Shown here: piece after piece, positions 1 through 64,000 of the stretch | How positions within the stretch are numbered: the first letter of the stretch is position 1 | Layout: each line of letters begins with the position of its first letter | From: Sphingorhabdus sp. EL138 | Lineage (GTDB): Bacteria > Pseudomonadota > Alphaproteobacteria > Sphingomonadales > Sphingomonadaceae | Direction of reading: 5' to 3' | Length of the DNA stretch: 64,000 nt | Assembly (NCBI RefSeq): GCF_900258045.1 | Contig: NZ_OGVD01000003.1 | Coordinates: 372,001-436,000, forward strand | Program-made: the position numbers and the translations under genes | The notes under the pieces: model-generated | Databases searched by the model: none | Seen by the model: only the letters and a program-made list of their open reading frames with translations | Told to the model about the DNA's origin: nothing

Positions 1-3000
1 GCGCATCATTGACCGGATCAATGACGATAGTCGCAACGGCCGTTGCAAACTCACCATTGGCATCCTCAATCGTATAGGTGACGGTCGCAGTGCCGTTAAA
101 ATCCGGGTCAGGCGTAAAGTCGATTGTGCCGTCCGCCAATATAACCGCCGTGCCGTTGGTTGCAATGGCCGAGACAATCACAATTGGCGTACCGGGATCG
201 CCATCCGGATCAGTATCATTAGCCAGCACATCGAGATTGATCAGCGTGTCTTCCGTGCCGACAAAGTTGTCATTTATCGCCCGGGGCGGTTCGTTGGTGA
301 TGGTCCATGTGAAGGTCGTGCTGACATTCAGCCCGGCCGCATCCGTTGCGGTCACGGTAACCGTATATTCCCCGTTCGGCACATCCGAAGAGGCTGTCGC
401 ACCGGTCGTTCCCGTCACCAGACCGGTTGCCGGGTCAAAACTCAGGCCGGTCGGCAAGCCGGTGACATTGTAAGTCAGCGTTGCATCATCGGCATCGCTA
501 AAGGCCGATCCCAAGGGGACCGTGATTGCTTCGTTGTTCGAATCAAACAGGTCGGGCAGACCGACTGTTTCCGGTGCATCATTCACCGGTGTCACGGTCA
601 CTTCAACGGTTGCGGTAGCCGTGCCACCATTGCCGTCGCTGATCGTATAGACAATGGTATCGGTGCCATTGAAATCCGGATCAGGCTGGTAAGTGAGCGT
701 GCCATCGGCTTCGATCACGATAGTGCCATTGCTGCTGTCGGCCGAAATGACGGTCAGTGCATCACCATCAGGATCGCTATCATTGGTCAGCACCGCTATG
801 TTGACCGATGTATCTTCGGGGGTGGTTGCTGTGTCATTGGTGGCAACGGGCGGCGGGTTGTTCACGGTCCAGGTGAAGACGGAATCCACCGTGCCGCCGT
901 TGCCATCGTCCGCGGTAACGGTGACCGTATAGACGCCGCCATTCACCTGACTGGCATCCGGATCAATCGTACCCGTGATCAGACCGTTGGCGTCAATCGA
1001 CAGGCCTGCGGGCAAGCCGGTCGCGGTGAAGGTTAGTGTATCACCGTCAAGATCTTCAAAGCTACCGCTGACATCAACCGACACCATATCGGCATCGTCA
1101 TTGGTCTGGTTGTTGAGCGGCGGGTCCGCTGTCGGTGCGTCATTCACTGGCGTTACCGTCACTTCGACCGTTGCGGTGGAGGTGCCGCCATTGCCGTCGC
1201 TAATCTGATAGGTGATGATATCCGTGCCGTTGAAATTGGTCGCCGGCGTATAAATCAATGTGCCATCCGGATTGATCACGACCGTGCCATTGGGCGCGGT
1301 CGCGCTGACGACAGTCAGGCTATCGCCATCGGGATCATTGTCATTGGCCAGCACCGCAATCGGCGCGCTCGGCGTATCTTCATCGGTGGTGGCTGCGTCG
1401 TTCACAGCTGTCGGAGCCGGGTTGGTGATCGTCCAGGTGAAACTGCCTTCGACAGTGCCGCCATTGCCATCATCCGCGGTGATCGTGACCGTATAGACGC
1501 CGCCATTGACCTGGCTGGCCTGGTTATCAATCGTGCCGGTGACCACCCCATTGGCATCAATCGACAATCCAGCAGGCAGACCGGTTGCAGTGAAGGTCAG
1601 TGTATCACCATCAAGATCGCTGAACTTGTCGCTGATATCGACCGAGATGACATCGGCATCTTCGTTATTGAGGTCTGCAATCGGAATATCAACTTCCGGC
1701 GCATCATTGACCGGCGCAACAGTCACTTCAACCGTCGCGGTAGAGGTGCCACCATTGCCATCGCTGATCGTATAGGTGATCGTGTCGGTGCCGTTGAAAT
1801 CCTGATTGGGCGTATAGGTGACCGTGCCGTCAGGGTTGATCACAACCGTACCATTGGGCGCGCTTGCCACTGTAACCGTGAGATCATCTCCATCGGGGTC
1901 ATTATCATTGGCCAGAACATCGATGATCACCGGCGTGTCTTCGTCGGTGGCTGCCGTGTCATCGGTTGCTGTCGGCGCCGGATTGGTCACGGTGTAGGTG
2001 AAGGTCGTGGACACCGTGCCACCATTGCCGTCATCGGCCGTGACGGTGACCGTATAAACACCGCCATTCACCTGGCTGGCCTGATTATCAATCGTGCCGG
2101 TGATCAGGCCGGTATCGGGATCGATACTCAGCCCCGCTGGCAAACCAGTGGCGGCAAAGGTGAGTGTATCGCCGTCGACATCACTGAAATTGCCGGCGGT
2201 TGGGACAGAGACCGTTTCGTCATCAACGCCCGTCACATTGGGCAGCGGGCTATCGACTACTGGCGCATCGTTGACAGGGGCCACCGTGACTTCGACTGTC
2301 GCTGTCGAGGTGCCACCATTGCCATCACTGATGGTGTAAATGATCGTATCGGTGCCGTTGAAATCCTGATTAGGCGTGTAGGTAATGGTGCCGTCCGGAT
2401 TGATCGTCACCAGACCATTGGATGCGGTTGCCGAAGTAACGCTCAACGCATCGCCATCGGGATCATTGTCATTGGCCAGCACATCGATGATCACCGGCGT
2501 GTCTTCATCGGTGGCCGCCGTATCATCCGCAGCTACCGGTGCCGGGTTATTGACTTCCCAGACAAAAATCTGATCCACCGTGCCGCCATTGCCGTCATCC
2601 GCAGTGACCGTCACGCTGTAGATGCCATCGGAACCGGGGCCGCCTTGGGACGCATCAGCGGCAATTGTTCCAGTAATATTGCCAGCCGCGTCAATCGAAA
2701 GACCGGGTGGCAGGCCAGTGGCGGCGAAGGTCAGCGTATCACCATCCACATCGGTAAAATTGCTGGCGACGGAGACATTGATCACATCCGCATCATTGTC
2801 ATTTTGAGGTGCAATCGGTGTGGCAACAGGTGCGTCGTTCACCGCATTGACAGTCACTTCAACCGTTGATGTAGCAAAGCCACCCTGTCCGTCGCTGATC
2901 GTATAAGTGATCGTATCCGTTCCGTTGAAATCAGGATCGGGAGTATAAGTTACCGTGCCGTCCGGATTGATCGTCACCGTGCCATTGGGCGCATCTGCCG

Positions 3001-6000
3001 CCGTTACCGTAAGCGGATCGCCGTCAACATCCGTGTCATTGGCAAGCACAGCAATATCCACCGGCGTATCTTCATCGGTGGTCGCGCTGTCCATATTGGC
3101 CACCGGTGGATCATTGACCGCGTCAACCGTGACCGCAACCGTTGCCGTCGACGTGCCGCCATTGCCATCGCTGATGGTATAGGAAATCGTGGTCGGCCCA
3201 TTGAAATCCGGATTGGGCGTGAAAGTGATCGTTCCATCCGGATTAATCACCACGGTGCCATCCGGTGATGTCGCGTCAGTTACTGTCAGCGGATCGCCAT
3301 CAATATCCGTATCATTACCGAGCACGCCGATTGTGACAGGTGTATCTTCATTGGTGGTCGCGACATCATCGACAGCCACCGGTCCGTCATTGACCGCATT
3401 GACGGTCACCGCGACCGCTGCCGTGGACGTGCCACCATTGCCGTCGCTGATCACATAGGTAATCGTATCGGTCCCGTTAAAGTTGGCATCCGGTACATAG
3501 GTGAGTGTGCCATCAGGGTTGATCGTCACCGTACCATTAAGCGCCGTTGCCGTGGTCACAGTCAGAGGATCACCATCCGGATCCGTGTCATTGGTCAGTA
3601 CCGTAATATCAACCGGCGTGTCTTCGTCGGTGGTCGCACTGTCATTGACCGCCGTTGGTGCAGGGTTGGTCACCGTCCAGGTAAAAGTCTGGCTGGTGGT
3701 CAGGCCGTCGGGGTCGGTGCCCGTGACGGTGACCGAGTAGACACCGCCATTGGGCTGGCTGGCATCACGATCAATCGTACCGCTGATAATACCGGTCGCC
3801 GGATCAATACTGAGGCCAGTCGGCAGACCAGTGACATCAAATGTCAGTGTATCGCCATCCAGATCGCTGAAGAAGCTGCCGGTGTCGACTGAAACGGACT
3901 GGTTATCCTCATTGGTGACATCCGGAATGGGCAGGGATTCCGGTGCATCATTGACCGCAACGACATCTACCGTGAGCGTCGCTGTCGCAACGCCGCCCTG
4001 ACCATCTGAAACGGTATAGGTGACAAGCGCTTCGCCATTGAAATTCTCTGCCGGTGTAAAGGTCAATGTGCCGTCGGGATTGACCACGACCGTACCATCC
4101 TGACTGCTCGCCGCGGTGATGGTCAAAGGATCGCCATCGGGATCGCTGTCATTGGCCAACACTGCAACCGTGACCGGTGTGTCTTCAGGTGTTGTCGCTG
4201 TATCATCGACGGCAATGGGCGGGATATTCTGGATCGAATAGACGAAAGTTGTCGAAACCGATTCACCCGATGGATCGGTCGCCGTAACCGTCACAATAAA
4301 AGGCCCGTTGACCGAACTGTCGGAATCGAGCGTGCCGGTGATCAGTCCGGTATCTGCATCAATAGTCAGCGATGGTGGCAGGCCCGAAGCAGTGAAGGTC
4401 AAGTCATCACCATCAATATCGTCAAAGCCCTGTGCCGTCGGAATGGAAACAGATGCTCCATCTTCACCATTTTGATTGGCCAGACCCACTGTGGTCGGAC
4501 CATCATTGACCGGCGTGACCGTGACAGTAACGGTCGCGGTAGAGAATCCACCCTCACCATCGCTGATCGTATAGATAATCGTGTCTTCACCATTGAAATT
4601 GGCGTTGGGCGAATAGGCCAATGTGCCATCCGGATTTATCGTCACCGTCCCGTTACCAGCCTCAGCCTCGGTAATCGTCAACGGGTCACCATCATCATCA
4701 ACATCATTGGCCAGAACGGCAATATTGACGTCTGTATCCTCATCCGTCGTTACGCTGTCATTGCTCGCCACGGGTGCCGGGTTGGTGACGGTCCATTCAA
4801 ATGAGGTCGACACAGTCCCGCCGCGACCATCATCCGCGGTTACGGTGATGGAATAGACACCGCCGTTCACCTGGCTGGCGCTGCGATCAATGGTGCCGGA
4901 AATGACCCCTGTAGCAGGATCAATAGTTAGTCCGGCTGGCAGACCGGTTGCAGTATAAGATAATGTATCGCCATCGGGATCACTAAAGGCCTCCGCGACC
5001 GGCAAGCTGATCACCTGACTATCGAGATTAGTCTGATCACCAATGCTGCCACTTGTAACCGGTGTGTCGTTGACATCTGCGACCGTAACCGTGATCTCGG
5101 CCGTCGAGTTTCCACCCTCACCATCCGAAATCTCGTAAGTGATTGTATCCGTACCATTAAAGCCCGGGTTAGGCGTGTAGGTGACGGTGCCGTCGGCATT
5201 GACCACCACGCTGCCATTCAGGGCGCTGGCGGCGGTGATCGTGAGGTCATCTCCATCAGGGTCGCTGTCATTGGCCAGAGGCGAAATCACGACCGGCACA
5301 TCTTCGTCGGTCGATGCGCTATCATCGATCGCGATTGGTCCGGGATTGCTGACATTGAAGGTGATCATCTGCGATGTCGTACCTCCATTGCCATCAGACA
5401 CTGTGATGGTTGCCGTATAGACGCCGCTATTGGTCTGGCTAGCGCTGTTATCGATCGTTCCCGAAATCAATCCGCTATCCGGATCAATCGACAGACCGGG
5501 CGGCAGATCCGCCGCCGAGAAGGTCAGCATATCACCATCCACATCAGAGAAATTCCCGGCGACAGGAACCGAAATGACAGCCCCGTCTTCGGTATCCTGC
5601 GGCGGCAATGCCGTACCAACTGGAGCGTCGTTGACGGGCGCAACCGTGACTTCAATGGTTGCCATCGCCGTGCCACCTTCACCGTCGCTGATCGTGTAAG
5701 TGATGGTCGCAGTGCCATTGAAATTGGCGGGCGGAACATAGTTGACCTGATTGCCAACGACGGTCGCTTGTCCGACCGAAGCTGCGGCTGCGATCAAAGT
5801 GATCGGATCGCCATCCGGGTCGCTGTCATTGGGCAGAACGTCAATAAGCACCGGCGTGTCTTCATTGGTCGTGGCGGTGTCATCAACCGCAACCGGTGCG
5901 GGGTTGATAACGGTCCAGCTGAACTCCTGTGTAGCGCTCAGGCCGCCGGCATCCGTCGCGGTCACGGTCACCATATACACACCATTGGAGCCGCCCTGAC

Positions 6001-7650
6001 TGGCCGAACGGTCGATGGTTCCGGTAATCTCTCCAGTGGCAGAATCAATACCCAGCCCTGCCGGAAGACCGGACACGCTGTAGGTAAGAGTCGCATCATC
6101 GCTGTCGGTAAAACCACCTGCGGTTTCCACGCTGATCCCGCTATCGGCATCTACATTGACCTGTGGCGGCAAGGCACCCACCGGTTTTGGGGCATCATTG
6201 ACTGGTGCAACCGTAACTTCAACGGTCGCCGTGGACGTGCCGCCCTCGCCGTCGCTAATTGTATAGGTGATGGTATCAGTGCCGTTAAAGCCTGCATTGG
6301 GCGTATAGGTGATGGTGCCATTCGGATTGACCACCACCGTTCCACTAGCCGCACTTGCTGCCGTAACGCTCAGATCGTCTCCATCGGGATCATTGTCATT
6401 GGCAAGCACATTGACGGTAACCGCCGTATCCTCATCGGTAGACGCCGTGTCATCTACCGCTGTCGGCCCTGGATTAGTTACAGTCCATGCAAATGTCTGG
6501 GTTGCGGGCGTGCCTTGAAAATCGGTCGCTGTGATCGTGACCATATAGACGCCATTGGTGCCGCCCTGGCTGGCGCTATTGTCAATCGTGCCGGTAATCT
6601 CTCCGGTATTGGCATTGATTGACAGTCCCGGCGGCAGACCGGTCGCGCTATAGCTGATCGAAGGACCGTCAATATCGGTGAAGCCGCTGGCCGTAGCAAC
6701 GCTCACACCCGCATCGGCATCCACATTGGTCTGTGGTGGCAAGGTGCCAACCGCGATCGGCCCGTCATTCACCGCGACCACGGTCATGTTGAAGATCGCG
6801 CTATCCGTGCCGCCTTCACCATCGCTGATCGTATAAGTGATCACATCATTGCCATTAAAATCAGGGTCAGGTGTGTAGGTCAGCGTGCCATCTGCATTGA
6901 TCACTACAGTGCCATTGGACGCGCTCGCCGCGATGACCGTGAGCGGTGCATCGCCATCTGGATCCTGATCATTGGCCAGTACGTTGACGGTAACCGGCGT
7001 ATCTTCATTGGTCGAGCCGCCATCATTATTGGCTTGCGGCGGCGGATTGGTAATCGTCCAGGCAAAGCTCTGGTTTGCCGATTCTCCGTCCGGATCGGTT
7101 GCCGTCACGACAATATTATAGACACCGCCGGAACCGCCCTGGCTGGCGCTGTTGTCGATCGTGCCGGTAATCGCACCGGTACCGGCATTGATTGACAGGC
7201 CAGGTGGCAAACCGGTTGCCGAGTAGGTGAGTTCGCCAAAGCCATTGTCCGGATCGCTAAACCCTTGCGAGGTGCTCACAAAAATACCCTGAGCCGCATC
7301 GACATTGGATTGTGAAGGCAGGCTGCCCACCGGCACTGGTGGATCATTCACTGATGCCACGGTCACATCAAACGTCGCGGTCGAAGTGCCGCCACGTCCA
7401 TCGCTGATCGTGTAAGTGACCGTATCGGTGCCAGAAAATCCGTTATTCGGTGCATAATTTAGTGTGCCATCACCATTTATCACCAACGTACCATTGGGCG
7501 CACTTGCGGACACAACGGACAGCGTATCGCCATCCCCATCAAAATCATTGGCCAGCACATTGATATTGTTAATCGCTGTACTTTCATCGGTCGTCTGAGT
7601 GGCATCATCGACTGCCGTTGGCGGGTCATTAATCTCAACGACACTGATGG
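1..7650 (-). repeat. Array of Ig-like plus cadherin-like coding repeats
   Basis: The DEDT marker of each cadherin-like domain recurs on the minus strand near + positions 246, 810, 1374, 1934, 2498, 3065, 3341, 3617, 4181, 4733, 5298, 5850, 6424, 6998 and 7582 (variant). Most spacings are 552-584 bases, about 188 residues, which is one Ig-like plus one cadherin-like domain. Two spacings (3065-3341 and 3341-3617) are exactly 276 bases, so there the cadherin-like domain of 92 residues is duplicated without the Ig-like partner. The repeats are protein-level and diverged, not identical DNA. Confidence 0.85.
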
Positions 7651-10048
7651 TGGAGGTCGCCACATTGGAGCTCAGCACCGCATTAGAGAAACTGATCGTT
7701 ATATTCCGGTCCACCTCAGACGGCCGTTCTGTGGTATTTTCAAAGGTGATCGCGCGCAGTGCAAGGCGATAGTCTCTAGCACTGTCTGCGCCTGTCAACT
7801 CCACACCAGTATCGGTCCGTGTGTAGCTGATGCCTCTCACGGTTCCCGATGCTGCATCGGAGCCATTCACCAGCAACCGGTCGCCTGCCTGCGCATTGGT
7901 GAGGGTTATGCTGGCACTTTCCACTTGACCATCAGGATTGGTAATCCGAACATCGCGGTCGACAATGCCAACGCTATTCCCGTTTTCGACATAGGTTCCG
8001 GCATAGGCCGAACCACTCGCCGTGCTGTCATTGCGATCCAGATCCAGCCGCGGGATGGACACGGTTGTCCCACCACTACCGAGATTAAAATCGAGATCAC
8101 CATCATGGCTAAAGCCTGCTTGCGGAACGCCGGACGCAGGATCGATATTGTAAGTAATTGTGAAATTGCTCGTGTCGAGCCAGTTAAAGCGTGCCGCAGA
8201 TGGTGACTGTGGCGGATTGGAGTTCTGGCTCTGTGTGCCAGATGCGGTTACCTCTCCGGCAACCGACGTATCAAATTCGATATTGGACGTGCCGGCATTC
8301 TGGAAAGAAGACAACGTGTCTGTGCTGACTGTAACAAATTCGCGTGATCGGGGTTGTCCTGCGACACCGTCGATATCAGCAACTGTGTACGATACATCAA
8401 TCTCAACCGGTGCACCGCTGGCTGTGAAGAAAATGTCCCAGCGCACTTCGGCTGTGGCAAGCGGTCCGCCATTGCTAACCAACAAGAAACCCGGATCGTC
8501 ATTGCCGCTGAACGGCCGGTCAAATCTTATGGTATCGCCAGCAGTGATGGAAACAATGGTTGCGCGGATGGAAATGGATTGACCAGCGACCGTGCCGACG
8601 CCATCCCAGGTTGCTGTTGCACCCGTAGTCTGCCCGGGTGACCGCCCGCCGGGAAAATTAAACGTACCTGTCGATATGATGTTGCCCGCCGCATCGCGCA
8701 CGGTCAGTGAATTGGCCGGCGCTGATATAGATGTAGGTGCAAGCAACCCATCCCAATCGCGCGCCACCAGTGAAGCCGCCTCGACACTGCCCAACCGGTT
8801 TTCCAGCGTCCAGTCACCGCCGCGCAATATGCTGCCGGTATCGTCGATGGAAGCTGCAATATCGGCACCGGTTGCGGCGGCCAATGCATTCATAAGCTGT
8901 TGTCCCGCAGCATCACCGCCGACCTCACAGCCGTAGATCAGGATGTCGCCATCAGCTGATAGCTTTGCCCCTATGGACGCCAAGGATGAAGCCAGTGCGC
9001 CAGATACCGACGCGCTATCAATCCGCGTCGTGCCGAGCCAGAATACACCTTCATCACCATGGCTTACCAGATGGATCGCGCCAATATTATCAGCACCCGC
9101 GAGCGCGGTCATGATCTGGTCGACCCCGTCACTATTACCGTCAATGAAAACAATGATACCTTTGCCCGCCCAGGTCTCGGCCAGTTCCTGGTAGTTTTCG
9201 ACATTGGTATCGATGAAGATATAGTCCTGCCCAATGGTCGCTGCGCCCGGTTCAACCGGATCATTCTCCGCCACGAAGGACTCAAAGCCAAAGAACATAG
9301 GCCGCACGGCTGATCTGGAATCATTGTCGTCTATGATAAAATAGTCCCGGAAATCGGCAGGCCTAACTCCGGACTCCCGGATGTCATAGGTTACCCGCTC
9401 TGGCCGCAGTGCGTCGGGATACAGACCGCCGCCCGCGCCTGTTCCGGCTACAGAGTCCGAAATCTCCGCATTCTTGAAAGGAGCAGCGCCCAGAGCTTCC
9501 TGCACAACAATCGCTTCCTTGGCGACGACAGTGCTGGAAACATCGGCCGCCGGATAAACCGGGTAGATCGGTACGGCTGCAGGATCATCATGTACAGGAG
9601 CCATGAGCGAAGCTTGCGCTACCGGCAGATCCGCGCTGCGATCGGCTTCAGCAAAAGATATGGCCTCTAATTGGACTGGTGTTTCGCCGTCAAGCATCAC
9701 TACGGCCCTGTTGTCGCTATCATCAGAAGCAGAGACGAAACCTGCAGAAAAGGCCCCTGGATCATCCGCCAGAGAAACATTTACAGTGGCTAAATCGACT
9801 CGCCCTGCATCGGGGGTCCCGAAGTCCCGAACAGCAACCGCCAACGGAGCCAAGCCGATATTTGGCACCGCCGCATCAGAAAGGTTATTATTGTCATTAA
9901 AAGTAATACCAGAAGCAAGTGGAGTGCTTTCCAGCACATCGACGGTCGATACAGTTGTGGCCGCCGTTACCACCGCAGCCCCGTCAAACATCATCCGCGG
10001 TTCCAAAGCAATCAGATGAGCTTGCGGAATCCTGGTTTGTTTGGTCAT
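1..10048 (-). CDS. Giant LEPR/DUF4347 repeat protein, N-terminal part (adhesin-like)
   Basis: The frame is open from an ATG at 10048 to the window edge, giving 3,349 codons with the C terminus missing. A Shine-Dalgarno GGGAGA lies 7-12 bases upstream. Residues 15-22 read LEPRMMFD, the N-terminal motif of large proteobacterial surface proteins. Residues about 274-434 form a DUF4347 domain, with motifs IHLVSHGDEG, ILIYGCEVGG, GADIAASIDDTG and GGDWTLE. A linker rich in Asp and Asn follows. From about residue 800 a long array alternates He_PIG-type Ig domains (motif GLPPGLSINANTGEITGT) and cadherin-like domains (motifs AVDD, TDEDT, GTLTYTP, FNG, YTISDGEGGT). This architecture is typical of secreted adhesins exported by type I systems. 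The secretion signal would be C-terminal, outside the window, so the export route is inferred. Stretched, Ca-binding surface architecture is known for the family; the ligand is unknown. Confidence 0.9.
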   Translation of the reverse strand, partial: MTKQTRIPQAHLIALEPRMMFDGAAVVTAATTVSTVDVLESTPLASGITFNDNNNLSDAAVPNIGLAPLAVAVRDFGTPDAGRVDLATVNVSLADDPGAFSAGFVSASDDSDNRAVVMLDGETPVQLEAISFAEADRSADLPVAQASLMAPVHDDPAAVPIYPVYPAADVSSTVVAKEAIVVQEALGAAPFKNAEISDSVAGTGAGGGLYPDALRPERVTYDIRESGVRPADFRDYFIIDDNDSRSAVRPMFFGFESFVAENDPVEPGAATIGQDYIFIDTNVENYQELAETWAGKGIIVFIDGNSDGVDQIMTALAGADNIGAIHLVSHGDEGVFWLGTTRIDSASVSGALASSLASIGAKLSADGDILIYGCEVGGDAAGQQLMNALAAATGADIAASIDDTGSILRGGDWTLENRLGSVEAASLVARDWDGLLAPTSISAPANSLTVRDAAGNIISTGTFNFPGGRSPGQTTGATATWDGVGTVAGQSISIRATIVSITAGDTIRFDRPFSGNDDPGFLLVSNGGPLATAEVRWDIFFTASGAPVEIDVSYTVADIDGVAGQPRSREFVTVSTDTLSSFQNAGTSNIEFDTSVAGEVTASGTQSQNSNPPQSPSAARFNWLDTSNFTITYNIDPASGVPQAGFSHDGDLDFNLGSGGTTVSIPRLDLDRNDSTASGSAYAGTYVENGNSVGIVDRDVRITNPDGQVESASITLTNAQAGDRLLVNGSDAASGTVRGISYTRTDTGVELTGADSARDYRLALRAITFENTTERPSEVDRNITISFSNAVLSSNVATSTISVVEINDPPTAVDDATQTTDESTAINNINVLANDFDGDGDTLSVVSASAPNGTLVINGDGTLNYAPNNGFSGTDTVTYTISDGRGGTSTATFDVTVASVNDPPVPVGSLPSQSNVDAAQGIFVSTSQGFSDPDNGFGELTYSATGLPPGLSINAGTGAITGTIDNSASQGGSGGVYNIVVTATDPDGESANQSFAWTITNPPPQANNDGGSTNEDTPVTVNVLANDQDPDGDAPLTVIAASASNGTVVINADGTLTYTPDPDFNGNDVITYTISDGEGGTDSAIFNMTVVAVNDGPIAVGTLPPQTNVDADAGVSVATASGFTDIDGPSISYSATGLPPGLSINANTGEITGTIDNSASQGGTNGVYMVTITATDFQGTPATQTFAWTVTNPGPTAVDDTASTDEDTAVTVNVLANDNDPDGDDLSVTAASAASGTVVVNPNGTITYTPNAGFNGTDTITYTISDGEGGTSTATVEVTVAPVNDAPKPVGALPPQVNVDADSGISVETAGGFTDSDDATLTYSVSGLPAGLGIDSATGEITGTIDRSASQGGSNGVYMVTVTATDAGGLSATQEFSWTVINPAPVAVDDTATTNEDTPVLIDVLPNDSDPDGDPITLIAAAASVGQATVVGNQVNYVPPANFNGTATITYTISDGEGGTAMATIEVTVAPVNDAPVGTALPPQDTEDGAVISVPVAGNFSDVDGDMLTFSAADLPPGLSIDPDSGLISGTIDNSASQTNSGVYTATITVSDGNGGTTSQMITFNVSNPGPIAIDDSASTDEDVPVVISPLANDSDPDGDDLTITAASALNGSVVVNADGTVTYTPNPGFNGTDTITYEISDGEGGNSTAEITVTVADVNDTPVTSGSIGDQTNLDSQVISLPVAEAFSDPDGDTLSYTATGLPAGLTIDPATGVISGTIDRSASQVNGGVYSITVTADDGRGGTVSTSFEWTVTNPAPVASNDSVTTDEDTDVNIAVLANDVDDDGDPLTITEAEAGNGTVTINPDGTLAYSPNANFNGEDTIIYTISDGEGGFSTATVTVTVTPVNDGPTTVGLANQNGEDGASVSIPTAQGFDDIDGDDLTFTASGLPPSLTIDADTGLITGTLDSDSSVNGPFIVTVTATDPSGESVSTTFVYSIQNIPPIAVDDTATTPEDTPVTVAVLANDSDPDGDPLTITAASSQDGTVVVNPDGTLTFTPAENFNGEALVTYTVSDGQGGVATATLTVDVVAVNDAPESLPIPDVTNEDNQSVSVDTGSFFSDLDGDTLTFDVTGLPTGLSIDPATGIISGTIDRDASQPNGGVYSVTVTGTDPDGLTTSQTFTWTVTNPAPTAVNDSATTDEDTPVDITVLTNDTDPDGDPLTVTTATALNGTVTINPDGTLTYVPDANFNGTDTITYVISDGNGGTSTAAVAVTVNAVNDGPVAVDDVATTNEDTPVTIGVLGNDTDIDGDPLTVTDATSPDGTVVINPDGTITFTPNPDFNGPTTISYTISDGNGGTSTATVAVTVDAVNDPPVANMDSATTDEDTPVDIAVLANDTDVDGDPLTVTAADAPNGTVTINPDGTVTYTPDPDFNGTDTITYTISDGQGGFATSTVEVTVNAVNDAPVATPIAPQNDNDADVINVSVASNFTDVDGDTLTFAATGLPPGLSIDAAGNITGTIAADASQGGPGSDGIYSVTVTADDGNGGTVDQIFVWEVNNPAPVAADDTAATDEDTPVIIDVLANDNDPDGDALSVTSATASNGLVTINPDGTITYTPNQDFNGTDTIIYTISDGNGGTSTATVEVTVAPVNDAPVVDSPLPNVTGVDDETVSVPTAGNFSDVDGDTLTFAATGLPAGLSIDPDTGLITGTIDNQASQVNGGVYTVTVTADDGNGGTVSTTFTYTVTNPAPTATDDTAATDEDTPVIIDVLANDNDPDGDDLTVTVASAPNGTVVINPDGTVTYTPNQDFNGTDTITYTISDGNGGTSTATVEVTVAPVNDAPEVDIPIADLNNEDADVISVDISDKFSDLDGDTLTFTATGLPAGLSIDANGVVTGTIDNQASQVNGGVYTVTITADDGNGGTVEGSFTWTITNPAPTAVNDAATTDEDTPSAPIAVLANDNDPDGDSLTVVSATAPNGTVVINPDGTLIYTPATNFNGTDIITYQISDGNGGTSTATVEVTVTPVNDAPTADPPLNNQTNDDADMVSVDVSGSFEDLDGDTLTFTATGLPAGLSIDANGLITGTIDPDASQVNGGVYTVTVTADDGNGGTVDSVFTWTVNNPPPVATNDTATTPEDTSVNIAVLTNDSDPDGDALTVISADSSNGTIVIEADGTLTYQPDPDFNGTDTIVYTISDGNGGTATATVEVTVTPVNDAPETVGLPDLFDSNNEAITVPLGSAFSDADDATLTYNVTGLPTGLSFDPATGLVTGTTGATASSDVPNGEYTVTVTATDAAGLNVSTTFTWTITNEPPRAINDNFVGTEDTLINLDVLANDTDPDGDPGTPIVIVSAIATNGTAVILADGTIDFTPDPDFNGTATVTYTIEDANGEFATAVATIVIDPVNDA

Positions 10049-10581
10049 CTAGATCTCCCGGACAGGCACGATTGAAATTCTATTGTAAATGCGCCGAAAC
10101 AATGTGGCGCAACACAAATATCCAATGCCCCAGGATCATCTGCTGTTTTTGACAAGTAACAGAAAAACGCAAGGGGTCGCAACCCCAAAAATCTTTGTTT
10201 TTCATACACTAGCCAGAGTTTACAACCTGTCGTGCATTGTAAACGGCTCATTGCAAACAAGATGAAATTCGACTTTTTTACTTCATCGTTAAGCCTATAA
10301 GGGCTTATTTTACTTATACATATTTTGACATAATCGGCCATTCAACTCACACCGATTCATTATGTTCCAACCGAGCAAATTTACCGCGCGCCTCAACATA
10401 CGCTTCAGGCCGCTCACTGAAGTTTGCTTATTGGAAGAACTGCCTCTTCTTCTTGTAAGCCTCGAAAAAAGTGAAAAGATTGACAATTGCACGAATCATC
10501 GTGCCCAAATGCCGAAGTGAGTTACGGATAGAACTGGCGCACCCAAAATTTCGAGCACAACTGGCAGGCATGATCGCCTGC

Positions 10582-10600
10582 TGGTGCAGAAGAGGGACCG
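10582..10600 (+). repeat. Candidate decayed attL (tRNA-Leu 3'-end copy)
   Basis: The stretch TGGTGCAGAAGAGGGAC resembles the 3' end of the tRNA-Leu gene at 31134-31150 (TGGTGCCCAGAAGAGGAC) in the same orientation, with a two-base deletion and one extra G. A copy of the tRNA 3' end is what integration at that tRNA would leave at the far end of an island. The match is short and imperfect, so this is suggestive only. Confidence 0.35.
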
Positions 10601-10658
10601 TGACTTATAGCTAGTGCATTGTAATATAGACATAAATGCCCCTTGTTTGGTGCCTATA

Positions 10659-10683
10659 TACCGACAATTATACCGTCATTTGT
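10659..10683 (+). repeat. Possible integrase arm-type sites, left end
   Basis: Two tandem 12-base units, TACCGACAATTA and TACCGTCATTTG, lie just inside the candidate attL. They resemble the TACCGTCAAATG and TACCGTCAATTG units beside the integrase at 31001-31035. Similar short repeats inside both ends of an element are what a tyrosine integrase binds as arm sites. The function is inferred from position and similarity. Confidence 0.35.
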
Positions 10684-10948
10684 CTGCGGTAGGAAATCGG
10701 GACTCGAACCATCCAGGCTTTTTCTCGGCCTGACAGATAAATCCAGCAACGCATCTCTTTGGGTGCCTCACTTACGGGCTAATCACCCTTCCGCTAAAAC
10801 AAGACCAACATATTCAGCGCCAGTTACCTGGTAAATCATCGCTGGCATGATGATGCACCTGCCTTGGAGCATATCCATGACTAGATAAGTTGTATGTGTC
10901 ATATCTGTCTAGAGATTCGCACCAGCAATACTAACTCTAAGATATCTA

Positions 10949-12304
10949 ATGAACCCATTCCCCATTAAAGCGCTGACCGAAGAGGATTTCGATGGAATTA
11001 TTGATTCTATTGGCGGAATGCGCGCGCATCTGGATGCCGACCGACGCGAGCGTAAGGGGGCAGATTACCTGATCGATGGAACGTTGATCGAGTTGAAGAT
11101 CTTGGACGATGAAGGATTGACCAAGGCTCCACGCCAAGAAAAGCTAGCGAAACTTTTTTCGACAGAACAGCCCAATCGACCAGTTGTCGTTCTCGACCCG
11201 GAAGCTCTTTCATCAGAAAAACAACATAAGTATCAGCGAATTGTTGAGGGACCGGTCAAGACAGCTATCGCAAAAGCACGAGTTCAACTGGCGCAATCGA
11301 GAGAGGAAATTGTTGACGCGACTGGTTCGGTGCTTTGGATTGTCAACAACGGGTATACTTCCATTGACCACGAAGACCTGGAGGAATTAGTTTCGCATCG
11401 TGTCAGGAATGATACAACTAGCATCGACGGGGTGATTGTCGCTGGCTGCTATTACCATAGTGACGGATTCGATAGCGTGTTTCTTTGGCCTTGCACCTAT
11501 ATTCCCATAAACCTTGCCTTTGGTTTCCCTGAATTTGAAAAACTCCAAGTAGCGTTTCAGGGTTTTGCAGAGAAGTTTATGTCGACGCTAATCAATCTGG
11601 ACACGCCGATAGGTGAGAAGTTGGCCGTCTCAGATGTCACATTTGATCTTGGGGGAAAGCGTTATGTGCGTCCCGCCCCACACTTGGGAAAACCATCGGA
11701 CTTTTATGTAAATGGTCGCCCGCGCAGAAATTCTACTGGGTTCGAAAAATGCCCTCCTGTTGCCCTGATTGTTCCCGATCTGTCTCGCTCCGAGCACAAC
11801 GCCGTACGAGAGATTAGCGGTGAGAAGTTCGGGCCTCTTTCCACCTATGAAGCTTGGCTTGAGTTTATCGAAGAGGCGAGAGAGGAGGCTTCAGAAATGC
11901 AACCTCTGGTCGCTATCCCGGTGGATGCTCAAGAGTGGTTGAGTTGGTGCCGCTCCCAAAAATTGGAATCGTCACGATCTAGCTTGTTGAGTTATGCGCA
12001 TGAGAAGTTCGTTGATCCCATGAACAGCATTATCTCGCGAGCTCGCGAACGCACATCGAACTCTCTGGTGCTTAGCTCTTACATTCTCGCCGTAACAGAG
12101 GAAATTGGTCAAGACTGTGAGAACGATGTCTCAGACATTGCAGTAGTCAGGGAAAGACCGCATGGCGAGCCGATAATTCGGCCCCTTGTCGAAGATGCGC
12201 GCATTTTTCACGAACATGCTGTTGCCCTTGCAGCAGCTTATGCGTTGTCGCAGGGCGTCGGCGCAGTTTTATGGCAAAAAGAGCGAAGTTACTGCTGGAC
12301 GTGA
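10949..12304 (+). CDS. Unrecognised 451-aa protein, possible PD-(D/E)XK N-terminus
   Basis: The ATG at 10949 opens a 451-residue cytosolic protein with no signal peptide or membrane segment. I do not recognise the family. Residues about 38-52 (GADYLIDGTLIELKI) fit the acidic-(x)n-ExK pattern of PD-(D/E)XK nucleases: an Asp before a turn, then ELK at the end of a strand. The middle and C-terminal parts are rich in Glu and Arg and show no obvious second catalytic motif. It stands alone at the left end of the putative island, between the attL-like site and a truncated lipoprotein gene, with lower GC than the core genes. Island position plus a nuclease-like motif would fit a defence or DNA-processing role, but that is conjecture; a degenerate or unrelated fold is equally possible. 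Confidence 0.6.
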   Translation: MNPFPIKALTEEDFDGIIDSIGGMRAHLDADRRERKGADYLIDGTLIELKILDDEGLTKAPRQEKLAKLFSTEQPNRPVVVLDPEALSSEKQHKYQRIVEGPVKTAIAKARVQLAQSREEIVDATGSVLWIVNNGYTSIDHEDLEELVSHRVRNDTTSIDGVIVAGCYYHSDGFDSVFLWPCTYIPINLAFGFPEFEKLQVAFQGFAEKFMSTLINLDTPIGEKLAVSDVTFDLGGKRYVRPAPHLGKPSDFYVNGRPRRNSTGFEKCPPVALIVPDLSRSEHNAVREISGEKFGPLSTYEAWLEFIEEAREEASEMQPLVAIPVDAQEWLSWCRSQKLESSRSSLLSYAHEKFVDPMNSIISRARERTSNSLVLSSYILAVTEEIGQDCENDVSDIAVVRERPHGEPIIRPLVEDARIFHEHAVALAAAYALSQGVGAVLWQKERSYCWT

Positions 12305-12420
12305 CACTTATTCAATCAGAAGGAGGTTGAATATTGTATTCCAAATTTCACAAACTTCTCTAGTCTTTGACTTGTTTTAGAATATCAACCAATGTCCGAT
12401 TCACATCGGGGGTGTAAGAT

Positions 12421-13422
12421 ATGAAAGTTCGAAGTTTTTTCGCTATCTTTGCAATCGCAATGGTGACTAGCGCTTGTGGGAAGAATGTTTTCTTTTTCGA
12501 AGCACAATCAACTCAGCCAGTGACAAATGAGACACGTGTATTTGTTGACGCGTTTGGGAGTGCATACCCGATGGAGGTGCTAAGCAAAGTCCCGGGGAAG
12601 CTCCCAAGCGGTAGTCTTTACCGCTATTTCAAAGAAAATGTTGGGAGCGAATGCAGCATTCAACATCCCGGCTCTCAAACTGCCGCCCTTTGTTCGTCCA
12701 CAGACAGTTTGGTCAATTGGAGAGCGGGGCAGAGGAAAGTCTGGGATGGCCTTGCGAGAGAAATTATCGCGAAAGCTGGTGACCCGAACGTACCGCTGGA
12801 TCTCGTATTTTTGGTTCATGGATTTAACAATACTCACGGTAATTCTAGCCAATCCTACGTCAAAGCTCGCAACGCTTTAAGTCGACATGCCAATCCAGGG
12901 AGGACCCTGCGGTTCGTTGAAATCTATTGGGACGGATTTCGTTCACCGATTGGCCTAGGAGCCTGGGGCAAAGCGCAAGCCTCCGGACCCTTGGTGGGCT
13001 TCCATTTAAGGAGCCTACTAAATTCGTTATCCGATGAAATTGCTGCGAGAAAAAGCCAAGACGTAGATCTAAAGATCCTGTCTCACAGCTCAGGCGCATT
13101 TGTGTTGGGTGCGACGTTCGGCGACCCTAGCGCTGCCCTTCCAGAGATGCAGGCTATTGACAATGACGACTATCGAACTTTTGTGATCAACGCTGCATCA
13201 CGCAACGGCGCGTATCCTGGTCAAGCCGACCGCGGCGGGTATCAAAACCAATCTCATCATTACGACGGATCGCCGAAGCTATCATCTTCAACTGGAATCC
13301 ACCCAGCGCACAGCGATGGCCGCGCTGTCATGGACCTATCCGGCGGACGAACTCATCGCCATCAAGCGCGCAAGCGTTGCGGCGCGGGCGCGCACGCCGA
13401 TTGCAGAAGGTCTGGATATTAG
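12421..13422 (+). pseudogene. Lipoprotein alpha/beta hydrolase, 3' end replaced by out-of-frame trbG DNA
   Basis: The ATG at 12421 follows GGGGGTG. Residues 1-20 form a lipoprotein signal ending SAC, so the product would be lipid-anchored. An alpha/beta-hydrolase core is visible: LVFLVHGFNN (oxyanion region, near residue 127) and LSHSSGAFVLG (nucleophile elbow, near residue 220), as in DUF900-type lipoproteins. From about 13208 the DNA is the 3' half of a trbG gene, read here in the wrong frame, so roughly the last 70 residues (Arg/His-rich, ending at 13422) are artefactual. The C-terminal hydrolase segment that normally carries the catalytic His is missing. The gene is therefore probably inactive. 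Confidence 0.7.
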
Positions 13423-13732
13423 CCGGCTCCATTTCGGTTATGCCATTTCCGGCGACAATCCGTCCTGGCGCCCGGTTCGTGTATTTGATGATGGCGCTCA
13501 GGTGTTTATCGCCTTTCCAAAGACCATCGCCCATGATGAGGCTCCGCCTCTCTTTGTAACTGGCGCAAAGGGCGAGGCGCAGCTGGTCAATTACCGGATG
13601 CGCGGAAATTATTATATTGTCGACCGACTGTTCGAAGCCGCTGAACTCAGACTGGGCAGCAAACCGCAAAGCGTTGTGCGGATAAAGAGGACAGCGGACA
13701 GAAAATCCAGGCGGCGGGAGAAGCGCTCATGA
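13208..13732 (+). pseudogene. trbG: trbG (VirB9-like) 3' fragment
   Basis: In the frame of the ATG at 13316, but starting well upstream of it, the DNA encodes a classic TrbG C-terminal half: ILVKPTAAGIKTNL, ITTDRRSYHLQLES, TAMAALSWTYP, WRPVRVFDDG and NYRMRGNYYIVDRLF. TrbG is the periplasmic/outer-membrane VirB9-type component of a conjugative type IV secretion channel. About the first half, including the signal peptide, is absent and replaced by the hydrolase gene in another frame. The TGA overlaps the trbI start (ATGA), the normal trb operon arrangement, so the break occurred on the 5' side only. Confidence 0.85.
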
Positions 13733-14973
13733 GTCCGGTAGAAGAGCAACCGAGTACCCCGCCACCCAAGGTCGATCCGGAAACCCTGGCGCTGCGCGGC
13801 AAGGCACCGCGTATCATCCGTTTCAAACGCGGGGTGATCATCGGCATTGCTGCTATGGGCGCGCTTGCCATTGTCGGTGTGACCTGGATTGCGCTCAAAC
13901 CGGCTACGTTCAAGCTGATCGCCGACACCGAAACGCAAATCCATGCGGAGAATAAACGCCCGCCGGACGCATTGGCAGGCGGCCCCAAAAGCTATGCCGA
14001 TGTCCCGAAGCTTGGATCGCCGCTGCCCGGTGATTTGGGAAAACCGATATTGGACGCGCAGCGCAAAATGGCAAGCGAGGACGGGTCATCGTCGATGGCG
14101 GATCAGGACGCGCTGAATGCAGCGCAGGCAGCGGAAGCTGAACGACAACGGCGAGAAGCGGAGCTGCGCAAGGTGCGCGAAGCAGGCGTGATATTGCCAT
14201 TGCAGCGGGCCGCATCCGTGACTGCGAGCGCCACCGTTCCAGCACCATTGACGGCTAATGAAGCGGGTTTGCCAGCTGGCACAAAACCGCAGGGGCTCGA
14301 TCCGGCGCGTGATCCCAATGCCCAGGGGCGCAAGATCGATTTTCTAAAAACCGCGGGCAGCAGCGATACTATCAATCCACATCCATTGCAGCCATCGCCG
14401 TCACCGTGGACATTGTCTGCCGGGAGCATAGTTGCGGCCAGCCTGATTACCGGCGTCAATTCCGATCTGCCCGGACTGGTGACTGCCCAGGTGACCGAGA
14501 ACATCATGGACAGTATGACGGGTCGTACCATTCTGATCCCGCAAGGCTCCCGCCTGATCGGCGAATATGACAGCGTTATCGCTTTTGGTCAGAGCCGCGC
14601 TCTGCTGGTGTGGCAGCGCATCATATTTCCAGATGGTTCGTCGCTACAAATCGACAATGCGCCTGCAAGCGATACGTCGGGATATGCGGGGCTTGCCGAC
14701 ACGGTCGACAATCACAGCTGGAAGCTGCTGAAGGGCATTGGGCTCTCGACGTTGCTCGGGGTCGGCACCGAACTCTCCTTTGGAGACAGCGAGAGCGATC
14801 TCGTGCGCGCCCTGCGCGAATCCACACAGCAGAATGCGGACCGGGCCGGACAGCAACTGGTCGGCAAAAACCTCGCCATACAGCCCACGATCAAGATACG
14901 TCCGGGATTTCCGCTGCGGATCGTGGTGCACAAGGATCTCGTCCTGAGGCCCTGGACCGGCGGAGGATATTGA
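13729..14973 (+). CDS. trbI: TrbI/VirB10-family conjugal transfer protein
   Basis: This is a 414-residue TrbI homologue, the VirB10-type scaffold linking inner and outer membranes in a conjugative type IV secretion channel. One membrane helix lies at about residues 28-50, followed by a Pro/Ala-rich periplasmic linker. The conserved C-terminal TrbI domain spans about residues 220-405, with SAGSIVAASLITG, DSMTGRTILIPQGSRLIGEYDS, DTVDNHSWKLLKGIG and a terminal LRPW. Length and domain are complete, and the ATG overlaps the trbG stop. Its trb partners (trbB-F, trbJ, trbL) are missing from the window, so it is probably a non-functional remnant of an integrative conjugative element, though the reading frame is intact. 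Confidence 0.92.
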   Translation: MSPVEEQPSTPPPKVDPETLALRGKAPRIIRFKRGVIIGIAAMGALAIVGVTWIALKPATFKLIADTETQIHAENKRPPDALAGGPKSYADVPKLGSPLPGDLGKPILDAQRKMASEDGSSSMADQDALNAAQAAEAERQRREAELRKVREAGVILPLQRAASVTASATVPAPLTANEAGLPAGTKPQGLDPARDPNAQGRKIDFLKTAGSSDTINPHPLQPSPSPWTLSAGSIVAASLITGVNSDLPGLVTAQVTENIMDSMTGRTILIPQGSRLIGEYDSVIAFGQSRALLVWQRIIFPDGSSLQIDNAPASDTSGYAGLADTVDNHSWKLLKGIGLSTLLGVGTELSFGDSESDLVRALRESTQQNADRAGQQLVGKNLAIQPTIKIRPGFPLRIVVHKDLVLRPWTGGGY

Positions 14974-14974
14974 G

Positions 14975-15205
14975 ATGGCAGGTCTTCGCATCGACAAACT
15001 TCCCGATCGGACGCCGGTCAAGCTCACGATTGCTGTACTGCCCGAGCTGAACGATGCGCTCGCTGATTATGCGGCCATTTATACCGACACCTATGGGCAA
15101 ACAGACCAGGTCATCGATCTGATACCCGCGATGCTCACCACTTTTTTGGAGAGCGATAAGGAATTCAAACGCTGCAGGGCAAGGCTGCAAAAAGGCAATC
15201 AGTGA
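14975..15205 (+). CDS. DUF2274 small protein of trb loci
   Basis: The ATG at 14975 lies just after the trbI stop. The 76-residue product matches the DUF2274 pattern (MAGLRIDKLPDRTPVKLTI at the start, then ALADYAAIY and a helical C terminus). Genes of this family sit directly after trbI in many alphaproteobacterial integrative elements; their biochemical role is unknown. It is part of the relic trbG-trbI-DUF2274-HTH block and is translationally linked to its neighbours. Confidence 0.85.
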   Translation: MAGLRIDKLPDRTPVKLTIAVLPELNDALADYAAIYTDTYGQTDQVIDLIPAMLTTFLESDKEFKRCRARLQKGNQ

Positions 15206-15408
15206 TGGAACCGACAGACATGCCATCCAAGCCTGAAATATATCCAATCACCGTCCGCATCCCGGTTGCAGTGAAGATGACTGGCATTGGCCGGTCCAAG
15301 CTATATGAGTTGATCGGCGCCGGCGAAATCGAGACGATCAAGGTGGGAAGTTCGCGATTGGTCATGGTCAGCAGCCTGCAGGATTTCATCGACCGACGCC
15401 GCACATAG
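15205..15408 (+). CDS. HTH_17/excisionase-like DNA-binding protein
   Basis: This small protein of about 67 residues has the MerR/excisionase winged-helix pattern VAVKMTGIGRSKLYELIGAGEIETIKVGSSRLVM followed by a helix ending FIDRRRT. The ATG at 15205 shares its A with the stop codon of the preceding DUF2274 gene; a GTG at 15202 is the alternative start. Such genes close trb blocks in mobile elements and act as excisionases or small regulators. The role here is inferred from family and context. Confidence 0.8.
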   Translation: MEPTDMPSKPEIYPITVRIPVAVKMTGIGRSKLYELIGAGEIETIKVGSSRLVMVSSLQDFIDRRRT

Positions 15409-15455
15409 GCTGTTTGGTCTTTTGACATGGCCGGTAGAAGCAGACTTTCAGCTAA

Positions 15456-15522
15456 CGCCCCAGCTGCGGACATTCGAATTGGCTGGGTGTGAGGTCAGCT
15501 TTGCGCCCCAATTTCGGACATT
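15456..15522 (+). repeat. Two diverged copies of a 19-base motif
   Basis: The unit CGCCCCAGCTGCGGACATT at 15456-15474 recurs as CGCCCCAATTTCGGACATT at 15504-15522 (16 of 19 bases, 48-base offset). Further GTCC/GGAC-containing sequence follows near 15540. This looks like a decayed intergenic repeat family; no function is evident. Confidence 0.4.
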
Positions 15523-15711
15523 GGAGGCCATAGCTCTGATGTCCGAAAGCGGACAGAAGCCACTTCGATCTCTCTAGTTCCGCCGCCAAAGAAGGTTTCA
15601 CGCAGCAGCTCCCATATCCTTGGCCTGGCCGCTTGTGGGACTGGCCTTGAAGTCAGTTTGTGAGCAAATTTATTCAAAAAACCAAAGCTGGGAGCTTCCG
15701 CAGGCCTATTC

Positions 15712-15966
15712 TTGTGCTTCCAATGGGCGCAAAATGTAATTCGAAAAATGGTGATCTCGGCAGATTTTCTACGATGGCAACCATTGCCACCCGTATGCTT
15801 TCGTCCCGAGGGATCGCCAATGCGCGTGTTCCTAGTCTATGAAGTTGACGATAGAGCGGCCCTGTGGCTCATTTACCCTAAGTCCAATGTGCTGACGGCC
15901 AAGGTGCGCTTGTTCATCGACTTTCTGGCCGATCGAATTGGCGGGATGACATGGCCCGCTGGTTGA
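15712..15966 (+). pseudogene. LysR-type regulator C-terminal relic
   Basis: The open frame ends in a stretch reading IYPKSNVLTAKVRLFIDFLADRIG, characteristic of the extreme C terminus of LysR-family effector domains (consensus YP...LSPKVRAFIDFL). Nothing recognisable as an N-terminal HTH or effector domain precedes it. It is best read as the tail of a lost regulator gene in the eroded stretch 15409-16061, which otherwise holds no gene I can support. Confidence 0.55.
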
Positions 15967-16061
15967 GATCAGCTTTTGCGACCGGGGAGACACTAGTCAT
16001 ATCTCTGCACTTCAATCTCAAGCGCGAATATCACAATGAAGCATCCCAGATCGGAACTTGA

Positions 16062-16109
16062 CTCATATGATACAAATGCCATATCTATATATGATTAGTA
16101 TCATATGAG
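16062..16109. promoter_or_regulatory. Twin palindromic operator of the padR gene
   Basis: CTCATATGATAC at 16062-16073 and its perfect inverted copy GTATCATATGAG at 16098-16109 lie just upstream of the padR start. Each arm contains the 8-base palindrome TCATATGA, and the two palindrome centres are 38 bases apart. The second palindrome ends 10 bases before the ATG. PadR-family dimers bind such palindromes and repress themselves, so autoregulation is likely. Confidence 0.65.
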
Positions 16110-16118
16110 AGAGATTTT

Positions 16119-16694
16119 ATGTCCTTGCGATATGCGATATTGGTTGCGCTAACTGATGGACCCAAAACCGGTTATGACGTGGCCAAGCAGTTTGATGAGT
16201 CGACCGGATTGTTTTGGCGTGCTCAGCATTCTCAGATTTATCGCGAGCTGCGAAAGCTGAAAGACAAAGGCTATGTTCAATCTGAAGAGATTGAGCAGAC
16301 TGGCAAGCCCAATCGCATTGTTTTTCAGATCACAGCTTTGGGGCGTTCCGGTCTTTTCGACTGGTCTCAATCTCCTTCGGAACCACAACCTATGAAAGAC
16401 GACTTTCTGGTTCAGCTCTATGGAATTGAGTCTGTTGACCTAAAGGCACTGCGCGAAAACCTGTTTTTGAGACTGGATCGGCATAAAGACCGTCAAAAAC
16501 AATATGAGGCAATTCATAACAAAATTGGCAAGGCTTGTTCATTGTCGGATTTGGGTCGGAAACTAGCTCTGGAAGTTGGCATGAGAAATGAACGGGAATG
16601 GGCCAGTTGGTGCGCCCATGCTTTGGAAGAATTGAGCGAACAGCGCGTCCGGGAACTGAGTTCAGTGCTCCCCATCAAACAAGCTGAGTCATGA
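16119..16694 (+). CDS. PadR-family transcriptional regulator
   Basis: This 191-residue protein has an N-terminal PadR winged helix (LVALTDGPKTGYDVAKQF, then HSQIYRELRKLKDKGYV, residues about 6-75) and a helical C-terminal Vir_act_alpha_C-like half (about 95-180) that mediates dimerisation. The ATG at 16119 follows GAGAGAG and the twin palindrome. PadR proteins are usually ligand-responsive repressors, and the next gene, a small membrane protein 50 bases downstream, is the probable target in the same operon. Confidence 0.88.
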   Translation: MSLRYAILVALTDGPKTGYDVAKQFDESTGLFWRAQHSQIYRELRKLKDKGYVQSEEIEQTGKPNRIVFQITALGRSGLFDWSQSPSEPQPMKDDFLVQLYGIESVDLKALRENLFLRLDRHKDRQKQYEAIHNKIGKACSLSDLGRKLALEVGMRNEREWASWCAHALEELSEQRVRELSSVLPIKQAES

Positions 16695-16743
16695 CTAGGG
16701 CAAATTGCACTGCAAAACGGATCGCGAAATAGGGAGAAGCCAA

Positions 16744-17130
16744 ATGAATAAGCTAATTTTATGGTCCGTCGGTCTCGCTTACATCATCAACGGATTGGTG
16801 ATGTGGTTCGCTCCGCAATGGTGGTATGACAACGTGCCTGGGATCGCGCAGATGGGTTTGTATCATAAGCATTTTGTCCGGGATATCGGCATTGCCTACG
16901 GCGTGATGGGCGGCGGTATATTGTGGGCATTTCGCGATGCTTCAGTAGGAATGTTCGCCTGTATCTGGCCTGCTCTTCATGCGATCTATCATATCGCTAT
17001 CTTCTTTCACCGGGGTATGTTGTTTGACGATGTGTCAGCGACCAACCTTTTACTGATCCAAATTCCCGCGTGGGCCAGCCTGTGGGTCATCTGGAAAATG
17101 CTGAAGTTAAAGCAATTCTCCGAAACGTAG
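16744..17130 (+). CDS. Small four-helix integral membrane protein
   Basis: The ATG at 16744 has the ribosome site GGGAGAAG 5 bases ahead. The 128-residue product has about four hydrophobic segments (residues 4-20, 50-67, 72-90 and 105-122) and conserved-looking Trp, His and Asp residues near the membrane edges. I cannot assign a function. It follows the padR gene on the same strand, so a PadR-controlled membrane protein is the natural reading. Confidence 0.75.
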   Translation: MNKLILWSVGLAYIINGLVMWFAPQWWYDNVPGIAQMGLYHKHFVRDIGIAYGVMGGGILWAFRDASVGMFACIWPALHAIYHIAIFFHRGMLFDDVSATNLLLIQIPAWASLWVIWKMLKLKQFSET

Positions 17131-17158
17131 CATCACGGCAGCGCGATGCGGAAGAAGA

Positions 17159-17767
17159 TCATCTGTTGTCACAGGTTGTAGCTGATCCCAACGATAAAGT
17201 GGAGCTTGTGGAGACTTTGAATTCCGCGACCTCTTCATCTGACATCCAATGCATGTTGTCTGCCGGGGCAGCCTCGAGCGTGAACCAGTAAAACTTCTGA
17301 TCGATCCCGATGTCATCATAATATGCAAGGTAAGGCTCATGCTCCGGATCGGTGCGCGGTAAATCAGTGGCGACAAAGTTTTCAGCAGCCCAAGAATGGA
17401 CGCCAACGCAGGCACCAGCCTCGAGAATGCGCTGCACTCCAGCGAGAAACAAATCCGTGCCACCTGAGGCGACGAGGCCATCGGAAGGAACAATTGTGAC
17501 AAAGCCTAATTCTCTAACAACTCGGCCGAATTCAATATTTGCCTCATCGTCCACTGAACCGCCGACATTTTTCAACACCAGCGTTCTGATATTCGGGTTT
17601 TTCTTCAAGACATTTTCGAAGGAATTCAAGCTATTGCTGTCAACCTCACCAACCGCCGTAATGCGATCGCGTTCCAAAGAAAATTGCATAGGTGTATGAT
17701 GAAGCTGATGTTGACAGCCGGCGAGCGCGGTCAGGAAAATCAAAATTATGAATTTGGTTCGTTTCAA
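17159..17767 (-). CDS. Exported lipoprotein with ClpP/crotonase-like fold (COG3904-like)
   Basis: The 202-residue product starts at a TTG (17767). It carries a lipoprotein signal with lipobox LAGC at residues about 15-18. The rest resembles COG3904-type periplasmic proteins of the ClpP/crotonase fold: LVLKNVGGSVDDEANIEFG (oxyanion-type GG), VASGGTDLFLAG around the position of the ClpP catalytic Ser, and ACVGVHSWAAE. The fold assignment comes from these motifs; protease activity is not established for the family. It converges on the PadR operon with a 28-base gap. The weak start could mean low expression. Confidence 0.7.
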   Translation of the reverse strand: MKRTKFIILIFLTALAGCQHQLHHTPMQFSLERDRITAVGEVDSNSLNSFENVLKKNPNIRTLVLKNVGGSVDDEANIEFGRVVRELGFVTIVPSDGLVASGGTDLFLAGVQRILEAGACVGVHSWAAENFVATDLPRTDPEHEPYLAYYDDIGIDQKFYWFTLEAAPADNMHWMSDEEVAEFKVSTSSTLSLGSATTCDNR

Positions 17768-17879
17768 TGTCTAATCCTAGCGTGAAGTAGGTGCCGCCGA
17801 TCAAAAATTTTATGTCCTATTTTAAGCTGGGCCTGTTTTTTTACCCTCTGTTCTCGGTCGCAGGTCGGCCGATAAACAA

Positions 17880-18170
17880 CTAAAAGGATTTCAGTTGGAC
17901 TATTGATCGCCGGAAGAACAATTGAGAAAACTGCCGACTTTCAACGGGAACTTCAGTTGCCTTAGTTTCTAAATGGCGACGGCGGTTAAAAGATCTTGGC
18001 GTCTCGGTTGCTATTGAGGTACCTCTTAAGATATCCTTGGCATCATATGACAGAGGATTTTCTCCACTGGCAGGCTGAATATTTCCAATGCCTGGAGTCG
18101 CAACTGCTACAAGAATAATTGCGATTACCGCAGAAAAAGGCAGATCAATGGGGGTTAGCGTTCGTTTCAT
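17880..18170 (-). CDS. Small hypothetical exported protein
   Basis: The ATG at 18170 has a good AGGTGA site 6 bases upstream. The 96-residue product has one hydrophobic segment (residues about 9-30) that could be a signal or anchor, then a basic, low-complexity tail. No family is recognised. It is divergent from the sigma-factor gene, and a real gene is plausible mainly because of its ribosome site. Confidence 0.4.
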   Translation of the reverse strand: MKRTLTPIDLPFSAVIAIILVAVATPGIGNIQPASGENPLSYDAKDILRGTSIATETPRSFNRRRHLETKATEVPVESRQFSQLFFRRSIVQLKSF

Positions 18171-18364
18171 TTCTATTCACCTGATGTAAATTACAGACCC
18201 GTAAAAATCGGGCCTTCAATGCAACGACGGCGACGAATATCTCGATCCGCACTTGGGGATAGTAAAATAGGATCCATTTGGATATGCTATATCATCACTG
18301 ATTGATGATTGATCTGGTGCTCCGCGGCGAGTACCACTTGGTTCTTTCGATATAAAGGTGGTTG

Positions 18365-18907
18365 ATGGCTATGAGTGGGAGGGATGACAGCGAAATAGCT
18401 TGCGTCTTCCTAGCTAAACGCGCTGTTATAAAAGGCTTTTTAAGTTCCCGTCTTGGTAATGCTGCGGACGCAGAAGATGTGCTTCAAGATCTTTGGTTGA
18501 AAATTGACCGGTTAAAAATCGGGCCGGTCGATGATCCGTTATCATATCTGTTTCGGATGGCGCAAAATGCAGCCTATGATCGACGCCGCTCTGCCAAGCG
18601 CCGGGCTGACCGGGAACAGCAATGGGTTGAAACACAATCCAGCACGGCCGGGTCTGAATATGTTGACGATTCTCCTGATGTGGTCAGCCATTTGCTGAGC
18701 CGCGAAATGCTTGCAGAAGTTGAGCAAGTTCTGGACGGCTTGCCAGAAAGAACATCCTATATTTTCCGGTCGTTTCGAGTGGAAAGCCGAGCGCAGCGGG
18801 ATATAGCAGCGGAACTCGATATCAGTGTAAGCGCCGTGGAAAAGCATCTTCGAAAAGCTTATCGGGCAATTATTGATTTTAGAAAGGGTGTGGATTCAGA
18901 CGACTGA
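18365..18907 (+). CDS. ECF sigma factor, FecI-like
   Basis: This is a sigma-70 family protein of about 180 residues with only regions 2 and 4. Region 2 shows DAEDVLQDLWLKI and YLFRMAQNAAYDRRR; region 4 shows LDGLPERTSYIFRSFRVE, then ISVSAVEKHLRKAYR as the recognition helix. The ATG at 18365 follows AAGGTGG; a TTG at 18362 and an ATG at 18371 are alternatives. It is followed by an anti-sigma FecR gene and a TonB receptor with an STN domain. This is a complete cell-surface signalling set in which ligand binding outside releases this sigma factor. I saw no clear Fur box upstream. Confidence 0.92.
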   Translation: MAMSGRDDSEIACVFLAKRAVIKGFLSSRLGNAADAEDVLQDLWLKIDRLKIGPVDDPLSYLFRMAQNAAYDRRRSAKRRADREQQWVETQSSTAGSEYVDDSPDVVSHLLSREMLAEVEQVLDGLPERTSYIFRSFRVESRAQRDIAAELDISVSAVEKHLRKAYRAIIDFRKGVDSDD

Positions 18908-18927
18908 TAGCGTCGTATTGATAAGGC

Positions 18928-19887
18928 ATGAATGATAAACACATCTTGAACAGGGACGAACCACAACTGCTCGATGAAGCCATTGAGTGGCATGTTCGCG
19001 TCAGCGACCCTCACGCTTCGCCTTCGGATTGGATGGCGTTCGGTAAATGGCTGGACCAAGGCGAGGCGCACCGGCTGGCCTATGATGAGGTTTGTGAAAA
19101 CGACCTTGGGCTGGATGGGTTGCAAGAAAATCCTGCTGAGGGTGAAACCGATGAGATACCGTCAACGCCCGTGCCAGCAAATGACAATCGGAAATGGCAA
19201 GTAGGTCTCGGACTGGTCGCCTCACTATTCATTGCTTTTCTGTTCTGGCCATCAGGCGGTAGTCCTGAGCTGGATATCTTTCAGACAGCACCTGGGGAAA
19301 CGCGGGTTATAGCTCTTGGTCCTGAAACACGGATCGAAATGAACGGCGACACAGTAGTCGCGACAGACCCGGCCAACCCGCGTTTCGCTCGACTGGATCG
19401 GGGTGAAGCGGTCTTTTTTGTGAAGCACAACGAATCGAAACCCTTTGTTGTTGAAAGTGGATCATTCACTTTGCGGGATGAAGGCACGGTGTTTAATGTA
19501 AGAAATGCAGAGAAACTTTTCAGCGTGTCGGTATCGGAAGGTTCTGTTCGCTTTAATCCGGAACAAGAACAGCAGCTTGTAAAAGCCGGGCAATCGCTAA
19601 CCCTAACGGACGGAAAAAATCCGGTATTGCGTGCTATTGAACCGGAAGCCGTAGCAGGCTGGCGCGAGGGACGGTTATACTATGACAACGCACCTCTGAG
19701 CGCTATTGCCGCTGATCTGGGGCGACTGAGTGGCAAGAAAATAAGTGTCGCCGACTCAATCTCCGATCAACGTTTCACTGGGGTCATATTGGTCGACAAA
19801 GAATCCGAGGCAATGGCTCAAAAATTGGAGCAGTTGCTTGGCGTAAGGGCTGAAAACACCGATGAAGGTTGGCATTTTGTCCCTTAA
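18928..19887 (+). CDS. FecR-family anti-sigma/transducer protein
   Basis: The 319-residue inner-membrane protein begins with a cytoplasmic DUF4880 domain (EAIEWHVRVSDPHAS, WMAFGKWLDQGEAHRLAYDEV). A single helix lies at about residues 90-110. The periplasmic FecR domain is at about 125-225 (GETRVIALGPETRIEMNGDT, FVKHNESKPFVVESG), and a C-terminal DUF4974-type region at about 250-319 would contact the STN domain of the receptor. It lies 20 bases after the sigma gene, and its 3' end overlaps the receptor gene by 26 bases, so the three are co-expressed. Confidence 0.92.
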   Translation: MNDKHILNRDEPQLLDEAIEWHVRVSDPHASPSDWMAFGKWLDQGEAHRLAYDEVCENDLGLDGLQENPAEGETDEIPSTPVPANDNRKWQVGLGLVASLFIAFLFWPSGGSPELDIFQTAPGETRVIALGPETRIEMNGDTVVATDPANPRFARLDRGEAVFFVKHNESKPFVVESGSFTLRDEGTVFNVRNAEKLFSVSVSEGSVRFNPEQEQQLVKAGQSLTLTDGKNPVLRAIEPEAVAGWREGRLYYDNAPLSAIAADLGRLSGKKISVADSISDQRFTGVILVDKESEAMAQKLEQLLGVRAENTDEGWHFVP

Positions 19888-22348
19888 GGTGTTGTTGGTG
19901 AAACTTCGTTTGTTAAAAATCGCGATCCTTTGTGCGTTGTTTGTAAGTGCGCCAGCGACGGCCTCTCCACGCCATGACATCGATATTCCGGCGACCAAAG
20001 TAGACAGAGCATTAAACCAGTTTTCTCGGCAAACAGGCGTTTCCCTGGGCGGCATCAATGTAAAAACGGCCAGCAAAAAAACCTCGCCAGTGCGCGGCAG
20101 ATATACAGTGCGTCAAGGTCTGAGAAGGTTGCTACGCGGGACAAATCTTAGCTTCGAAATTATCGATAAGCATACTGTCCGTATTTTCAACAAACCCGCT
20201 GGTCGTAGCAGACCAAACGTCAAACCAAAGCGTATACAGGCTCCAAAACCGGTTCGTCCGATTATCCAACCCGTGACCGAAACAATAGTTGTGACCGCGT
20301 CGAAACAATCTACCACGCTGACCGATTATCCTGGCTCGGTTACGGTAATATCTCCGCGAGCAGATGTGTCGTCGGCATCAGCGAAAGGCATTGATGCGAT
20401 TATCAGGCAATTGCCTTCAGCGGCTGAGACAAATCTGGGTTCTGGCCGTAACAAGATATTCCTGCGGGGTATCGCAGACAGCAGCTTCAACGGCCCGTCA
20501 CAGTCTACATTGGCCATGTATTTGGGTGATACCAGACTTGCTTTCAATTCACCCAGTCCAGATCTCAGGCTCTATGACGTGAAGCGGGTCGAAATTCTAG
20601 AAGGGCCGCAGGGCACGCTCTATGGAGCCGGTTCCTTGGGCGGCGCGATCAGGACTATAGCTGAAAAACCCGACATAAGCGCTTTATATGGCACGGGATG
20701 GGCACAACTGTCTTTCACAAATGATGGCGAACCTAGCGCTGCTCTGGCGGCGATGATCAACGCCCCCATTAATGATAACTTGGCAATACGCGCATTGGGC
20801 TATGTGCAGAGTGACGGCGGTTATATCGACGACGCGCAGCGCAAATTGAAAAACATCAACAGAGACCGGATCAAGGGAGGCCGAGCGTCTCTTCTTTTCA
20901 AGCCGGGAGACAGCTGGTCCATTGAAGCCGACGCAGCCTTACAGACTATCCACACATTTGATGGCCAATTTGCAGAGTTGGGAGAGCGTGCATTAACGAG
21001 GCGTTCAGTCATCGCCCAGCCTTTTGAATCTGAATTTGCCGCTTATTCGATGACCCTTAAAAAAGAATGGGACAATCTGAATTTGGTATCAGCAACGGGT
21101 CTGGTCAATAACCGCTTACTTACGCGATATGACGCTACCGCTCTGCTGCAATTTGATCCGTCCAGCCCCAGCACGCCGCTGGCATTTGACGAGCGGCGTA
21201 AAATACGGCTGATTAGTCATGAAACCCGGCTTTCAGGTAGCGGAACCAATAATCGTTCCTGGGTGGCAGGAATCACCCTGATTGACAATGAAGACCAACT
21301 AACAAGCAGTCTTGGCCTCGCAAATTCGCCCGACCCATTTTCAGATGTACTGGGCAAAACCAGAGAAGCTGCGATCTTCGGCGAACTTAGTCATCCGCTG
21401 ACCAGCACCATCACTGGAACGGTAGGTGCCCGCGTCGTCTATACAAAGTTTAGTGTGAACAATATCACGCCAGGCGGCATTGAAGTTGATCTGGATCGGG
21501 AAGATGTCAGATATTTGCCAACCGTTGCACTGGGCTGGCGGCCAGATCGGAGCGCATTGATATATGCACGCTATCAGAGAGGGTATCGCCCGGGCGGCTT
21601 TAGCATCAACGAAGATTTCATCGATGATGGGGATAGCAGCAACATCAATGAAGCTGTGAACAGCGGACTGATATCGATCGACGACCTTTCCGCCGGAATT
21701 GAAGTTTTCCGTCCAGATAGCATTGACACGATTGAAGCCGGAATGCGATCGAAGATAGGAAGCTCTGACCAGATCACTGCGAGTGCGAGTATTTTTTACT
21801 CCCGGTGGAAGAATATACAGGCTGATATCGTTGATGCATTCGGGTTTTCCGAAACAGTCAATATTGGCGACGGCAGCGTTTATGGAATTGCCATGGGATT
21901 TGACTGGCAGCTGACGCCATCATTGACTGTGAACGGCAAGTTTTTCCTGAACGACAGCGAGGTCACCAATGCAGAAACAAAATTCTTGAAAAGCGAAGGC
22001 AGTCGGCTTCCCAATATCGCGAACGTCGGTGCAAATGTTGGTTTTCATATTACAGAACCCATATCCGACACACTTGAAGTGATTGTTCACTCTCAAATCC
22101 GTTACGTTGGTTCTTCTCAGCTTGGAATCAGCCCGTTCGTCCCTTTGGAGCAAGGCGATTATGTAACGGCCGGATTAGGTACCGCACTGCGCTCCGAAAA
22201 ATGGACGATATTCGCAGATGTAACAAACGCCTTCGACAGCAAGGCGAACAGTTTTTCCTTAGGCAATCCGTTCACGGTTGTGGATCGTCAACAAGTGACA
22301 CCGATACGGCCGTTAACTGTCACGATTGGCTTTAAAGCAGACTTTTAA
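19862..22348 (+). CDS. TonB-dependent receptor with STN signalling domain
   Basis: The product has up to 828 residues. The annotated ATG lies inside the FecR gene; a GTG at 19898 is a possible later start. A signal peptide is followed by an STN (secretin/TonB N-terminal) domain at about residues 40-110 (IPATKVDRALNQFSRQTGV, VRQGLRRLLRGT). A basic linker leads to the TonB-box-like ETIVVTA and plug domain (VEILEGPQGTLYGAGSLGG), then a 22-strand-type barrel ending in Phe. The STN domain marks a transducing receptor of the FecA/FpvA class. Barrel motifs such as RYQRGYRPGGFSINE recall sphingomonad receptors for organic ligands. The substrate cannot be read from sequence. Confidence 0.92.
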   Translation: MKVGILSLKVLLVKLRLLKIAILCALFVSAPATASPRHDIDIPATKVDRALNQFSRQTGVSLGGINVKTASKKTSPVRGRYTVRQGLRRLLRGTNLSFEIIDKHTVRIFNKPAGRSRPNVKPKRIQAPKPVRPIIQPVTETIVVTASKQSTTLTDYPGSVTVISPRADVSSASAKGIDAIIRQLPSAAETNLGSGRNKIFLRGIADSSFNGPSQSTLAMYLGDTRLAFNSPSPDLRLYDVKRVEILEGPQGTLYGAGSLGGAIRTIAEKPDISALYGTGWAQLSFTNDGEPSAALAAMINAPINDNLAIRALGYVQSDGGYIDDAQRKLKNINRDRIKGGRASLLFKPGDSWSIEADAALQTIHTFDGQFAELGERALTRRSVIAQPFESEFAAYSMTLKKEWDNLNLVSATGLVNNRLLTRYDATALLQFDPSSPSTPLAFDERRKIRLISHETRLSGSGTNNRSWVAGITLIDNEDQLTSSLGLANSPDPFSDVLGKTREAAIFGELSHPLTSTITGTVGARVVYTKFSVNNITPGGIEVDLDREDVRYLPTVALGWRPDRSALIYARYQRGYRPGGFSINEDFIDDGDSSNINEAVNSGLISIDDLSAGIEVFRPDSIDTIEAGMRSKIGSSDQITASASIFYSRWKNIQADIVDAFGFSETVNIGDGSVYGIAMGFDWQLTPSLTVNGKFFLNDSEVTNAETKFLKSEGSRLPNIANVGANVGFHITEPISDTLEVIVHSQIRYVGSSQLGISPFVPLEQGDYVTAGLGTALRSEKWTIFADVTNAFDSKANSFSLGNPFTVVDRQQVTPIRPLTVTIGFKADF

Positions 22349-22399
22349 ATATTATCTGCATTTGGTGCGGGTACTCCGACAGGGCGACGTTGTCTTAGT

Positions 22400-22954
22400 A
22401 TGACAACCAACAGATCTAAATTCGACGCGGAAATTTCGAACCGAAACTACTCGCGTCGTACCTTACAGCTCGCACTCATCCCCGATCTACGCCCGCGTTT
22501 CGAGGATGAAGCGAGCGCCTTGCTTGACCATGTTTTGGGATTTCCAGGGTCAAGCCGGGTCGCAACGCCAGTGGTGTTGGATCATCTTAGTTCGGCACCA
22601 CTGGCAACTTTCCGCTCTTTTGAAGTAGCCACCATTCCTGACCCCAGCACTCACTGCGCCTCAAAATATGGCGTGCGACATATCGGCATGATTGGCCACA
22701 TCGTTTCCTATTCAAAAGCCAAGAAAAGGAAGAACTGCGTTACGTCACTCAACAGATCATCAGAGGGTTTTTCCTGGAGCAGGGCTGGACGGTCGGTCGA
22801 CGGGTTGGAAACAAAAGACCAAAATATTCAATCGCAGCCGGTTTCTGCAGGTGCCGAGAAATTAGCATCATTGGAGCATATCAAAACAGATCCCTGTTAC
22901 TGCTTTTACTGGCTCGCGAGGTTGATCATTTGGGGTGGCCGTCATTCTCGGTGA
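22400..22954 (+). other. Doubtful 184-aa frame in a gene-poor stretch
   Basis: The stretch 22349-23120 has no clear gene. A frame of 184 codons opens at an ATG (22400) without a convincing ribosome site. The first 110 residues look protein-like (LRPRFEDEASALLDHVLGF). After about 22700 a different frame looks better (EELRYVTQQIIRGFFLEQGW), which would fit a frameshifted relic. I recognise no family. It may be non-coding. Confidence 0.25.
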
Positions 22955-23120
22955 AATCTGATGAAAAGCTTAATGAATTCAACGATTGTGATAGACCAGT
23001 ACATCGCGAACCATTGCCACGGGCTGCCCAAATCTCGACGAACTCTCGGTAAAACCTCCACAATAATATCACGATCGGTGCGCCCGACCGGTGATCCACA
23101 AATCTGAACAGGGTGGAAAT

Positions 23121-23807
23121 ATGGAAAACTCATTGATCTTAGTGGCTGAGGATGAGCGTGAAATTTCGGCTATTCTGGTCTCCTATCTCGAACGCGAGGG
23201 ATATCGCACAGTGACTGCAGCGGATGGAGACATCACGTTGACACATCATCTGTCACTCAAACCTGACCTGGTTCTCCTCGATGTCCAGTTGCCCAAGCGT
23301 GACGGTATATCCGTACTAAGGGAGATGAGAAAACTTGGTGACACACCTGTTATCATGGCCACGGCGCGCGCCGAAAATCTCGATAAACTACTGGCACTTG
23401 AACTGGGCGCTGATGATTATATCGTTAAACCGTTTAATCCAATGGAAGTCGTCGCCCGGGTTAAGGCGGTGTTGCGGCGAACGAACAACAACCATGAAGC
23501 TTCATTGATCCGCTTCGGCGATATTGAAATTGACAAGAGCAGCTATGGCGCGGACATATTGCGGGGAGACGAGCGGTCTGCGCTTGATCTGACATTGACC
23601 GAATATCGCCTGCTCACTCATCTGGCATCGAAGCAAAAGGTTTTCTCTCGCGCTGAGTTGGTGGATGCCTGTCTGCCAGAAGGCGACGCTTTGGAACGCA
23701 CAGTCGATAGCCATATCAGCAATTTGCGGCATAAGCTCGAAAGGGCTGGTGCACGAACCATATGTGCGGTCGTTCGAGGTGTTGGATATAGATTGATGGC
23801 CGGGTGA
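23121..23807 (+). CDS. OmpR-family response regulator (BaeR/AdeR-like)
   Basis: The ATG at 23121 follows GGGTGGA; a longer frame from 23091 lacks support. The 228-residue product has a receiver domain (acidic pocket EDE at residues 10-12, phospho-acceptor D54 in LLDVQLPKRDG, conserved Lys in YIVKPFNP) and a C-terminal winged helix (LTLTEYRLLTHLAS, RTVDSHISNLRHKLE, VRGVGYRL). It overlaps the kinase gene by 4 bases. The closest style is BaeR/AdeR, regulators of envelope stress and efflux. The target genes are unknown. Confidence 0.9.
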   Translation: MENSLILVAEDEREISAILVSYLEREGYRTVTAADGDITLTHHLSLKPDLVLLDVQLPKRDGISVLREMRKLGDTPVIMATARAENLDKLLALELGADDYIVKPFNPMEVVARVKAVLRRTNNNHEASLIRFGDIEIDKSSYGADILRGDERSALDLTLTEYRLLTHLASKQKVFSRAELVDACLPEGDALERTVDSHISNLRHKLERAGARTICAVVRGVGYRLMAG

Positions 23808-25009
23808 AAGTCAGAAGCTCCTTACATCATCGCCCTTTGTGGTCAAAACATTGGCCACTATCGCAACAACTGGCGTCGGTGCTCGCTGTCTGCCTGCTCG
23901 TAAACGCGGCTCTGATCATAGGAGCGGTCGAGTTTGTTCAACCCTTTGTAGAACGCCAAATCCTTGATGAGTTATCCCCATCCGCCGCGCGCGCTTATCA
24001 TGCGTTTAACAGCGACAAAATCCCTGAGCGCGATGATATCGCCGCGCTGATTGTAGAATCCAAAGCTTTAAGAGAGAGCGAAAATAGCCCCGATACACAG
24101 GTAAACCTGTGGATATTGATTTGCGTTCTGACCGGGTCAGCAGTGACATTCGCCCTCAGCTACGCACTTCTCGGGCGATTGGGGCATGGATATATCAATG
24201 TGGCCCGCGCGGCGCAGTCCGTCGCAGCGGGCGATCTGTCGGCCCGGGCGCGACCTTTGTTTCTGGCGTCACAAGAAGAAGTCAAACTGGCCAGAGACTT
24301 CAATTGCATGGCGGCATCATTGCAACGTGCTGAACGGGAGTTGGCTGATGGAACAGCTGCTATAGCGCATGAACTTCGAACACCGCTCACCATATTGCGA
24401 GGGCGATTGTACGGGATATCCGATGGTATTTTCTCGCCGGGTTCAAAAGAAGTTACAGGACTGATCCGGCAGGTTGAAGGACTGAGCCGGATTGTCGATG
24501 ATCTGCAAACCTTGAGTCTCATTAACTCCAATCAGATGAAGCTGGATCTCAAGCCGGTGGATCTTGCAGAAGAGGTTGGGCATGTCCTGGTTACGGTGGC
24601 ACCGGATCTCGAGGCTAGAGGGTTGCGGCCCTGTCTCGAGCTGCAACCCTCTACTCTTATAGCCGATAGTAGTCGGATCAGGCAGGTCGTGAGTGCGGTC
24701 TTGTCCAACAGCCAACGTTATGCAGCCAATAGCGGCATTCTGGAAATCAGGACTCGCGATGATGTTGATGAATCGGTGCTTGAAATTGTCGACTATGGTC
24801 CGGGACTGCCACATGATCAGACTGAATGCGCATTCGATCGGTTCTGGCGAGCAGAACAATCGCGAGCAAGGCACACCGGTGGTTCTGGACTCGGCCTGGC
24901 CGTCGTTCGTGCCATCGTTGAGGCCCATGGTGGGCGGGCGAAGTTAAGAAATCACAGTCTGGGAGGAACAGTATTTGAAATGTATCTTCCGAAATCTGTT
25001 TCTCCATGA
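23804..25009 (+). CDS. Sensor histidine kinase (BaeS/AdeS-like)
   Basis: The GTG start at 23804 overlaps the regulator stop (GTGA). The 401-residue protein has a membrane helix at about residues 22-46, a short periplasmic loop of some 55 residues and a second helix at about 100-122. Then come HAMP (ARAAQSVAAGDLSARA), HisKA with H189 in IAHELRTPLTILRGRL, and HATPase_c (N-box LSNSQRYA, VDYGPGLP, GGSGLGLAVV). The HELRTPLT...RGRL box is typical of BaeS/AdeS kinases. The small periplasmic part suggests sensing at or in the membrane. Confidence 0.9.
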   Translation: MKVRSSLHHRPLWSKHWPLSQQLASVLAVCLLVNAALIIGAVEFVQPFVERQILDELSPSAARAYHAFNSDKIPERDDIAALIVESKALRESENSPDTQVNLWILICVLTGSAVTFALSYALLGRLGHGYINVARAAQSVAAGDLSARARPLFLASQEEVKLARDFNCMAASLQRAERELADGTAAIAHELRTPLTILRGRLYGISDGIFSPGSKEVTGLIRQVEGLSRIVDDLQTLSLINSNQMKLDLKPVDLAEEVGHVLVTVAPDLEARGLRPCLELQPSTLIADSSRIRQVVSAVLSNSQRYAANSGILEIRTRDDVDESVLEIVDYGPGLPHDQTECAFDRFWRAEQSRARHTGGSGLGLAVVRAIVEAHGGRAKLRNHSLGGTVFEMYLPKSVSP

Positions 25010-25234
25010 TTTCTCCACAAAATACCGATGAAGGCTCCATATTACCAGTGCAGGGACTTTTTGTCGGTCGAGGCCGACTACGCATAGCAAAATTTCTGTC
25101 GGAGTATTGTTGCGTATCTGAGCAGAAAGGCATTGCGCGCCTTACTCCAAGACCCATAATGGCGCGCAATGCCAACTGGCTTCGAGCGTCTGATGCGACG
25201 AAGGCCTGCTGTAACAGGAAAGGAATCAAACAAG

Positions 25235-25468
25235 ATGCTCCGCCTCATGATACTTCCGCTGGCATATTCGATAGTTCTGGCTAGCTGTGCGACGCTGCCG
25301 GACGAGAATTACGCATGGCGAACAATTGAACAATGCGATTATTCCGGCGACGAAGTCATCAGCGAAGGCGAAGCACTAGACTGCGGTCTGCCGCGCAGGG
25401 ACTTTCTCGACATGGATTTCAATGATGACGGGTTTTTAACTTTTCATGAGTTGGCGAATTACGGATAA
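25235..25468 (+). CDS. Small EF-hand lipoprotein
   Basis: The ATG at 25235 follows AGGAAAGGA. The 77-residue product has a lipoprotein signal with lipobox LASC (Cys 18) and two EF-hand loops. The first is DYSGDEVISEGE, with a substituted Gly-6; the second is DFNDDGFLTFHE, fully canonical. It is probably a lipid-anchored calcium-binding protein facing the periplasm. It lies downstream of the two-component pair on the same strand after a 225-base gap, so a regulatory link is possible but unproven. Confidence 0.7.
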   Translation: MLRLMILPLAYSIVLASCATLPDENYAWRTIEQCDYSGDEVISEGEALDCGLPRRDFLDMDFNDDGFLTFHELANYG

Positions 25469-26154
25469 ATTCAGCTTTGGCGCAGGTGCCAACCCTCATA
25501 TTCATTTGAACTTTGACATCCGATTCAAATCAGATTTTACAAATGGTCGTTAAACAAGAGGTAGTTTTAGTCAAACAGTCCCAGTTTTTAGCGATGAGCG
25601 AGAATTTTGTCCGGGCGGGTCACGTAAGAAGTTAGGTCGGTATCCGCAAGGCCCGCCAGCGCAACCTAAAAATCAACAGCTAGCAAAACCTTTTTAGCCC
25701 GTTTCGACCATTTGCTTCGCGCCATCAAACCCTGACGATATTATTTTACCTAGGTTCGCAGGCGGTCTTCACTGAACCGGTGAAGTACGAAATACCGTTT
25801 TTATCCAGAACCTCTTTTTAGCAGCGCGATATACCGCCTCTCAGGACAGTAGTCAGATTTTTCTGCATGACCTTTTCTCGGGAAATTTCAAAGGCAGGAT
25901 TTACTTCTTCAGCATGAGCAAATGTTAGTTGCTCAATCGGTTGGATCAGTAGGGACCGATCGATGAGCACAAGGGGCAAGGTAGGATAAGTGAAGCTGCC
26001 GCGAGCATTGAATTACCAAAACCAACAGCATTGATTGGCGTCTCCATAATTCCTCTACAGTTTGTCGACCGACGCTCCACGTAAACAGTGAAAAGAAACT
26101 TCAACAGCCGGCGGTTTCCGGACTGTGACGGAATTAATCAAGAAGGATATAAAT
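25469..26154. other. Gene-poor relic stretch
   Basis: About 685 bases hold no frame that I can support on either strand. There are many in-frame stops and no recognisable domain fragment, RNA or repeat. It is consistent with eroded island DNA. Confidence 0.4.
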
Positions 26155-26904
26155 ATGAAGTCGTTCACAATATTGACGGCAGCCTGCATCTTTGCTGTCC
26201 CCTCTGTGGCAGCTGCACAAAGCAGCGAAACGTCGGCGTTTAACGGGCCATTCGTGGGGTTGGAAGGCTCTCTCGATTCTAATCAAGCGCGCAAACCGAC
26301 ACCGCCTGTCAAAAAGCCGCCAACCACGGCGGCAAAAAAGACAGGTAAGAAAAAGGATCGCGCCAAATTGCCCGATGATCAGGGTTTTGGCGGCCGGCTT
26401 TTTGCCGGTTATGACGTCTTGCTGGGTGACAGTTTTCTGATCGGTGTCGAGGCTGGTATCGGCACGTCGGCAGGCGCGTTCACACTTGATGCCAACGGCA
26501 AAAAGAAAAAGACGCCGAAAAAGCAAAAGACCAAGACGTCTGGCAGCAAGAAGAAGAAAACCAAAAAGAAGGATATTGCGCTGGCTGCAGGCGAATATCG
26601 GCTAGATCCGGGCTTAACCGCTGATGCGACAGCGCGAATCGGTTTCCTGCCATCGCCTAATTTTTTGATATACGGCCGTGGTGGCTATCGCTGGCTGAAG
26701 ACCAAGCAAATACGTGGTGTCACCAAGGCGGGCAAAACCGTCACGACCACGGGTAAAGTGACTGAAAAGGGATTTACCTATGGCGGTGGTTTAGAATTTG
26801 CCGTGTCTGAAAATTTCAGAATTCGTGGTGAGTTTAACCGCACCAACTTTAGCAAGGACTTTAAACAGAACAAGTTTTCTGTTGGTGCAACTGTGAGCTT
26901 CTAA
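26155..26904 (+). CDS. Outer-membrane beta-barrel protein with lysine-rich loops
   Basis: The ATG at 26155 follows AAGGATAT. The 249-residue product has a signal peptide cut after AAAQ (about residue 22). The rest has the alternating pattern of a small OmpA/porin-family 8-strand barrel: GPFVGLEGSLD, GFGGRLFAGYD, FLIGVEAGIGTS, TADATARIGFL, FLIYGRGGYRW, GFTYGGGLEFAVSENFRIRGEFNRT, ending SVGATVSF with the terminal Phe recognised by BAM. Two insertions between strands are extremely basic: residues about 45-70 (KKPP, KKTGKKKDRAK) and 118-145 (runs of three or four Lys). Loop position suggests surface exposure. Immediately downstream is a strong terminator hairpin. Confidence 0.75.
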   Translation: MKSFTILTAACIFAVPSVAAAQSSETSAFNGPFVGLEGSLDSNQARKPTPPVKKPPTTAAKKTGKKKDRAKLPDDQGFGGRLFAGYDVLLGDSFLIGVEAGIGTSAGAFTLDANGKKKKTPKKQKTKTSGSKKKKTKKKDIALAAGEYRLDPGLTADATARIGFLPSPNFLIYGRGGYRWLKTKQIRGVTKAGKTVTTTGKVTEKGFTYGGGLEFAVSENFRIRGEFNRTNFSKDFKQNKFSVGATVSF

Positions 26905-26913
26905 GGCAGAATG

Positions 26914-26970
26914 CATCGCGCGTGACGCTCCTTTCCTCCGTTGGGGGTGTTGCGCGCGATGATCCTTTTC
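26914..26970 (+). terminator. Strong hairpin after the barrel gene
   Basis: CATCGCGCG at 26914-26922 pairs perfectly with CGCGCGATG at 26953-26961. The adjacent inner segments pair further with G-U wobbles, giving about 18 base pairs around an 11-12 base loop, followed by a T-rich ATCCTTTTC. It starts 10 bases after the stop codon of the barrel gene. A rho-independent terminator or a 3'-stabilising hairpin is likely. Confidence 0.6.
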
Positions 26971-27026
26971 AAGTTACCAAGCCTTCTAATCCTTTGTTGA
27001 CCAGCGTTTCGTTGGTTGAGCTTGGA

Positions 27027-27344
27027 ATGAATTTTGTAAAGATAATTTGTATGGGGTTTTTTGTCCTTTCAAATATCGTTTCAAATCTCGTCGTTCCGAC
27101 ACCCGTTTTCGCGCAAAATGGTAATGTTTTCTGGTTTGTCCATTTCCACCTAGATGCGAAAGATAATCGGGATTCAGAAGAGAGGCATCAGGCTAAAACG
27201 CCAAAAAACCAATCGTCGACCAATCGCAGTTCACAGGAAAAGTTTAGCAGGCGGACCAGTATATTGATAATCGGAGGCATCTCTTTGACACTTTGGTTCG
27301 GTTTGGTTGTTTTCGCCAAAGTTGTTTACGATTTATGTTTTTGA
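27027..27344 (+). CDS. Small hypothetical exported protein with C-terminal anchor
   Basis: The ATG at 27027 opens a 105-residue product. It has a clear signal peptide (hydrophobic core at residues 5-28, cut near VFAQ), a hydrophilic middle rich in Ser, Lys and Gln, and a C-terminal hydrophobic segment (SILIIGGISLTLWFGLVVF). The ribosome site is weak. The open frame extends upstream, but that part crosses the terminator hairpin and is not coding-like. Function is unknown. Confidence 0.4.
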   Translation: MNFVKIICMGFFVLSNIVSNLVVPTPVFAQNGNVFWFVHFHLDAKDNRDSEERHQAKTPKNQSSTNRSSQEKFSRRTSILIIGGISLTLWFGLVVFAKVVYDLCF

Positions 27345-27640
27345 TCTCAGCTTATTTCATGCGTCGCTGTTATGATGTAAAGACACTCTATTATAGTCGT
27401 TTCGCAGACGGTTAGATTACTCCAAAACCTAAGCTGAGCTAACTGCGAGATGATCGCTGTGTTCTAGCGAGACTACGAATCTCCTGATCACGAGAATGCA
27501 TCTATTGTTGAGCATATGGGGCTCCACAAATCCTCCGCACAATCTCGATCCAATCTCGACCGGAAGTAACGATTTGAGTTCCAGCGGTCACTGGTCGGTC
27601 AAACTGTCTGCAACCAGACCCAAAATTGAGGTGTCGAAAG

Positions 27641-28888
27641 ATGATGTTTTCCAAGAAATTTCAATTGATCGCTCTCCCTTCGTTTCTGGCCATTGGCTTA
27701 GCCGGGTGTGGCGGTGGTTCTTCTGGAAGCGACGGGAGTGCTCAGACAGGCGGCGTGACTCTGCCGCCCACCCAATCGCCTGCGCCCAGTCCGACACCAA
27801 CACCGGCACCAACACCTCCGAAGCCCAACGTCCCCCTCGCTCTGCAAAAGGACCCAATCGGAACCTTCGCCAACCCATGGGCCGTCTCGTTTGCCCCCGG
27901 CACCTCGTTCGCTTTCATCAGTGAAAGGGCTGGCACGATGAAGTTCGTCGACATCAGGAACGGTCAAATTGGAAATGTGTCGGGGTTACCCGATGTCGAT
28001 TTCCGTGGACAAGGTGGACTGGGTGATATCGCCTTTCTTCCCTCAGAGGCGGCGAGCTCGCTGGGCCGCCGTACGATCTATCTGAGCTGGGCTGAGGCTG
28101 GCAGCGGCGACACGCGTGGCGCGGCAGTCGGGCGAGGAACTCTGATTTGCGACCCAACCACGACCTGCCAGATTGAAGCGCTCACCGTCATCTGGCGACA
28201 AGAACCCAAAGTGGACGGAGACGGTCATTATTCTCACAAGATTGCTATCTCACCGGATGGAAAATATCTGTTCGTAAGTAGCGGCGACCGTCAGAAACAG
28301 ACCCCGGCGCAAGACAATGGTAACACTCTCGGCACCATTGTGCGTCTGAATCTTGATGGGAGTCCGGCTACAGGAAACCCATTTGCCAATCGCGGTGGTC
28401 CCGCCAACCAGATATGGTCCTTCGGGCATCGCAATATCCTCGGTCTGCAATTCGCGCCAAATGGCAGCTTGTGGGCTGCAGAGCACGGGCCGAGAGGGGG
28501 CGACGAATTCAACCGGATCGAATCCGGCGCCAATTACGGCTGGCCGATTGTTTCAGAGGGCGAGCATTATGACGGCCGCCCAATACCCTCACACAGTTCG
28601 CGCTCTGACCTCAAGGCTCCGACATTGAGCTGGACCCCGGCAATCGCCCCAGGCGATTTCATTTTCTACACGGGCACTGCCTTCAATCCCTGGCGCGGAG
28701 ATGCGCTGATTGCCGGCTTGAAGTCCAAGGCCATCATCCAGGTCAAACTCAGCGGTGATACAGCGACTGAAACGAAGCGGTTCGCTTTCGACTATCGCCT
28801 GCGCGACATTGCTCAGGGACCCGACGGACATGTTTATGTGATCGAAGATGGTGACAATGGGCGATTACTCAAGTTGACACCAGGTTAA
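27641..28888 (+). CDS. PQQ-dependent aldose sugar dehydrogenase lipoprotein
   Basis: The ATG at 27641 starts a 415-residue protein with a lipoprotein signal (lipobox LAGC, Cys about 23), a Gly/Ser then Pro/Thr-rich tether (about 24-65), and a six-bladed GSDH domain as in the soluble aldose sugar dehydrogenase YliI/Asd. Motifs are NPWAVSFAPG, GQGGLGDIAF, GHYSHKIAISPDGKYLFVSSGDR (active-site His region), SFGHRNILGLQFAP, AEHGPRGGDEFNRIE, NYGWPIVSEGEHY and the closing DGHVYVIEDGDNGRLLKL. It would oxidise aldose sugars using PQQ and calcium, anchored in the envelope. No PQQ synthesis genes are in the window. Confidence 0.88.
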   Translation: MMFSKKFQLIALPSFLAIGLAGCGGGSSGSDGSAQTGGVTLPPTQSPAPSPTPTPAPTPPKPNVPLALQKDPIGTFANPWAVSFAPGTSFAFISERAGTMKFVDIRNGQIGNVSGLPDVDFRGQGGLGDIAFLPSEAASSLGRRTIYLSWAEAGSGDTRGAAVGRGTLICDPTTTCQIEALTVIWRQEPKVDGDGHYSHKIAISPDGKYLFVSSGDRQKQTPAQDNGNTLGTIVRLNLDGSPATGNPFANRGGPANQIWSFGHRNILGLQFAPNGSLWAAEHGPRGGDEFNRIESGANYGWPIVSEGEHYDGRPIPSHSSRSDLKAPTLSWTPAIAPGDFIFYTGTAFNPWRGDALIAGLKSKAIIQVKLSGDTATETKRFAFDYRLRDIAQGPDGHVYVIEDGDNGRLLKLTPG

Positions 28889-29739
28889 CCTGCACAGTTA
28901 CCGAAAGGCGCGTTGATGACGAATGGTAAGCGGTATCGACTACTACCGGCTACTGCTTAGGGGATAGGCGTGCTTCTTCTGCGTCGTCGATGTTGGAAAG
29001 GGTAAAGAGGAGTTGATGCACCAAGCAGGTTGAAACTGCCGGATCGGAAAAACCCGTTTTCGGCCGTGGCGCTTCGATCGCGTGCTATAGGTTGGGACCT
29101 CTTCGCGCGAAAGGCATCATGGCTAGCGGCGCATGACAAGGCGGCAATAAAAGGCCGAATACGTGGCCGCCCAACCAGAAGAGAGCTCAGCACCAAAAAA
29201 CCTTGCCAGAGGAGCGCCGTCCACACACAGTCCAGTTTGAGACAAGCCTCAACGACTGAGATTGGCATCGGTAGCCGACTGTTGACTTCTGGTTTCGAAG
29301 AATAGGATCCATGGTATCATCTTTTGATGGCCTTAGACCAACTCGTCATTAGAACTCCTCAAAGGCGAAGTCTGCTTAACGATCCCGCTGGCAGATTTCA
29401 TCCTAAGACTGTTACGAAGTTCCGCGAAACATCTCTGGAACACCCACCTTGGGTCGTCAGCGTTCAGACTGTTAATGCTAAGTCTATCGTCAAAGCCGAC
29501 TGACCGCTATCGGCCCAATTCCTGCCGTTGCAATCGACTCAATCGAACGGCAGCTTCCCTCGCCACTTTCAGTCACTCGCCGACGCTTGACTGGTCGGAA
29601 TCGCCTGAAAGCTGACATTCAACAAAACAGAGCATAGGGGCCAGAAAGGGTCGCGATTTCAACCAGTGGATTTAGCGGACAGCCACAATCCAAAAGCACG
29701 TCGATCTTAGTATGGTCCTCTAAGAGAAGCCAGAAGACG
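28889..29739. other. Gene-poor stretch between dehydrogenase and integrase
   Basis: About 850 bases contain only short frames on both strands with no ribosome sites or family features, including a 58-codon frame at 29327-29503. The sequence looks like eroded remnants, as is common downstream of island integrase genes. Confidence 0.45.
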
Positions 29740-30975
29740 TCATTTGACCAAAGCAGATCGCGGCTTTCTAAAATGCCCGTGCAGGATCTTTGCTCCCGAT
29801 CGCAATTGGTCCAGATAATCCGACCAGCTTCGCATCATTTCAATACGCTCGTCCCAATGTTTGCCGCGTGCATAGGCTCGGCGCACATCGTCTCTTTCAG
29901 CATGCCCCAATTGCCTTTCAATGGCATCAGGATTCCACCTGCCTTGCTCATTCAACAGCGTGCTGGCCATTGCGCGAAATCCGTGCGCTGTCATGGTTTT
30001 GCCGTCAAAACCCATGCGGCGCAGCGCAAGGTTGATGGTATTCTCACACATCGGGCGATCTCGCTTCCCCTGGGCCGGAAAGAGAAAACGCCCAAAACCA
30101 CTAACTTCTCGTAGATCTTCGACAATCGCCAAAACCTGGCGCGTTAACGGGACACGGTGCGGCTTGCGCATTTTGGTCTTCTCCGCAGGAATGGTCCAGA
30201 TCGATTTATCAAAATCAAACTCGTTCCATTCGGCCTGTCGCAGTTCGCCAGGACGCACGAAAACATGCGGAGCCATACGCAAAGCCGAATGAGTGATCGG
30301 ATAGCCCGAATAGGCATCGATCGCTCGCAGCAATACTCCTGCCTCCTTTGGATCGATAATTGCAGCCCTGTGCGTTACCTTGGGGACGGTAATGGCACCG
30401 CGAAGGTCCGCAGATACATCACGGTCAGCTCTTCCCGTGGCGATGGCATAGCGGAACACCTGGCCGCAGGTGCTGCGCAATCGCCTTGCAGTTTCATAAT
30501 GTCCGCGCTTTTCAACCGTACGCAGCACAGCGAGCAATTCCGGGGCCTTGATATCGCTGATCTTGCGAAGACCAATTATCGGATGCGCAAAATTCAGAAG
30601 CCAGCGCAGTTTGCGTAGCGTAACCTCAGCCCGTCCTTCACGCTCAACCTTCTCCAGCCATTCTTCCGCCACAGCCGCAAATGTGTTGGCGCTCGCGAGT
30701 GGGCCGGTGATCTTGTCAATCTTTCGTTTGGCAGCGGGGTCAAAGCCTTCTGCTATCTGTTGTTTGATCTCTTGCCTCTTCAATCGCACTTCGGCGAGCG
30801 AGACAGCAGGATAGACACCCAGCGCGATGGTACTTCGCTTTCCGGCAAAGCGATAGTCCATGCGCCAATACCGCTGACCAGCCTTTGTGACGAGCAGATA
30901 CAGGCCGCCGCCATCTGACATTTTATAGGGCTTTTCTCTCGCTGCTGCTTTCCTGACAGCCATGTCGGTCAACAT
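29740..30975 (-). CDS. P4-type tyrosine integrase
   Basis: This site-specific recombinase of about 411 residues inserts and excises islands at tRNA genes. The N-terminal DUF4102 arm-binding domain shows KMSDGGGLYLLV, YWRMDYRFAGKRSTIALGVYP and IAEGFDP. A core-binding SAM-like domain follows, then the catalytic domain with Arg in FVRPGELRQAEW, HGFR in MTAHGFRAMASTLL, and LGHAERDDVRRAYARG with the Tyr nucleophile. The ATG at 30975 has GAGGTG 5 bases upstream and is preferred over the ATG at 30987. It reads away from tRNA-Leu, 158 bases from the tRNA 3' end, the standard arrangement for an integrated element. Confidence 0.93.
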   Translation of the reverse strand: MLTDMAVRKAAAREKPYKMSDGGGLYLLVTKAGQRYWRMDYRFAGKRSTIALGVYPAVSLAEVRLKRQEIKQQIAEGFDPAAKRKIDKITGPLASANTFAAVAEEWLEKVEREGRAEVTLRKLRWLLNFAHPIIGLRKISDIKAPELLAVLRTVEKRGHYETARRLRSTCGQVFRYAIATGRADRDVSADLRGAITVPKVTHRAAIIDPKEAGVLLRAIDAYSGYPITHSALRMAPHVFVRPGELRQAEWNEFDFDKSIWTIPAEKTKMRKPHRVPLTRQVLAIVEDLREVSGFGRFLFPAQGKRDRPMCENTINLALRRMGFDGKTMTAHGFRAMASTLLNEQGRWNPDAIERQLGHAERDDVRRAYARGKHWDERIEMMRSWSDYLDQLRSGAKILHGHFRKPRSALVK

Positions 30976-31000
30976 ATGACACCTCATCTGGCGGAAAATA

Positions 31001-31035
31001 TACCGTCAAATGTACTGTAATGTACCGTCAATTGC
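31001..31035 (+). repeat. Possible integrase arm-type sites, right end
   Basis: TACCGTCAAATGT at 31001 and TACCGTCAATTGC at 31023 flank a weaker TACTGTAATG, giving three units with an 11-base period between the integrase start and the tRNA. Similar units occur near 10659-10683 at the other putative end. They may serve as integrase arm sites and/or autoregulatory operators; this is inference. Confidence 0.4.
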
Positions 31036-31133
31036 AACGAATTTTGCTGGATCGCTATGGACGAATTATTCGCTATAAATGGCTGATTTACTGGACTTTC
31101 ACGGACGTTTGTGGATATGTCCGGAAGAAGGAA

Positions 31134-31220
31134 TGGTGCCCAGAAGAGGACTCGAACCTCCACATCCTTGCGAATACTAGCACCTGAAGCTAGCGCGTCT
31201 ACCAATTCCGCCATCTGGGC
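31134..31220 (-). tRNA. tRNA-Leu (anticodon CAG)
   Basis: The 87-base gene folds with acceptor stem GCCCAGA/TCTGGGC, a class II long variable arm, anticodon loop TTCAGGT (CAG) closed by GCTAGC/GCTAGT, T-loop TTCGAGT and an encoded CCA end (31134-31136). It reads CUG codons. The gene is intact and appears to be the integration target of the adjacent integrase. Confidence 0.95.
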
Positions 31221-31452
31221 CAACCGACATGTTGTCGGTGCAGGAGCGGGCGATTAGCGCCACGAGGGCGATATTGTCAATGATTCATCTGTCGATAATG
31301 GCGATCTTATGTCTGACAGAGCTCTAGCGTGGGAAATATGCTATATAACGGCAGCAATAATATGGATTCGGATATTGCGTGCACGCGCCGGTCATGCAAA
31401 AGCGCGCGGGAAGACAATGGCATCATTGCGCGAAAGAAATGGATATTACACT

Positions 31453-32400
31453 ATGACGCTTGACGGACAATTGGTTTGCATTTTTGGCGGTGGCGGTTTT
31501 TTGGGTCGCTATATATCGCAGCAGCTATTGTCGCGCGGCGCCCGGGTACGAGTGGCCGAACGCAATGTCAAGAATGCCATGCATATCAAACCGCTTGGTA
31601 ATTTGGGCCAGACCCAATTTGCCAGCGCCGATGTGACCAAGAAAGACAGCGTAAAACGGGCGGTTCATGGTTGTAACGCGGTTATCAATCTGGTTGGCAT
31701 TTTGGATGGCGATTTTGAAACGGTGCACGTAACCGGCGCGCGCAATGTAGCCGAGGCAGCGGCTGAAGCCGGGTGCAGCGCGTTGATTCAAATGTCCGCC
31801 ATCGGTGCCGATAGCGAATCGCCATCCCGCTATGGGAAGAGCAAAGGCGACGCCGAAGCCGCCGTGCTGGAGGCATTTCCGAGCGCTGTAATAATGCGCC
31901 CGTCCATAGTATTTGGCCGCGAAGATCAGTTTATCAATCGCTTTGCTGCGATGATCCAGATGATGCCTATCGTGCCGATAGTCGGCGGTGGCACCAAGTT
32001 CCAACCGGTTTTTGTCGGGGACGTTGCGCAGGCCGTGGCTGCGGCACTGGAAAAACCAGCCCGCTATGCAGGGCGGACTTTTGAACTGGGAGGGCCGGAA
32101 ATTATCTCAATGGGAGACCTCAATCGGCGGATCGCCAAGATGACCAAGCGGGATCGCGGCTTTTTTGAGATTCCGGATTTTGCAGCGAAACTGATGGCGA
32201 CTTGCACCGGCTTTCTTCCCGGCGCACCAATTACGTCCGATCAGTATAAGATGCTGCAGAGGGACAATGTTGTTGCTGATGGGCAAGCTGGACTGGAAGC
32301 CTTTGACGTAACCCCTACACCGCTTGCCACCGTTGCCCGGGGCTGGATGGACAAATATACGACTTATGGCCGCTTTGGAGCGCGCGCTAAGGCCAGTTAG
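31453..32400 (+). CDS. NDUFA9-like atypical SDR (complex I-associated family)
   Basis: This 315-residue protein has a Rossmann NAD(P) site at its start (VCIFGGGGFLGRYISQQLL). It carries the NDUFA9 subfamily pattern: FASADVTKKDSVKRAVHGCNAVINLVGIL, SALIQMSAIGAD, RYGKSKGDAEAAVLE, MRPSIVFGREDQFINRFA and FQPVFVGDVAQAV. The catalytic SDR Tyr-Lys pair survives as YGKSK. Homologues are assembly or accessory proteins of respiratory complex I, or quinone-related proteins, in alphaproteobacteria. The ATG at 31453 starts right before the first strand; upstream in-frame ATGs add a tail without homology. It converges with uppP. Confidence 0.85.
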   Translation: MTLDGQLVCIFGGGGFLGRYISQQLLSRGARVRVAERNVKNAMHIKPLGNLGQTQFASADVTKKDSVKRAVHGCNAVINLVGILDGDFETVHVTGARNVAEAAAEAGCSALIQMSAIGADSESPSRYGKSKGDAEAAVLEAFPSAVIMRPSIVFGREDQFINRFAAMIQMMPIVPIVGGGTKFQPVFVGDVAQAVAAALEKPARYAGRTFELGGPEIISMGDLNRRIAKMTKRDRGFFEIPDFAAKLMATCTGFLPGAPITSDQYKMLQRDNVVADGQAGLEAFDVTPTPLATVARGWMDKYTTYGRFGARAKAS

Positions 32401-32410
32401 GCCATCCGCG

Positions 32411-33205
32411 CTAAAACCAGATCAGCAACGCTGCGCCCATGGCTACGCGGTAGATCACAAATACCATCATCGACGCCTTGCGCAGGAACTGCATCAGGAA
32501 CGTCATCGTGGCAAACGCGGCCACGAAGGTCAGCGCGCCGGTGATCAATGCCTCTTTGAGCAGATCGCCACTGGCATCCATGAGATCAGGCACGATCAAA
32601 ATCCCTGCGCCAGCAACGGCGGGAATAGACAACAGGAAAGAAAAACGGGCTGACTCCACACGACTATAGCCCAGAAAACGGGCAGCGGTCATCGTGACAC
32701 CCGACCGGCTTGTGCCGGGAATTAGCGCCAGAGCCTGCGCCAGGCCGACAATCAGTCCGTCTTTCAAGGTCATGTCCTCAAACGATTTCACTTGCTGCCC
32801 AACGCGGTCGGCCACGCCAAGAAGGACGCCATAGACAATCAAGTTAATTCCCACCAATGTCGTGCTGCGGAACCCCTCCAGATAGCCGCCGGTTTTCAGG
32901 AACAAACCCACTATGACAGCAGGAATAGTGCCGATTATAATCCACCACAGCAGCCGGCGCTCGGCATCTGCCTTGCCAATACCAATGGTTGCCAAGCCGC
33001 CCTTGCCGAGAGAAAGCACGTCTTTGAAAAAATAAGTGATGATCGCAAGCAAAGACCCAACATGCACAGCAATGTCTATCATCGGCCCCTGATCGGCATA
33101 GCCGGTGAAAACCGGAAGCAATATAAGGTGACCGGATGAGGAAATTGGCAAAAATTCGGTTACGCCTTGCACAACGGCGAGGAGCAGCATTTGAATAAAT
33201 GTCAT
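32411..33205 (-). CDS. uppP: Undecaprenyl-diphosphatase
   Basis: This 264-residue polytopic membrane protein of the BacA/UppP family dephosphorylates undecaprenyl diphosphate, recycling the carrier for peptidoglycan and polysaccharide synthesis. The two family motifs are present: QGVTEFLPISSSGHL near residue 14 and ALIPGTSRSGVTM near residue 165. Several membrane helices span the rest. Length is normal for the family. Confidence 0.95.
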   Translation of the reverse strand: MTFIQMLLLAVVQGVTEFLPISSSGHLILLPVFTGYADQGPMIDIAVHVGSLLAIITYFFKDVLSLGKGGLATIGIGKADAERRLLWWIIIGTIPAVIVGLFLKTGGYLEGFRSTTLVGINLIVYGVLLGVADRVGQQVKSFEDMTLKDGLIVGLAQALALIPGTSRSGVTMTAARFLGYSRVESARFSFLLSIPAVAGAGILIVPDLMDASGDLLKEALITGALTFVAAFATMTFLMQFLRKASMMVFVIYRVAMGAALLIWF

Positions 33206-33478
33206 GATGGGGCCCGGGACAAGTGAAGGAAATCAACATATAGAAGCGACATTCGATTTTGTCGTCGATGAATTTAGGTCCGTTTCGATACTTTTATTGC
33301 GCGGATAGCTGTGACCTAAGCCAGAGAATCGCTGAAATACGTTATATAGGTTAGAATAGCTGTCCTATTTTGTTGTTTTTGCGTGACTCTGCCTATGGTT
33401 TCGCCTATCGCGAGCCCAACGCCCGCTCAGGAGGGCAAGGTCACCCTAATCGAAAAATACAAGAAACGAGCGATCTGC

Positions 33479-34933
33479 ATGCCAAAAGGCACGAAAAAAT
33501 TAGACATGTTGAAATTTGTCAACACTGGGCAAAACTATCCGGAAAAGCGCGAGCCAACGCTGCGCGCCGAGGATTTTCATGAAATTGCCGACCGTTATGC
33601 CCCCGAAAAGGCGGCGGAACAGGCCGCGCGCTGTTCGCAATGCGGCGTGCCTTATTGCTCGACCTATTGCCCGTTGCATAACCATATCCCGGACTGGTTG
33701 CGTCTGACCGCCGAGGGCAGAGTCCGTGAAGCCTATGAAATGTCGAATCTGACTTCGACCATGCCGGAGATTTGCGGGCGCATCTGTCCGCAGGATCGTC
33801 TGTGTGAAGGCAATTGCGTCATTGAATTTTCCGGTCATGGCGCAGTGACCATCGGCGCGGTAGAAAAATATATCACTGATACCGCCTGGGAAGAAGGCTG
33901 GGTTGAACCGCTGGTTGCGGGTAAATCGCGCGGCCAGTCCGTCGGCATTATCGGCGCCGGTCCCGCTGGCCTGACCGCCGGGGAATATCTGCGCGTCGCT
34001 GGCTATGACGTTCACATCTATGATCGCCATGATCGCGCCGGTGGTTTGCTGACTTACGGCATTCCTGGCTTCAAGCTTGAGAAAGACGTCATCATGCGGC
34101 GCATTCAGCGTCTTAAAGATGGCGGCATCAACTTTCACGAGAATTTTGAAGTTGGCAAAGATGCAACATTGGATGAACTGCGCACTAAACATGATGCGAT
34201 CTTGATCGCGACGGGCGTCTACAAGGCACGCGAAATCAAAATGCCCGGCGTGGGCGCACCTGGTGTCGAAGAGGCATTGGATTTTCTGACCGCCTCAAAC
34301 CGTAAAAGCTTTGGCGATGATGTGCCCGATTTCGACAATGGCCGTTTCAATGCCGAAGGCAAGAATGTGGTCGTCATCGGTGGCGGCGATACCGCGATGG
34401 ATTGCGTGCGGACCTCGGTGCGTCAGGGGGCGAAATCAGTAAAATGCCTCTATCGCCGTGATCGTGCCAATATGCCAGGGTCGCAGAATGAAGTGAAAAA
34501 TGCCGAGGAAGAGGGCGTGGATTTTGTTTGGCTCTCTGCCCCCAAAGCAGTCGAGGGTACAGATCACGTCACAGCGGTGAAGGCCACCAAGATGCGTCTC
34601 GGCGCACCTGATGCCAGTGGCCGGCGCGCACCAGAGGTGCAGCCCGATAGCGAGTTTAAGTTGGAGGCAGATCTGGTCATCAAGGCTTTGGGTTTTGATG
34701 CCGAAGAGCTGCCCAGCCTGTTCGACTGCCCCGACCTCAGCGTTACCCGCTGGGGCACGTTGCGGGTCGATCACAAGAGCATGATGACCAATCTCGATGG
34801 TGTTTTCGCCGCTGGTGATATTGTTCGCGGAGCCAGCCTTGTGGTATGGGGCATCCGTGACGGTCGCGATGTGACCGAGCATATGCACAAATTCTTGCGC
34901 GAAAAAGCTCGGGCGGAAAAGCAGGCCGCCTGA
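33479..34933 (+). CDS. gltD: Glutamate synthase small (beta) subunit
   Basis: The 484-residue product supplies NADPH electrons to the GltB subunit for glutamate synthesis from glutamine and 2-oxoglutarate. The N-terminal iron-sulfur domain has CSQCGVPYC and CGRICPQDRLCEGNC (residues about 48-115), the FAD site IIGAGPAGLTAGEYL (near 157) and the NADPH site VVVIGGGDTAMD (near 300), closing with GVFAAGDIVRGASLVVWGI. The ATG at 33479 (MPKGTKKLDMLKF) matches the usual family start; the frame extends upstream to 33383 without homology. Confidence 0.94.
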   Translation: MPKGTKKLDMLKFVNTGQNYPEKREPTLRAEDFHEIADRYAPEKAAEQAARCSQCGVPYCSTYCPLHNHIPDWLRLTAEGRVREAYEMSNLTSTMPEICGRICPQDRLCEGNCVIEFSGHGAVTIGAVEKYITDTAWEEGWVEPLVAGKSRGQSVGIIGAGPAGLTAGEYLRVAGYDVHIYDRHDRAGGLLTYGIPGFKLEKDVIMRRIQRLKDGGINFHENFEVGKDATLDELRTKHDAILIATGVYKAREIKMPGVGAPGVEEALDFLTASNRKSFGDDVPDFDNGRFNAEGKNVVVIGGGDTAMDCVRTSVRQGAKSVKCLYRRDRANMPGSQNEVKNAEEEGVDFVWLSAPKAVEGTDHVTAVKATKMRLGAPDASGRRAPEVQPDSEFKLEADLVIKALGFDAEELPSLFDCPDLSVTRWGTLRVDHKSMMTNLDGVFAAGDIVRGASLVVWGIRDGRDVTEHMHKFLREKARAEKQAA

Positions 34934-34970
34934 ATACCCCCATATCTGGGCACCTATTTCGGAGTTATAC

Positions 34971-35858
34971 ATGAAAAAGTTCATCGCAATTACTGTGAGT
35001 TCCATCGCCCTCGCTGTCAGCAATCCAGCCGCAGCACAAGAAACCGATGACACCACAAAGACTGCCGCAACCGAGACGGCGGCGATCGACCCGGCACGTC
35101 TCTCTGCCGCCAAAAGCACGGTCGATTATCTGTTCCCGCTCGGCACCTATGAGCGGATGATGAAGGGCACGATGGACCAGATGATGGACCAGATGATGAT
35201 GAGCATGGGCAACATGCGCATGGGTGACCTGGCTGGTGCAGGCGGCGTGGCCAGGGGCGACATGCCTGAAGGTATGGGCGAGAAGACACTAGCCGAAATG
35301 GCGACCGAAATGGACCCGCATTACGCAGAGCGGACCAAAATTTCGACCAAGGTGATTATGGACGAGATGGTCAACCTGATGATCGGGATGGAACCAGCCG
35401 TTCGCGAAGCACTGACCAATATTTATGCGCGCAAATTCACGGTTGGCCAACTAACCGAGATGAACAGCTTTTTCGCGACCGATACCGGCAGTGCCTTCGC
35501 ACGCGACTATATGATGGTCTTTGTCGATCCGGAAATGATGCAATCGATGATGAACATGGTCCCGGAAATGATGCAGGCCATGCCAGAGATAATGAAAAAG
35601 GTCGAAGAGGCTACTGCCCATCTACCGCCCGTTAAAATACCTGGCAATGATCCCTTTGCATCGGTTGAGGAAATCATGGACGAGGTTGAAAATTCAGATG
35701 ATACGACAGATTGGGAAGACCCCGACAACTGGTCAGCGGAAGACCGAGAGCTCGTCAACAAACTGAGCGTCGATTCCGACACCGCGTTTGAGAAATATTA
35801 TGAAGCGCTCGAAAAAGCGCAGAAGAACGCCAAAGCAAAAATGGCGAACGGCAAATAG
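34971..35858 (+). CDS. Met-rich secreted DUF2059-like protein
   Basis: The 295-residue product has a signal peptide ending AAAQ (about residue 23). Residues 35-200 are extremely Met-rich (clusters such as DQMMDQMMMSMGNMRMG and MMQSMMNMVPEMMQAM) and include a DUF2059-like helical segment (AVREALTNIYARKFTVGQLTEMNSFFATDTGSAF). The C terminus is acidic. It sits between gltD and gltB on the same strand, with gaps of 37 and 48 bases, so it is co-transcribed with them. Function is unknown; Met clusters can bind Cu(I) or be oxidant sinks, but that is speculation. Confidence 0.8.
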   Translation: MKKFIAITVSSIALAVSNPAAAQETDDTTKTAATETAAIDPARLSAAKSTVDYLFPLGTYERMMKGTMDQMMDQMMMSMGNMRMGDLAGAGGVARGDMPEGMGEKTLAEMATEMDPHYAERTKISTKVIMDEMVNLMIGMEPAVREALTNIYARKFTVGQLTEMNSFFATDTGSAFARDYMMVFVDPEMMQSMMNMVPEMMQAMPEIMKKVEEATAHLPPVKIPGNDPFASVEEIMDEVENSDDTTDWEDPDNWSAEDRELVNKLSVDSDTAFEKYYEALEKAQKNAKAKMANGK

Positions 35859-35906
35859 ACAGCAGCACGCAAAATCGATGCTCTTACCTACTGAAATGAA
35901 ATTGAT

Positions 35907-38900
35907 ATGACACACCACTATCCAACGCCCGAACATAAGCGCCTTGCCGAAACCGGCATGTACCGACCTGAATTTGAATCCGATGCCTGCGGTGTCGGTC
36001 TGGTTGCCGCCACCGATGGCAAGGCCTCACGGCGGGTGGTGTCGTCGGCTATCGATGCACTGAAAGCCGTGTGGCATCGCGGCGCGGTTGATGCAGATGG
36101 CATGACGGGTGATGGAGCCGGGTTGCATGTCGATTTGCCCGCACGTTTCTTCGACGATGCGATTGCCGATAGCGGTCATAAGGTCATGCCTAACCGGCTA
36201 GCTGTCGGTATGATATTTTTGCCGCGCACGGATCTCAGCGCGCAAGAAACCTGCCGGACGATTGTGGAAGCGGAAATCATCGAAGCGGGGTATAAAATTT
36301 ACGGCTGGCGACAGGTGCCAGTAGATGTGTCAGTCATTGGTGTGAAGGCGCAAAATACCCGGCCGGAAATTGAGCAAATCATGATTGCCGGGCCGCTGCC
36401 CGACCGGCAAAGCGCGGCGGAGTTTGAGAAAAATCTTTACCTCATCCGTCGCCGGATCGAGAAGAAAGTTGTCGCGGCCCAGATTCATGACTTCTATATC
36501 TGCAGCCTGTCCTGCCGCTCGATCATCTATAAGGGCCTGTTCCTCGCGGAGTCCCTGTCGGTATTTTATCCTGATCTGACAGACGAGCGGTTTGAAAGCC
36601 GCGTCGCGATTTTCCATCAACGCTATTCGACCAACACTTTCCCGCAATGGTGGCTGGCTCAGCCGTTTCGGACGCTGGCCCATAATGGCGAGGTCAATAC
36701 GATCCGCGGCAACAAGAACTGGATGAAAAGCCACGAGATCAAAATGGCGAGTCTCGCCTTTGGTGATCACTCGGAAGATATCAAACCGGTTATCCCGGCG
36801 GGTGCATCCGATACCGCTGCCCTCGACGCGGTGTTTGAGACCATCTGTCGCTCAGGCCGCGATGCGCCGACGGCCAAGCTGATGCTGGTCCCGGAAGCCT
36901 GGCAGAATGAAGCCGATATCGATCCAGCACACAAGGCCATGTATGAATATATGGCGAGTGTTATGGAACCATGGGATGGTCCTGCCGCACTGGCGATGAC
37001 CGATGGCCGCTGGGCTGTGGCCGGCGTAGACCGCAATGCACTGCGGCCACTGCGGTACAGCAAGACTTCTGACAATTTGCTGATCATCGGATCGGAAACC
37101 GGCATGGTTGTCGTGCCCGAAAGCCAGATTGTCGATAAGGGCCGTCTTGGCCCCGGTCAAATGATCGCGGTCGATCTGGATGAGGGCGTTGTTTTCACCG
37201 ACAAGGAAATTAAGGACCAGATTGCATCCGAAGAGCCTTATGCAGAACGGGTCAAAGGCTTCCGCACCATGGATGATCTGCCGCCTGCACCAACTGATGC
37301 GGGTATGAATTTCTCCAAGGAAGAGCTGATCCGCCGCCAGACCGCAGCCGGTCATACGCTGGAAGATATGGAAGTAATCCTTGCGCCAATGGTCGAGGAT
37401 GCCAAGGAAGCTATCGGCTCCATGGGCGATGATACACCGCTTGCGGTTATCAGCCTGAAACCGCGTCAGGTCAGCCATTTTTTCCGCCAGAATTTTTCGC
37501 AGGTCACCAACCCGCCGATTGACAGTTTGCGCGAACGCCATGTGATGAGCCTGCGCACGCGCTTTTCCAATCTTGCCAATATATTGGAAAAAGATAGCCA
37601 GAATGAGAATGTGCTGGTGCTTGACAGTCCGGTCCTGAGCTGCGCGGCTTGGGAGCGACTGAAGAGTAGCTTCGGCGATGCCGTCGCCGTTATAGACTGC
37701 ACCATGTCGACCAGAGGCGGCGCGATCACCATGCGCGACGCGCTGGCCCGGATCCGCGATGAGGCCGAGCAAGCGGTGCGTCAGGGTAAGACCGAGATTT
37801 TCCTGACAGATGAAAATATTGATGAAGACAATATGGCCATTTCCATGGTCATCGCGACCGCGGCGGTCCACACGCATCTCGTGCGCAAAGGACTGCGCGC
37901 ATACGCCTCGGTCAACGTAAGAGCCGCCGAATGTCTCGACACCCATTGCTATGCGGTACTGATCGGCGTCGGCGCGACGACCGTGAATGCTTATCTCTCC
38001 GAAGCCGCGATTGCCGACCGCCATGCGCGCGGCCTGTTCGACGGCCTCACCCTTGACGAGTGCATTGGGCGCCACAAGAAAGCGGTCGACGAAGGCTTGC
38101 TGAAGATCATGTCCAAAATGGGTATTGCCGTTATCTCCAGCTATCGCGGTGGTTATAATTTTGAGTCCGTGGGACTGTCCCGCGCTTTGTGTAACGATCT
38201 GTTCCCGGGCATGCCGACGAAGATTTCCGGTGAAGGCTATGCGTCGCTGTTCATCAATGCGCAGGAAAAACATGAAGCTGCGTTTGAAGCGGCGGTCGTG
38301 CGCTTGCCCGTTGGCGGCTTTTACAAGCAGCGCGATGGCGGTGAACCACATGCCTATGGCGCGCATCTGATGCACTTGCTGCAGAGCGCCGTCGCTCATG
38401 ACAGCTATTCCTCCTACCTGCAGTTTTCACAGGGCGTGAAAGAACTGGAGCCGATTTATCTGCGCGACCTGATGGAATTCAACTACGCGCCAGAGCCCAT
38501 TCCGATCGACGAGGTTGAGGCGATTACCGAAATTCGCAAACGCTTTAACACGCCAGGTATGTCCTTGGGCGCACTAAGCCCGGAAGCGCATGAAACGCTG
38601 GCGATTGCCATGAACCGCATTGGTGCGAAATCGGTTTCCGGTGAAGGCGGGGAAGAGAAACGCCGCTACAAGCCGTTTGAAAATGGCGACAATGCATCGA
38701 GTCCGATCAAGCAGGTTGCCTCCGGCCGTTTTGGCGTAACAGCAGAATATCTTGGTGCCTGTGAAGAGGTCGAGATCAAGGTTGCCCAAGGCGCGAAGCC
38801 AGGTGAAGGCGGCCAGTTGCCCGGCTTCAAGGTTACGGAATTTATCGCCAAGCTGCGTCATTCGACGCCGGGTGTCACGCTGATCAGCCCGCCGCCGCAT

Positions 38901-40433
38901 CATGATATCTATTCAATCGAGGATCTCGCGCAGCTGATTTATGATCTCAAGCAGATCAACCCGAAAGCGCGCGTTTGCGTGAAGCTCGTCTCCGCAGCCG
39001 GTATCGGCACGATCGCGGCAGGCGTTGCCAAAGCGCATGCCGATGTGATCCTGATTTCGGGCAATACTGGCGGAACGGGTGCATCACCGCAAACGTCGAT
39101 CAAATTTGCTGGAACGCCCTGGGAAATGGGCCTCACCGAAGCCAATCAGGTGCTTACACTTAACGGTCTGCGGCACCGCGTGAAATTGCGCACCGATGGC
39201 GGTCTGAAAACCGGACGTGATATTGTTATCGCCGCCATACTGGGTGCCGAAGAATTTGGCCTAGGTACGCTGAGCCTTGTCGCCATGGGCTGTATCATGG
39301 TGCGGCAATGCCACAGCAACACCTGTCCCGTCGGAGTCTGTGTGCAGGATGAAAAGCTGCGCGAAAGATTCACGGGTACGCCAGAGAAGGTGATCAATCT
39401 GATGACCTATATGGCCGAAGAAGTGCGCGAGATATTGGCACGGCTGGGCTTCCGGTCGCTCGATGAAATTATCGGGCGCACGGAATTGCTGCGGCAAGTT
39501 AGCCGCGGGGCCGAGCATCTTGATGATCTCGACCTGAACCCGATCCTCGCCAAGGTGGACGCTCCGGATACCGAGCGTACGTTCAACCTGCCCACCCATC
39601 GCAATGAAGTGCCCGACAGTCTCGATGCGCAGATGATTGCCGATGCGCAGCCGGTCTTTGAACGCCGCGAGAAAATGCAGCTAACCTATACGGTGCGCAA
39701 TACCCACCGCGCAGTCGGTACGCGTTTCTCGGCTGAGGTGACTGCCAAATACGGTATGACTGCGCTGAACGAGGACCATGTCCATGTGCGGCTGCGTGGC
39801 AGTGCCGGGCAATCGCTGGGTGCGTTCCTGTGTCAGGGTATCACTCTGGAAGTCTTTGGTGATGCCAATGACTATGTCGGCAAGGGTCTGTCCGGCGGCA
39901 AGATTGTCGTTCGCCCGATGGTCAGCTCACCGCTGGATTCAAAGGACAATACGATTATCGGCAACACCGTGCTGTACGGTGCAACATCCGGTCAGCTTTT
40001 TGCCGCCGGGCAGGCTGGCGAACGCTTCGCTGTGCGCAATAGTGGGGCTGATGTCGTCGTCGAAGGCTGCGGTGCCAATGGCTGTGAATATATGACCGGT
40101 GGCAACGCTGTGATCCTTGGCGCAGTTGGCAATAATTTCGGCGCTGGCATGACTGGTGGCATGGCGTTTATCCTCGATCTCGACCGGGATTTCGAAAAGC
40201 ATGCCAATCCCGAGAGCATCATCTGGCAACGGCTGGACAGCGACTATTGGGAAGAGCATCTCAAATCCCTGATCGAAGCGCATCACCGGACCACAGACAG
40301 CAATTGGTCGGAGACCATCTTGCGCGACTGGGACCGCTGGCGGGAACGCTTCTGGCAGGTTTGTCCGAAAGAAATGGTCGAGCGGATCGAACATCCACTG
40401 TCGGATGGCGAAGCGATTGAGGCGGCGGAGTGA
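35907..40433 (+). CDS. gltB: Glutamate synthase large (alpha) subunit
   Basis: This 1,508-residue protein has the full GltB layout. The class II glutamine amidotransferase domain has its catalytic Cys at residue 28 in SDACGVGLV, which would be exposed by removal of a propeptide, plus HQRYSTNTFPQWWLAQPF. A central domain follows, then the FMN synthase domain (MSLGALSPEAHETLAIAMNR, SGEGGEEKRRY, GAKPGEGGQLPG, ISGNTGGTGASPQTS). The 3Fe-4S loop is CIMVRQCHSNTCPVGVC, and the GXGXG beta-helix domain has GANGCEYMTGGNAVILG. It works with GltD as an NADPH-dependent synthase in the cytoplasm. Confidence 0.97.
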   Translation: MTHHYPTPEHKRLAETGMYRPEFESDACGVGLVAATDGKASRRVVSSAIDALKAVWHRGAVDADGMTGDGAGLHVDLPARFFDDAIADSGHKVMPNRLAVGMIFLPRTDLSAQETCRTIVEAEIIEAGYKIYGWRQVPVDVSVIGVKAQNTRPEIEQIMIAGPLPDRQSAAEFEKNLYLIRRRIEKKVVAAQIHDFYICSLSCRSIIYKGLFLAESLSVFYPDLTDERFESRVAIFHQRYSTNTFPQWWLAQPFRTLAHNGEVNTIRGNKNWMKSHEIKMASLAFGDHSEDIKPVIPAGASDTAALDAVFETICRSGRDAPTAKLMLVPEAWQNEADIDPAHKAMYEYMASVMEPWDGPAALAMTDGRWAVAGVDRNALRPLRYSKTSDNLLIIGSETGMVVVPESQIVDKGRLGPGQMIAVDLDEGVVFTDKEIKDQIASEEPYAERVKGFRTMDDLPPAPTDAGMNFSKEELIRRQTAAGHTLEDMEVILAPMVEDAKEAIGSMGDDTPLAVISLKPRQVSHFFRQNFSQVTNPPIDSLRERHVMSLRTRFSNLANILEKDSQNENVLVLDSPVLSCAAWERLKSSFGDAVAVIDCTMSTRGGAITMRDALARIRDEAEQAVRQGKTEIFLTDENIDEDNMAISMVIATAAVHTHLVRKGLRAYASVNVRAAECLDTHCYAVLIGVGATTVNAYLSEAAIADRHARGLFDGLTLDECIGRHKKAVDEGLLKIMSKMGIAVISSYRGGYNFESVGLSRALCNDLFPGMPTKISGEGYASLFINAQEKHEAAFEAAVVRLPVGGFYKQRDGGEPHAYGAHLMHLLQSAVAHDSYSSYLQFSQGVKELEPIYLRDLMEFNYAPEPIPIDEVEAITEIRKRFNTPGMSLGALSPEAHETLAIAMNRIGAKSVSGEGGEEKRRYKPFENGDNASSPIKQVASGRFGVTAEYLGACEEVEIKVAQGAKPGEGGQLPGFKVTEFIAKLRHSTPGVTLISPPPHHDIYSIEDLAQLIYDLKQINPKARVCVKLVSAAGIGTIAAGVAKAHADVILISGNTGGTGASPQTSIKFAGTPWEMGLTEANQVLTLNGLRHRVKLRTDGGLKTGRDIVIAAILGAEEFGLGTLSLVAMGCIMVRQCHSNTCPVGVCVQDEKLRERFTGTPEKVINLMTYMAEEVREILARLGFRSLDEIIGRTELLRQVSRGAEHLDDLDLNPILAKVDAPDTERTFNLPTHRNEVPDSLDAQMIADAQPVFERREKMQLTYTVRNTHRAVGTRFSAEVTAKYGMTALNEDHVHVRLRGSAGQSLGAFLCQGITLEVFGDANDYVGKGLSGGKIVVRPMVSSPLDSKDNTIIGNTVLYGATSGQLFAAGQAGERFAVRNSGADVVVEGCGANGCEYMTGGNAVILGAVGNNFGAGMTGGMAFILDLDRDFEKHANPESIIWQRLDSDYWEEHLKSLIEAHHRTTDSNWSETILRDWDRWRERFWQVCPKEMVERIEHPLSDGEAIEAAE

Positions 40434-40443
40434 ACCGGTCGCA

Positions 40444-40968
40444 ATGACGACGACAGCAAATATTGTTGTCCAAACCCTCACGGCGGCCGATGCTGACGCC
40501 ATTCTTGATATTTATCAGCAGGGCATGGATACCGGCCACGCGACGTTTCAGGAGCATGCGCCTAGTTGGGATGATTGGGACCACAGCCATCTGCAAACAC
40601 CGCGCCTCGGCGCTTTTGTGGATGCCGAGCTCGCCGGATGGGCCGCACTTAGTCCAACATCTTCGCGATGCGTCTATGCAGGGGTTGCCGAAGAAAGCGT
40701 TTATGTAGGCACAAAATTTACAGGTTTGGGAATTGGCCTCAAGCTTCTACAGGCGATCATCACGAGATCTGAAGAGGAAGGCATCTGGACTCTTACAGCA
40801 GGGATTTTTCCCGAGAATGAAGCCAGCATAAAGCTGCACCAAAAGGCAGGTTTTCAGTCCCTGGGTCGCCGGGAACGGATTGGGAAAATGACTTTTGGGC
40901 CGTTGGCCGGCCAATGGCGAGACGTTTTGTCTTTTGAACGGCGTAGCAACCACCCCAAATTTGACTAG
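40444..40968 (+). CDS. GNAT N-acetyltransferase, phosphinothricin-acetyltransferase-like
   Basis: This 174-residue GNAT protein starts at an ATG 10 bases after the gltB stop. Family features are ADADAILDIYQQGMDTGHATF, LAGWAALSP, VYVGTKFTGLGIGLKLLQAII (acetyl-CoA loop) and FPENEASIKLHQKAGFQSLGRRERIGKM. The pattern is that of PAT/MnaT-type enzymes, which acetylate amino acids such as methionine sulfone or sulfoximine. The actual substrate is not known. Confidence 0.85.
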   Translation: MTTTANIVVQTLTAADADAILDIYQQGMDTGHATFQEHAPSWDDWDHSHLQTPRLGAFVDAELAGWAALSPTSSRCVYAGVAEESVYVGTKFTGLGIGLKLLQAIITRSEEEGIWTLTAGIFPENEASIKLHQKAGFQSLGRRERIGKMTFGPLAGQWRDVLSFERRSNHPKFD

Positions 40969-41100
40969 CGTAAAACACAACATTTTTCACGCTGTATGTT
41001 CTTGTTTTGATCTCATTTCCTGCTATGCTCGATAGATGGCAGGCCGGTGCGACATAGTGCCATGAATCAGCCTGATCCGTCATCAAGAGGAACCTATGCG

Positions 41101-41436
41101 ATGTCCAAAATCACGCCCAATTACATGGAAATGAAAGCGACTGACCTCGGTGCCAGCAAGGCCTTCTATAAAAAAGCCTTTGGCTTTGCCTTTACCGACT
41201 ACGGCCCGGAATATGCCGCTGTCGAAGGCGGGCCAGTACAGATCGGGCTCGCGACGGGAGAAGAACCGCCCGCACCCATGCCGACCTTTGAAAGTGATGA
41301 TCTGGAAGCCGCGCTAGCGAAGGTGAAAGCGTCCGGCGGCGCAATCGTCAAAGAGATTTTCGCCTATCCCGGCGGTCGCCGCTTTGAATGCCTTGATCCT
41401 TCGGGCAATCGCCTGGCCATTTATCAGGTCGCCTGA
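41101..41436 (+). CDS. VOC-family (glyoxalase-like) protein
   Basis: This is a single-domain protein of 111 residues with the vicinal-oxygen-chelate fold: MKATDLGASKAFYKKAFGFAFTDYGPEY, VQIGLATGEE, DLEAALAKVKASGGAIVKEIF and RRFECLDPSGNRLAIYQ. The start at 41101 is supported by homology (KITPNYMEM); AGAGGA lies about 10 bases upstream. Related proteins are glyoxalase or bleomycin-resistance-like; the substrate cannot be predicted. Confidence 0.82.
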   Translation: MSKITPNYMEMKATDLGASKAFYKKAFGFAFTDYGPEYAAVEGGPVQIGLATGEEPPAPMPTFESDDLEAALAKVKASGGAIVKEIFAYPGGRRFECLDPSGNRLAIYQVA

Positions 41437-41577
41437 TTTCGGCTTTCCGTGCCTGTTTTACGGTAATTTACGATCCTTGCTGAATGACTCTGCGCAGGTT
41501 CAGCTTTGACTCAGATGTGAGTTGCTAGACGCCAAGTGTCGTTGGCGAACAACGATGACTGTTTAGGAGGCTCAGCT

Positions 41578-42015
41578 ATGCGATCACTTTTCTCTCTCCC
41601 TTTATTGGCCGTGTCGCTGAGCCTTTCTGTTCCCGCTGCGGCGCAGGATGAAGGCGCTGAATCCGAAATGATCGAAAAACTCAACGATCCGGAATTTCAG
41701 GATGGCATGGTGTCGATGATGTCCGGCTTTATGGCGGCAATGATGGACTTGCCCATTGGTCAATTCGCGGCCGCGATGGAAAAAGCTGTCCCCGAAGACT
41801 TGGATGGTGGCGAGACATTTTCCGATATTGATCCCGATGCCACATTGGGCGAGCTGGCCGCGCGCGACAATCCTGATTTCAACGCCGATATGGAAGACAC
41901 AATGCGCAAAGGCACCGCTATGATGGGCATTATGGCAACCGAATTTGGAGCTTTGCTTCCACAGCTCAAAGCCATGGGTGAGAAGATGAAACAGCGTATG
42001 GATGCGCTGGAATAG
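41578..42015 (+). CDS. Small secreted Met-rich hypothetical protein
   Basis: The ATG at 41578 has AGGAGG 6 bases upstream. The 145-residue product has a signal peptide ending AAAQ (about 22). The mature part is helical, acidic and Met-rich (MVSMMSGFMAAMMDLPIGQFAAAMEKAVP, KGTAMMGIMATE, KAMGEKMKQRMDALE). It resembles in style, though not clearly in sequence, the Met-rich protein between gltD and gltB. No function is assigned. Confidence 0.75.
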   Translation: MRSLFSLPLLAVSLSLSVPAAAQDEGAESEMIEKLNDPEFQDGMVSMMSGFMAAMMDLPIGQFAAAMEKAVPEDLDGGETFSDIDPDATLGELAARDNPDFNADMEDTMRKGTAMMGIMATEFGALLPQLKAMGEKMKQRMDALE

Positions 42016-42115
42016 GCTTGTCTTGCAGGTCGTTTTGTAACGCCTGACCCTCTATTCGCAGTTTCGCGCATCAAGCCCCTTCCCCCGCAGCAAAAACCCG
42101 ATTAACAGCAATGTT

Positions 42116-42787
42116 ATGTGGCAGTTATTCCAGTTTCCTCTATGTCCGTTTTCGCGCAAAGTCCGCCTGCTTATGGGCGAAAAATCTGTCGGCTATGAAC
42201 TGGTGCGCGAATCACCCTGGGAACAGCGGGATCAGTTTCTGGATATGAACCCGGCGGGCCGTACGCCGGTTATGCGCCATGATCAGCGGGATATCATCCT
42301 CATCGATAGTGTAGCGATCTGCGAATATATTGAAGAAACGGTCGAAAAGACTCCCATGATCAACGGCACGGCGACCAATCGTGCCGAAATTCGCCGACTG
42401 GTCGCCTGGTTTGACGAGCAATTTTACGGCGATGTCACCGCGCCGTTGCTCTATGAGCGCATGCACAAGCGCATCGTTCACCGCCAACCGCCAGACGCAA
42501 AGCTGCTGCGCGAAGCCATGCGGCGTGCCAATGTCCATCTCGACTATATCGATTATCTGATTGATCATCGCAGCTGGCTTGCCGGTGCAACGATGAGTCT
42601 GGCTGACCTGACCGCCGCAGCACAAATATCGGTCGCAGATTATCTCGGCGGCATTGACTGGACCGGACATGATCAAACAAAAGCCTGGTATGCGATGTTC
42701 AAATCGCGTCCGTCTTTCCGTCCTCTATTGTCCGAGCGCATGGAAGTGATTGCCCCACCGGCGCATTACGAGAAAGTGGATTTTTAA
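42116..42787 (+). CDS. fzlA: GST-fold protein, FzlA-like (FtsZ-binding)
   Basis: This 223-residue glutathione S-transferase-fold protein has a thioredoxin-like N-terminal domain (WQLFQFPLCPFSRKVRLLMGEK, NPAGRTPVM, DSVAICEYIEE) and an all-helical C-terminal domain (RANVHLDYIDYLIDHRSWLAG, SLADLTAAAQISVADYLGGIDW). The tail ends PPAHYEKVDF. The conserved ISVADYLGGIDW and C-terminal tail are as I remember for alphaproteobacterial FzlA, which binds FtsZ filaments and is needed for constriction in Caulobacter. An ordinary GST is the alternative. Its end overlaps a convergent GNAT gene by 4 bases. Confidence 0.7.
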   Translation: MWQLFQFPLCPFSRKVRLLMGEKSVGYELVRESPWEQRDQFLDMNPAGRTPVMRHDQRDIILIDSVAICEYIEETVEKTPMINGTATNRAEIRRLVAWFDEQFYGDVTAPLLYERMHKRIVHRQPPDAKLLREAMRRANVHLDYIDYLIDHRSWLAGATMSLADLTAAAQISVADYLGGIDWTGHDQTKAWYAMFKSRPSFRPLLSERMEVIAPPAHYEKVDF

Positions 42788-43251
42788 GACGCTTTGGAAT
42801 CATCGCTGGCGAAGCGAAGAATCATCTGCACCTTGTCCATATCAGGTGCGAAACCATCTTTCTCAATATCCACTATATCGAAACCGAATTTTGCGAAAAA
42901 CGGTGCAATCTTCGGGGTTGTGAACAGTTCCGCCTCTTGAAAGCGGCCTGACGCTTTGATCGCTCGCAAGCGATATTCGGCCAGCAATCGGCCCAAACCT
43001 GACCCATGACGGGCATTGTCCACCATACCCCAGGTAAATCGCGCCTGTCCGCGATCTTCTTTCACAAAGCCGCCGCAGCCGCATATTTCAGTAGCCTGCT
43101 CAACGACAAAATAGTCGCCGTCCGGCCGATCCAGAAATTTGGAAAAATCACCCCGCTCGCTTGCATCGAAATAGCGCGGCACATTGCTGTCAAACAACGC
43201 CAGGCAGGCGTCTTTATCGGTCGCGACAAACGGCCGGATGGTGGCATTCAT
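42784..43251 (-). CDS. GNAT-family N-acetyltransferase
   Basis: This 155-residue acetyltransferase has the usual elements: IRPFVATDKDACLALFDSNVPRYF, GDYFVVEQATEICGCGGFV, FTWGMVDNARHGSGLGRLLAEYRL (acetyl-CoA-binding loop) and ELFTTPKIAPFFAKFGFDIVD. The start overlaps the ubiG stop by 4 bases, so the two are translationally coupled. The substrate is unknown. Confidence 0.85.
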   Translation of the reverse strand: MNATIRPFVATDKDACLALFDSNVPRYFDASERGDFSKFLDRPDGDYFVVEQATEICGCGGFVKEDRGQARFTWGMVDNARHGSGLGRLLAEYRLRAIKASGRFQEAELFTTPKIAPFFAKFGFDIVDIEKDGFAPDMDKVQMILRFASDDSKAS

Positions 43252-44009
43252 CCACGCACCACGGTCATCAGGTAATTGAGTGCCAGATTGTCGGAAAGTG
43301 AAAAACCATGTGATGGGCTATACGACAGGCCAGTCGTATCCATCACTTTCAAACCTGCCGAATCAAGCAGTTTTTCTAGCTCTTCGGGCGTAAAAAACTG
43401 GTCATGATGATGTGTCCCCTTGGGAATACGCCCGGTCATTTCGGCGAGATCGACCAACATTAGCTTCGACATGGCTGTACGATTGGGGGTTGAGAGGATC
43501 ATCAAGCCATCATCGGCCAGCGCGTTGGCCAATCCGGCCACGAAACTATCGGTATCATCAACATGCTCGATGACTTCAAGCGAAGTTACCAGATCGAAAC
43601 CACTTTCTCCGAACTTTTCTATCCCGACATTGCGATAATCGATGTTCAGTCGCTGGGGTTCGGCATGCGCCTTTGCCGCCGCGATATTTTCCGGCGCGGC
43701 ATCGAGCCCGGTCACATGCGCGCCCATGCGTGCCATAGGCTCACAAACCAGTCCGGCACCGCAACCGACATCCAGCGCGCGCTTGCCTGCCAACGGTCTC
43801 AAATCATCGGCTTTTATACCGAAATGCAAGTTAACTGCATCCCGGATGTAGCCCAGCCGCACCGGATTGAGCCGGTGGAGCATGGCCGATGACCCGTTCG
43901 GATCCCACCAGTCGGCCGCCAAGGCGCCAAAATGTGCGGCTTCTTGCGCGTTTATCGTGCTTTTGGTTGCGCCTGAAACCGGGCTGTTGCTGATGCTTGC
44001 GTTTGTCAT
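43248..44009 (-). CDS. ubiG: Ubiquinone biosynthesis O-methyltransferase UbiG
   Basis: This 253-residue SAM-dependent methyltransferase carries out both O-methylation steps of ubiquinone synthesis. Family signatures are EAAHFGALAADWWDPNGSSAMLHRLNPVR, the SAM site ALDVGCGAGLVCEPMARMGA, TSLEVIEHVDD, LSTPNRT, LPKGTHHHDQF-type PKGTHHHDQFFTPEEL, and GLSYSPSHGFSLSDNLALNYL. It is divergent from lysC, with a 72-base shared promoter region. Confidence 0.95.
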   Translation of the reverse strand: MTNASISNSPVSGATKSTINAQEAAHFGALAADWWDPNGSSAMLHRLNPVRLGYIRDAVNLHFGIKADDLRPLAGKRALDVGCGAGLVCEPMARMGAHVTGLDAAPENIAAAKAHAEPQRLNIDYRNVGIEKFGESGFDLVTSLEVIEHVDDTDSFVAGLANALADDGLMILSTPNRTAMSKLMLVDLAEMTGRIPKGTHHHDQFFTPEELEKLLDSAGLKVMDTTGLSYSPSHGFSLSDNLALNYLMTVVRG

Positions 44010-44081
44010 AACGTCTCTTTATCACAGCCCGCGCGTCTCGTTCAGACCCTTTTTTCAATAGAAAGACAGATAACAGGCATC

Positions 44082-45350
44082 ATGGCACGCATAGTGATGA
44101 AATTTGGTGGCACGTCTATGGCGGGGATCGAACGTATCCGCCGGGTCGCGCAGATTGTGAAACAACAATCCGACGCCGGGCATGAAGTCGCGGTGGTCGT
44201 CTCGGCTATGGCCGGCGACACCGACAGACTGGTTAATTTCTGCCGCGAAGCCAGTTCGTTATATGATGCTGCAGAATATGATGTGGTGGTCGCAAGCGGC
44301 GAGCAAGTCACATCCGGCCTGCTCGCCATAGCTTTGCAATCCCTAGGCGCGAAAGCACGCAGTTGGCTGGGTTGGCAAATGCCGATCCGTACCATCGAGT
44401 CGCATAGCAAGGCCCGGATCGAAACCATCGATGCTGATGACCTGACCGCCTCCATGAAAAGTGGGGAAATAGCTATCATCCCTGGCTTTCAGGGTATTAG
44501 CAAAGATGGCCGGATCACTACATTGGGCCGCGGCGGATCTGACACCAGTGCCGTGGCCATTGCCGCAGCTGTCAAAGCGGATCGCTGCGATATCTATACA
44601 GATGTCGACGGCGTTTATACGACCGACCCGCGCATTGTGACCCGGGCACGCAAGTTGAAAACAGTGACTTTTGAGGAAATGCTGGAATTGGCCAGTGTCG
44701 GCGCAAAAGTATTGCAGACGCGATCAGTGGGTCTTGCGATGAAAGAAAATGTCAAAATTCAGGTGCTTTCCTCATTTACCGAGGAAGGCGTCAACTACAC
44801 TGCCGATGATCTGCCCGGGACAATGATCGTCAGCGAAAGCGAAATGGAGAAACAGGATATGGAGCGCCAACTGATCACGGGCATCGCCCATGACAAGAAT
44901 GAATCCAAAATCACCCTGACCCGCGTGCCGGACAAACCGGGTGCTGTGGCGAATATATTTGAGCCGCTCGCCGAGGCTGCGATCAATGTCGATATGATCA
45001 TTCAGAACGTCGGCCGCGAAAAAGGCGAAACCGACGTGACCTTCACCGCGCCTACGAGCGATCTCGACCGGACGATGCAGGTGCTGGAGCAAGCCAAGGA
45101 AGGTATCGGCTATAACCGGCTAATTTCCGACACGAACGTAGCGAAAATATCGGTTGTCGGCGTTGGTATGAAAAGCCATGCCGGTGTCGCTTCGACGATG
45201 TTCAAGTCGCTCGCAGACCGCGGTGTAAACATCCAGGCGATTACAACGTCGGAAATCAAGGTCAGCGTACTGATAGAAGAAGACTATACCGAACTGGCAC
45301 TCAGAGTGCTTCACACCGCCTATGGCCTGGATGCAGAGGATGCAGCTTAA
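44082..45350 (+). CDS. lysC: Aspartate kinase
   Basis: The 422-residue enzyme phosphorylates aspartate, the first step to lysine, threonine, methionine and diaminopimelate. The N-terminal kinase domain shows MKFGGTSMAGIERI, GEQVTSGLLAIAL, IPGFQGIS, TLGRGGSDTSAVAIAAA and DVDGVYTTDPRI. Two C-terminal ACT domains (about residues 270-420; LTRVPDKPGAVANIFEPLAEA, ISVVGVGMKSHAGVASTMF) imply feedback control by lysine and/or threonine. The length is typical of the single-polypeptide alphaproteobacterial enzyme. Confidence 0.96.
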   Translation: MARIVMKFGGTSMAGIERIRRVAQIVKQQSDAGHEVAVVVSAMAGDTDRLVNFCREASSLYDAAEYDVVVASGEQVTSGLLAIALQSLGAKARSWLGWQMPIRTIESHSKARIETIDADDLTASMKSGEIAIIPGFQGISKDGRITTLGRGGSDTSAVAIAAAVKADRCDIYTDVDGVYTTDPRIVTRARKLKTVTFEEMLELASVGAKVLQTRSVGLAMKENVKIQVLSSFTEEGVNYTADDLPGTMIVSESEMEKQDMERQLITGIAHDKNESKITLTRVPDKPGAVANIFEPLAEAAINVDMIIQNVGREKGETDVTFTAPTSDLDRTMQVLEQAKEGIGYNRLISDTNVAKISVVGVGMKSHAGVASTMFKSLADRGVNIQAITTSEIKVSVLIEEDYTELALRVLHTAYGLDAEDAA

Positions 45351-45353
45351 CCA

Positions 45354-46358
45354 ATGACTCAATCCAAACTCTCCGCGTTGATGCAACGCGGCACCGATCT
45401 GCTTGGCAGCGAGACTGCAATTATGTGCGGAGCTATGAGCTGGGTGTCCGAGCGCAATCTGGTCAGCGCCATTTCCAATGCTGGCGGCTTTGGCGTCATT
45501 GCCTGCGGCGCGATGACCCCGGAATTGCTCGATACGGAAATTGCCGAAACCCGGAAGCGGACGAGCAAACCCTTTGGCGTCAATCTGATCACCATGCATC
45601 CTGACCTTATGAAGCTGATAGAAGTCTGCGGCAATCATGACGTCAGCCATGTCGTGCTGGCCGGTGGTCTTCCGCCCAAGGGTAGTCTTGAAGCGATCAA
45701 GGAAATCGGCGCGAAGGTCATCTGTTTCGCCCCCGCGATGGCGTTGGCAAAGAAATTCATCCGCTCCGGCGTTGACGCCATTGTTATCGAAGGCATGGAA
45801 GCGGGCGGCCACATTGGACCGGTTGCCACTTCGGTTCTGGCACAGGAAATTCTACCCCAAATTGCTGATCAGGTCCCTGTTTTTGTGGCTGGCGGCATCG
45901 GCACAGGCGACATGATTGGCGCCTATCTTGAAATGGGCGCTAGCGGTGTTCAGCTGGGCACCCGTTTCGTCTGTGCACATGAATCCATCGCCCATCCCGA
46001 TTTCAAAAAAGCCTTCATGCGCGGCAATGCCCGCGATGCTGTGACCAGCGTTCAGGTCGACCCGCGCCTGCCGGTCATTCCTGTGCGCGCTCTCAAAAAC
46101 AAAGGCACCGAAGAATTCACCCGCAAACAGATTGAAGTCGCCAAGTTGCTCGATGCTGGCGAAATTGAAATGGGCGAGGCACAATTGCAGATCGAACATT
46201 TCTGGGCCGGAGCGCTACGCAAAGCGGTGATCGACGGCGATGTCGAAAATGGCAGCGTCATGGCAGGGCAGTCGGTCGGCATGGTCAAGGCCGAGGAAAG
46301 TGTGGTGGATATAATAAAGACGCTGACGAAAGAAGCGGAGGCAGCGCTGGCGCGCTAG
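45354..46358 (+). CDS. Nitronate monooxygenase/FabK-like FMN protein
   Basis: This 334-residue TIM-barrel flavoprotein starts 3 bases after lysC, so the two are probably co-transcribed. Motifs are IMCGAMSWVSERNLVSAISNAGGFGVIACG, FGVNLI, the catalytic-type His in EGMEAGGHIG, FVAGGIGTGDMIGAYLEMGASGVQLGTRF and HESIAHPDFK. Relatives include class I nitronate monooxygenases, which detoxify alkyl nitronates, and FabK enoyl reductases; this subgroup is annotated mostly as nitronate monooxygenase. The cellular substrate is uncertain. Confidence 0.88.
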   Translation: MTQSKLSALMQRGTDLLGSETAIMCGAMSWVSERNLVSAISNAGGFGVIACGAMTPELLDTEIAETRKRTSKPFGVNLITMHPDLMKLIEVCGNHDVSHVVLAGGLPPKGSLEAIKEIGAKVICFAPAMALAKKFIRSGVDAIVIEGMEAGGHIGPVATSVLAQEILPQIADQVPVFVAGGIGTGDMIGAYLEMGASGVQLGTRFVCAHESIAHPDFKKAFMRGNARDAVTSVQVDPRLPVIPVRALKNKGTEEFTRKQIEVAKLLDAGEIEMGEAQLQIEHFWAGALRKAVIDGDVENGSVMAGQSVGMVKAEESVVDIIKTLTKEAEAALAR

Positions 46359-46411
46359 AGCACAAATCTATCCGTCTTGCCTAAATAACACAGCTTCGGC
46401 ATAGTTGCCGA

Positions 46412-46948
46412 ATGACCGAAGCTGTTACCTCTCCTGACCCGCTTGCAGAAATGGAGCAGGATAAGGCCCGCGCCTATAACCAAGGGCTGACACCGCTGCA
46501 TCCACCGCAAAAGTCTCTGATCCGCCTGAATATTGTTGTTCTTGCCGCCATATTGATTGTGGCCGCAATCGTCGTCGAATTTGCGATCCGTAACGAACTG
46601 CCAGGCATTGGCGGCATGATCATCGGACCGGTGACGACCATCATGCTGTTTCTGGTTATCCTGCTGCCCGGCCGCATCTATCGCCGCTGGGGCTATAACA
46701 TGGGTGACGAACAGCTGCGGGTTTTGCGCGGCTTCATGTGGCGGACAGATACGATCGTGCCGTTTAACCGCATCCAGCATATCGACGTGGCTCAAGGCCC
46801 TTTCCAGCGGGCATTTGGGCTGTCGACCCTGATCGTGCACACGGCAGGCACGTATAACAGCATTGTTACCCTGCCAGGCCTGAGCACCCCTGATGCGGAG
46901 GTTATGCGCGACACGATAAAGGGCCATATTCGCCAAGACATGATATGA
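46412..46948 (+). CDS. PH-domain membrane protein, YdbS-like
   Basis: The 178-residue product has two membrane helices (about residues 36-56 and 65-85), then a bacterial PH domain (bPH2) with YNMGDEQLRVLRGFMWRTDTIVPFNRIQHIDVAQGPFQRAFGLSTLIVHTAG. It overlaps the next gene by 4 bases (ATGA). Such pairs (YdbS/YdbT in Bacillus) form membrane complexes of unclear role, in some species giving resistance to antimicrobial peptides. Confidence 0.85.
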   Translation: MTEAVTSPDPLAEMEQDKARAYNQGLTPLHPPQKSLIRLNIVVLAAILIVAAIVVEFAIRNELPGIGGMIIGPVTTIMLFLVILLPGRIYRRWGYNMGDEQLRVLRGFMWRTDTIVPFNRIQHIDVAQGPFQRAFGLSTLIVHTAGTYNSIVTLPGLSTPDAEVMRDTIKGHIRQDMI

Positions 46949-48462
46949 ATGACACGCCCCTGACCACAGCAACCGAAGAGTCGGTTGCAAACGACAGCGC
47001 GTCCTTCCGCCGCCTGCACCCGCTCAGCATCATATTGAAATCCGTCGCTGCTATCGGGCAAAATCTGATCGCTATGGGTGTGCTCTATTTCAGCGTTTTT
47101 GATCAGAATATCGTCTATGCCGGTCTGGCGGCCCTAGCCCTATTGGCCTTTATAATCGGGATAAATGCGCTGATCTGGTCGCGCTTCACCTATCATGTCG
47201 GGCCTAAGGAAATCCGGATCAAAAGCGGCCTGCTCAGCCGCAATAATCGCTCCATCCCGTTTGACCGTATTCAGGATGTGAGTCTGGAGCAAAAGCTTGT
47301 CAGCCGGATATTGGGATTGGCAACAGTGAAGCTGGAGACTGGCGCCGGTGGTAGTGAGGATGGCAAGCTTGATGCTCTGGCACTCGCGGATGCCGAAACG
47401 CTGCGAGATACAGTGCGAGACTATAAATCGGGCGTTGCAAAAAACACGGCAGAGCAAATCCAAGCTGACATCCCGGAAACAGCAGAGAGAGCGCCGGTAT
47501 TTGCCATGGACAACCGGAGAATATTTATCGCCGGGCTTTTCAATTTTTCCTTTGTGCTGCTTGCGATTTTGGCGGCTATCGCCCAGAATCTCGATTTCCT
47601 TTTGCCAGATGAATTTTTCAATCCCAGATACTGGTTGGAACAATTGTCTGAGCAGGATGTGGTCAATGGTCTCAGCTTTTCGGCACAGGTTGCAGGAGCC
47701 ATTGGCGCGCTTGTTTCCCTGATCGCGGTTGGCTCGGGCAGCGGCATCATCCGTACGTTCATCCGTGAATATGGCTTCCGTCTGGATCGTGTGGATCGAG
47801 GTCAACCTGGTTTCCGGCGTCGGCGCGGCCTGTTCACACTTACTGACATGGTCATGCCGATCCACCGGGTGCAGACGGCCATTCTCAGAACCGGTCCGGT
47901 CCGTCAGCGCTTTGGCTGGTATCACCTGAAGTTTCAATCGCTTGCAAGTGATGGAAGCGGCGAAAGCGACCATAGCGCTGCCCCCTGCGCGCAGATGGAC
48001 GAAGTCGACGCGATATTGGCTGAAACCAAGATCGCCAATGTGTCGTCCGACCTTATTTTCCAACGTGTCGATCCGGCATTATGGTGGCGCGATGCGCTTA
48101 TTCTGGCAGTAATATTGGCGACCGTGAGCGTCGGCCTTGGTGTCACAATCCATCCCGGCTTTTATGCACTGATACTGTTGGCTATTCCGGTCATCGCTGT
48201 GATGTTTCTGAACTGGCGGCATCATCAATATGCCCTGACACCGGCCCAGCTGTTCGTCCGCGCCAGCTGGTGGCGGCGGAAATTGACGATAGTGCCCATC
48301 CGCAAGGTCCAGACAGTTGACATAAGTCAGTCTCCTCTGGATCATCCGCTTGACCTTGCCACCATTACAGTCGGGATTGCGGGCGGATCACCCATGGCGC
48401 CGCTCAGGATCAATGATATTCCCATCACATCAGCAATGGCGTTGCGCACAAAGCTGATTTGA
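46945..48462 (+). CDS. PH-domain membrane protein, YdbT-like
   Basis: The 505-residue product has three bPH2 modules, each led by membrane helices. The first is at about residues 35-160 (FTYHVGPKEIRIKSGLLSRNNRSIPFDRIQDVSLEQKL). The second is at about 235-330 (GFRLDRVDRGQPGFRRRRGLF, MVMPIHRVQTAILRTG). The third is at about 385-500 (YALTPAQLFVRASWWRRKLTIVPIRKVQTVDISQSPLD). It is translationally coupled to the YdbS-like gene, and the two proteins probably form one complex in the inner membrane. The biochemical role is unknown. Confidence 0.85.
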   Translation: MNDTPLTTATEESVANDSASFRRLHPLSIILKSVAAIGQNLIAMGVLYFSVFDQNIVYAGLAALALLAFIIGINALIWSRFTYHVGPKEIRIKSGLLSRNNRSIPFDRIQDVSLEQKLVSRILGLATVKLETGAGGSEDGKLDALALADAETLRDTVRDYKSGVAKNTAEQIQADIPETAERAPVFAMDNRRIFIAGLFNFSFVLLAILAAIAQNLDFLLPDEFFNPRYWLEQLSEQDVVNGLSFSAQVAGAIGALVSLIAVGSGSGIIRTFIREYGFRLDRVDRGQPGFRRRRGLFTLTDMVMPIHRVQTAILRTGPVRQRFGWYHLKFQSLASDGSGESDHSAAPCAQMDEVDAILAETKIANVSSDLIFQRVDPALWWRDALILAVILATVSVGLGVTIHPGFYALILLAIPVIAVMFLNWRHHQYALTPAQLFVRASWWRRKLTIVPIRKVQTVDISQSPLDHPLDLATITVGIAGGSPMAPLRINDIPITSAMALRTKLI

Positions 48463-48545
48463 CATGGATCTGAAATGATGGCGCTTGACAGGGGCTGCTG
48501 AATATCCTCGATAGTTGCAAGAGATATTTCTTGCAGGAGAACAGC

Positions 48546-50315
48546 ATGCGCCGGGCACATTTCATCACATTGGTTTCTCTCACCGCGCTGGCCATCAGCA
48601 CACCGGTTCGCGCACAAGAGCATGGTCAAAGCAAATCGTCAGAACTGCATCAGATTATCGACGATTACTGGACCTACAATCTTGGACAATATCCCGAATT
48701 TGCTTCCTCCCTGGGCGTTGCAGATTCCGATGGCCGCGTTACCGATCAAAGCTTGGAAGCTGAAGACAAGCGGGTTGAGAAAGCCAAGGCTTGGCTGGCA
48801 CGGCTCGAAAAAATCGATCAAAACAGCCTGTCCGAAGATGATAAAACCAACTTCGGTATCCTCAGGCGTAGCCTGGCCGAACAGGTTGAAGCGAGCACCT
48901 ATGGCCAACGTACCATCAATTTCACCAATCGCAGCGGCTGGCATCAAAGCTTTGCCAGCATGCAGAACAACCTGCCATTTCGCACCGCGGCGGATTATCG
49001 AACTTATGTAAGCCGCCTGCAAAAATACGGGATTGTCCACAGGCAATCGATATCTGTTGCCAATCAGGCGCTGCAAGGCGGCTATGTCCAGCCATGTGTC
49101 TCGATGGTCGGCTATGAGACCAGCATTTCCGGGCTCATCAAGGAAGATCCGAAAGAATCACGCTTTTTTGAGCCGTTCAAGCGGACCAAACCCGATGGAA
49201 TTGATCAAGCGACGTTCGACCAGATCGCAGCTGATGCCTCGAACACAATTACCGCCGTCATAAATCCTGCGCTGACCGAGCATTTGAACTGGTACAATAG
49301 CCAATATGCTCCCAATTGCGCAAAGGCGCCCGGCGTATCTGCCCAGCCTGGCGGAGACAAATATTATGATTTTCGCATTCGCCAGATGACGACCACGAAC
49401 AAGTCGGCCGACGAGATTCACAATATCGGCCTGTCCGAAGTCGCCCGCATCCGGACCGAAATGGTGGAGGTTGCCAAACAGGCCGGTTTTGAGACACGCG
49501 AAGCCTTTATTCAGGACCTGCGGACCAACCCCAAATATTATGCCAAGACGCCCGAAGAGCTGATGGAAAAAGTGGCGCGGGTGACGAAACTCATCGATGG
49601 CAAAATGCCGTCAATTATCGGCAAGCTTGCACGTTTGCCCTACGGCATCAAAGAGATACCGGCGGAAACGGCCGAAGGCACCACCACGGCTTACTATAAT
49701 CCGGGATCACCCGATGTCGGCATTGCCGGTTTCTACTATGTCAACACGTCCAAGCTGGACCAGCGGCCATTCTGGGAAATCCCTGCGCTCAGCGTTCATG
49801 AAGCGGTGCCTGGCCATCATATGCAGATTGCCTTGCAGCAGGAACTCGACATGCCCGATTTCCGCAAGTATGGCGCATTTTTCACTGCATTTGTTGAAGG
49901 CTGGGGCCTCTATTCCGAGCGCCTAGGTATAGAAATGGGCCTTTATGATACACCAGCCAAAGATATGGGCCGGCTATCCTACGAAATGTGGCGCGCCACG
50001 CGGTTAGTGGTCGATACCGGTATACACTCAAAGGGTTGGAGCAAGCAGCGGGCGATTGATTTCATGACCGACAACACTGCGCTGAGCACCGCCAATATCG
50101 AGGCAGAAGTGAACCGCTATATCAGCTGGCCCGGACAGGCGCTGGCCTATAAAATGGGCGAACTCAAAATTCGTGAGCTGCGGACCAAAGCGACTGAAAC
50201 TTTAGGCGCAAGATTTGATCTGCGTGAATTTCATGATGTTGTCCTCGGCCAGGGCGCTGTCCCGCTCGATATGCTGGAGGCCCAGGTAAATCGCTGGATC
50301 GAAGGGAAGAAATAG
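48546..50315 (+). CDS. DUF885-family secreted metallopeptidase-like protein
   Basis: The ATG at 48546 follows CAGGAG. The 589-residue product has a signal peptide ending VRAQ (about 23), followed by a full-length DUF885 domain. The zinc-binding motif SVHEAVPGHHMQIALQQEL lies near residue 415 and the supporting glutamate region FVEGWGLYSERLGIEMG near 450; also EIPAETAEGTTTAYYNPGS and VNRYISWPGQALAYKMG. Family members are probable periplasmic carboxypeptidase-like enzymes; the substrate is not known. Confidence 0.88.
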   Translation: MRRAHFITLVSLTALAISTPVRAQEHGQSKSSELHQIIDDYWTYNLGQYPEFASSLGVADSDGRVTDQSLEAEDKRVEKAKAWLARLEKIDQNSLSEDDKTNFGILRRSLAEQVEASTYGQRTINFTNRSGWHQSFASMQNNLPFRTAADYRTYVSRLQKYGIVHRQSISVANQALQGGYVQPCVSMVGYETSISGLIKEDPKESRFFEPFKRTKPDGIDQATFDQIAADASNTITAVINPALTEHLNWYNSQYAPNCAKAPGVSAQPGGDKYYDFRIRQMTTTNKSADEIHNIGLSEVARIRTEMVEVAKQAGFETREAFIQDLRTNPKYYAKTPEELMEKVARVTKLIDGKMPSIIGKLARLPYGIKEIPAETAEGTTTAYYNPGSPDVGIAGFYYVNTSKLDQRPFWEIPALSVHEAVPGHHMQIALQQELDMPDFRKYGAFFTAFVEGWGLYSERLGIEMGLYDTPAKDMGRLSYEMWRATRLVVDTGIHSKGWSKQRAIDFMTDNTALSTANIEAEVNRYISWPGQALAYKMGELKIRELRTKATETLGARFDLREFHDVVLGQGAVPLDMLEAQVNRWIEGKK

Positions 50316-50316
50316 G

Positions 50317-50784
50317 ATGAGTATTTTTCACATATCATGGGCGATCGCTAGCCTTGCAATCGCTACGCCTTCTCTTGCACAGACCACTCCTGATACCATA
50401 GCCAATACTGTATTGGCAGACCTCAAGGCCGGTGATGCAACCAATGTCGTGGAAAACATTTTGGCAAAAGCGCCCTTGATATCAACGGGACCTGCCGAAA
50501 AGACCAATTTGATCAATACCCTCAACACGCTTTTCTCCAGCTATGGACGGGTCGAGGGGTGGGAGCTGGTCGGTTCGCGCCATGCTTCAAGCCGGTATGT
50601 CGAGCATAGCTATATCGTCTTTCAAGAAAAATACGCTATGTCCTTAGAGCTTAAATTCTATCAAGGAAAAGAGGGCTGGAACCTGACCGCATTCAACTTT
50701 AACGACAAACTGGACAAACCAATTGAAGCTCAGTTTATGGAAGACTTGGAAAAGTCCCTAGAAAGCCTAGCCGCTAAAAACTAA
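50317..50784 (+). CDS. Small secreted hypothetical protein
   Basis: The ATG lies 1 base after the DUF885 stop, so it is co-translated with that gene. The 155-residue product has a signal peptide ending SLAQ (about 22) and a mature alpha/beta domain (EGWELVGSRHASSRYVEHSYIVFQEKYAMSLELKFYQGKEGWNLTAFNFND) of the size and pattern of an NTF2-like or DUF3887-type module. The fold guess is weak. It is convergent with the next gene. Confidence 0.7.
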   Translation: MSIFHISWAIASLAIATPSLAQTTPDTIANTVLADLKAGDATNVVENILAKAPLISTGPAEKTNLINTLNTLFSSYGRVEGWELVGSRHASSRYVEHSYIVFQEKYAMSLELKFYQGKEGWNLTAFNFNDKLDKPIEAQFMEDLEKSLESLAAKN

Positions 50785-50792
50785 CAAACAGC

Positions 50793-51449
50793 CTATTGGC
50801 CTTCGTCATCCACAGGAACAGGCGGCGGCGTTTCATCGGCACCGGGTGGTACAGCCAGATCGTTATCCGCTCGAGTACCGGCTTCCTGCTTTTCCAGAGC
50901 CGCGGCGTCCTGTGCTTCAAGCCGCGCGCGCGCTTCGGCGGCTCCGGCTTCACGTGCTTCACGTTGTGCTTCAATCTCGCGCAACCGCTCCTCGACCGCT
51001 TCGGCTTCGCTATCAATCCGGGCCAGCCGCTTCTGACGCTCCTCTTCGATCAACCGACCCCAATTGACGGTGTCATCCTGCCCTTTTTCGGCATAGGCCT
51101 GACGCAGCAACCGCTGCGTACAACCGGTGAAACCACCAGCTCCGGTAGGCGAACAGCTTTGCGTGCCGTCTTTGCCGACATATTCATAGGCCCGTACACG
51201 CTGTGACCAGGCTTCGTTTTTGGCATCATTGGGATTGTCGCGAAGTGTTTCGGGAATCCGGTAACGTTCCGATTCATCCTTGCGAGCGCAAACAACTATT
51301 TCGCCGTCGGTGCTTTGCGGGCAAGGGTCATCACCATAGATGACCAGTTGATTGACCCGATCGCCGCCAGCATCCTGCGCCATGGCGGGTGGTGCCAACA
51401 TCACACCTGCAAACAGCAGGGGTGCCGAAAATGAAGCTATTTTTGTCAT
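50793..51449 (-). CDS. Secreted coiled-coil hypothetical protein
   Basis: The ATG at 51449 has AAAGGA 6 bases upstream and is preferred over 51494. The 218-residue product has a signal peptide ending AMAQ (about 25). The mature N-terminal domain has paired Cys motifs (DDPCPQSTDGEIVVCARKDESERYRIPE, SCSPTGAGGFTGCTQRLLRQAY). A charged coiled coil follows at about 145-200 (RQKRLARIDSEAEAVEERLREIEAQREARE), then an acidic Pro-rich tail. The CPQSTDGEIVVCAR pattern recurs in many sphingomonad secreted proteins of unknown function. It lies last in the coq7 series. Confidence 0.75.
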   Translation of the reverse strand: MTKIASFSAPLLFAGVMLAPPAMAQDAGGDRVNQLVIYGDDPCPQSTDGEIVVCARKDESERYRIPETLRDNPNDAKNEAWSQRVRAYEYVGKDGTQSCSPTGAGGFTGCTQRLLRQAYAEKGQDDTVNWGRLIEEERQKRLARIDSEAEAVEERLREIEAQREAREAGAAEARARLEAQDAAALEKQEAGTRADNDLAVPPGADETPPPVPVDDEGQ

Positions 51450-51502
51450 ATTCATCCTTTGCCAGCGACTGAATGAACCCGTGCTGAAGGGCAATAATCC
51501 AG

Positions 51503-52039
51503 TCAGAACCGTTTTGAAAGCCCGATCGCGACCTTACACCCCAACCGAATGGCAGCGCTTAGTACGGGATAGCCAGGGGTATCTTCCGCGCCCGCCTCAA
51601 TCGCTGTCTGCTTATGCTCCAGTTCCTCTTCGCGAAACTCCGCAATCTTACTGAGCAATTCCGGATCGTTTTCCGATTCCAGCTGCTCCATCTGTTCCTG
51701 GTAATGCAGGTCAATTTCCGTCTCAACTGCGGCGGTACAAGCCATAGCGGCGCGCGGTCCCATGATAGCAGTACCTGCACCAAGCGCATAACCCGCCACT
51801 TTCCAGAAGGGTTGCAGCACGGTTGGCCGGACGTTGCGTTCAACAATCATTTGGTCAAATGCATCCAGATGCCGCTGTTCCTGCTCTGCCATATGGTGGA
51901 TTGCACTGCTGTCCGGCGCGTCATCTCCCATTACGGCAAGCTGGCCCTTGTAAATTTGCGCCGCGCCATATTCACCGGCCTGATTTACCCGGATCATCGA
52001 GGCGATATCCGGTTTTGCTTTTCCCAATGTCTCAGCCAT
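51503..52039 (-). CDS. coq7: COQ7-family demethoxyubiquinone hydroxylase
   Basis: This 178-residue diiron protein hydroxylates demethoxyubiquinone, the penultimate step in ubiquinone synthesis. The six iron ligands of the ferritin-like fold are visible: Glu in NQAGEYGAAQIYKGQL, Glu and His in HHMAEQEQRHLDAF, Glu in AAVETEIDLHY, and Glu and His in REEELEHKQTAIEAGA. It works in the same pathway as UbiG, encoded about 8 kb away. It starts 11 bases after dsbB. Confidence 0.94.
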   Translation of the reverse strand: MAETLGKAKPDIASMIRVNQAGEYGAAQIYKGQLAVMGDDAPDSSAIHHMAEQEQRHLDAFDQMIVERNVRPTVLQPFWKVAGYALGAGTAIMGPRAAMACTAAVETEIDLHYQEQMEQLESENDPELLSKIAEFREEELEHKQTAIEAGAEDTPGYPVLSAAIRLGCKVAIGLSKRF

Positions 52040-52050
52040 TGCGTGTCCTT

Positions 52051-52530
52051 TCAGGCCCCGTCTTTCCGGCCCATTGCCATCAACACCAAGATGAGCATCG
52101 CGCCGCCAACAGACAAGAGGAAATTATATCCGGCCAGAGAAATTCCAAACAGGGACCATGGCGCAACATCACAGCGCACCAACGGCGCGTTCATGATCGA
52201 ATCGAGCATATCACCGCCAGCTGGGACGCTGGTTGCGCAGGACGTGATCCCTTCCCACCAGCCATATTCAACTCCGGCGTGGAAACCACCAATCAAGCCG
52301 CTGGTCAAAATACCCACAGCGGCCAAAAGCAGGAGCAACAAGGAAGCCGTCTGCTTGCGCAAAAGCAGTGCACCCATTGCAAAAATTATTGCCGCGAGAT
52401 GCGGCCAACGCTGCCACATACACATTTCGCAAGGATAAAGGCCAAAGCCATACTCGCTGATCAAAGCCCCACCGAGCAAAGATGACGGGATGATCAAAGA
52501 CAGCCATAAGGCTGCACGGGAAAGGGCCAT
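52051..52530 (-). CDS. dsbB: Disulfide bond formation protein DsbB
   Basis: This 159-residue four-helix membrane protein reoxidises periplasmic DsbA and passes electrons to ubiquinone. The first redox pair is C34-E-M-C37 after helix 1, within GLYPCEMCMWQRWPHLAAI, the quinone-site motif. The second periplasmic pair is C98 and C120. Its position next to coq7 fits the quinone link but may simply reflect a conserved gene order. Confidence 0.92.
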   Translation of the reverse strand: MALSRAALWLSLIIPSSLLGGALISEYGFGLYPCEMCMWQRWPHLAAIIFAMGALLLRKQTASLLLLLLAAVGILTSGLIGGFHAGVEYGWWEGITSCATSVPAGGDMLDSIMNAPLVRCDVAPWSLFGISLAGYNFLLSVGGAMLILVLMAMGRKDGA

Positions 52531-52540
52531 ATCCGGCTTC

Positions 52541-53905
52541 CTAGTTTTTAGCAGTTACCGGTTTCGCAGGCTTTTTTGCCGCAGCTTTGTTCATAGCTAC
52601 TTTCAGACCTTCTGGCCCCAAACGACCAATGGTTTGTAAAGCATAATGCAGCTGAAAATCTTCAATGCCTTCTTTTTCCAGCTCTTCGGCCGTTTGCGTG
52701 AAACGGGGATCATCCTTGGCGTCTTCTTCCAACACGTCATCTTCCAGCTTCACTTCGTTGATAAGATGCCTGCGCAAATCGGACTCACGGAAACGCGGAC
52801 GGGTTTTGTAATCAGGATCCGATAATTGCGGGACCATGATATCCGGTTCAATTCCGCCTTCCTGCACCGATTTACCAGACGGCGTGTAATAGCGCGCCGT
52901 GGTCAGGCGCAGAGCAGAGGTATTGGAGAGCGGCAGCAATGTCTGCACCGATCCCTTACCAAAGCTGCGTTCACCCATGACCAGACCGCGATGATGGTCC
53001 TGCAAGGCGCCGGCAACAATCTCCGAAGCCGAGGCGGAACCCGCATCGATCAGGACGATAACCGGCAAGCCATTGGCCGCATCACCACTTTTTGCAAAAT
53101 AGCGTTCAATGTCGGATTTTCCGCGACCGCGCTGCGACACAATTTCTCCGCGCGACAGGAACACGTCAGATACGTTGACTGCTTCATCAAGCAGGCCGCC
53201 GGGATTGGAACGCATGTCGAGAACATAACCCAATGGTTTTTTTCCAAGCGCCTTGTCGATACCGACAATAGCAGCTTTCACGTCCGCACCAGTGTCGTTT
53301 GAGAAGCTGTTGATACTGATCACACCAACCTTGTCTTTGACTTCCCAAGTGACAGGTTTCAGGTCAATAACCGCACGGTTCATGGAAACGTCAAACGGTT
53401 TGTCCCGGCCGGGGCGTACAATTGTCAATTCGATAGGAGAACCCGGCTTACCGCGCATCTCCTCAACCGCTTCATCAAGCGATCCGCCGTAGATCAGCGC
53501 TCCGTTAATGTGGGTAATATAGTCGCCAGCCTTCACACCGGCTTTATCCGCTGGTGTGTCCTTGAACGGTGCGATCACTTTGACAGCACCATCTTCCATC
53601 GTCACAGAAAGGCCTAGACCGCCATAATTACCGTCTGTCTGCGTCCGCAGATTTTCAAAATCACGCGCATCCAAAAAACTGCTGTGCGGATCAAGGCTGC
53701 CGAGCATGCCGTTGATCGCCCCTTTTATCAGGTCCGCATCGTCCACCTGATCGACATAATCCGTCCGAACCCGGTCAAACACGCTCATAAACTGTTCCAT
53801 CTCGCGATAGGTATTCGCATCGACAGCAGAAATGGCAGACGTGGTTGCGGGCAACAGCGCGACGGTCAGAACCAGAGCGGTTGCTTGCAGAAAGGGCTTT
53901 TTCAT
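52541..53905 (-). CDS. ctpA: S41-family C-terminal processing peptidase
   Basis: This 454-residue periplasmic protease starts at the ATG at 53905, which begins the signal peptide; the frame upstream to 53980 lacks homology. Domains are a cap (FDRVRTDYVDQVDDADLIKGAINGML, LDPHSSFLD), a PDZ domain at about residues 80-170 (GGLGLSVTMEDG, TPADKAGVKAGDYITHING), and the S41 core with catalytic Ser in DAGSASASEIVAGALQD and Lys in GERSFGKGSVQTLLPLS, closing GGIEPDI. It typically processes envelope proteins and peptidoglycan enzymes. It follows an EnvC-like gene. Confidence 0.94.
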   Translation of the reverse strand: MKKPFLQATALVLTVALLPATTSAISAVDANTYREMEQFMSVFDRVRTDYVDQVDDADLIKGAINGMLGSLDPHSSFLDARDFENLRTQTDGNYGGLGLSVTMEDGAVKVIAPFKDTPADKAGVKAGDYITHINGALIYGGSLDEAVEEMRGKPGSPIELTIVRPGRDKPFDVSMNRAVIDLKPVTWEVKDKVGVISINSFSNDTGADVKAAIVGIDKALGKKPLGYVLDMRSNPGGLLDEAVNVSDVFLSRGEIVSQRGRGKSDIERYFAKSGDAANGLPVIVLIDAGSASASEIVAGALQDHHRGLVMGERSFGKGSVQTLLPLSNTSALRLTTARYYTPSGKSVQEGGIEPDIMVPQLSDPDYKTRPRFRESDLRRHLINEVKLEDDVLEEDAKDDPRFTQTAEELEKEGIEDFQLHYALQTIGRLGPEGLKVAMNKAAAKKPAKPVTAKN

Positions 53906-54022
53906 AGTCAAAATCCTGTGAGTCTTGATATGCCATAAATATAGGCCTGAAAATGCGATAATGCCAAGGACCTTAACCAACTATGACGTTAATCATCGAC
54001 GAACGTCATTTTACTGGCCATT

Positions 54023-55219
54023 TCATCCCACAAGAGCGGCAATATCGATCGGACGCCCATTGCGCCGCAGTTCCACGGTCACTTCGGGGTCATTTTGGCC
54101 TGATCGGCCAATTGGAGCTCCTTGAACCACTTCATCACCCACGGTTGCACTGGTCGTCGCCATATTGGTGATCAGGCTGGTCCATTTCTCGTCATGTTCG
54201 ATGATAAGGATATTCCCGTAGTCGCGATAGCGCCCGGCAAAAGCGACCCGCCCCGCCGCGGGTGCGACTATCTGAGCCCCTGGATCTACCGCTATGGTCA
54301 GACCGCGGGAACGATAACCACTATCTGATATTTCACCCAAACCCGTCACGATATCGCCAACAACCGGCAATCGATAGGCGTTTGCAACGTCGGCCGGACG
54401 CGCGCGGTTGCGGACAGGACCATCGCCATTCTGGTTGGGACGCAACAGCGGCCCATCCAGCCGGGACAGCGATTCGCGAACGGCGCCGCTTTCGCGAATT
54501 TGATCCATCAGGTCGAGTATATCCCTTGCTTCTTCGCCCAAGGCCAGAGCGCGATCCTGTTCCAGACCGGCATCATCCGAAAATTGCCGGGCCTCAATCC
54601 GTTCATTGGCTTGCAAACCGGCCAGCTGTTTACGCCGCTGTGCCAGGCGTTGCTGGCTTTCATTCAGCGAAGCTATTGCCCGGGCAGACTGCGCTCGCAA
54701 CTTTTCGCCCTGCTGCACTTCGCGGCGCAAATTGGCGGTACGCTGTTCGATCTCGGGAACCACTGTCGACATGATGGAGCGGATGTAGATGAGTTCATCG
54801 AGTGACCGCGGTTCGACCAAAGCCAGTGCGGTGGGTTTACGGGTCATCATCTGCAGTGCGGCGGTCAGTCGTACCACCGGCCCTTGTTTCTCGGCCAACC
54901 GGGCGCGCTGACGCTGCTGCAAGCGTTCAACAATCGCAATACGGGATCGTGCCGCACGGATATCGGCTTCTGCGGCCTGTATGCGCGCGGCGAGCGCGGC
55001 CGCTTCGATCCCGATCCGGTCTGCTTCATTGGTTGACGCCTCCGCCTGACGGCGCAAAGCATCGCTGCGTTGACGGGCCTTATCCGATTGTTCGCGAGCG
55101 GAAACCAGGGATCGCTGTTGTTCTTCTAGTGACGGTCCGGGGGTTTGAGCAGTCAGAGTCCCTGCAAAAAAAGCACCGATGGCGGCTAGGCCGAGCAGCA
55201 GGAAAAGCCAGCGCGGCAC
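54023..55219 (-). CDS. envC: EnvC-like murein hydrolase activator (degenerate LytM)
   Basis: This 398-residue exported protein has a signal peptide (about 1-24), a long coiled coil (about 30-240, rich in Arg, Gln and Ala) and a C-terminal LytM/M23 domain (about 290-398; YRLPVVGDIVTGLGEISDSGYRSRGLTIAVDPG, APAAGRVAFAGRYRDYGNILIIEHDEKWTSLI). The zinc ligands are gone: the usual HxGxD is SRGLTI, and the usual HxH is EVTVEL. This marks it as an amidase activator of the EnvC type, not an enzyme, acting in daughter-cell separation. It starts 3 bases after rlmH. Confidence 0.9.
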   Translation of the reverse strand: MPRWLFLLLGLAAIGAFFAGTLTAQTPGPSLEEQQRSLVSAREQSDKARQRSDALRRQAEASTNEADRIGIEAAALAARIQAAEADIRAARSRIAIVERLQQRQRARLAEKQGPVVRLTAALQMMTRKPTALALVEPRSLDELIYIRSIMSTVVPEIEQRTANLRREVQQGEKLRAQSARAIASLNESQQRLAQRRKQLAGLQANERIEARQFSDDAGLEQDRALALGEEARDILDLMDQIRESGAVRESLSRLDGPLLRPNQNGDGPVRNRARPADVANAYRLPVVGDIVTGLGEISDSGYRSRGLTIAVDPGAQIVAPAAGRVAFAGRYRDYGNILIIEHDEKWTSLITNMATTSATVGDEVVQGAPIGRSGQNDPEVTVELRRNGRPIDIAALVG

Positions 55220-55222
55220 TCC

Positions 55223-55645
55223 TTAGCCCTCTCGATGATAAGGATGATTGGCGATGATTGCAGTCGCCCGAAACAGCTGCTCGGCCAGCATGGCTCTGGC
55301 CATCAGATGTGGCCAGGTTGCCTTGCCAAAGGAGAAAAAAAGGTCGGCGCTGCTGCGCTCTTCTTCAGTCAAACCGTCCGCCGCTCCGATAAGGAAGCGC
55401 GCCTCGCGCACCCCGTTGTCGCGCCAGCCATTCAAAACCTTTGCAAAGGCCTTGCTGGTCCAGTTCTCTCCGGTTTCATCAAGTGCGATGATTTTCGTCT
55501 GATCGCCTATTTTCGGCGTTTTTCCACCTTTTTCAGGCAACTCACTCAGCTTCACATCCCAATTGATCCGCTTGACATAACGTTCCACCAGCTCCTGTTC
55601 GGGACTGCGGCCGATTTTTCCGCGAGCGACGATATGAAGCCTCAT
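55223..55645 (-). CDS. rlmH: 23S rRNA pseudouridine-1915 N3-methyltransferase
   Basis: This 140-residue SPOUT methyltransferase modifies position 1915 in helix 69 of 23S rRNA. Signatures are MRLHIVARGKI, SPEQELVERYVKRI, IIALDETGENWTSKAFAKVL, FLIGAADGLTEE (SAM loop) and the C-terminal LAEQLFRATAIIANHPYHREG. The length is slightly shorter than the E. coli protein. It lies in the conserved rsfS-rlmH order. Confidence 0.95.
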   Translation of the reverse strand: MRLHIVARGKIGRSPEQELVERYVKRINWDVKLSELPEKGGKTPKIGDQTKIIALDETGENWTSKAFAKVLNGWRDNGVREARFLIGAADGLTEEERSSADLFFSFGKATWPHLMARAMLAEQLFRATAIIANHPYHREG

Positions 55646-55663
55646 GTTTGAAAACCGCCCTGG

Positions 55664-56101
55664 TTAGACTTCTGCAGCCTCGGCTTCTGGCGCATCTTCT
55701 TCACCCACCGCCCACATGCGCTCCAGATTGTAGAAACTGCGCACTTCGGGGCGGAAGAGGTGAACAATCACATCACCCGCATCAATCAAAACCCAGTCAG
55801 CATTGGCGAGACCCTCGATACGTGCCTCTCCGCCAGCTTGCTTGATGCGCTCCACCAGTTTCTGGGCCATTGATGCGACCTGCCGGGTGGAACGCCCTTC
55901 AGCGATCACCATATGATCGGCAATATTGCTTTTGCCCTCAAGTCCGATCGTCACAATATCCTGCGCCTGATCATCGTCGAGCGATTTCATCACGAGAGCA
56001 TAAAGGGCATCTGATTCGGCTTTTCCTTCTTTGGAATCAGCGGATTTCAGTGCTTTGCTTTTTGATTTCGTCAATTCAAATCCTATCAATCTGTCTGGCA
56101 A
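55664..56101 (-). CDS. rsfS: Ribosome silencing factor RsfS
   Basis: This RsfS/Iojap-family protein binds ribosomal protein L14 and blocks subunit joining when nutrients fall. Motifs are LVMKSLDDDQAQDIVTIGLEGKSNIADHMVIAEGRSTRQVASMAQKLVERIKQ, ADWVLIDAGDVIVHLFRPEVRSFYNLERMW. The ATG at 56101 would overlap nadD by 16 bases; a TTG nearer the domain (LTKSKSKAL) is an alternative start. The acidic Ala/Glu tail is typical of the alphaproteobacterial form. Confidence 0.94.
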   Translation of the reverse strand: MPDRLIGFELTKSKSKALKSADSKEGKAESDALYALVMKSLDDDQAQDIVTIGLEGKSNIADHMVIAEGRSTRQVASMAQKLVERIKQAGGEARIEGLANADWVLIDAGDVIVHLFRPEVRSFYNLERMWAVGEEDAPEAEAAEV

Positions 56102-56727
56102 ATCAATCTACGCGTCACAGCGTCGCGAACGCAGTGATTTGCATATTGCCGGTGCCAATGGGGCCGGGCCATCCGGATCGCGGTGGCCGAGCGAGGGTCG
56201 GGACGATAGCGCAAAAATGTCAGCGCTGGCGTACTCCATTCAGTCCAGTTCATACGCTGGCTCGCGGGCCGGACGGAGCGCCGGAGCCATGCCATTGCGG
56301 GTGCCGCAAGAGCATCATCATTATAGCCGGGCCGCGCAATAACTGCAATCGGCAATAAACGGGCTATTTTCCGCCAGTCTTTCCAGCGGTGAAATTGCGC
56401 CAAATTGTCGGCTCCCATGATCCACACAAATTGCCGTTTCGGATAGCGGTGAACCAACGCACGAAGAGTATCATAAGTGTATCGGGTGCCAAGCATCTGT
56501 TCGATAGCCGTTGGCTTAATGGCACTACGTCTCGCCATTTTTCGGGCCGATGCCAACCGCGCACCAAGCGGCGCCATGTCTTTGGAACCTTCTTTCAGCG
56601 GATTACCGGGCGATACCAACCACCATAGTTCGTCGAGCGCCAGTTCCTCCATCGCAAACAGGCTGATCGAGCGATGCGCACCATGGGCAGGGTTAAAGGA
56701 ACCGCCCAGAAGGCCTGTGGTTTTCAT
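56086..56727 (-). CDS. nadD: Nicotinate-nucleotide adenylyltransferase
   Basis: This 213-residue NadD converts nicotinate mononucleotide to deamido-NAD. Signatures are TTGLLGGSFNPAHGAHRSISLFAMEEL (nucleotidyltransferase HxxH-type site), WWLVSPGNPLK, TYDTLRALVHRYP, FVWIMGADNLAQFHRWKDWRKI and a C-terminal Arg/Ser region. The ATG at 56727 overlaps the stop of the membrane gene upstream (ATGA). It overlaps rsfS by 16 bases. Confidence 0.94.
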   Translation of the reverse strand: MKTTGLLGGSFNPAHGAHRSISLFAMEELALDELWWLVSPGNPLKEGSKDMAPLGARLASARKMARRSAIKPTAIEQMLGTRYTYDTLRALVHRYPKRQFVWIMGADNLAQFHRWKDWRKIARLLPIAVIARPGYNDDALAAPAMAWLRRSVRPASQRMNWTEWSTPALTFLRYRPDPRSATAIRMARPHWHRQYANHCVRDAVTRRLICQTD

Positions 56728-57167
56728 GACAGGGATGACCAGCTTTTCCAGGTACCCACCGCATAGAAAAGTCCATAGATCAGTACAATCAGCGAACTCC
56801 AAACGGCGAAACTATTGATCTTCTCGGGGACAAATAAAGCCATAGGGAATATTATTAGGCCGCGTGCCAGATAGACCACGCTTATGACAACCAAACCGGT
56901 TCGCAGCAGCGGTGGCTTCCAAACGAGCCCAGCTCCGGCGAATGCAAACCAAGCCCAAATCGCTATAATCGATGCAATTCCCATGGTTATCAGGACCGGA
57001 TAAAGCGATCCTCTTTCCGCCAATTGAGCCATGTCTTCGCCCGCACCGAAAAATCGATACCAATCCGGGCCACCAATAATTACGCCAACGTGAAGAAGGC
57101 TGGCAATCAGACTCAATATCCCGCCGACAACGAGTAGCTTTTGTCCGAAGTCCAATGTCGCAAACAT
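56724..57167 (-). CDS. Four-helix membrane protein inserted between proA and nadD
   Basis: The ATG at 57167 shares its A with the proA stop, and the gene's own stop overlaps the nadD start, so it is tightly coupled on both sides. The 147-residue product has four membrane helices (about residues 9-31, 52-78, 86-108 and 118-138; VVGGILSLIASLLHVGVIIGG, VISVVYLARGLIIFPMALF). No function is known. Family members occur as small integral proteins in many Gram-negatives. Confidence 0.8.
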   Translation of the reverse strand: MFATLDFGQKLLVVGGILSLIASLLHVGVIIGGPDWYRFFGAGEDMAQLAERGSLYPVLITMGIASIIAIWAWFAFAGAGLVWKPPLLRTGLVVISVVYLARGLIIFPMALFVPEKINSFAVWSSLIVLIYGLFYAVGTWKSWSSLS

Positions 57168-58426
57168 CAAGGCCGTATCTGCCCCGTTCCGCGTACGACC
57201 CATTTATAGGTCGTCAGTCCTTCCAGTGCGACGGGGCCGCGGGCATGCAGGCGGCCGGTGGAAATGCCGATCTCTGCGCCGAGCCCGAATTCGCCACCAT
57301 CGGCAAATTGGCTGGAAGCATTCCACATCACGATCGCACTGTCCGCATGTTGGATGAACTGATTGGCCACCGCTTCGTCCTCGGTCACGACCACATCGGT
57401 ATGGTGCGAACCATGATCGGCAATATGAGCGAGCGCCTCGTCCACACCGCCTATCATCCTTGCAGACACAATAGGTGCCAGATATTCCGTATCCCAGTCT
57501 TGGGCATCCGCAGATACAGTGCGCGGATCAAGTTCCATGATCGCATCGTCGCCGCGTATTTCGCATCCTTCGTCAAGCAGCGCTCTTAACAATGGCCCGG
57601 GAGCGGGATAGTCCTGATCGATCAGCAATGTTTCCATCGCTCCACAAACCCCGGTGCGACGCATCTTGGCGTTGACCGCGATGGCAATTGCTTTGTCTTG
57701 GTCGGCCGCCTTGCCGATATAAGTGTGACAAATGCCATCGAGGTGCGCGAGGACTGGCACGCGAGCCTCTTCCTGCACTCGCGCCACGAGAGATTTGCCA
57801 CCGCGCGGAATGATGATGTCAATGAGGCCAGAGGCTTTCAGCATCGCCCCAACGGCTGCGCGGTCGGTCGTTTGGACCAGCTGGATGGCATCTTCTGGTA
57901 ACCCTTCTTCCACCAAACCTGCAACCATTGCCTTGTGAATTGCCCGATTGCTTTCAATCGCCTCTGATCCGCCGCGCAGGATGACGGCATTACCCGATCG
58001 CAGCCCCAAAGCCGCTGCGTCTGCCGTCACATTGGGGCGGCTTTCGTAGATGATACCGATGACGCCAAGCGGCACCCGCACCCGCTCCATGATCAGGCCG
58101 TTGGGCCGCTCATTTCGGTCAATAACTGCTCCGACAGGATCGGGCAGTGCCGCGACCTCCTCCACCGCCGACGCAATGGCGTCAAGCCGCTCTTCATTGA
58201 TCATAAGTCGATCGAGCATGGCGTCATTCAAACCGTTTGCGCGACCGTTATCCATATCCTGAATATTAGCGGCCAAAATCTCGGATTGATGGGCGTGTAA
58301 TTGCGCTGCCGCCGCGGTTAAAGCCCGCGCTTTCTGCGCGCTTGCCACGCCGGACAGGACCGCAAAGGCGGTACGTGCGCGCTGGCCCATATTGGTCATA
58401 AGTTGCTGATGTTCACTCATCCGCAT
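57167..58426 (-). CDS. proA: Gamma-glutamyl phosphate reductase
   Basis: This 419-residue ProA reduces glutamyl-5-phosphate to glutamate semialdehyde in proline synthesis. It is an aldehyde-dehydrogenase superfamily member with VPLGVIGIIYESRPNVTADAAALGLRSGNAVILRGGSEA, IIPRGGKSLVARVQEEARVPVLAHLDGICHTY, the active-site Cys in RRTGVCGAMETLL, and GGEFGLGAEIGISTGRLHARGPVALEGLTTYKW. It begins a long minus-strand series through nadD, rsfS, rlmH and envC. Confidence 0.96.
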   Translation of the reverse strand: MRMSEHQQLMTNMGQRARTAFAVLSGVASAQKARALTAAAAQLHAHQSEILAANIQDMDNGRANGLNDAMLDRLMINEERLDAIASAVEEVAALPDPVGAVIDRNERPNGLIMERVRVPLGVIGIIYESRPNVTADAAALGLRSGNAVILRGGSEAIESNRAIHKAMVAGLVEEGLPEDAIQLVQTTDRAAVGAMLKASGLIDIIIPRGGKSLVARVQEEARVPVLAHLDGICHTYIGKAADQDKAIAIAVNAKMRRTGVCGAMETLLIDQDYPAPGPLLRALLDEGCEIRGDDAIMELDPRTVSADAQDWDTEYLAPIVSARMIGGVDEALAHIADHGSHHTDVVVTEDEAVANQFIQHADSAIVMWNASSQFADGGEFGLGAEIGISTGRLHARGPVALEGLTTYKWVVRGTGQIRP

Positions 58427-58676
58427 CTGCTAGCATGGCTATTGCTTTCCGATAAGCAAAAATCAGAATCAATCTGACGTCAAAATAAGTCACCATGAAA
58501 GTGACAAATCGCACAAACGAATCGAAAAAACCCATTACTGTCGGTTAATTTTACATTAATTTCGCAGCTCACCGCATCCCTGTTTCGACTCGTCACGAGT
58601 CGTGTGAAGAGGATTCGCCCCGTTAACGACCCTCTGCTAACCGCTGATCGGGGATTAGTAAGAGTAATTTCGGGTC

Positions 58677-59873
58677 ATGCAAAATCACAAAACCAAGGGA
58701 GGGCTTTTGGCCCGGCTGGATCATTTGTTTACCGATCGCGAGTTTTTCATGCGCGCAAACGGACAGGTCCGGTTCCTTACAATTTCAGGGACGCTCCAAA
58801 AACGTGTCGCTATAACCGCAGCCTCAGTCATTGGCCTTTGGCTGTTGATCACTTTGGCGATGACGGTCAATCAACTGACCGTGACCAGCGAGCGGATGGC
58901 GCTGGCGGAAAAAGAAGCCGCTGTAAACAGCAGCGAAAATCGGGTTGCCGCATATAAGGAATCGATCGACGGCGTGGCCAAAGACCTGATCCAGCGGCAG
59001 GATGCGATGGAGCAGATAACCCAGCAATTTATTGGCGAAGAAACGGCTGCAGAAAGCCAAAGCCTGACCGAGACGGAAAAAGAACTCTCCGAAAATACCA
59101 AGAAAATCAGCGCCGCTTTTCCAGAAGCCGCTGAACTGGCCCGGCTTGAAGCCCGGCAAATTGCTTTTGCCCACAAACTAACGCGTGCCGCCATGAAGCG
59201 CACCGCGCGCGCCGAAGCAGCGATTCGCGAATTTGGGCTTAATCCTGCAACCCTCTCGGCCACATCCAATGAAGCAGTCGGTGGTCCGCTGATTCCGTTT
59301 TTTGCCGATGGCGAAAAAGAACTGCATCCCACGCTCGAGCGGTTAAACAACGCCTTGCTGCGAATGGATCAGCTGGAACGGACATTGCTGACCATACCTT
59401 CGGCGATGCCAGCAGATATTACCATGATGTCAAGCAATTACGGTTATCGCCGCGATCCATTTACCGGCGGCGGCGCGATGCATAATGGCATTGATTTTAA
59501 GGGACCGTATGGCCAGCCGATATTATCTGCGGCACGAGGCACGGTTAGCTATGCCGGATGGAAATCCGGCTATGGCAAAACGGTGGAAATTACGCATGGC
59601 AACGGCCTGATGACGCGCTATGCACATCTTTCCAAAGTTCATGTGACCACTGGTCAAAAAGTGAAACAAGGATTACAAGTGGGGGCTATGGGAAGCACTG
59701 GGCGATCAACTGGCACACATCTTCATTTTGAAGTGCGGCTGAACGGCAAAGCGGTGAACCCCCGACCATTTCTGGAGGCGAATACAGATGTTCTCAAAAT
59801 CCAAGCCGTCGCAAGACAGCGAACCAACGCACCAAAGAAGCGTGCCGAAAAGTCAGGCTCCAGCCGTGGCTAG
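58677..59873 (+). CDS. M23-family peptidoglycan endopeptidase, membrane-anchored
   Basis: This 398-residue protein has an N-terminal cytoplasmic tail, one membrane helix (about residues 44-64), a periplasmic coiled coil (about 70-175) and an active M23 domain at about 245-370. Zinc ligands are present: HNGIDF (His and Asp) and HLHFE (second His). NYGYRRDPFTGGGAMHNGID and GSTGRSTGTHLHFEVRLNG are classic. It probably cleaves peptide crosslinks in peptidoglycan. Its 3' end overlaps the bactofilin gene by 86 bases; bactofilins elsewhere recruit such M23 enzymes to fixed places on the wall. Confidence 0.92.
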   Translation: MQNHKTKGGLLARLDHLFTDREFFMRANGQVRFLTISGTLQKRVAITAASVIGLWLLITLAMTVNQLTVTSERMALAEKEAAVNSSENRVAAYKESIDGVAKDLIQRQDAMEQITQQFIGEETAAESQSLTETEKELSENTKKISAAFPEAAELARLEARQIAFAHKLTRAAMKRTARAEAAIREFGLNPATLSATSNEAVGGPLIPFFADGEKELHPTLERLNNALLRMDQLERTLLTIPSAMPADITMMSSNYGYRRDPFTGGGAMHNGIDFKGPYGQPILSAARGTVSYAGWKSGYGKTVEITHGNGLMTRYAHLSKVHVTTGQKVKQGLQVGAMGSTGRSTGTHLHFEVRLNGKAVNPRPFLEANTDVLKIQAVARQRTNAPKKRAEKSGSSRG

Positions 59874-60288
59874 AAGCAGTGCAAGCAACGGATCAAGCTT
59901 CTCCATCATCGGCGACGGCATTGTAATTACCGGCAATATTGAAGCCAAGGTCGATTTGCATATTGACGGCGAGGTCATTGGCGACATCAGATGCCTGTCT
60001 CTGGTCCAAGGCCCATCGAGCAAAATTCAAGGCGCAATTGTTGCGCAGAATGCCAGCCTGTCTGGTTCAGTCGAAGGCTCGATTGAAGCCGGCGATCTGG
60101 TAATCAGCTCCAGCGCTCGTATTGGCGGTGATGTGTCTTATGAAAATGTCACCATTGAACAAGGCGGACATGTCGACGGCAAATTCAAACATAAGAGCGC
60201 CAAATCGCCAAACCTTGCCAAGACAACCGTGGACATGGCGAAAAAGTCGCCACCATTGGAGCTGACTTCGGACGACAAGGCCGCTTAA
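59788..60288 (+). CDS. Bactofilin (polymer-forming cytoskeletal protein)
   Basis: This 166-residue bactofilin has a disordered Ser/Pro-rich N-terminal tail, a right-handed beta-helix core at about residues 38-135 (SIIGDGIVITGNIEAKVDLHIDGEVIGDI, IQGAIVAQNASLSGSVEGSIEAGDLVISSSARIGGDVSYENVTIEQGGHVDG) and a basic tail. It starts inside the M23 gene in another frame, so translation of the two is coupled. It would form filaments on the inner membrane that position the endopeptidase. Confidence 0.93.
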   Translation: MFSKSKPSQDSEPTHQRSVPKSQAPAVARSSASNGSSFSIIGDGIVITGNIEAKVDLHIDGEVIGDIRCLSLVQGPSSKIQGAIVAQNASLSGSVEGSIEAGDLVISSSARIGGDVSYENVTIEQGGHVDGKFKHKSAKSPNLAKTTVDMAKKSPPLELTSDDKAA

Positions 60289-60313
60289 GAAAACAGCTTC
60301 TCTTGTGAACTTT

Positions 60314-60356
60314 GCAAAGCGCATGATGTCCTTTCGGCCATTTTGCGCTTTTTGCA
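60314..60356. terminator. Hairpin between bactofilin and comM ends
   Basis: GCAAAGCGC at 60314-60322 can pair with GCGCTTTTTGC at 60345-60355 with a small bulge, in the gap between two converging genes. It could end transcription from the bactofilin side. The T-run lies inside the right arm, so support is moderate. Confidence 0.35.
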
Positions 60357-60418
60357 TTTGATCAAATCTGGTGCGCAGCCTTTAGGAAAGCGGCGGGTCA
60401 CGCGCATGCCACCACTGT

Positions 60419-61090
60419 CTAGCTAACCGGTGCTTGCCGACGATAGCTGAGGGCTTCTGCAACATGGATCCGCCCGATCTGTTTGGCGTCCGCCAGATCA
60501 GCTATCGTCCTGGACACGCGAAGGACCCGGGTATAACTGCGGGCGGATAGCCGCATGGCTTCTGCAGCTTGTGCCAGCAACTGCCGCCCGGCCTCATCCG
60601 GTGTCGCATGTTTTTCCAGCGCATCGCCGTTAATTTCAGCGTTGGTCCGAGCATCGAGATCAGTATAGCGCTCACTCTGCACGCGCCGCGCCTTGGTCAC
60701 TCTGGCCGCAACCGCAGCCGAGCCTTCGGCAGGGGCCGGCATCGTAAGATCGGCCGCTGACAAGGCTTCCACCTCAATGTGCAAATCGATTCGGTCGAGC
60801 AGGGGTCCGGAAACTTTGGCCTGATAATCAGCTGCACATTTCGGCGCGCGTGAACAGGCAAGGCTCGCATCGCCAAGATGCCCGCAGCGGCACGGATTCA
60901 TCGCCGCCACCATCTGCACACGTGCTGGAAAAGTAACATGGGCGTTCGCCCGCGCTACGCTCACCTCTCCGGTTTCCAGCGGTTGGCGCAGCGAATCCAG
61001 CACGGTGCGTTGGAATTCCGGCAGTTCATCAAGAAACAACACGCCTAAATGAGCGAGGCTGACCTCGCCAGGACGCACTTTCAGGCCGCC
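60419..61090 (-). pseudogene. comM: comM/yifB, 3' part, cut by a transposon
   Basis: These are the last 224 codons of a ComM (YifB, Mg-chelatase-like AAA+) gene. ComM is a hexameric helicase that extends branch migration in natural transformation. Visible are GGLKVRPGEVSLAHLGVLFLDELPEF (Walker B LFLDE), LRQPLETGEVSVARANAHVTFPARVQMVAAMNPCRCGH, the Cys motif CSRAPKC, SGPLLDRIDLHIEV and a C-terminal MgChI-C domain. The N-terminal half with the Walker A motif is absent: at 61090 the reading frame runs into transposon-end DNA. A start inside the element (61120) would add only 10 foreign residues and could not restore function. Confidence 0.93.
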
Positions 61091-61098
61091 TGTTAAAC

Positions 61099-61183
61099 GC
61101 CAAACTCTATGATACTCCAAGGCTCTTTTTTGGGCTCAATAGTCATGCATAGAGATACTGTGCTCCAAACTCTGCGAGACTGT
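61099..61183 (+). repeat. Putative TnsB binding sites in the transposon end
   Basis: GCCAAACTCTATGATACT at 61099-61116 and TCCAAACTCTGCGAGACT at 61164-61181 match at 14 of 18 bases in direct orientation, 65 bases apart, between the terminus and tnsA. Tn7-family ends carry such repeated transposase sites. Only two copies are clear. Confidence 0.55.
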
Positions 61184-61203
61184 TTTCGCAAAGGGCGAAC
61201 TCG

Positions 61204-61911
61204 GTGAGATTCGTTGATAAAATATCCATCTTGCCAAGAAATCGTGCAAAACTGCCGCCTGCAACAAGTGCGGTGCGCGGAGAATTGGCCGTTCCGTTCT
61301 CAGATAAACCAATAATTTTCCAATCTGAACTGGAAAGAAACTTCATTTCCATATGTATTTTTGCGTCGGAAGTTTCAGGGCTGGTTTGGGAACCCTTCCA
61401 CGTCCGCTACTTCGACCTCAAGCTGAATAGATTCTGCATATACACACCGGATTATCTGGTTGACTATGTTGATGAACGCGGCAATCACAAGAGGCTATTG
61501 GTCGAGGTGAAATCTGAGAATGATTTTCGCAAAACCATTGTCGAATACCGCGCAAGATATTTTGCGGCACAGCGCTGGGCGAACGAGCAACCGAATTGCA
61601 AATTCCGTGTTGCGACAGATAGTTGGATGACCCAGAAAGGTCTCTCGAACATCCAGCTGATAAACGCCCATCGCAACCTCGAAGTTCCTCAAAAAACGGT
61701 TCAGTACGTTCGTAAACAAGTAATTAAACATCCCGGCACATCCTTGGGCTCCTTAACCCAGAGGCTCCAGCAAGGTCGTGCCGAAGGTGACAACGCGTTC
61801 GGAACTATCATGGCCTTAATGGCCGCTCGAACATTGTGGTTCGACATAGGCTCGCCTCTAACTACGGAGACGAAGATCTATGAAAGCCAAGGCAAAAGAA
61901 TATTTCGCTAA
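61204..61911 (+). CDS. tnsA: TnsA-like transposon endonuclease
   Basis: This 235-residue protein with a GTG start is of the TnsA heteromeric transposase endonuclease family. TnsA cuts the 5' ends of the element so that it moves by cut-and-paste. The PD-(D/E)XK core is intact: E42 in QSELERNF, D83 in YTPDYLVDYV, and E101-x-K103 in LVEVKSEND. A C-terminal helical domain (about 160-235) would contact TnsC. Its 3' end overlaps tnsB by 32 bases. Confidence 0.88.
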   Translation: MRFVDKISILPRNRAKLPPATSAVRGELAVPFSDKPIIFQSELERNFISICIFASEVSGLVWEPFHVRYFDLKLNRFCIYTPDYLVDYVDERGNHKRLLVEVKSENDFRKTIVEYRARYFAAQRWANEQPNCKFRVATDSWMTQKGLSNIQLINAHRNLEVPQKTVQYVRKQVIKHPGTSLGSLTQRLQQGRAEGDNAFGTIMALMAARTLWFDIGSPLTTETKIYESQGKRIFR

Positions 61912-63601
61912 CTCAAGCTCAGCAATTGCGCTTGATGACACTCGTCAAGAAATTGAAAAACAAAATTACCGCAAAGCCCGGGAGCTGGGAAAGCAGCTCA
62001 GACCTTATCTGACAAGGCGTACGACACCCCAGCAGGTCGATGTCATATGCAAAAGTGCAGAAATTTCCCGGCCAACATTTTTTCGAAAATTGAGAAAATT
62101 CCGGAATGATCCACGGATTTCCAGTCTGGTTGCGAACAAATCCAGCGGCGGCGCAAAGACATCTCGGTTAGATCCAGACGTCTTGAAGATCATTGAAAAA
62201 GTGATGAAAAGCTATTTTCGCAAGCACAAGAGCAATGCCGTACTAAGGGATTTGTGGGAGCATATTGTCAGAGCCTGCCTTAAAGAAGGACTGAAGGCCC
62301 CTTCTGAATCTACGGTAAGGAGGCATTACCACGCGCTATCGGCAAGAGATAAAGCGCGCATGAAATATGGTGCTAAATACGCATATGAACAATTTGACCG
62401 TAAGAAGGGGACTAATCCTGAGCGTACATTTCCGTTGGAGCGCGTGCAAATTGACCATACGCTTTGTGATATTGAACTTTTGGACTCAGTAACCAGAGAG
62501 GAAGTGGGACGCCCATGGATTACTATTGTCATGGACGAATATTCGAGGGCTGTACTTTCTTTCGTTCTCACCTTTGAAGCACCTTCCGCGACGACGGTTG
62601 CCTATGCCCTCACCCGGGCGGTGTTGCCCAAAGAAGACTGGCTCGCATCGCTCAGCGTGAATGGTAGCTGGCCCTTTCGCGGCAAACCACATCGCATATT
62701 CACTGACAACGGCAGTGATTTCACCTCAAAAGCAATCAACTTTGGTTGTGATGAGTGGCTCATACCGAGGCCAGAAAAACGGCCCAAAGGCTCTCCGCAA
62801 TATGGTGGGCAGATTGAGCGCATCATCGGTACGGTCATGAAGAAAACTAAACTTTTGCCTGGCGCTACCGCTAGAAATTTCGAGCTCGCCGTCAAAAAAG
62901 GCCGCCATAATGGCAAAAAAACCGCAACAATGACGTTGCGGGAATATGAGGCTGTATTAGCGACATGGTTTGTTCAAGAATATCATGCGCGCCCTCATGC
63001 GGGTCTAGGTATCTCACCTATGGAGCAATGGCGCCGCGGCATTGAAGGATATGGCAAGCAACCAGGCATTGGGGAACCAGAGCTGGTTTCAGACCCGAAG
63101 AAGTTCTTTATCGACTTTTTGCCCGGCGAGCGTCGTACTTTGCAACGCTATGGCTTTGTTTGGAATTACATCGAATATTGCGATGACTCACTGCAGCCGC
63201 ATCTCGATATGTCGCTCGGCCAGCGCTATCTTGTAAAACGCAATCCGCATGACATATCCAAAATATATTGGCTCAACCCCAAAGATAACAAATATTATCA
63301 GATACGGGCCACGACCCCCGGCCTTTCAGGTTACACTTTGTGGGAATGGAACAAGGCGCGAGAACTTGTAAAGAACTCTGGCACAAAACGCACGGTCGAA
63401 GCGATTGCAGAGCGCATGCGTCAAGAAGAAGTGCTCCTTGGTATCGCAAAAGCAGAAACGAAAAGGGTCCGCAAGGCCAGTGCCCGCAAGCTCGATTCCA
63501 AACATGTCACTAAGGAAATGCTGGGCGAAGACGAGACTGTAAGCGAACCAATTGAAACCAAGCCTTTTGTGCGTCAGATTTTCAAGGTGGAAAAACGATG
63601 A
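61880..63601 (+). CDS. tnsB: TnsB-like DDE transposase
   Basis: This 573-residue TnsB/TniA-type transposase has N-terminal HTH domains (about residues 45-160; STVRRHYHAL), an rve integrase core with D192 in VQIDHT, D276 in FTDNGSDFTSKA and E313 in YGGQIERIIGT (spacing DD36E), and a C-terminal mu-type beta-barrel (ERRTLQRYGFVWNYIEY, VKRNPHDISKIYWLNP). The basic tail (about 480-573) would bind TnsC. It is intact and probably active. Its stop overlaps the tnsC start (ATGA). Confidence 0.94.
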   Translation: MKAKAKEYFANSSSAIALDDTRQEIEKQNYRKARELGKQLRPYLTRRTTPQQVDVICKSAEISRPTFFRKLRKFRNDPRISSLVANKSSGGAKTSRLDPDVLKIIEKVMKSYFRKHKSNAVLRDLWEHIVRACLKEGLKAPSESTVRRHYHALSARDKARMKYGAKYAYEQFDRKKGTNPERTFPLERVQIDHTLCDIELLDSVTREEVGRPWITIVMDEYSRAVLSFVLTFEAPSATTVAYALTRAVLPKEDWLASLSVNGSWPFRGKPHRIFTDNGSDFTSKAINFGCDEWLIPRPEKRPKGSPQYGGQIERIIGTVMKKTKLLPGATARNFELAVKKGRHNGKKTATMTLREYEAVLATWFVQEYHARPHAGLGISPMEQWRRGIEGYGKQPGIGEPELVSDPKKFFIDFLPGERRTLQRYGFVWNYIEYCDDSLQPHLDMSLGQRYLVKRNPHDISKIYWLNPKDNKYYQIRATTPGLSGYTLWEWNKARELVKNSGTKRTVEAIAERMRQEEVLLGIAKAETKRVRKASARKLDSKHVTKEMLGEDETVSEPIETKPFVRQIFKVEKR

Positions 63602-64000
63602 GCGGGGTCGCGGCAGCGGCGCCGGGAAACGGCCGCGTCAATGAAGAGCGCATTGCTCATATCAAAGATCGCCCATTTATCCACTATCCACGTTTTGCTA
63701 AATATCTCGGTAAGATGGAAAGAATGTTGGTGGCAAATGATGAAAATCGGAAGAACATTCTGATTGCTGGAGTATCGGGAAATGGGAAATCATCGATCGG
63801 CAAATATTTTCTGGAGGCCAACCTTCCAATAAGCCAACCCGATAGCGATGCCGACTTTGCACCAATAGTCTACGTCTCGCTGCCTGAAGACGCGAATGTG
63901 GGTTCATTTGCTGGCCGTATTCTCGAAAATTTGTGGGAAAGCAGGAAAGCAAATGTCAATCATTCCGAACGCATGCATATTGCCCGCTCGATGCTCAAGG
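63598..64000 (+). CDS. tnsC: TnsC/TniB-like AAA+ ATPase, N-terminal part
   Basis: The first 134 residues lie in the window. After an Ala/Gly-rich start comes RIAHIKDRPFIHYPRFAKYLGKMERML, the TniB/TnsC lead-in, then a Walker A LIAGVSGNGKSSIG at about residues 57-70. TnsC forms ATP-dependent filaments that link the target-selecting protein to TnsAB. The gene runs off the window end; Walker B is not yet reached. Confidence 0.9.
   Translation, partial: MSGVAAAAPGNGRVNEERIAHIKDRPFIHYPRFAKYLGKMERMLVANDENRKNILIAGVSGNGKSSIGKYFLEANLPISQPDSDADFAPIVYVSLPEDANVGSFAGRILENLWESRKANVNHSERMHIARSMLK

Follow-up and report, generated by a model that had tools for sequence, protein, structure and literature searches.

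Known Elements in comM

The closest described systems are the Tn6022/AbaR elements, whose site is comM and whose genes run tnsA-tnsB-tnsC-tniQ, with a 5-bp duplication at the target (PMC10293859, so far as its accessible text goes). TnsF, encoded after tniQ, was found to be an essential selector for Tn6022 (Faure 2023, PMC10293859), and the same text takes a short TniQ to be the mark of an element with an extra selector. It also describes the Tsy transposon in comM, with an operon of YRec, HTH, and TnsF-like proteins and no inverted ends. Convergence on comM is documented in the accessible part of PMC11406308, in the form of crRNA-guided I-B1 elements (CASTs) that carry a comM guide.

The element described here shares its target gene with all of these, and with Tn6022/AbaR it also shares gene order, orientation, and the length of the duplication. 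Unlike Tn6022, it has no TnsF after tniQ, its TniQ is 332 aa (against 369 aa in the accessible text of PMC10293859), and its TnsB and TniQ belong to another clade. Unlike the I-B1 elements, it has neither Cas genes nor guide. Unlike Tsy, it has Tn7-type ends and a Tn7-type operon, no TnsF by a Tn6022-type profile, and a YRec that stands alone, deep within the cargo. A search of the literature, with most subscription papers and supplements outside its reach, found no report of TnsF-free targeting of comM.

The Insertion Site

The window is a stretch of 64,000 nucleotides of Sphingorhabdus sp. EL138, and its position 61091 is C2:433091 in the coordinates used beyond its end. The original prediction, made from the window alone, was of a Tn7-like element with TnsABC in comM of a sphingomonad-like chromosome. 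The TnsABC genes, the TGT end, and the split comM were all found, and the genome is indeed of the sphingomonad type. The predicted interval, 60419..64000, holds the transposon only from 61091; the first 672 bp are host comM. The features are:

60419..61090, minus strand: 3' part of comM, the split host gene (Pfam, match to the empty site, junction)
61086-61090: CCGCC, the left copy of the target duplication, inside the 3' part of comM
61091..64000, no strand: the part of the transposon visible in the window (TGT...ACA termini, CCGCC on either side)
61204..61911, plus strand: tnsA, endonuclease subunit of 235 aa (PF08722 at 3.3e-8, over its cut-off; alignment with other TnsAs)
61880..63601, plus strand: tnsB, DDE transposase of 573 aa (Mu-transpos_C at 3.8e-6, over its cut-off; rve under its cut-off)
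63598..64000, plus strand: start of tnsC (TniB at 1.9e-44; 301 aa when complete, C2:435598-436503)
C2:436503-437501, beyond the window: tniQ, 332 aa (TniQ at 4.6e-25)

Comparison of sequences confirms that the locus is the left end of a complete Tn7-like transposon inserted in comM, and it establishes the boundaries, the duplication, and the empty site, as well as the gene content, the lineage, and the lack of a detectable TnsF. The left terminus, TGTTAAACGCC, begins with TGT at 61091; the right one ends with ACA at C2:487598, giving a full length of 54,508 bp, of which 51,598 lie beyond the end of the window. CCGCC flanks both termini externally. The prediction depended on the 5' half of comM lying across the element, and there it is, within C2:487599-488533. 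When the element and one CCGCC are excised in silico, the result matches the uninterrupted comM of two sister genomes, over 1,686 bp in one (96.4% identity, G416) and 1,683 bp in the other (95.2%, G414). Tn7-like transposons carry several TnsB-binding repeats at either end; here there are 15/20 matches inside the left end and none at 14/20 or better in the right end, and the best left-right match, 14/20, is no excess over shuffled sequences (13-15).

The 3' part of comM (Mg_chelatase 1.5e-49 and Mg_chelatase_C 1.2e-29 in Pfam) starts at about residue 280 and retains Walker B and the C-terminal domain. An open reading frame (60419-61120) crosses from the end of the transposon into it. Since ComM is split before Walker B, the protein should be crippled.

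The Transposition Genes

All four core genes are present in one operon, in the order tnsA-tnsB-tnsC-tniQ. Extension of the contig past 64000, where the prediction had looked for the second end, the targeting gene, and the cargo, brought to light the right end, tniQ, and the cargo. As predicted, tnsA and tnsB are complete and the catalytic residues of the visible genes could be located. TnsB matches the solved TnsB of Tn6677 at 7.5e-39, and its D192, D276, and E313 are invariant among five aligned TnsBs. Motif positions were located at E44 (by alignment), D83, and K103 of TnsA and at 58 for Walker A of TnsC; these are presumably the active residues, as in Tn7. A model of TniQ resembles solved TniQs only loosely, with a best TM of 0.48 by query length.

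Search for TnsF, Cas, and a Guide

A profile of the Tn6022 type finds no TnsF in the element or in its genome. In all, TnsF turned up in none of 12 host genomes and in both of two controls. The name TnsF was assigned here from gene order, length, and an N-terminus rich in cysteines rather than from the AjTnsF sequence as published, and a selector that has diverged very far could have escaped such a search. No Cas domain was detected in the 52 scanned open reading frames of the element that encode 80 aa or more. The longest match between comM and the element is 11 nt, against 11-14 nt in random windows of the host; the only repeat found is one of 23 nt in two copies; and Rfam gives no matches across L004-L006 and L070.

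Relatives in comM and Their Phylogeny

The 3' part of comM lies no more than 3.5 kb upstream in 25 of the 80 named loci that encode a relative of TnsB. TnsF is present in nine of these and absent from 16, where the 16 include two with no downstream sequence (L133, L134) and two with little (L073, L079), whose genomes were searched whole. All the listed pieces of comM are antiparallel to the tns operon. The first host base is nt 838 of comM in ten TnsF-less rows (nine genomes, this one among them) and nt 839 in one more, L070. It is also nt 839 in six TnsF-bearing rows, so that the junctions are at most 1 bp from those of the TnsF-bearing relatives compared. Relatives from Campylobacterales and Cyclobacteriaceae nearly match this base and orientation. 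In the class sample, the sole short-TniQ match besides this one (G699) is likewise in comM. The 5' part of comM is present in 17 of 20 genomes searched, with no match at 1e-30 in G374, G435 (L108), and G432 (L135), and the N-part in at least 368 of the 396 genomes of the order sample. Of 15 elements put through an automatic finder of duplications, eight gave a shared 5-mer.

The first tree of TnsB held 53 of the 80 named loci, this element, and eight others; the more careful one left out nine long-branch rows, the identical L069/L070/L146, L098, and L116. The trees were built without a true Tn7 TnsB and include L148 and L149, which I take to be TniAs of the Tn402/Tn21 type. TnsB of this element falls within a clade of 12 rows (support 100/98), separate from the TnsF/Tn6022-type clade of 13 rows (100/99). 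TniQ goes with the same mainly alphaproteobacterial lineage (96/92), and TnsC does so more weakly. Most mapped members of this lineage lack TnsF and are inserted in comM, oriented alike and no more than one base from where the Tn6022-type elements join it. An exchange of TniQ between TnsB backbones, considered on account of L011 in G004, has been withdrawn: the data allow the L011 TnsB to be placed in the alphaproteobacterial clade (AU p 0.35), where the L011 TnsC groups as well (58/43).

The closest relative found is an element in comM of Sphingomonas abaci DSM 15867 (L064; TnsB 41%, TniQ 42% identical), compared through these genes and the gene beside tniQ. Another member of the lineage is a complete element of only 7,014 bp, holding tnsABC, tniQ, sul1, and short frames. 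It is TnsF-less like the 54.5-kb element and uses the comM site in two different hosts, but it has a tiny cargo and a TnsB only about 39% identical. Copies identical from tnsB to the right end occur in four places, Sphingomonas sp. Y57 (L070), a Hyphomonadaceae MAG (L067), Luteimonas (L069), and plasmid pISP1 (L146), of which two are in comM. Since it is also found outside comM (L069, pISP1, and probably L068), its targeting is not strict.

How comM Might Be Recognized

I propose, with good though not full confidence, that this is a 54.5-kb Tn7-like element of a mainly alphaproteobacterial lineage, inserted by cut-and-paste (because TnsA is present), that homes to comM without TnsF and whose site is likely read by its short TniQ. 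Homing to comM without TnsF is the new point. By analogy with the Tn7 family, TnsB would bind the ends and join them to the target, TnsA would cut the other strands, TnsC would connect the transposase with the target, and TniQ would share in the choice of site. The insertion would fall just upstream of the codons for Walker B. Most likely it is the short TniQ that reads the comM site, either unaided or together with a factor from the host; it is in this sense that I infer TniQ to be the selector, and the element to be mobile today. Weighing against the proposal are the loose targeting of the 7-kb element, the view in PMC10293859 that a short TniQ marks an element with an extra selector, the poor resemblance of the TniQ model to solved ones, terminal repeats no better than those of shuffled sequences, the chance that a divergent selector was missed, and a 634-aa gene next to tniQ, described below, that could be a selector. 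There is about an even chance that the idea extends further: that comM is recognized by a core-only TniQ (roughly 320-350 aa), unaided or helped by a housekeeping protein of the host, and that this TniQ guides TnsABC to the base reached by TnsF-bearing elements. Such a system, present across the sphingomonads and in some other Alphaproteobacteria, would either predate TnsF or be independent of it.

A rival reading is an ordinary relative of Tn6022 whose TnsF has been lost, leaving it either unable to move or dependent on TnsF in trans. Gene order, site, and orientation are just those of TnsF-bearing elements, but the supported placement of TnsB and TniQ outside the TnsF clade (with TnsC in weaker agreement), the lack of TnsF in all 12 host genomes, and the spread of the TnsF-less 7-kb element to four places, twice into comM, make such a loss very unlikely. 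It is also unlikely that another selector encoded by the element, unrelated to TnsF, guides insertion. One candidate would be the lone 466-aa tyrosine recombinase of the cargo, another the 634-aa gene that adjoins tniQ on the opposite strand (C2:437488-439392). A profile of the latter finds relatives at only four of the loci searched (L064, L082, L039, L040), always beside tniQ, and that profile was built with all four in it, L040 being barely alike in pairwise BLAST; the relative in L064 encodes 597 aa and is just 27% identical. The same profile finds the gene in no other TnsF-less element in comM that was searched, including the complete 7-kb one, and it weakly matches proteins in the TnsE position of Pseudomonas and Sulfurimonas (hhalign 84%). 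In the Tn6022/AbaR group TnsE lies on the opposite strand. An AlphaFold2 model of the L064 relative, from two sequences, has a pLDDT of 31.7, too low to be of use.

An alternative that I rate somewhat short of an even chance is that homing to comM is ancestral to a wide Tn7-like branch and carried by TniQ, with TnsF recruited later in the Tn6022 branch. In its favor, elements that have TnsF and elements that lack it share base and orientation, and the relatives from Campylobacterales and Cyclobacteriaceae come close to both. The TnsF label needs a single change on the TnsB tree, taking L147 as TnsF by assumption (an Acinetobacter plasmid whose locus is broken by ISAba1 after tnsB). The comM trait, however, needs eight changes, and convergence on comM is known from the I-B1 elements (PMC11406308, in its accessible part). 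The original prediction, which rightly named comM as the Tn6022 site (in agreement with the accessible text of PMC10293859), took the choice of comM to be an old property of one branch. In the strict form this fails: TnsB lies outside the Tn6022-type clade, and trees that unite the comM rows alone are rejected, whether with 29 rows including kin (AU p 1e-54) or with 21, a constraint that separates near-identical rows (L135/L112, L074/L071). A looser form may hold, for the data do not reject a 35-row branch that takes in every comM site-A row of the tree along with relatives whose insertions lie elsewhere (AU p 0.26), and for this reason the chances of ancestral homing rise a little. Without its Rhodospirillaceae rows the branch (32 rows) is rejected (p 0.015).

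If the proposal that TniQ homes to comM without TnsF is true, it would break the rule by which a short TniQ depends on a partner selector. A second lineage at the same base with no detectable TnsF offers a direct test of whether the TniQ core reads DNA alone, and of whether TnsF is the original selector or a later addition to a habit already in place. The 7-kb element, a natural example with little beyond tnsABC-tniQ, is small enough to be taken into the laboratory.

Cargo

The elements vary widely in size, and each such insertion splits the gene for a transformation helicase. The 7-kb element, with its tiny cargo, lacks the 634-aa gene. That the cargo of the present element would merit attention was well judged. 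It includes efflux pumps, toxin-antitoxin genes, a ubiquitin-like triad, and a rare biosynthetic gene cluster. The cluster holds a second pyrD, a duplicate quinone-dependent dihydroorotate dehydrogenase, which is possibly a self-resistance gene.

The complete element and its core genes

The EL138 genome (3.66 Mb, four contigs; the window is C2:372001-436000) carries the whole of the element that the original prediction had placed in comM. It runs 54,508 bp from TGT at window position 61091 (C2:433091) to ACA at C2:487598, with CCGCC abutting it on the outer side of both ends and with the 3' part of comM to its left and the 5' part to its right. Rejoined without one CCGCC, the flanks give an open frame of 541 residues and match, with no interruption, the comM of two sister genomes, G416 (96.4% over 1,686 bp; L058) and G414 (95.2% over 1,683 bp; L059). 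Residue 279 of sister ComM is where the GGG codons at the insertion cut start; the Walker B stretch LFLDE follows from residue 297.

The genes tnsA, tnsB, tnsC and tniQ run in the same direction, their ends touching or overlapping. TnsB residues D192, D276 and E313 are invariant in an alignment of five relatives, and TniQ (332 aa) has paired cysteines. Judging from the family, transposition would be cut-and-paste by TnsA and TnsB with TnsC. An AlphaFold2 model of the TniQ of a related locus, L064 (11 sequences, pLDDT 81.7), is loosely like solved TnsD/TniQ structures (best Foldseek E 6e-5; TM, scaled to query length, no higher than 0.48). Beside the core lies one further gene:

Adjoining tniQ, opposite strand: 634-aa gene, no Pfam match

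It gives zero Pfam matches even at E 10. A five-member profile, made up of this gene and four neighbours (L064, L082, L039, L040), recovers just its own members among the loci then compared, and weakly matches the TnsE-position gene of Pseudomonas and Sulfurimonas elements (hhalign 84%). That the gene is TnsE-like is a guess from this sequence match. A TnsE-position profile built here has matches in TnsF-type loci only; the review PMC11406308 describes TnsE homologues as almost universal in comM-targeting elements.

What selects the site

The elements of Pseudomonas and Sulfurimonas have, overlapping or abutting tniQ (363-394 aa), a gene of 477-501 aa rich in paired cysteines (in L106, a 411-aa piece at a contig end). 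According to Faure et al. (PMC10293859), the 369-aa TniQ of Tn6022 is followed by a 498-aa TnsF that has zinc fingers at its N-terminus, transposition is impaired without TnsF, and a short TniQ marks elements with a separate selector. By their likeness to this TnsF, the 477-501-aa genes are labelled TnsF here. A profile of seven such sequences matches 13 of the 80 named loci at E<1e-10, with a single 17-bit match in L118, and has no match in the EL138 element or in the other alphaproteobacterial comM elements. Searched against whole genomes, it finds nothing in 12 hosts of TnsF-less comM elements, EL138 included, and is positive in both controls. In EL138, the stretch from tnsA through the element's right end comprises 52 ORFs of 80 aa or more, none with a Cas domain, and nothing resembles a guide: the longest match between comM and the element is 11 nt, against 11-14 in random host windows.

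Since no separate selector was found, whether TnsF, Cas or guide, I propose that TniQ itself, with or without help from a host protein, would choose the comM site, a proposal with about an even chance of being right.

A minimal element of 7,014 bp bears on how much is needed. The same element occurs in a Hyphomonadaceae MAG (L067), Luteimonas marina (L069), Sphingomonas sp. Y57 (L070) and plasmid pISP1 (L146), which is typed as conjugative. From tnsB rightwards, L067 and L069 are identical to L070 at 6,027 of 6,027 positions and L146 at 6,025 of 6,025; outside these counts, the match also extends leftwards over 1 kb to TGT. A Nevskiales MAG (L068) has the left part, identical over 3,701 positions before diverging near the end of its contig. 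The flanks are CCGCC and CCCGC in comM (L067, L070), and CCTGG and GCTCG at sites outside comM, where the element is found too (L069, L146). Because it holds little but tnsABC, tniQ and sul1, with short frames, a tns gene set of about 4.4 kb may suffice for insertion in comM.

Relatives and their positions in comM

TnsB matches occur in 64 of 396 genomes of the order, EL138 included. Among the matches listed, the 3' part of comM adjoins tnsB in at least 7 of 29 other genomes, the view in 14 of the 29 being limited to 1.5 kb each side of the match. The junction is at EL138's site in G148, G183, G205 and G004, and at residue 392 in G326, G374 and G327.

The scan of named genomes gave 80 loci with a TnsB relative. 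In 25, the 3' part of comM lies at most 3.5 kb upstream of tnsB; 22 of these start near residue 280, with L073, L106 and L130 counted by a wider boundary. L071 has a comM piece from residue 389, 45 loci have no comM piece with at least 1.5 kb available to judge, and 9 are too short to judge. All comM pieces listed for these loci run opposite to the tns operon. The 25 come from hosts that include Sphingomonas, Erythrobacter, a Hyphomonadaceae MAG, Pseudomonas, Campylobacterales, Entotheonella and Cyclobacteriaceae. When 20 genomes were searched whole, the 5' part of comM turned up in 17, and its distance, worked by hand, gives element lengths of about 18.6 kb (G004), 37 kb (host of L064), 38 kb (G205) and 39 kb (G148).

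Counted in sister ComM numbering at the tnsA end, ten TnsF-less rows have nt 838 as the first host base (EL138, L038, L064, L067, L072, L073, L076, L077, L078, L079; L038 and L079 belong to a single genome). TnsF-less L070 and six TnsF-bearing rows (L090, L103, L104, L108, L109, L119) have nt 839. For L084, L091, L092, L133 and L134, a loose alignment puts the junction at 835-844. No TGT was in range of the junction search in L039, L040, L082, L106 and L135; by eye, the ends of L039, L040 and L082 start with TGA. L037 and L074, which have no row in this comparison, read by eye ...CCGCC/TGTGGA and ...CCACC/TGTGGA.

Elsewhere in the gene, comM 3' pieces start beside TGT at about residues 382-392 in L025/L049 (G326), L026 (G374), L030 (G327), L095 and L099; judged from these junctions, this is a second insertion region, used by other Tn7-like lineages. 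In L144 (G400, same genus, another species), the comM match ends at residue 348, at a 517-aa serine recombinase gene, so on this sequence comM appears to draw unrelated elements too. In a Sphingomonas subgroup of comM elements (L071-L074, L076-L079, L037, L038), profile search finds no tnsA near tnsB, which would suggest replicative transposition.

Ancestry of comM homing

The original prediction suggested that the choice of comM is an old property of one branch. Homing to comM may be ancestral, TnsF having been added later, or it may have arisen by convergence, as PMC11406308 describes for crRNA-guided I-B1 elements. A careful TnsB tree of 48 rows places the 12 TnsF-match rows and L147 (TnsF assumed) in one clade (support 100/99) and EL138 in another of 12 rows (100/98), made up of alphaproteobacterial elements and one Arenicella MAG. 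In EL138's clade, 9 of the 12 lie at its comM site and L071 elsewhere in comM; no comM was seen in L065 and L075. Both groups recur in the TniQ tree (EL138's 96/92, 13 rows; TnsF 96/88, 12 rows), and the TnsC tree gives a weaker picture.

Row sets for forced groupings were all chosen after the first tree was viewed. By the AU test, the 21 comM rows as one clade are rejected (p 7e-47), a set that splits near-identical rows, as are 29 rows comprising the comM rows and their kin (p 1e-54). A branch of 35 rows, with relatives from other insertion sites included, is not rejected (p 0.26); dropping its three Rhodospirillaceae rows leads to rejection (p 0.015).

As a fresh test on a small sample, the TniQ alignment was searched against 385 genomes of the class, giving five matches at 1e-25 besides EL138. 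The one short-frame match (335 aa, G699) is located in comM, and the 16 kb examined around it contain no TnsF; for the other four, whose frames are 429-562 aa long, no comM was seen over 9-16 kb of sequence.

Cargo

Features of the EL138 cargo

C2:440413-458608 (L004:9413 to L005:8608): rare biosynthetic cluster
C2:466258-467658: tyrosine recombinase, 466 aa
C2:474622-477057: Multi_ubiq / ThiF-DUF6791 / DUF6527 triad

The cluster encodes an acyl carrier protein, two ketosynthase-like proteins, a FabZ-like dehydratase, a phosphopantetheinyl transferase and an adenylation-carrier protein. Other genes in it encode short-chain reductases, an enoyl-CoA hydratase-like protein, an SbnA-like PLP enzyme, an HpaB-like hydroxylase and a thioesterase, along with M24 and NUDIX proteins, a LOG-like protein (PF03641), a weakly KASIII-like protein and a MATE pump. 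Its G+C is 44%, against 53.5% for the host part of the window. At 1e-15 the KASIII-like gene is found in one of 385 class genomes, EL138 itself, and it has relatives in 7 plasmids at 25-28% identity.

Within the cluster lies a divergent pyrD, above the NCBIfam cut-off for quinone-dependent DHODH (447 vs 366 bits) and 51% identical to the pyrD copy on contig 3. An extra copy of a target enzyme in a biosynthetic cluster can signal self-resistance. That this pyrD confers it is possible, a lead from sequence; if so, it would point to an inhibitor of pyrimidine synthesis.

Other cargo includes a MucR regulator, an APH-type kinase, HlyD and AcrB-type efflux genes, an EamA transporter, two Xre/RES pairs, a TacA-like antitoxin, a DUF2235/Tle1-like protein, an RNase H-helicase protein, ParB/RepB proteins, a serine recombinase and a tyrosine recombinase. 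Relatives of the 466-aa tyrosine recombinase (32-55% identity) lie divergent beside tnsB in L111, L113, L114, L120 and L140, Sphingobium- and Sphingomonas-type elements without TnsA matches; the enzyme is perhaps a resolvase. The Multi_ubiq triad also occurs in the comM element of G004 (L040:16186-18441).
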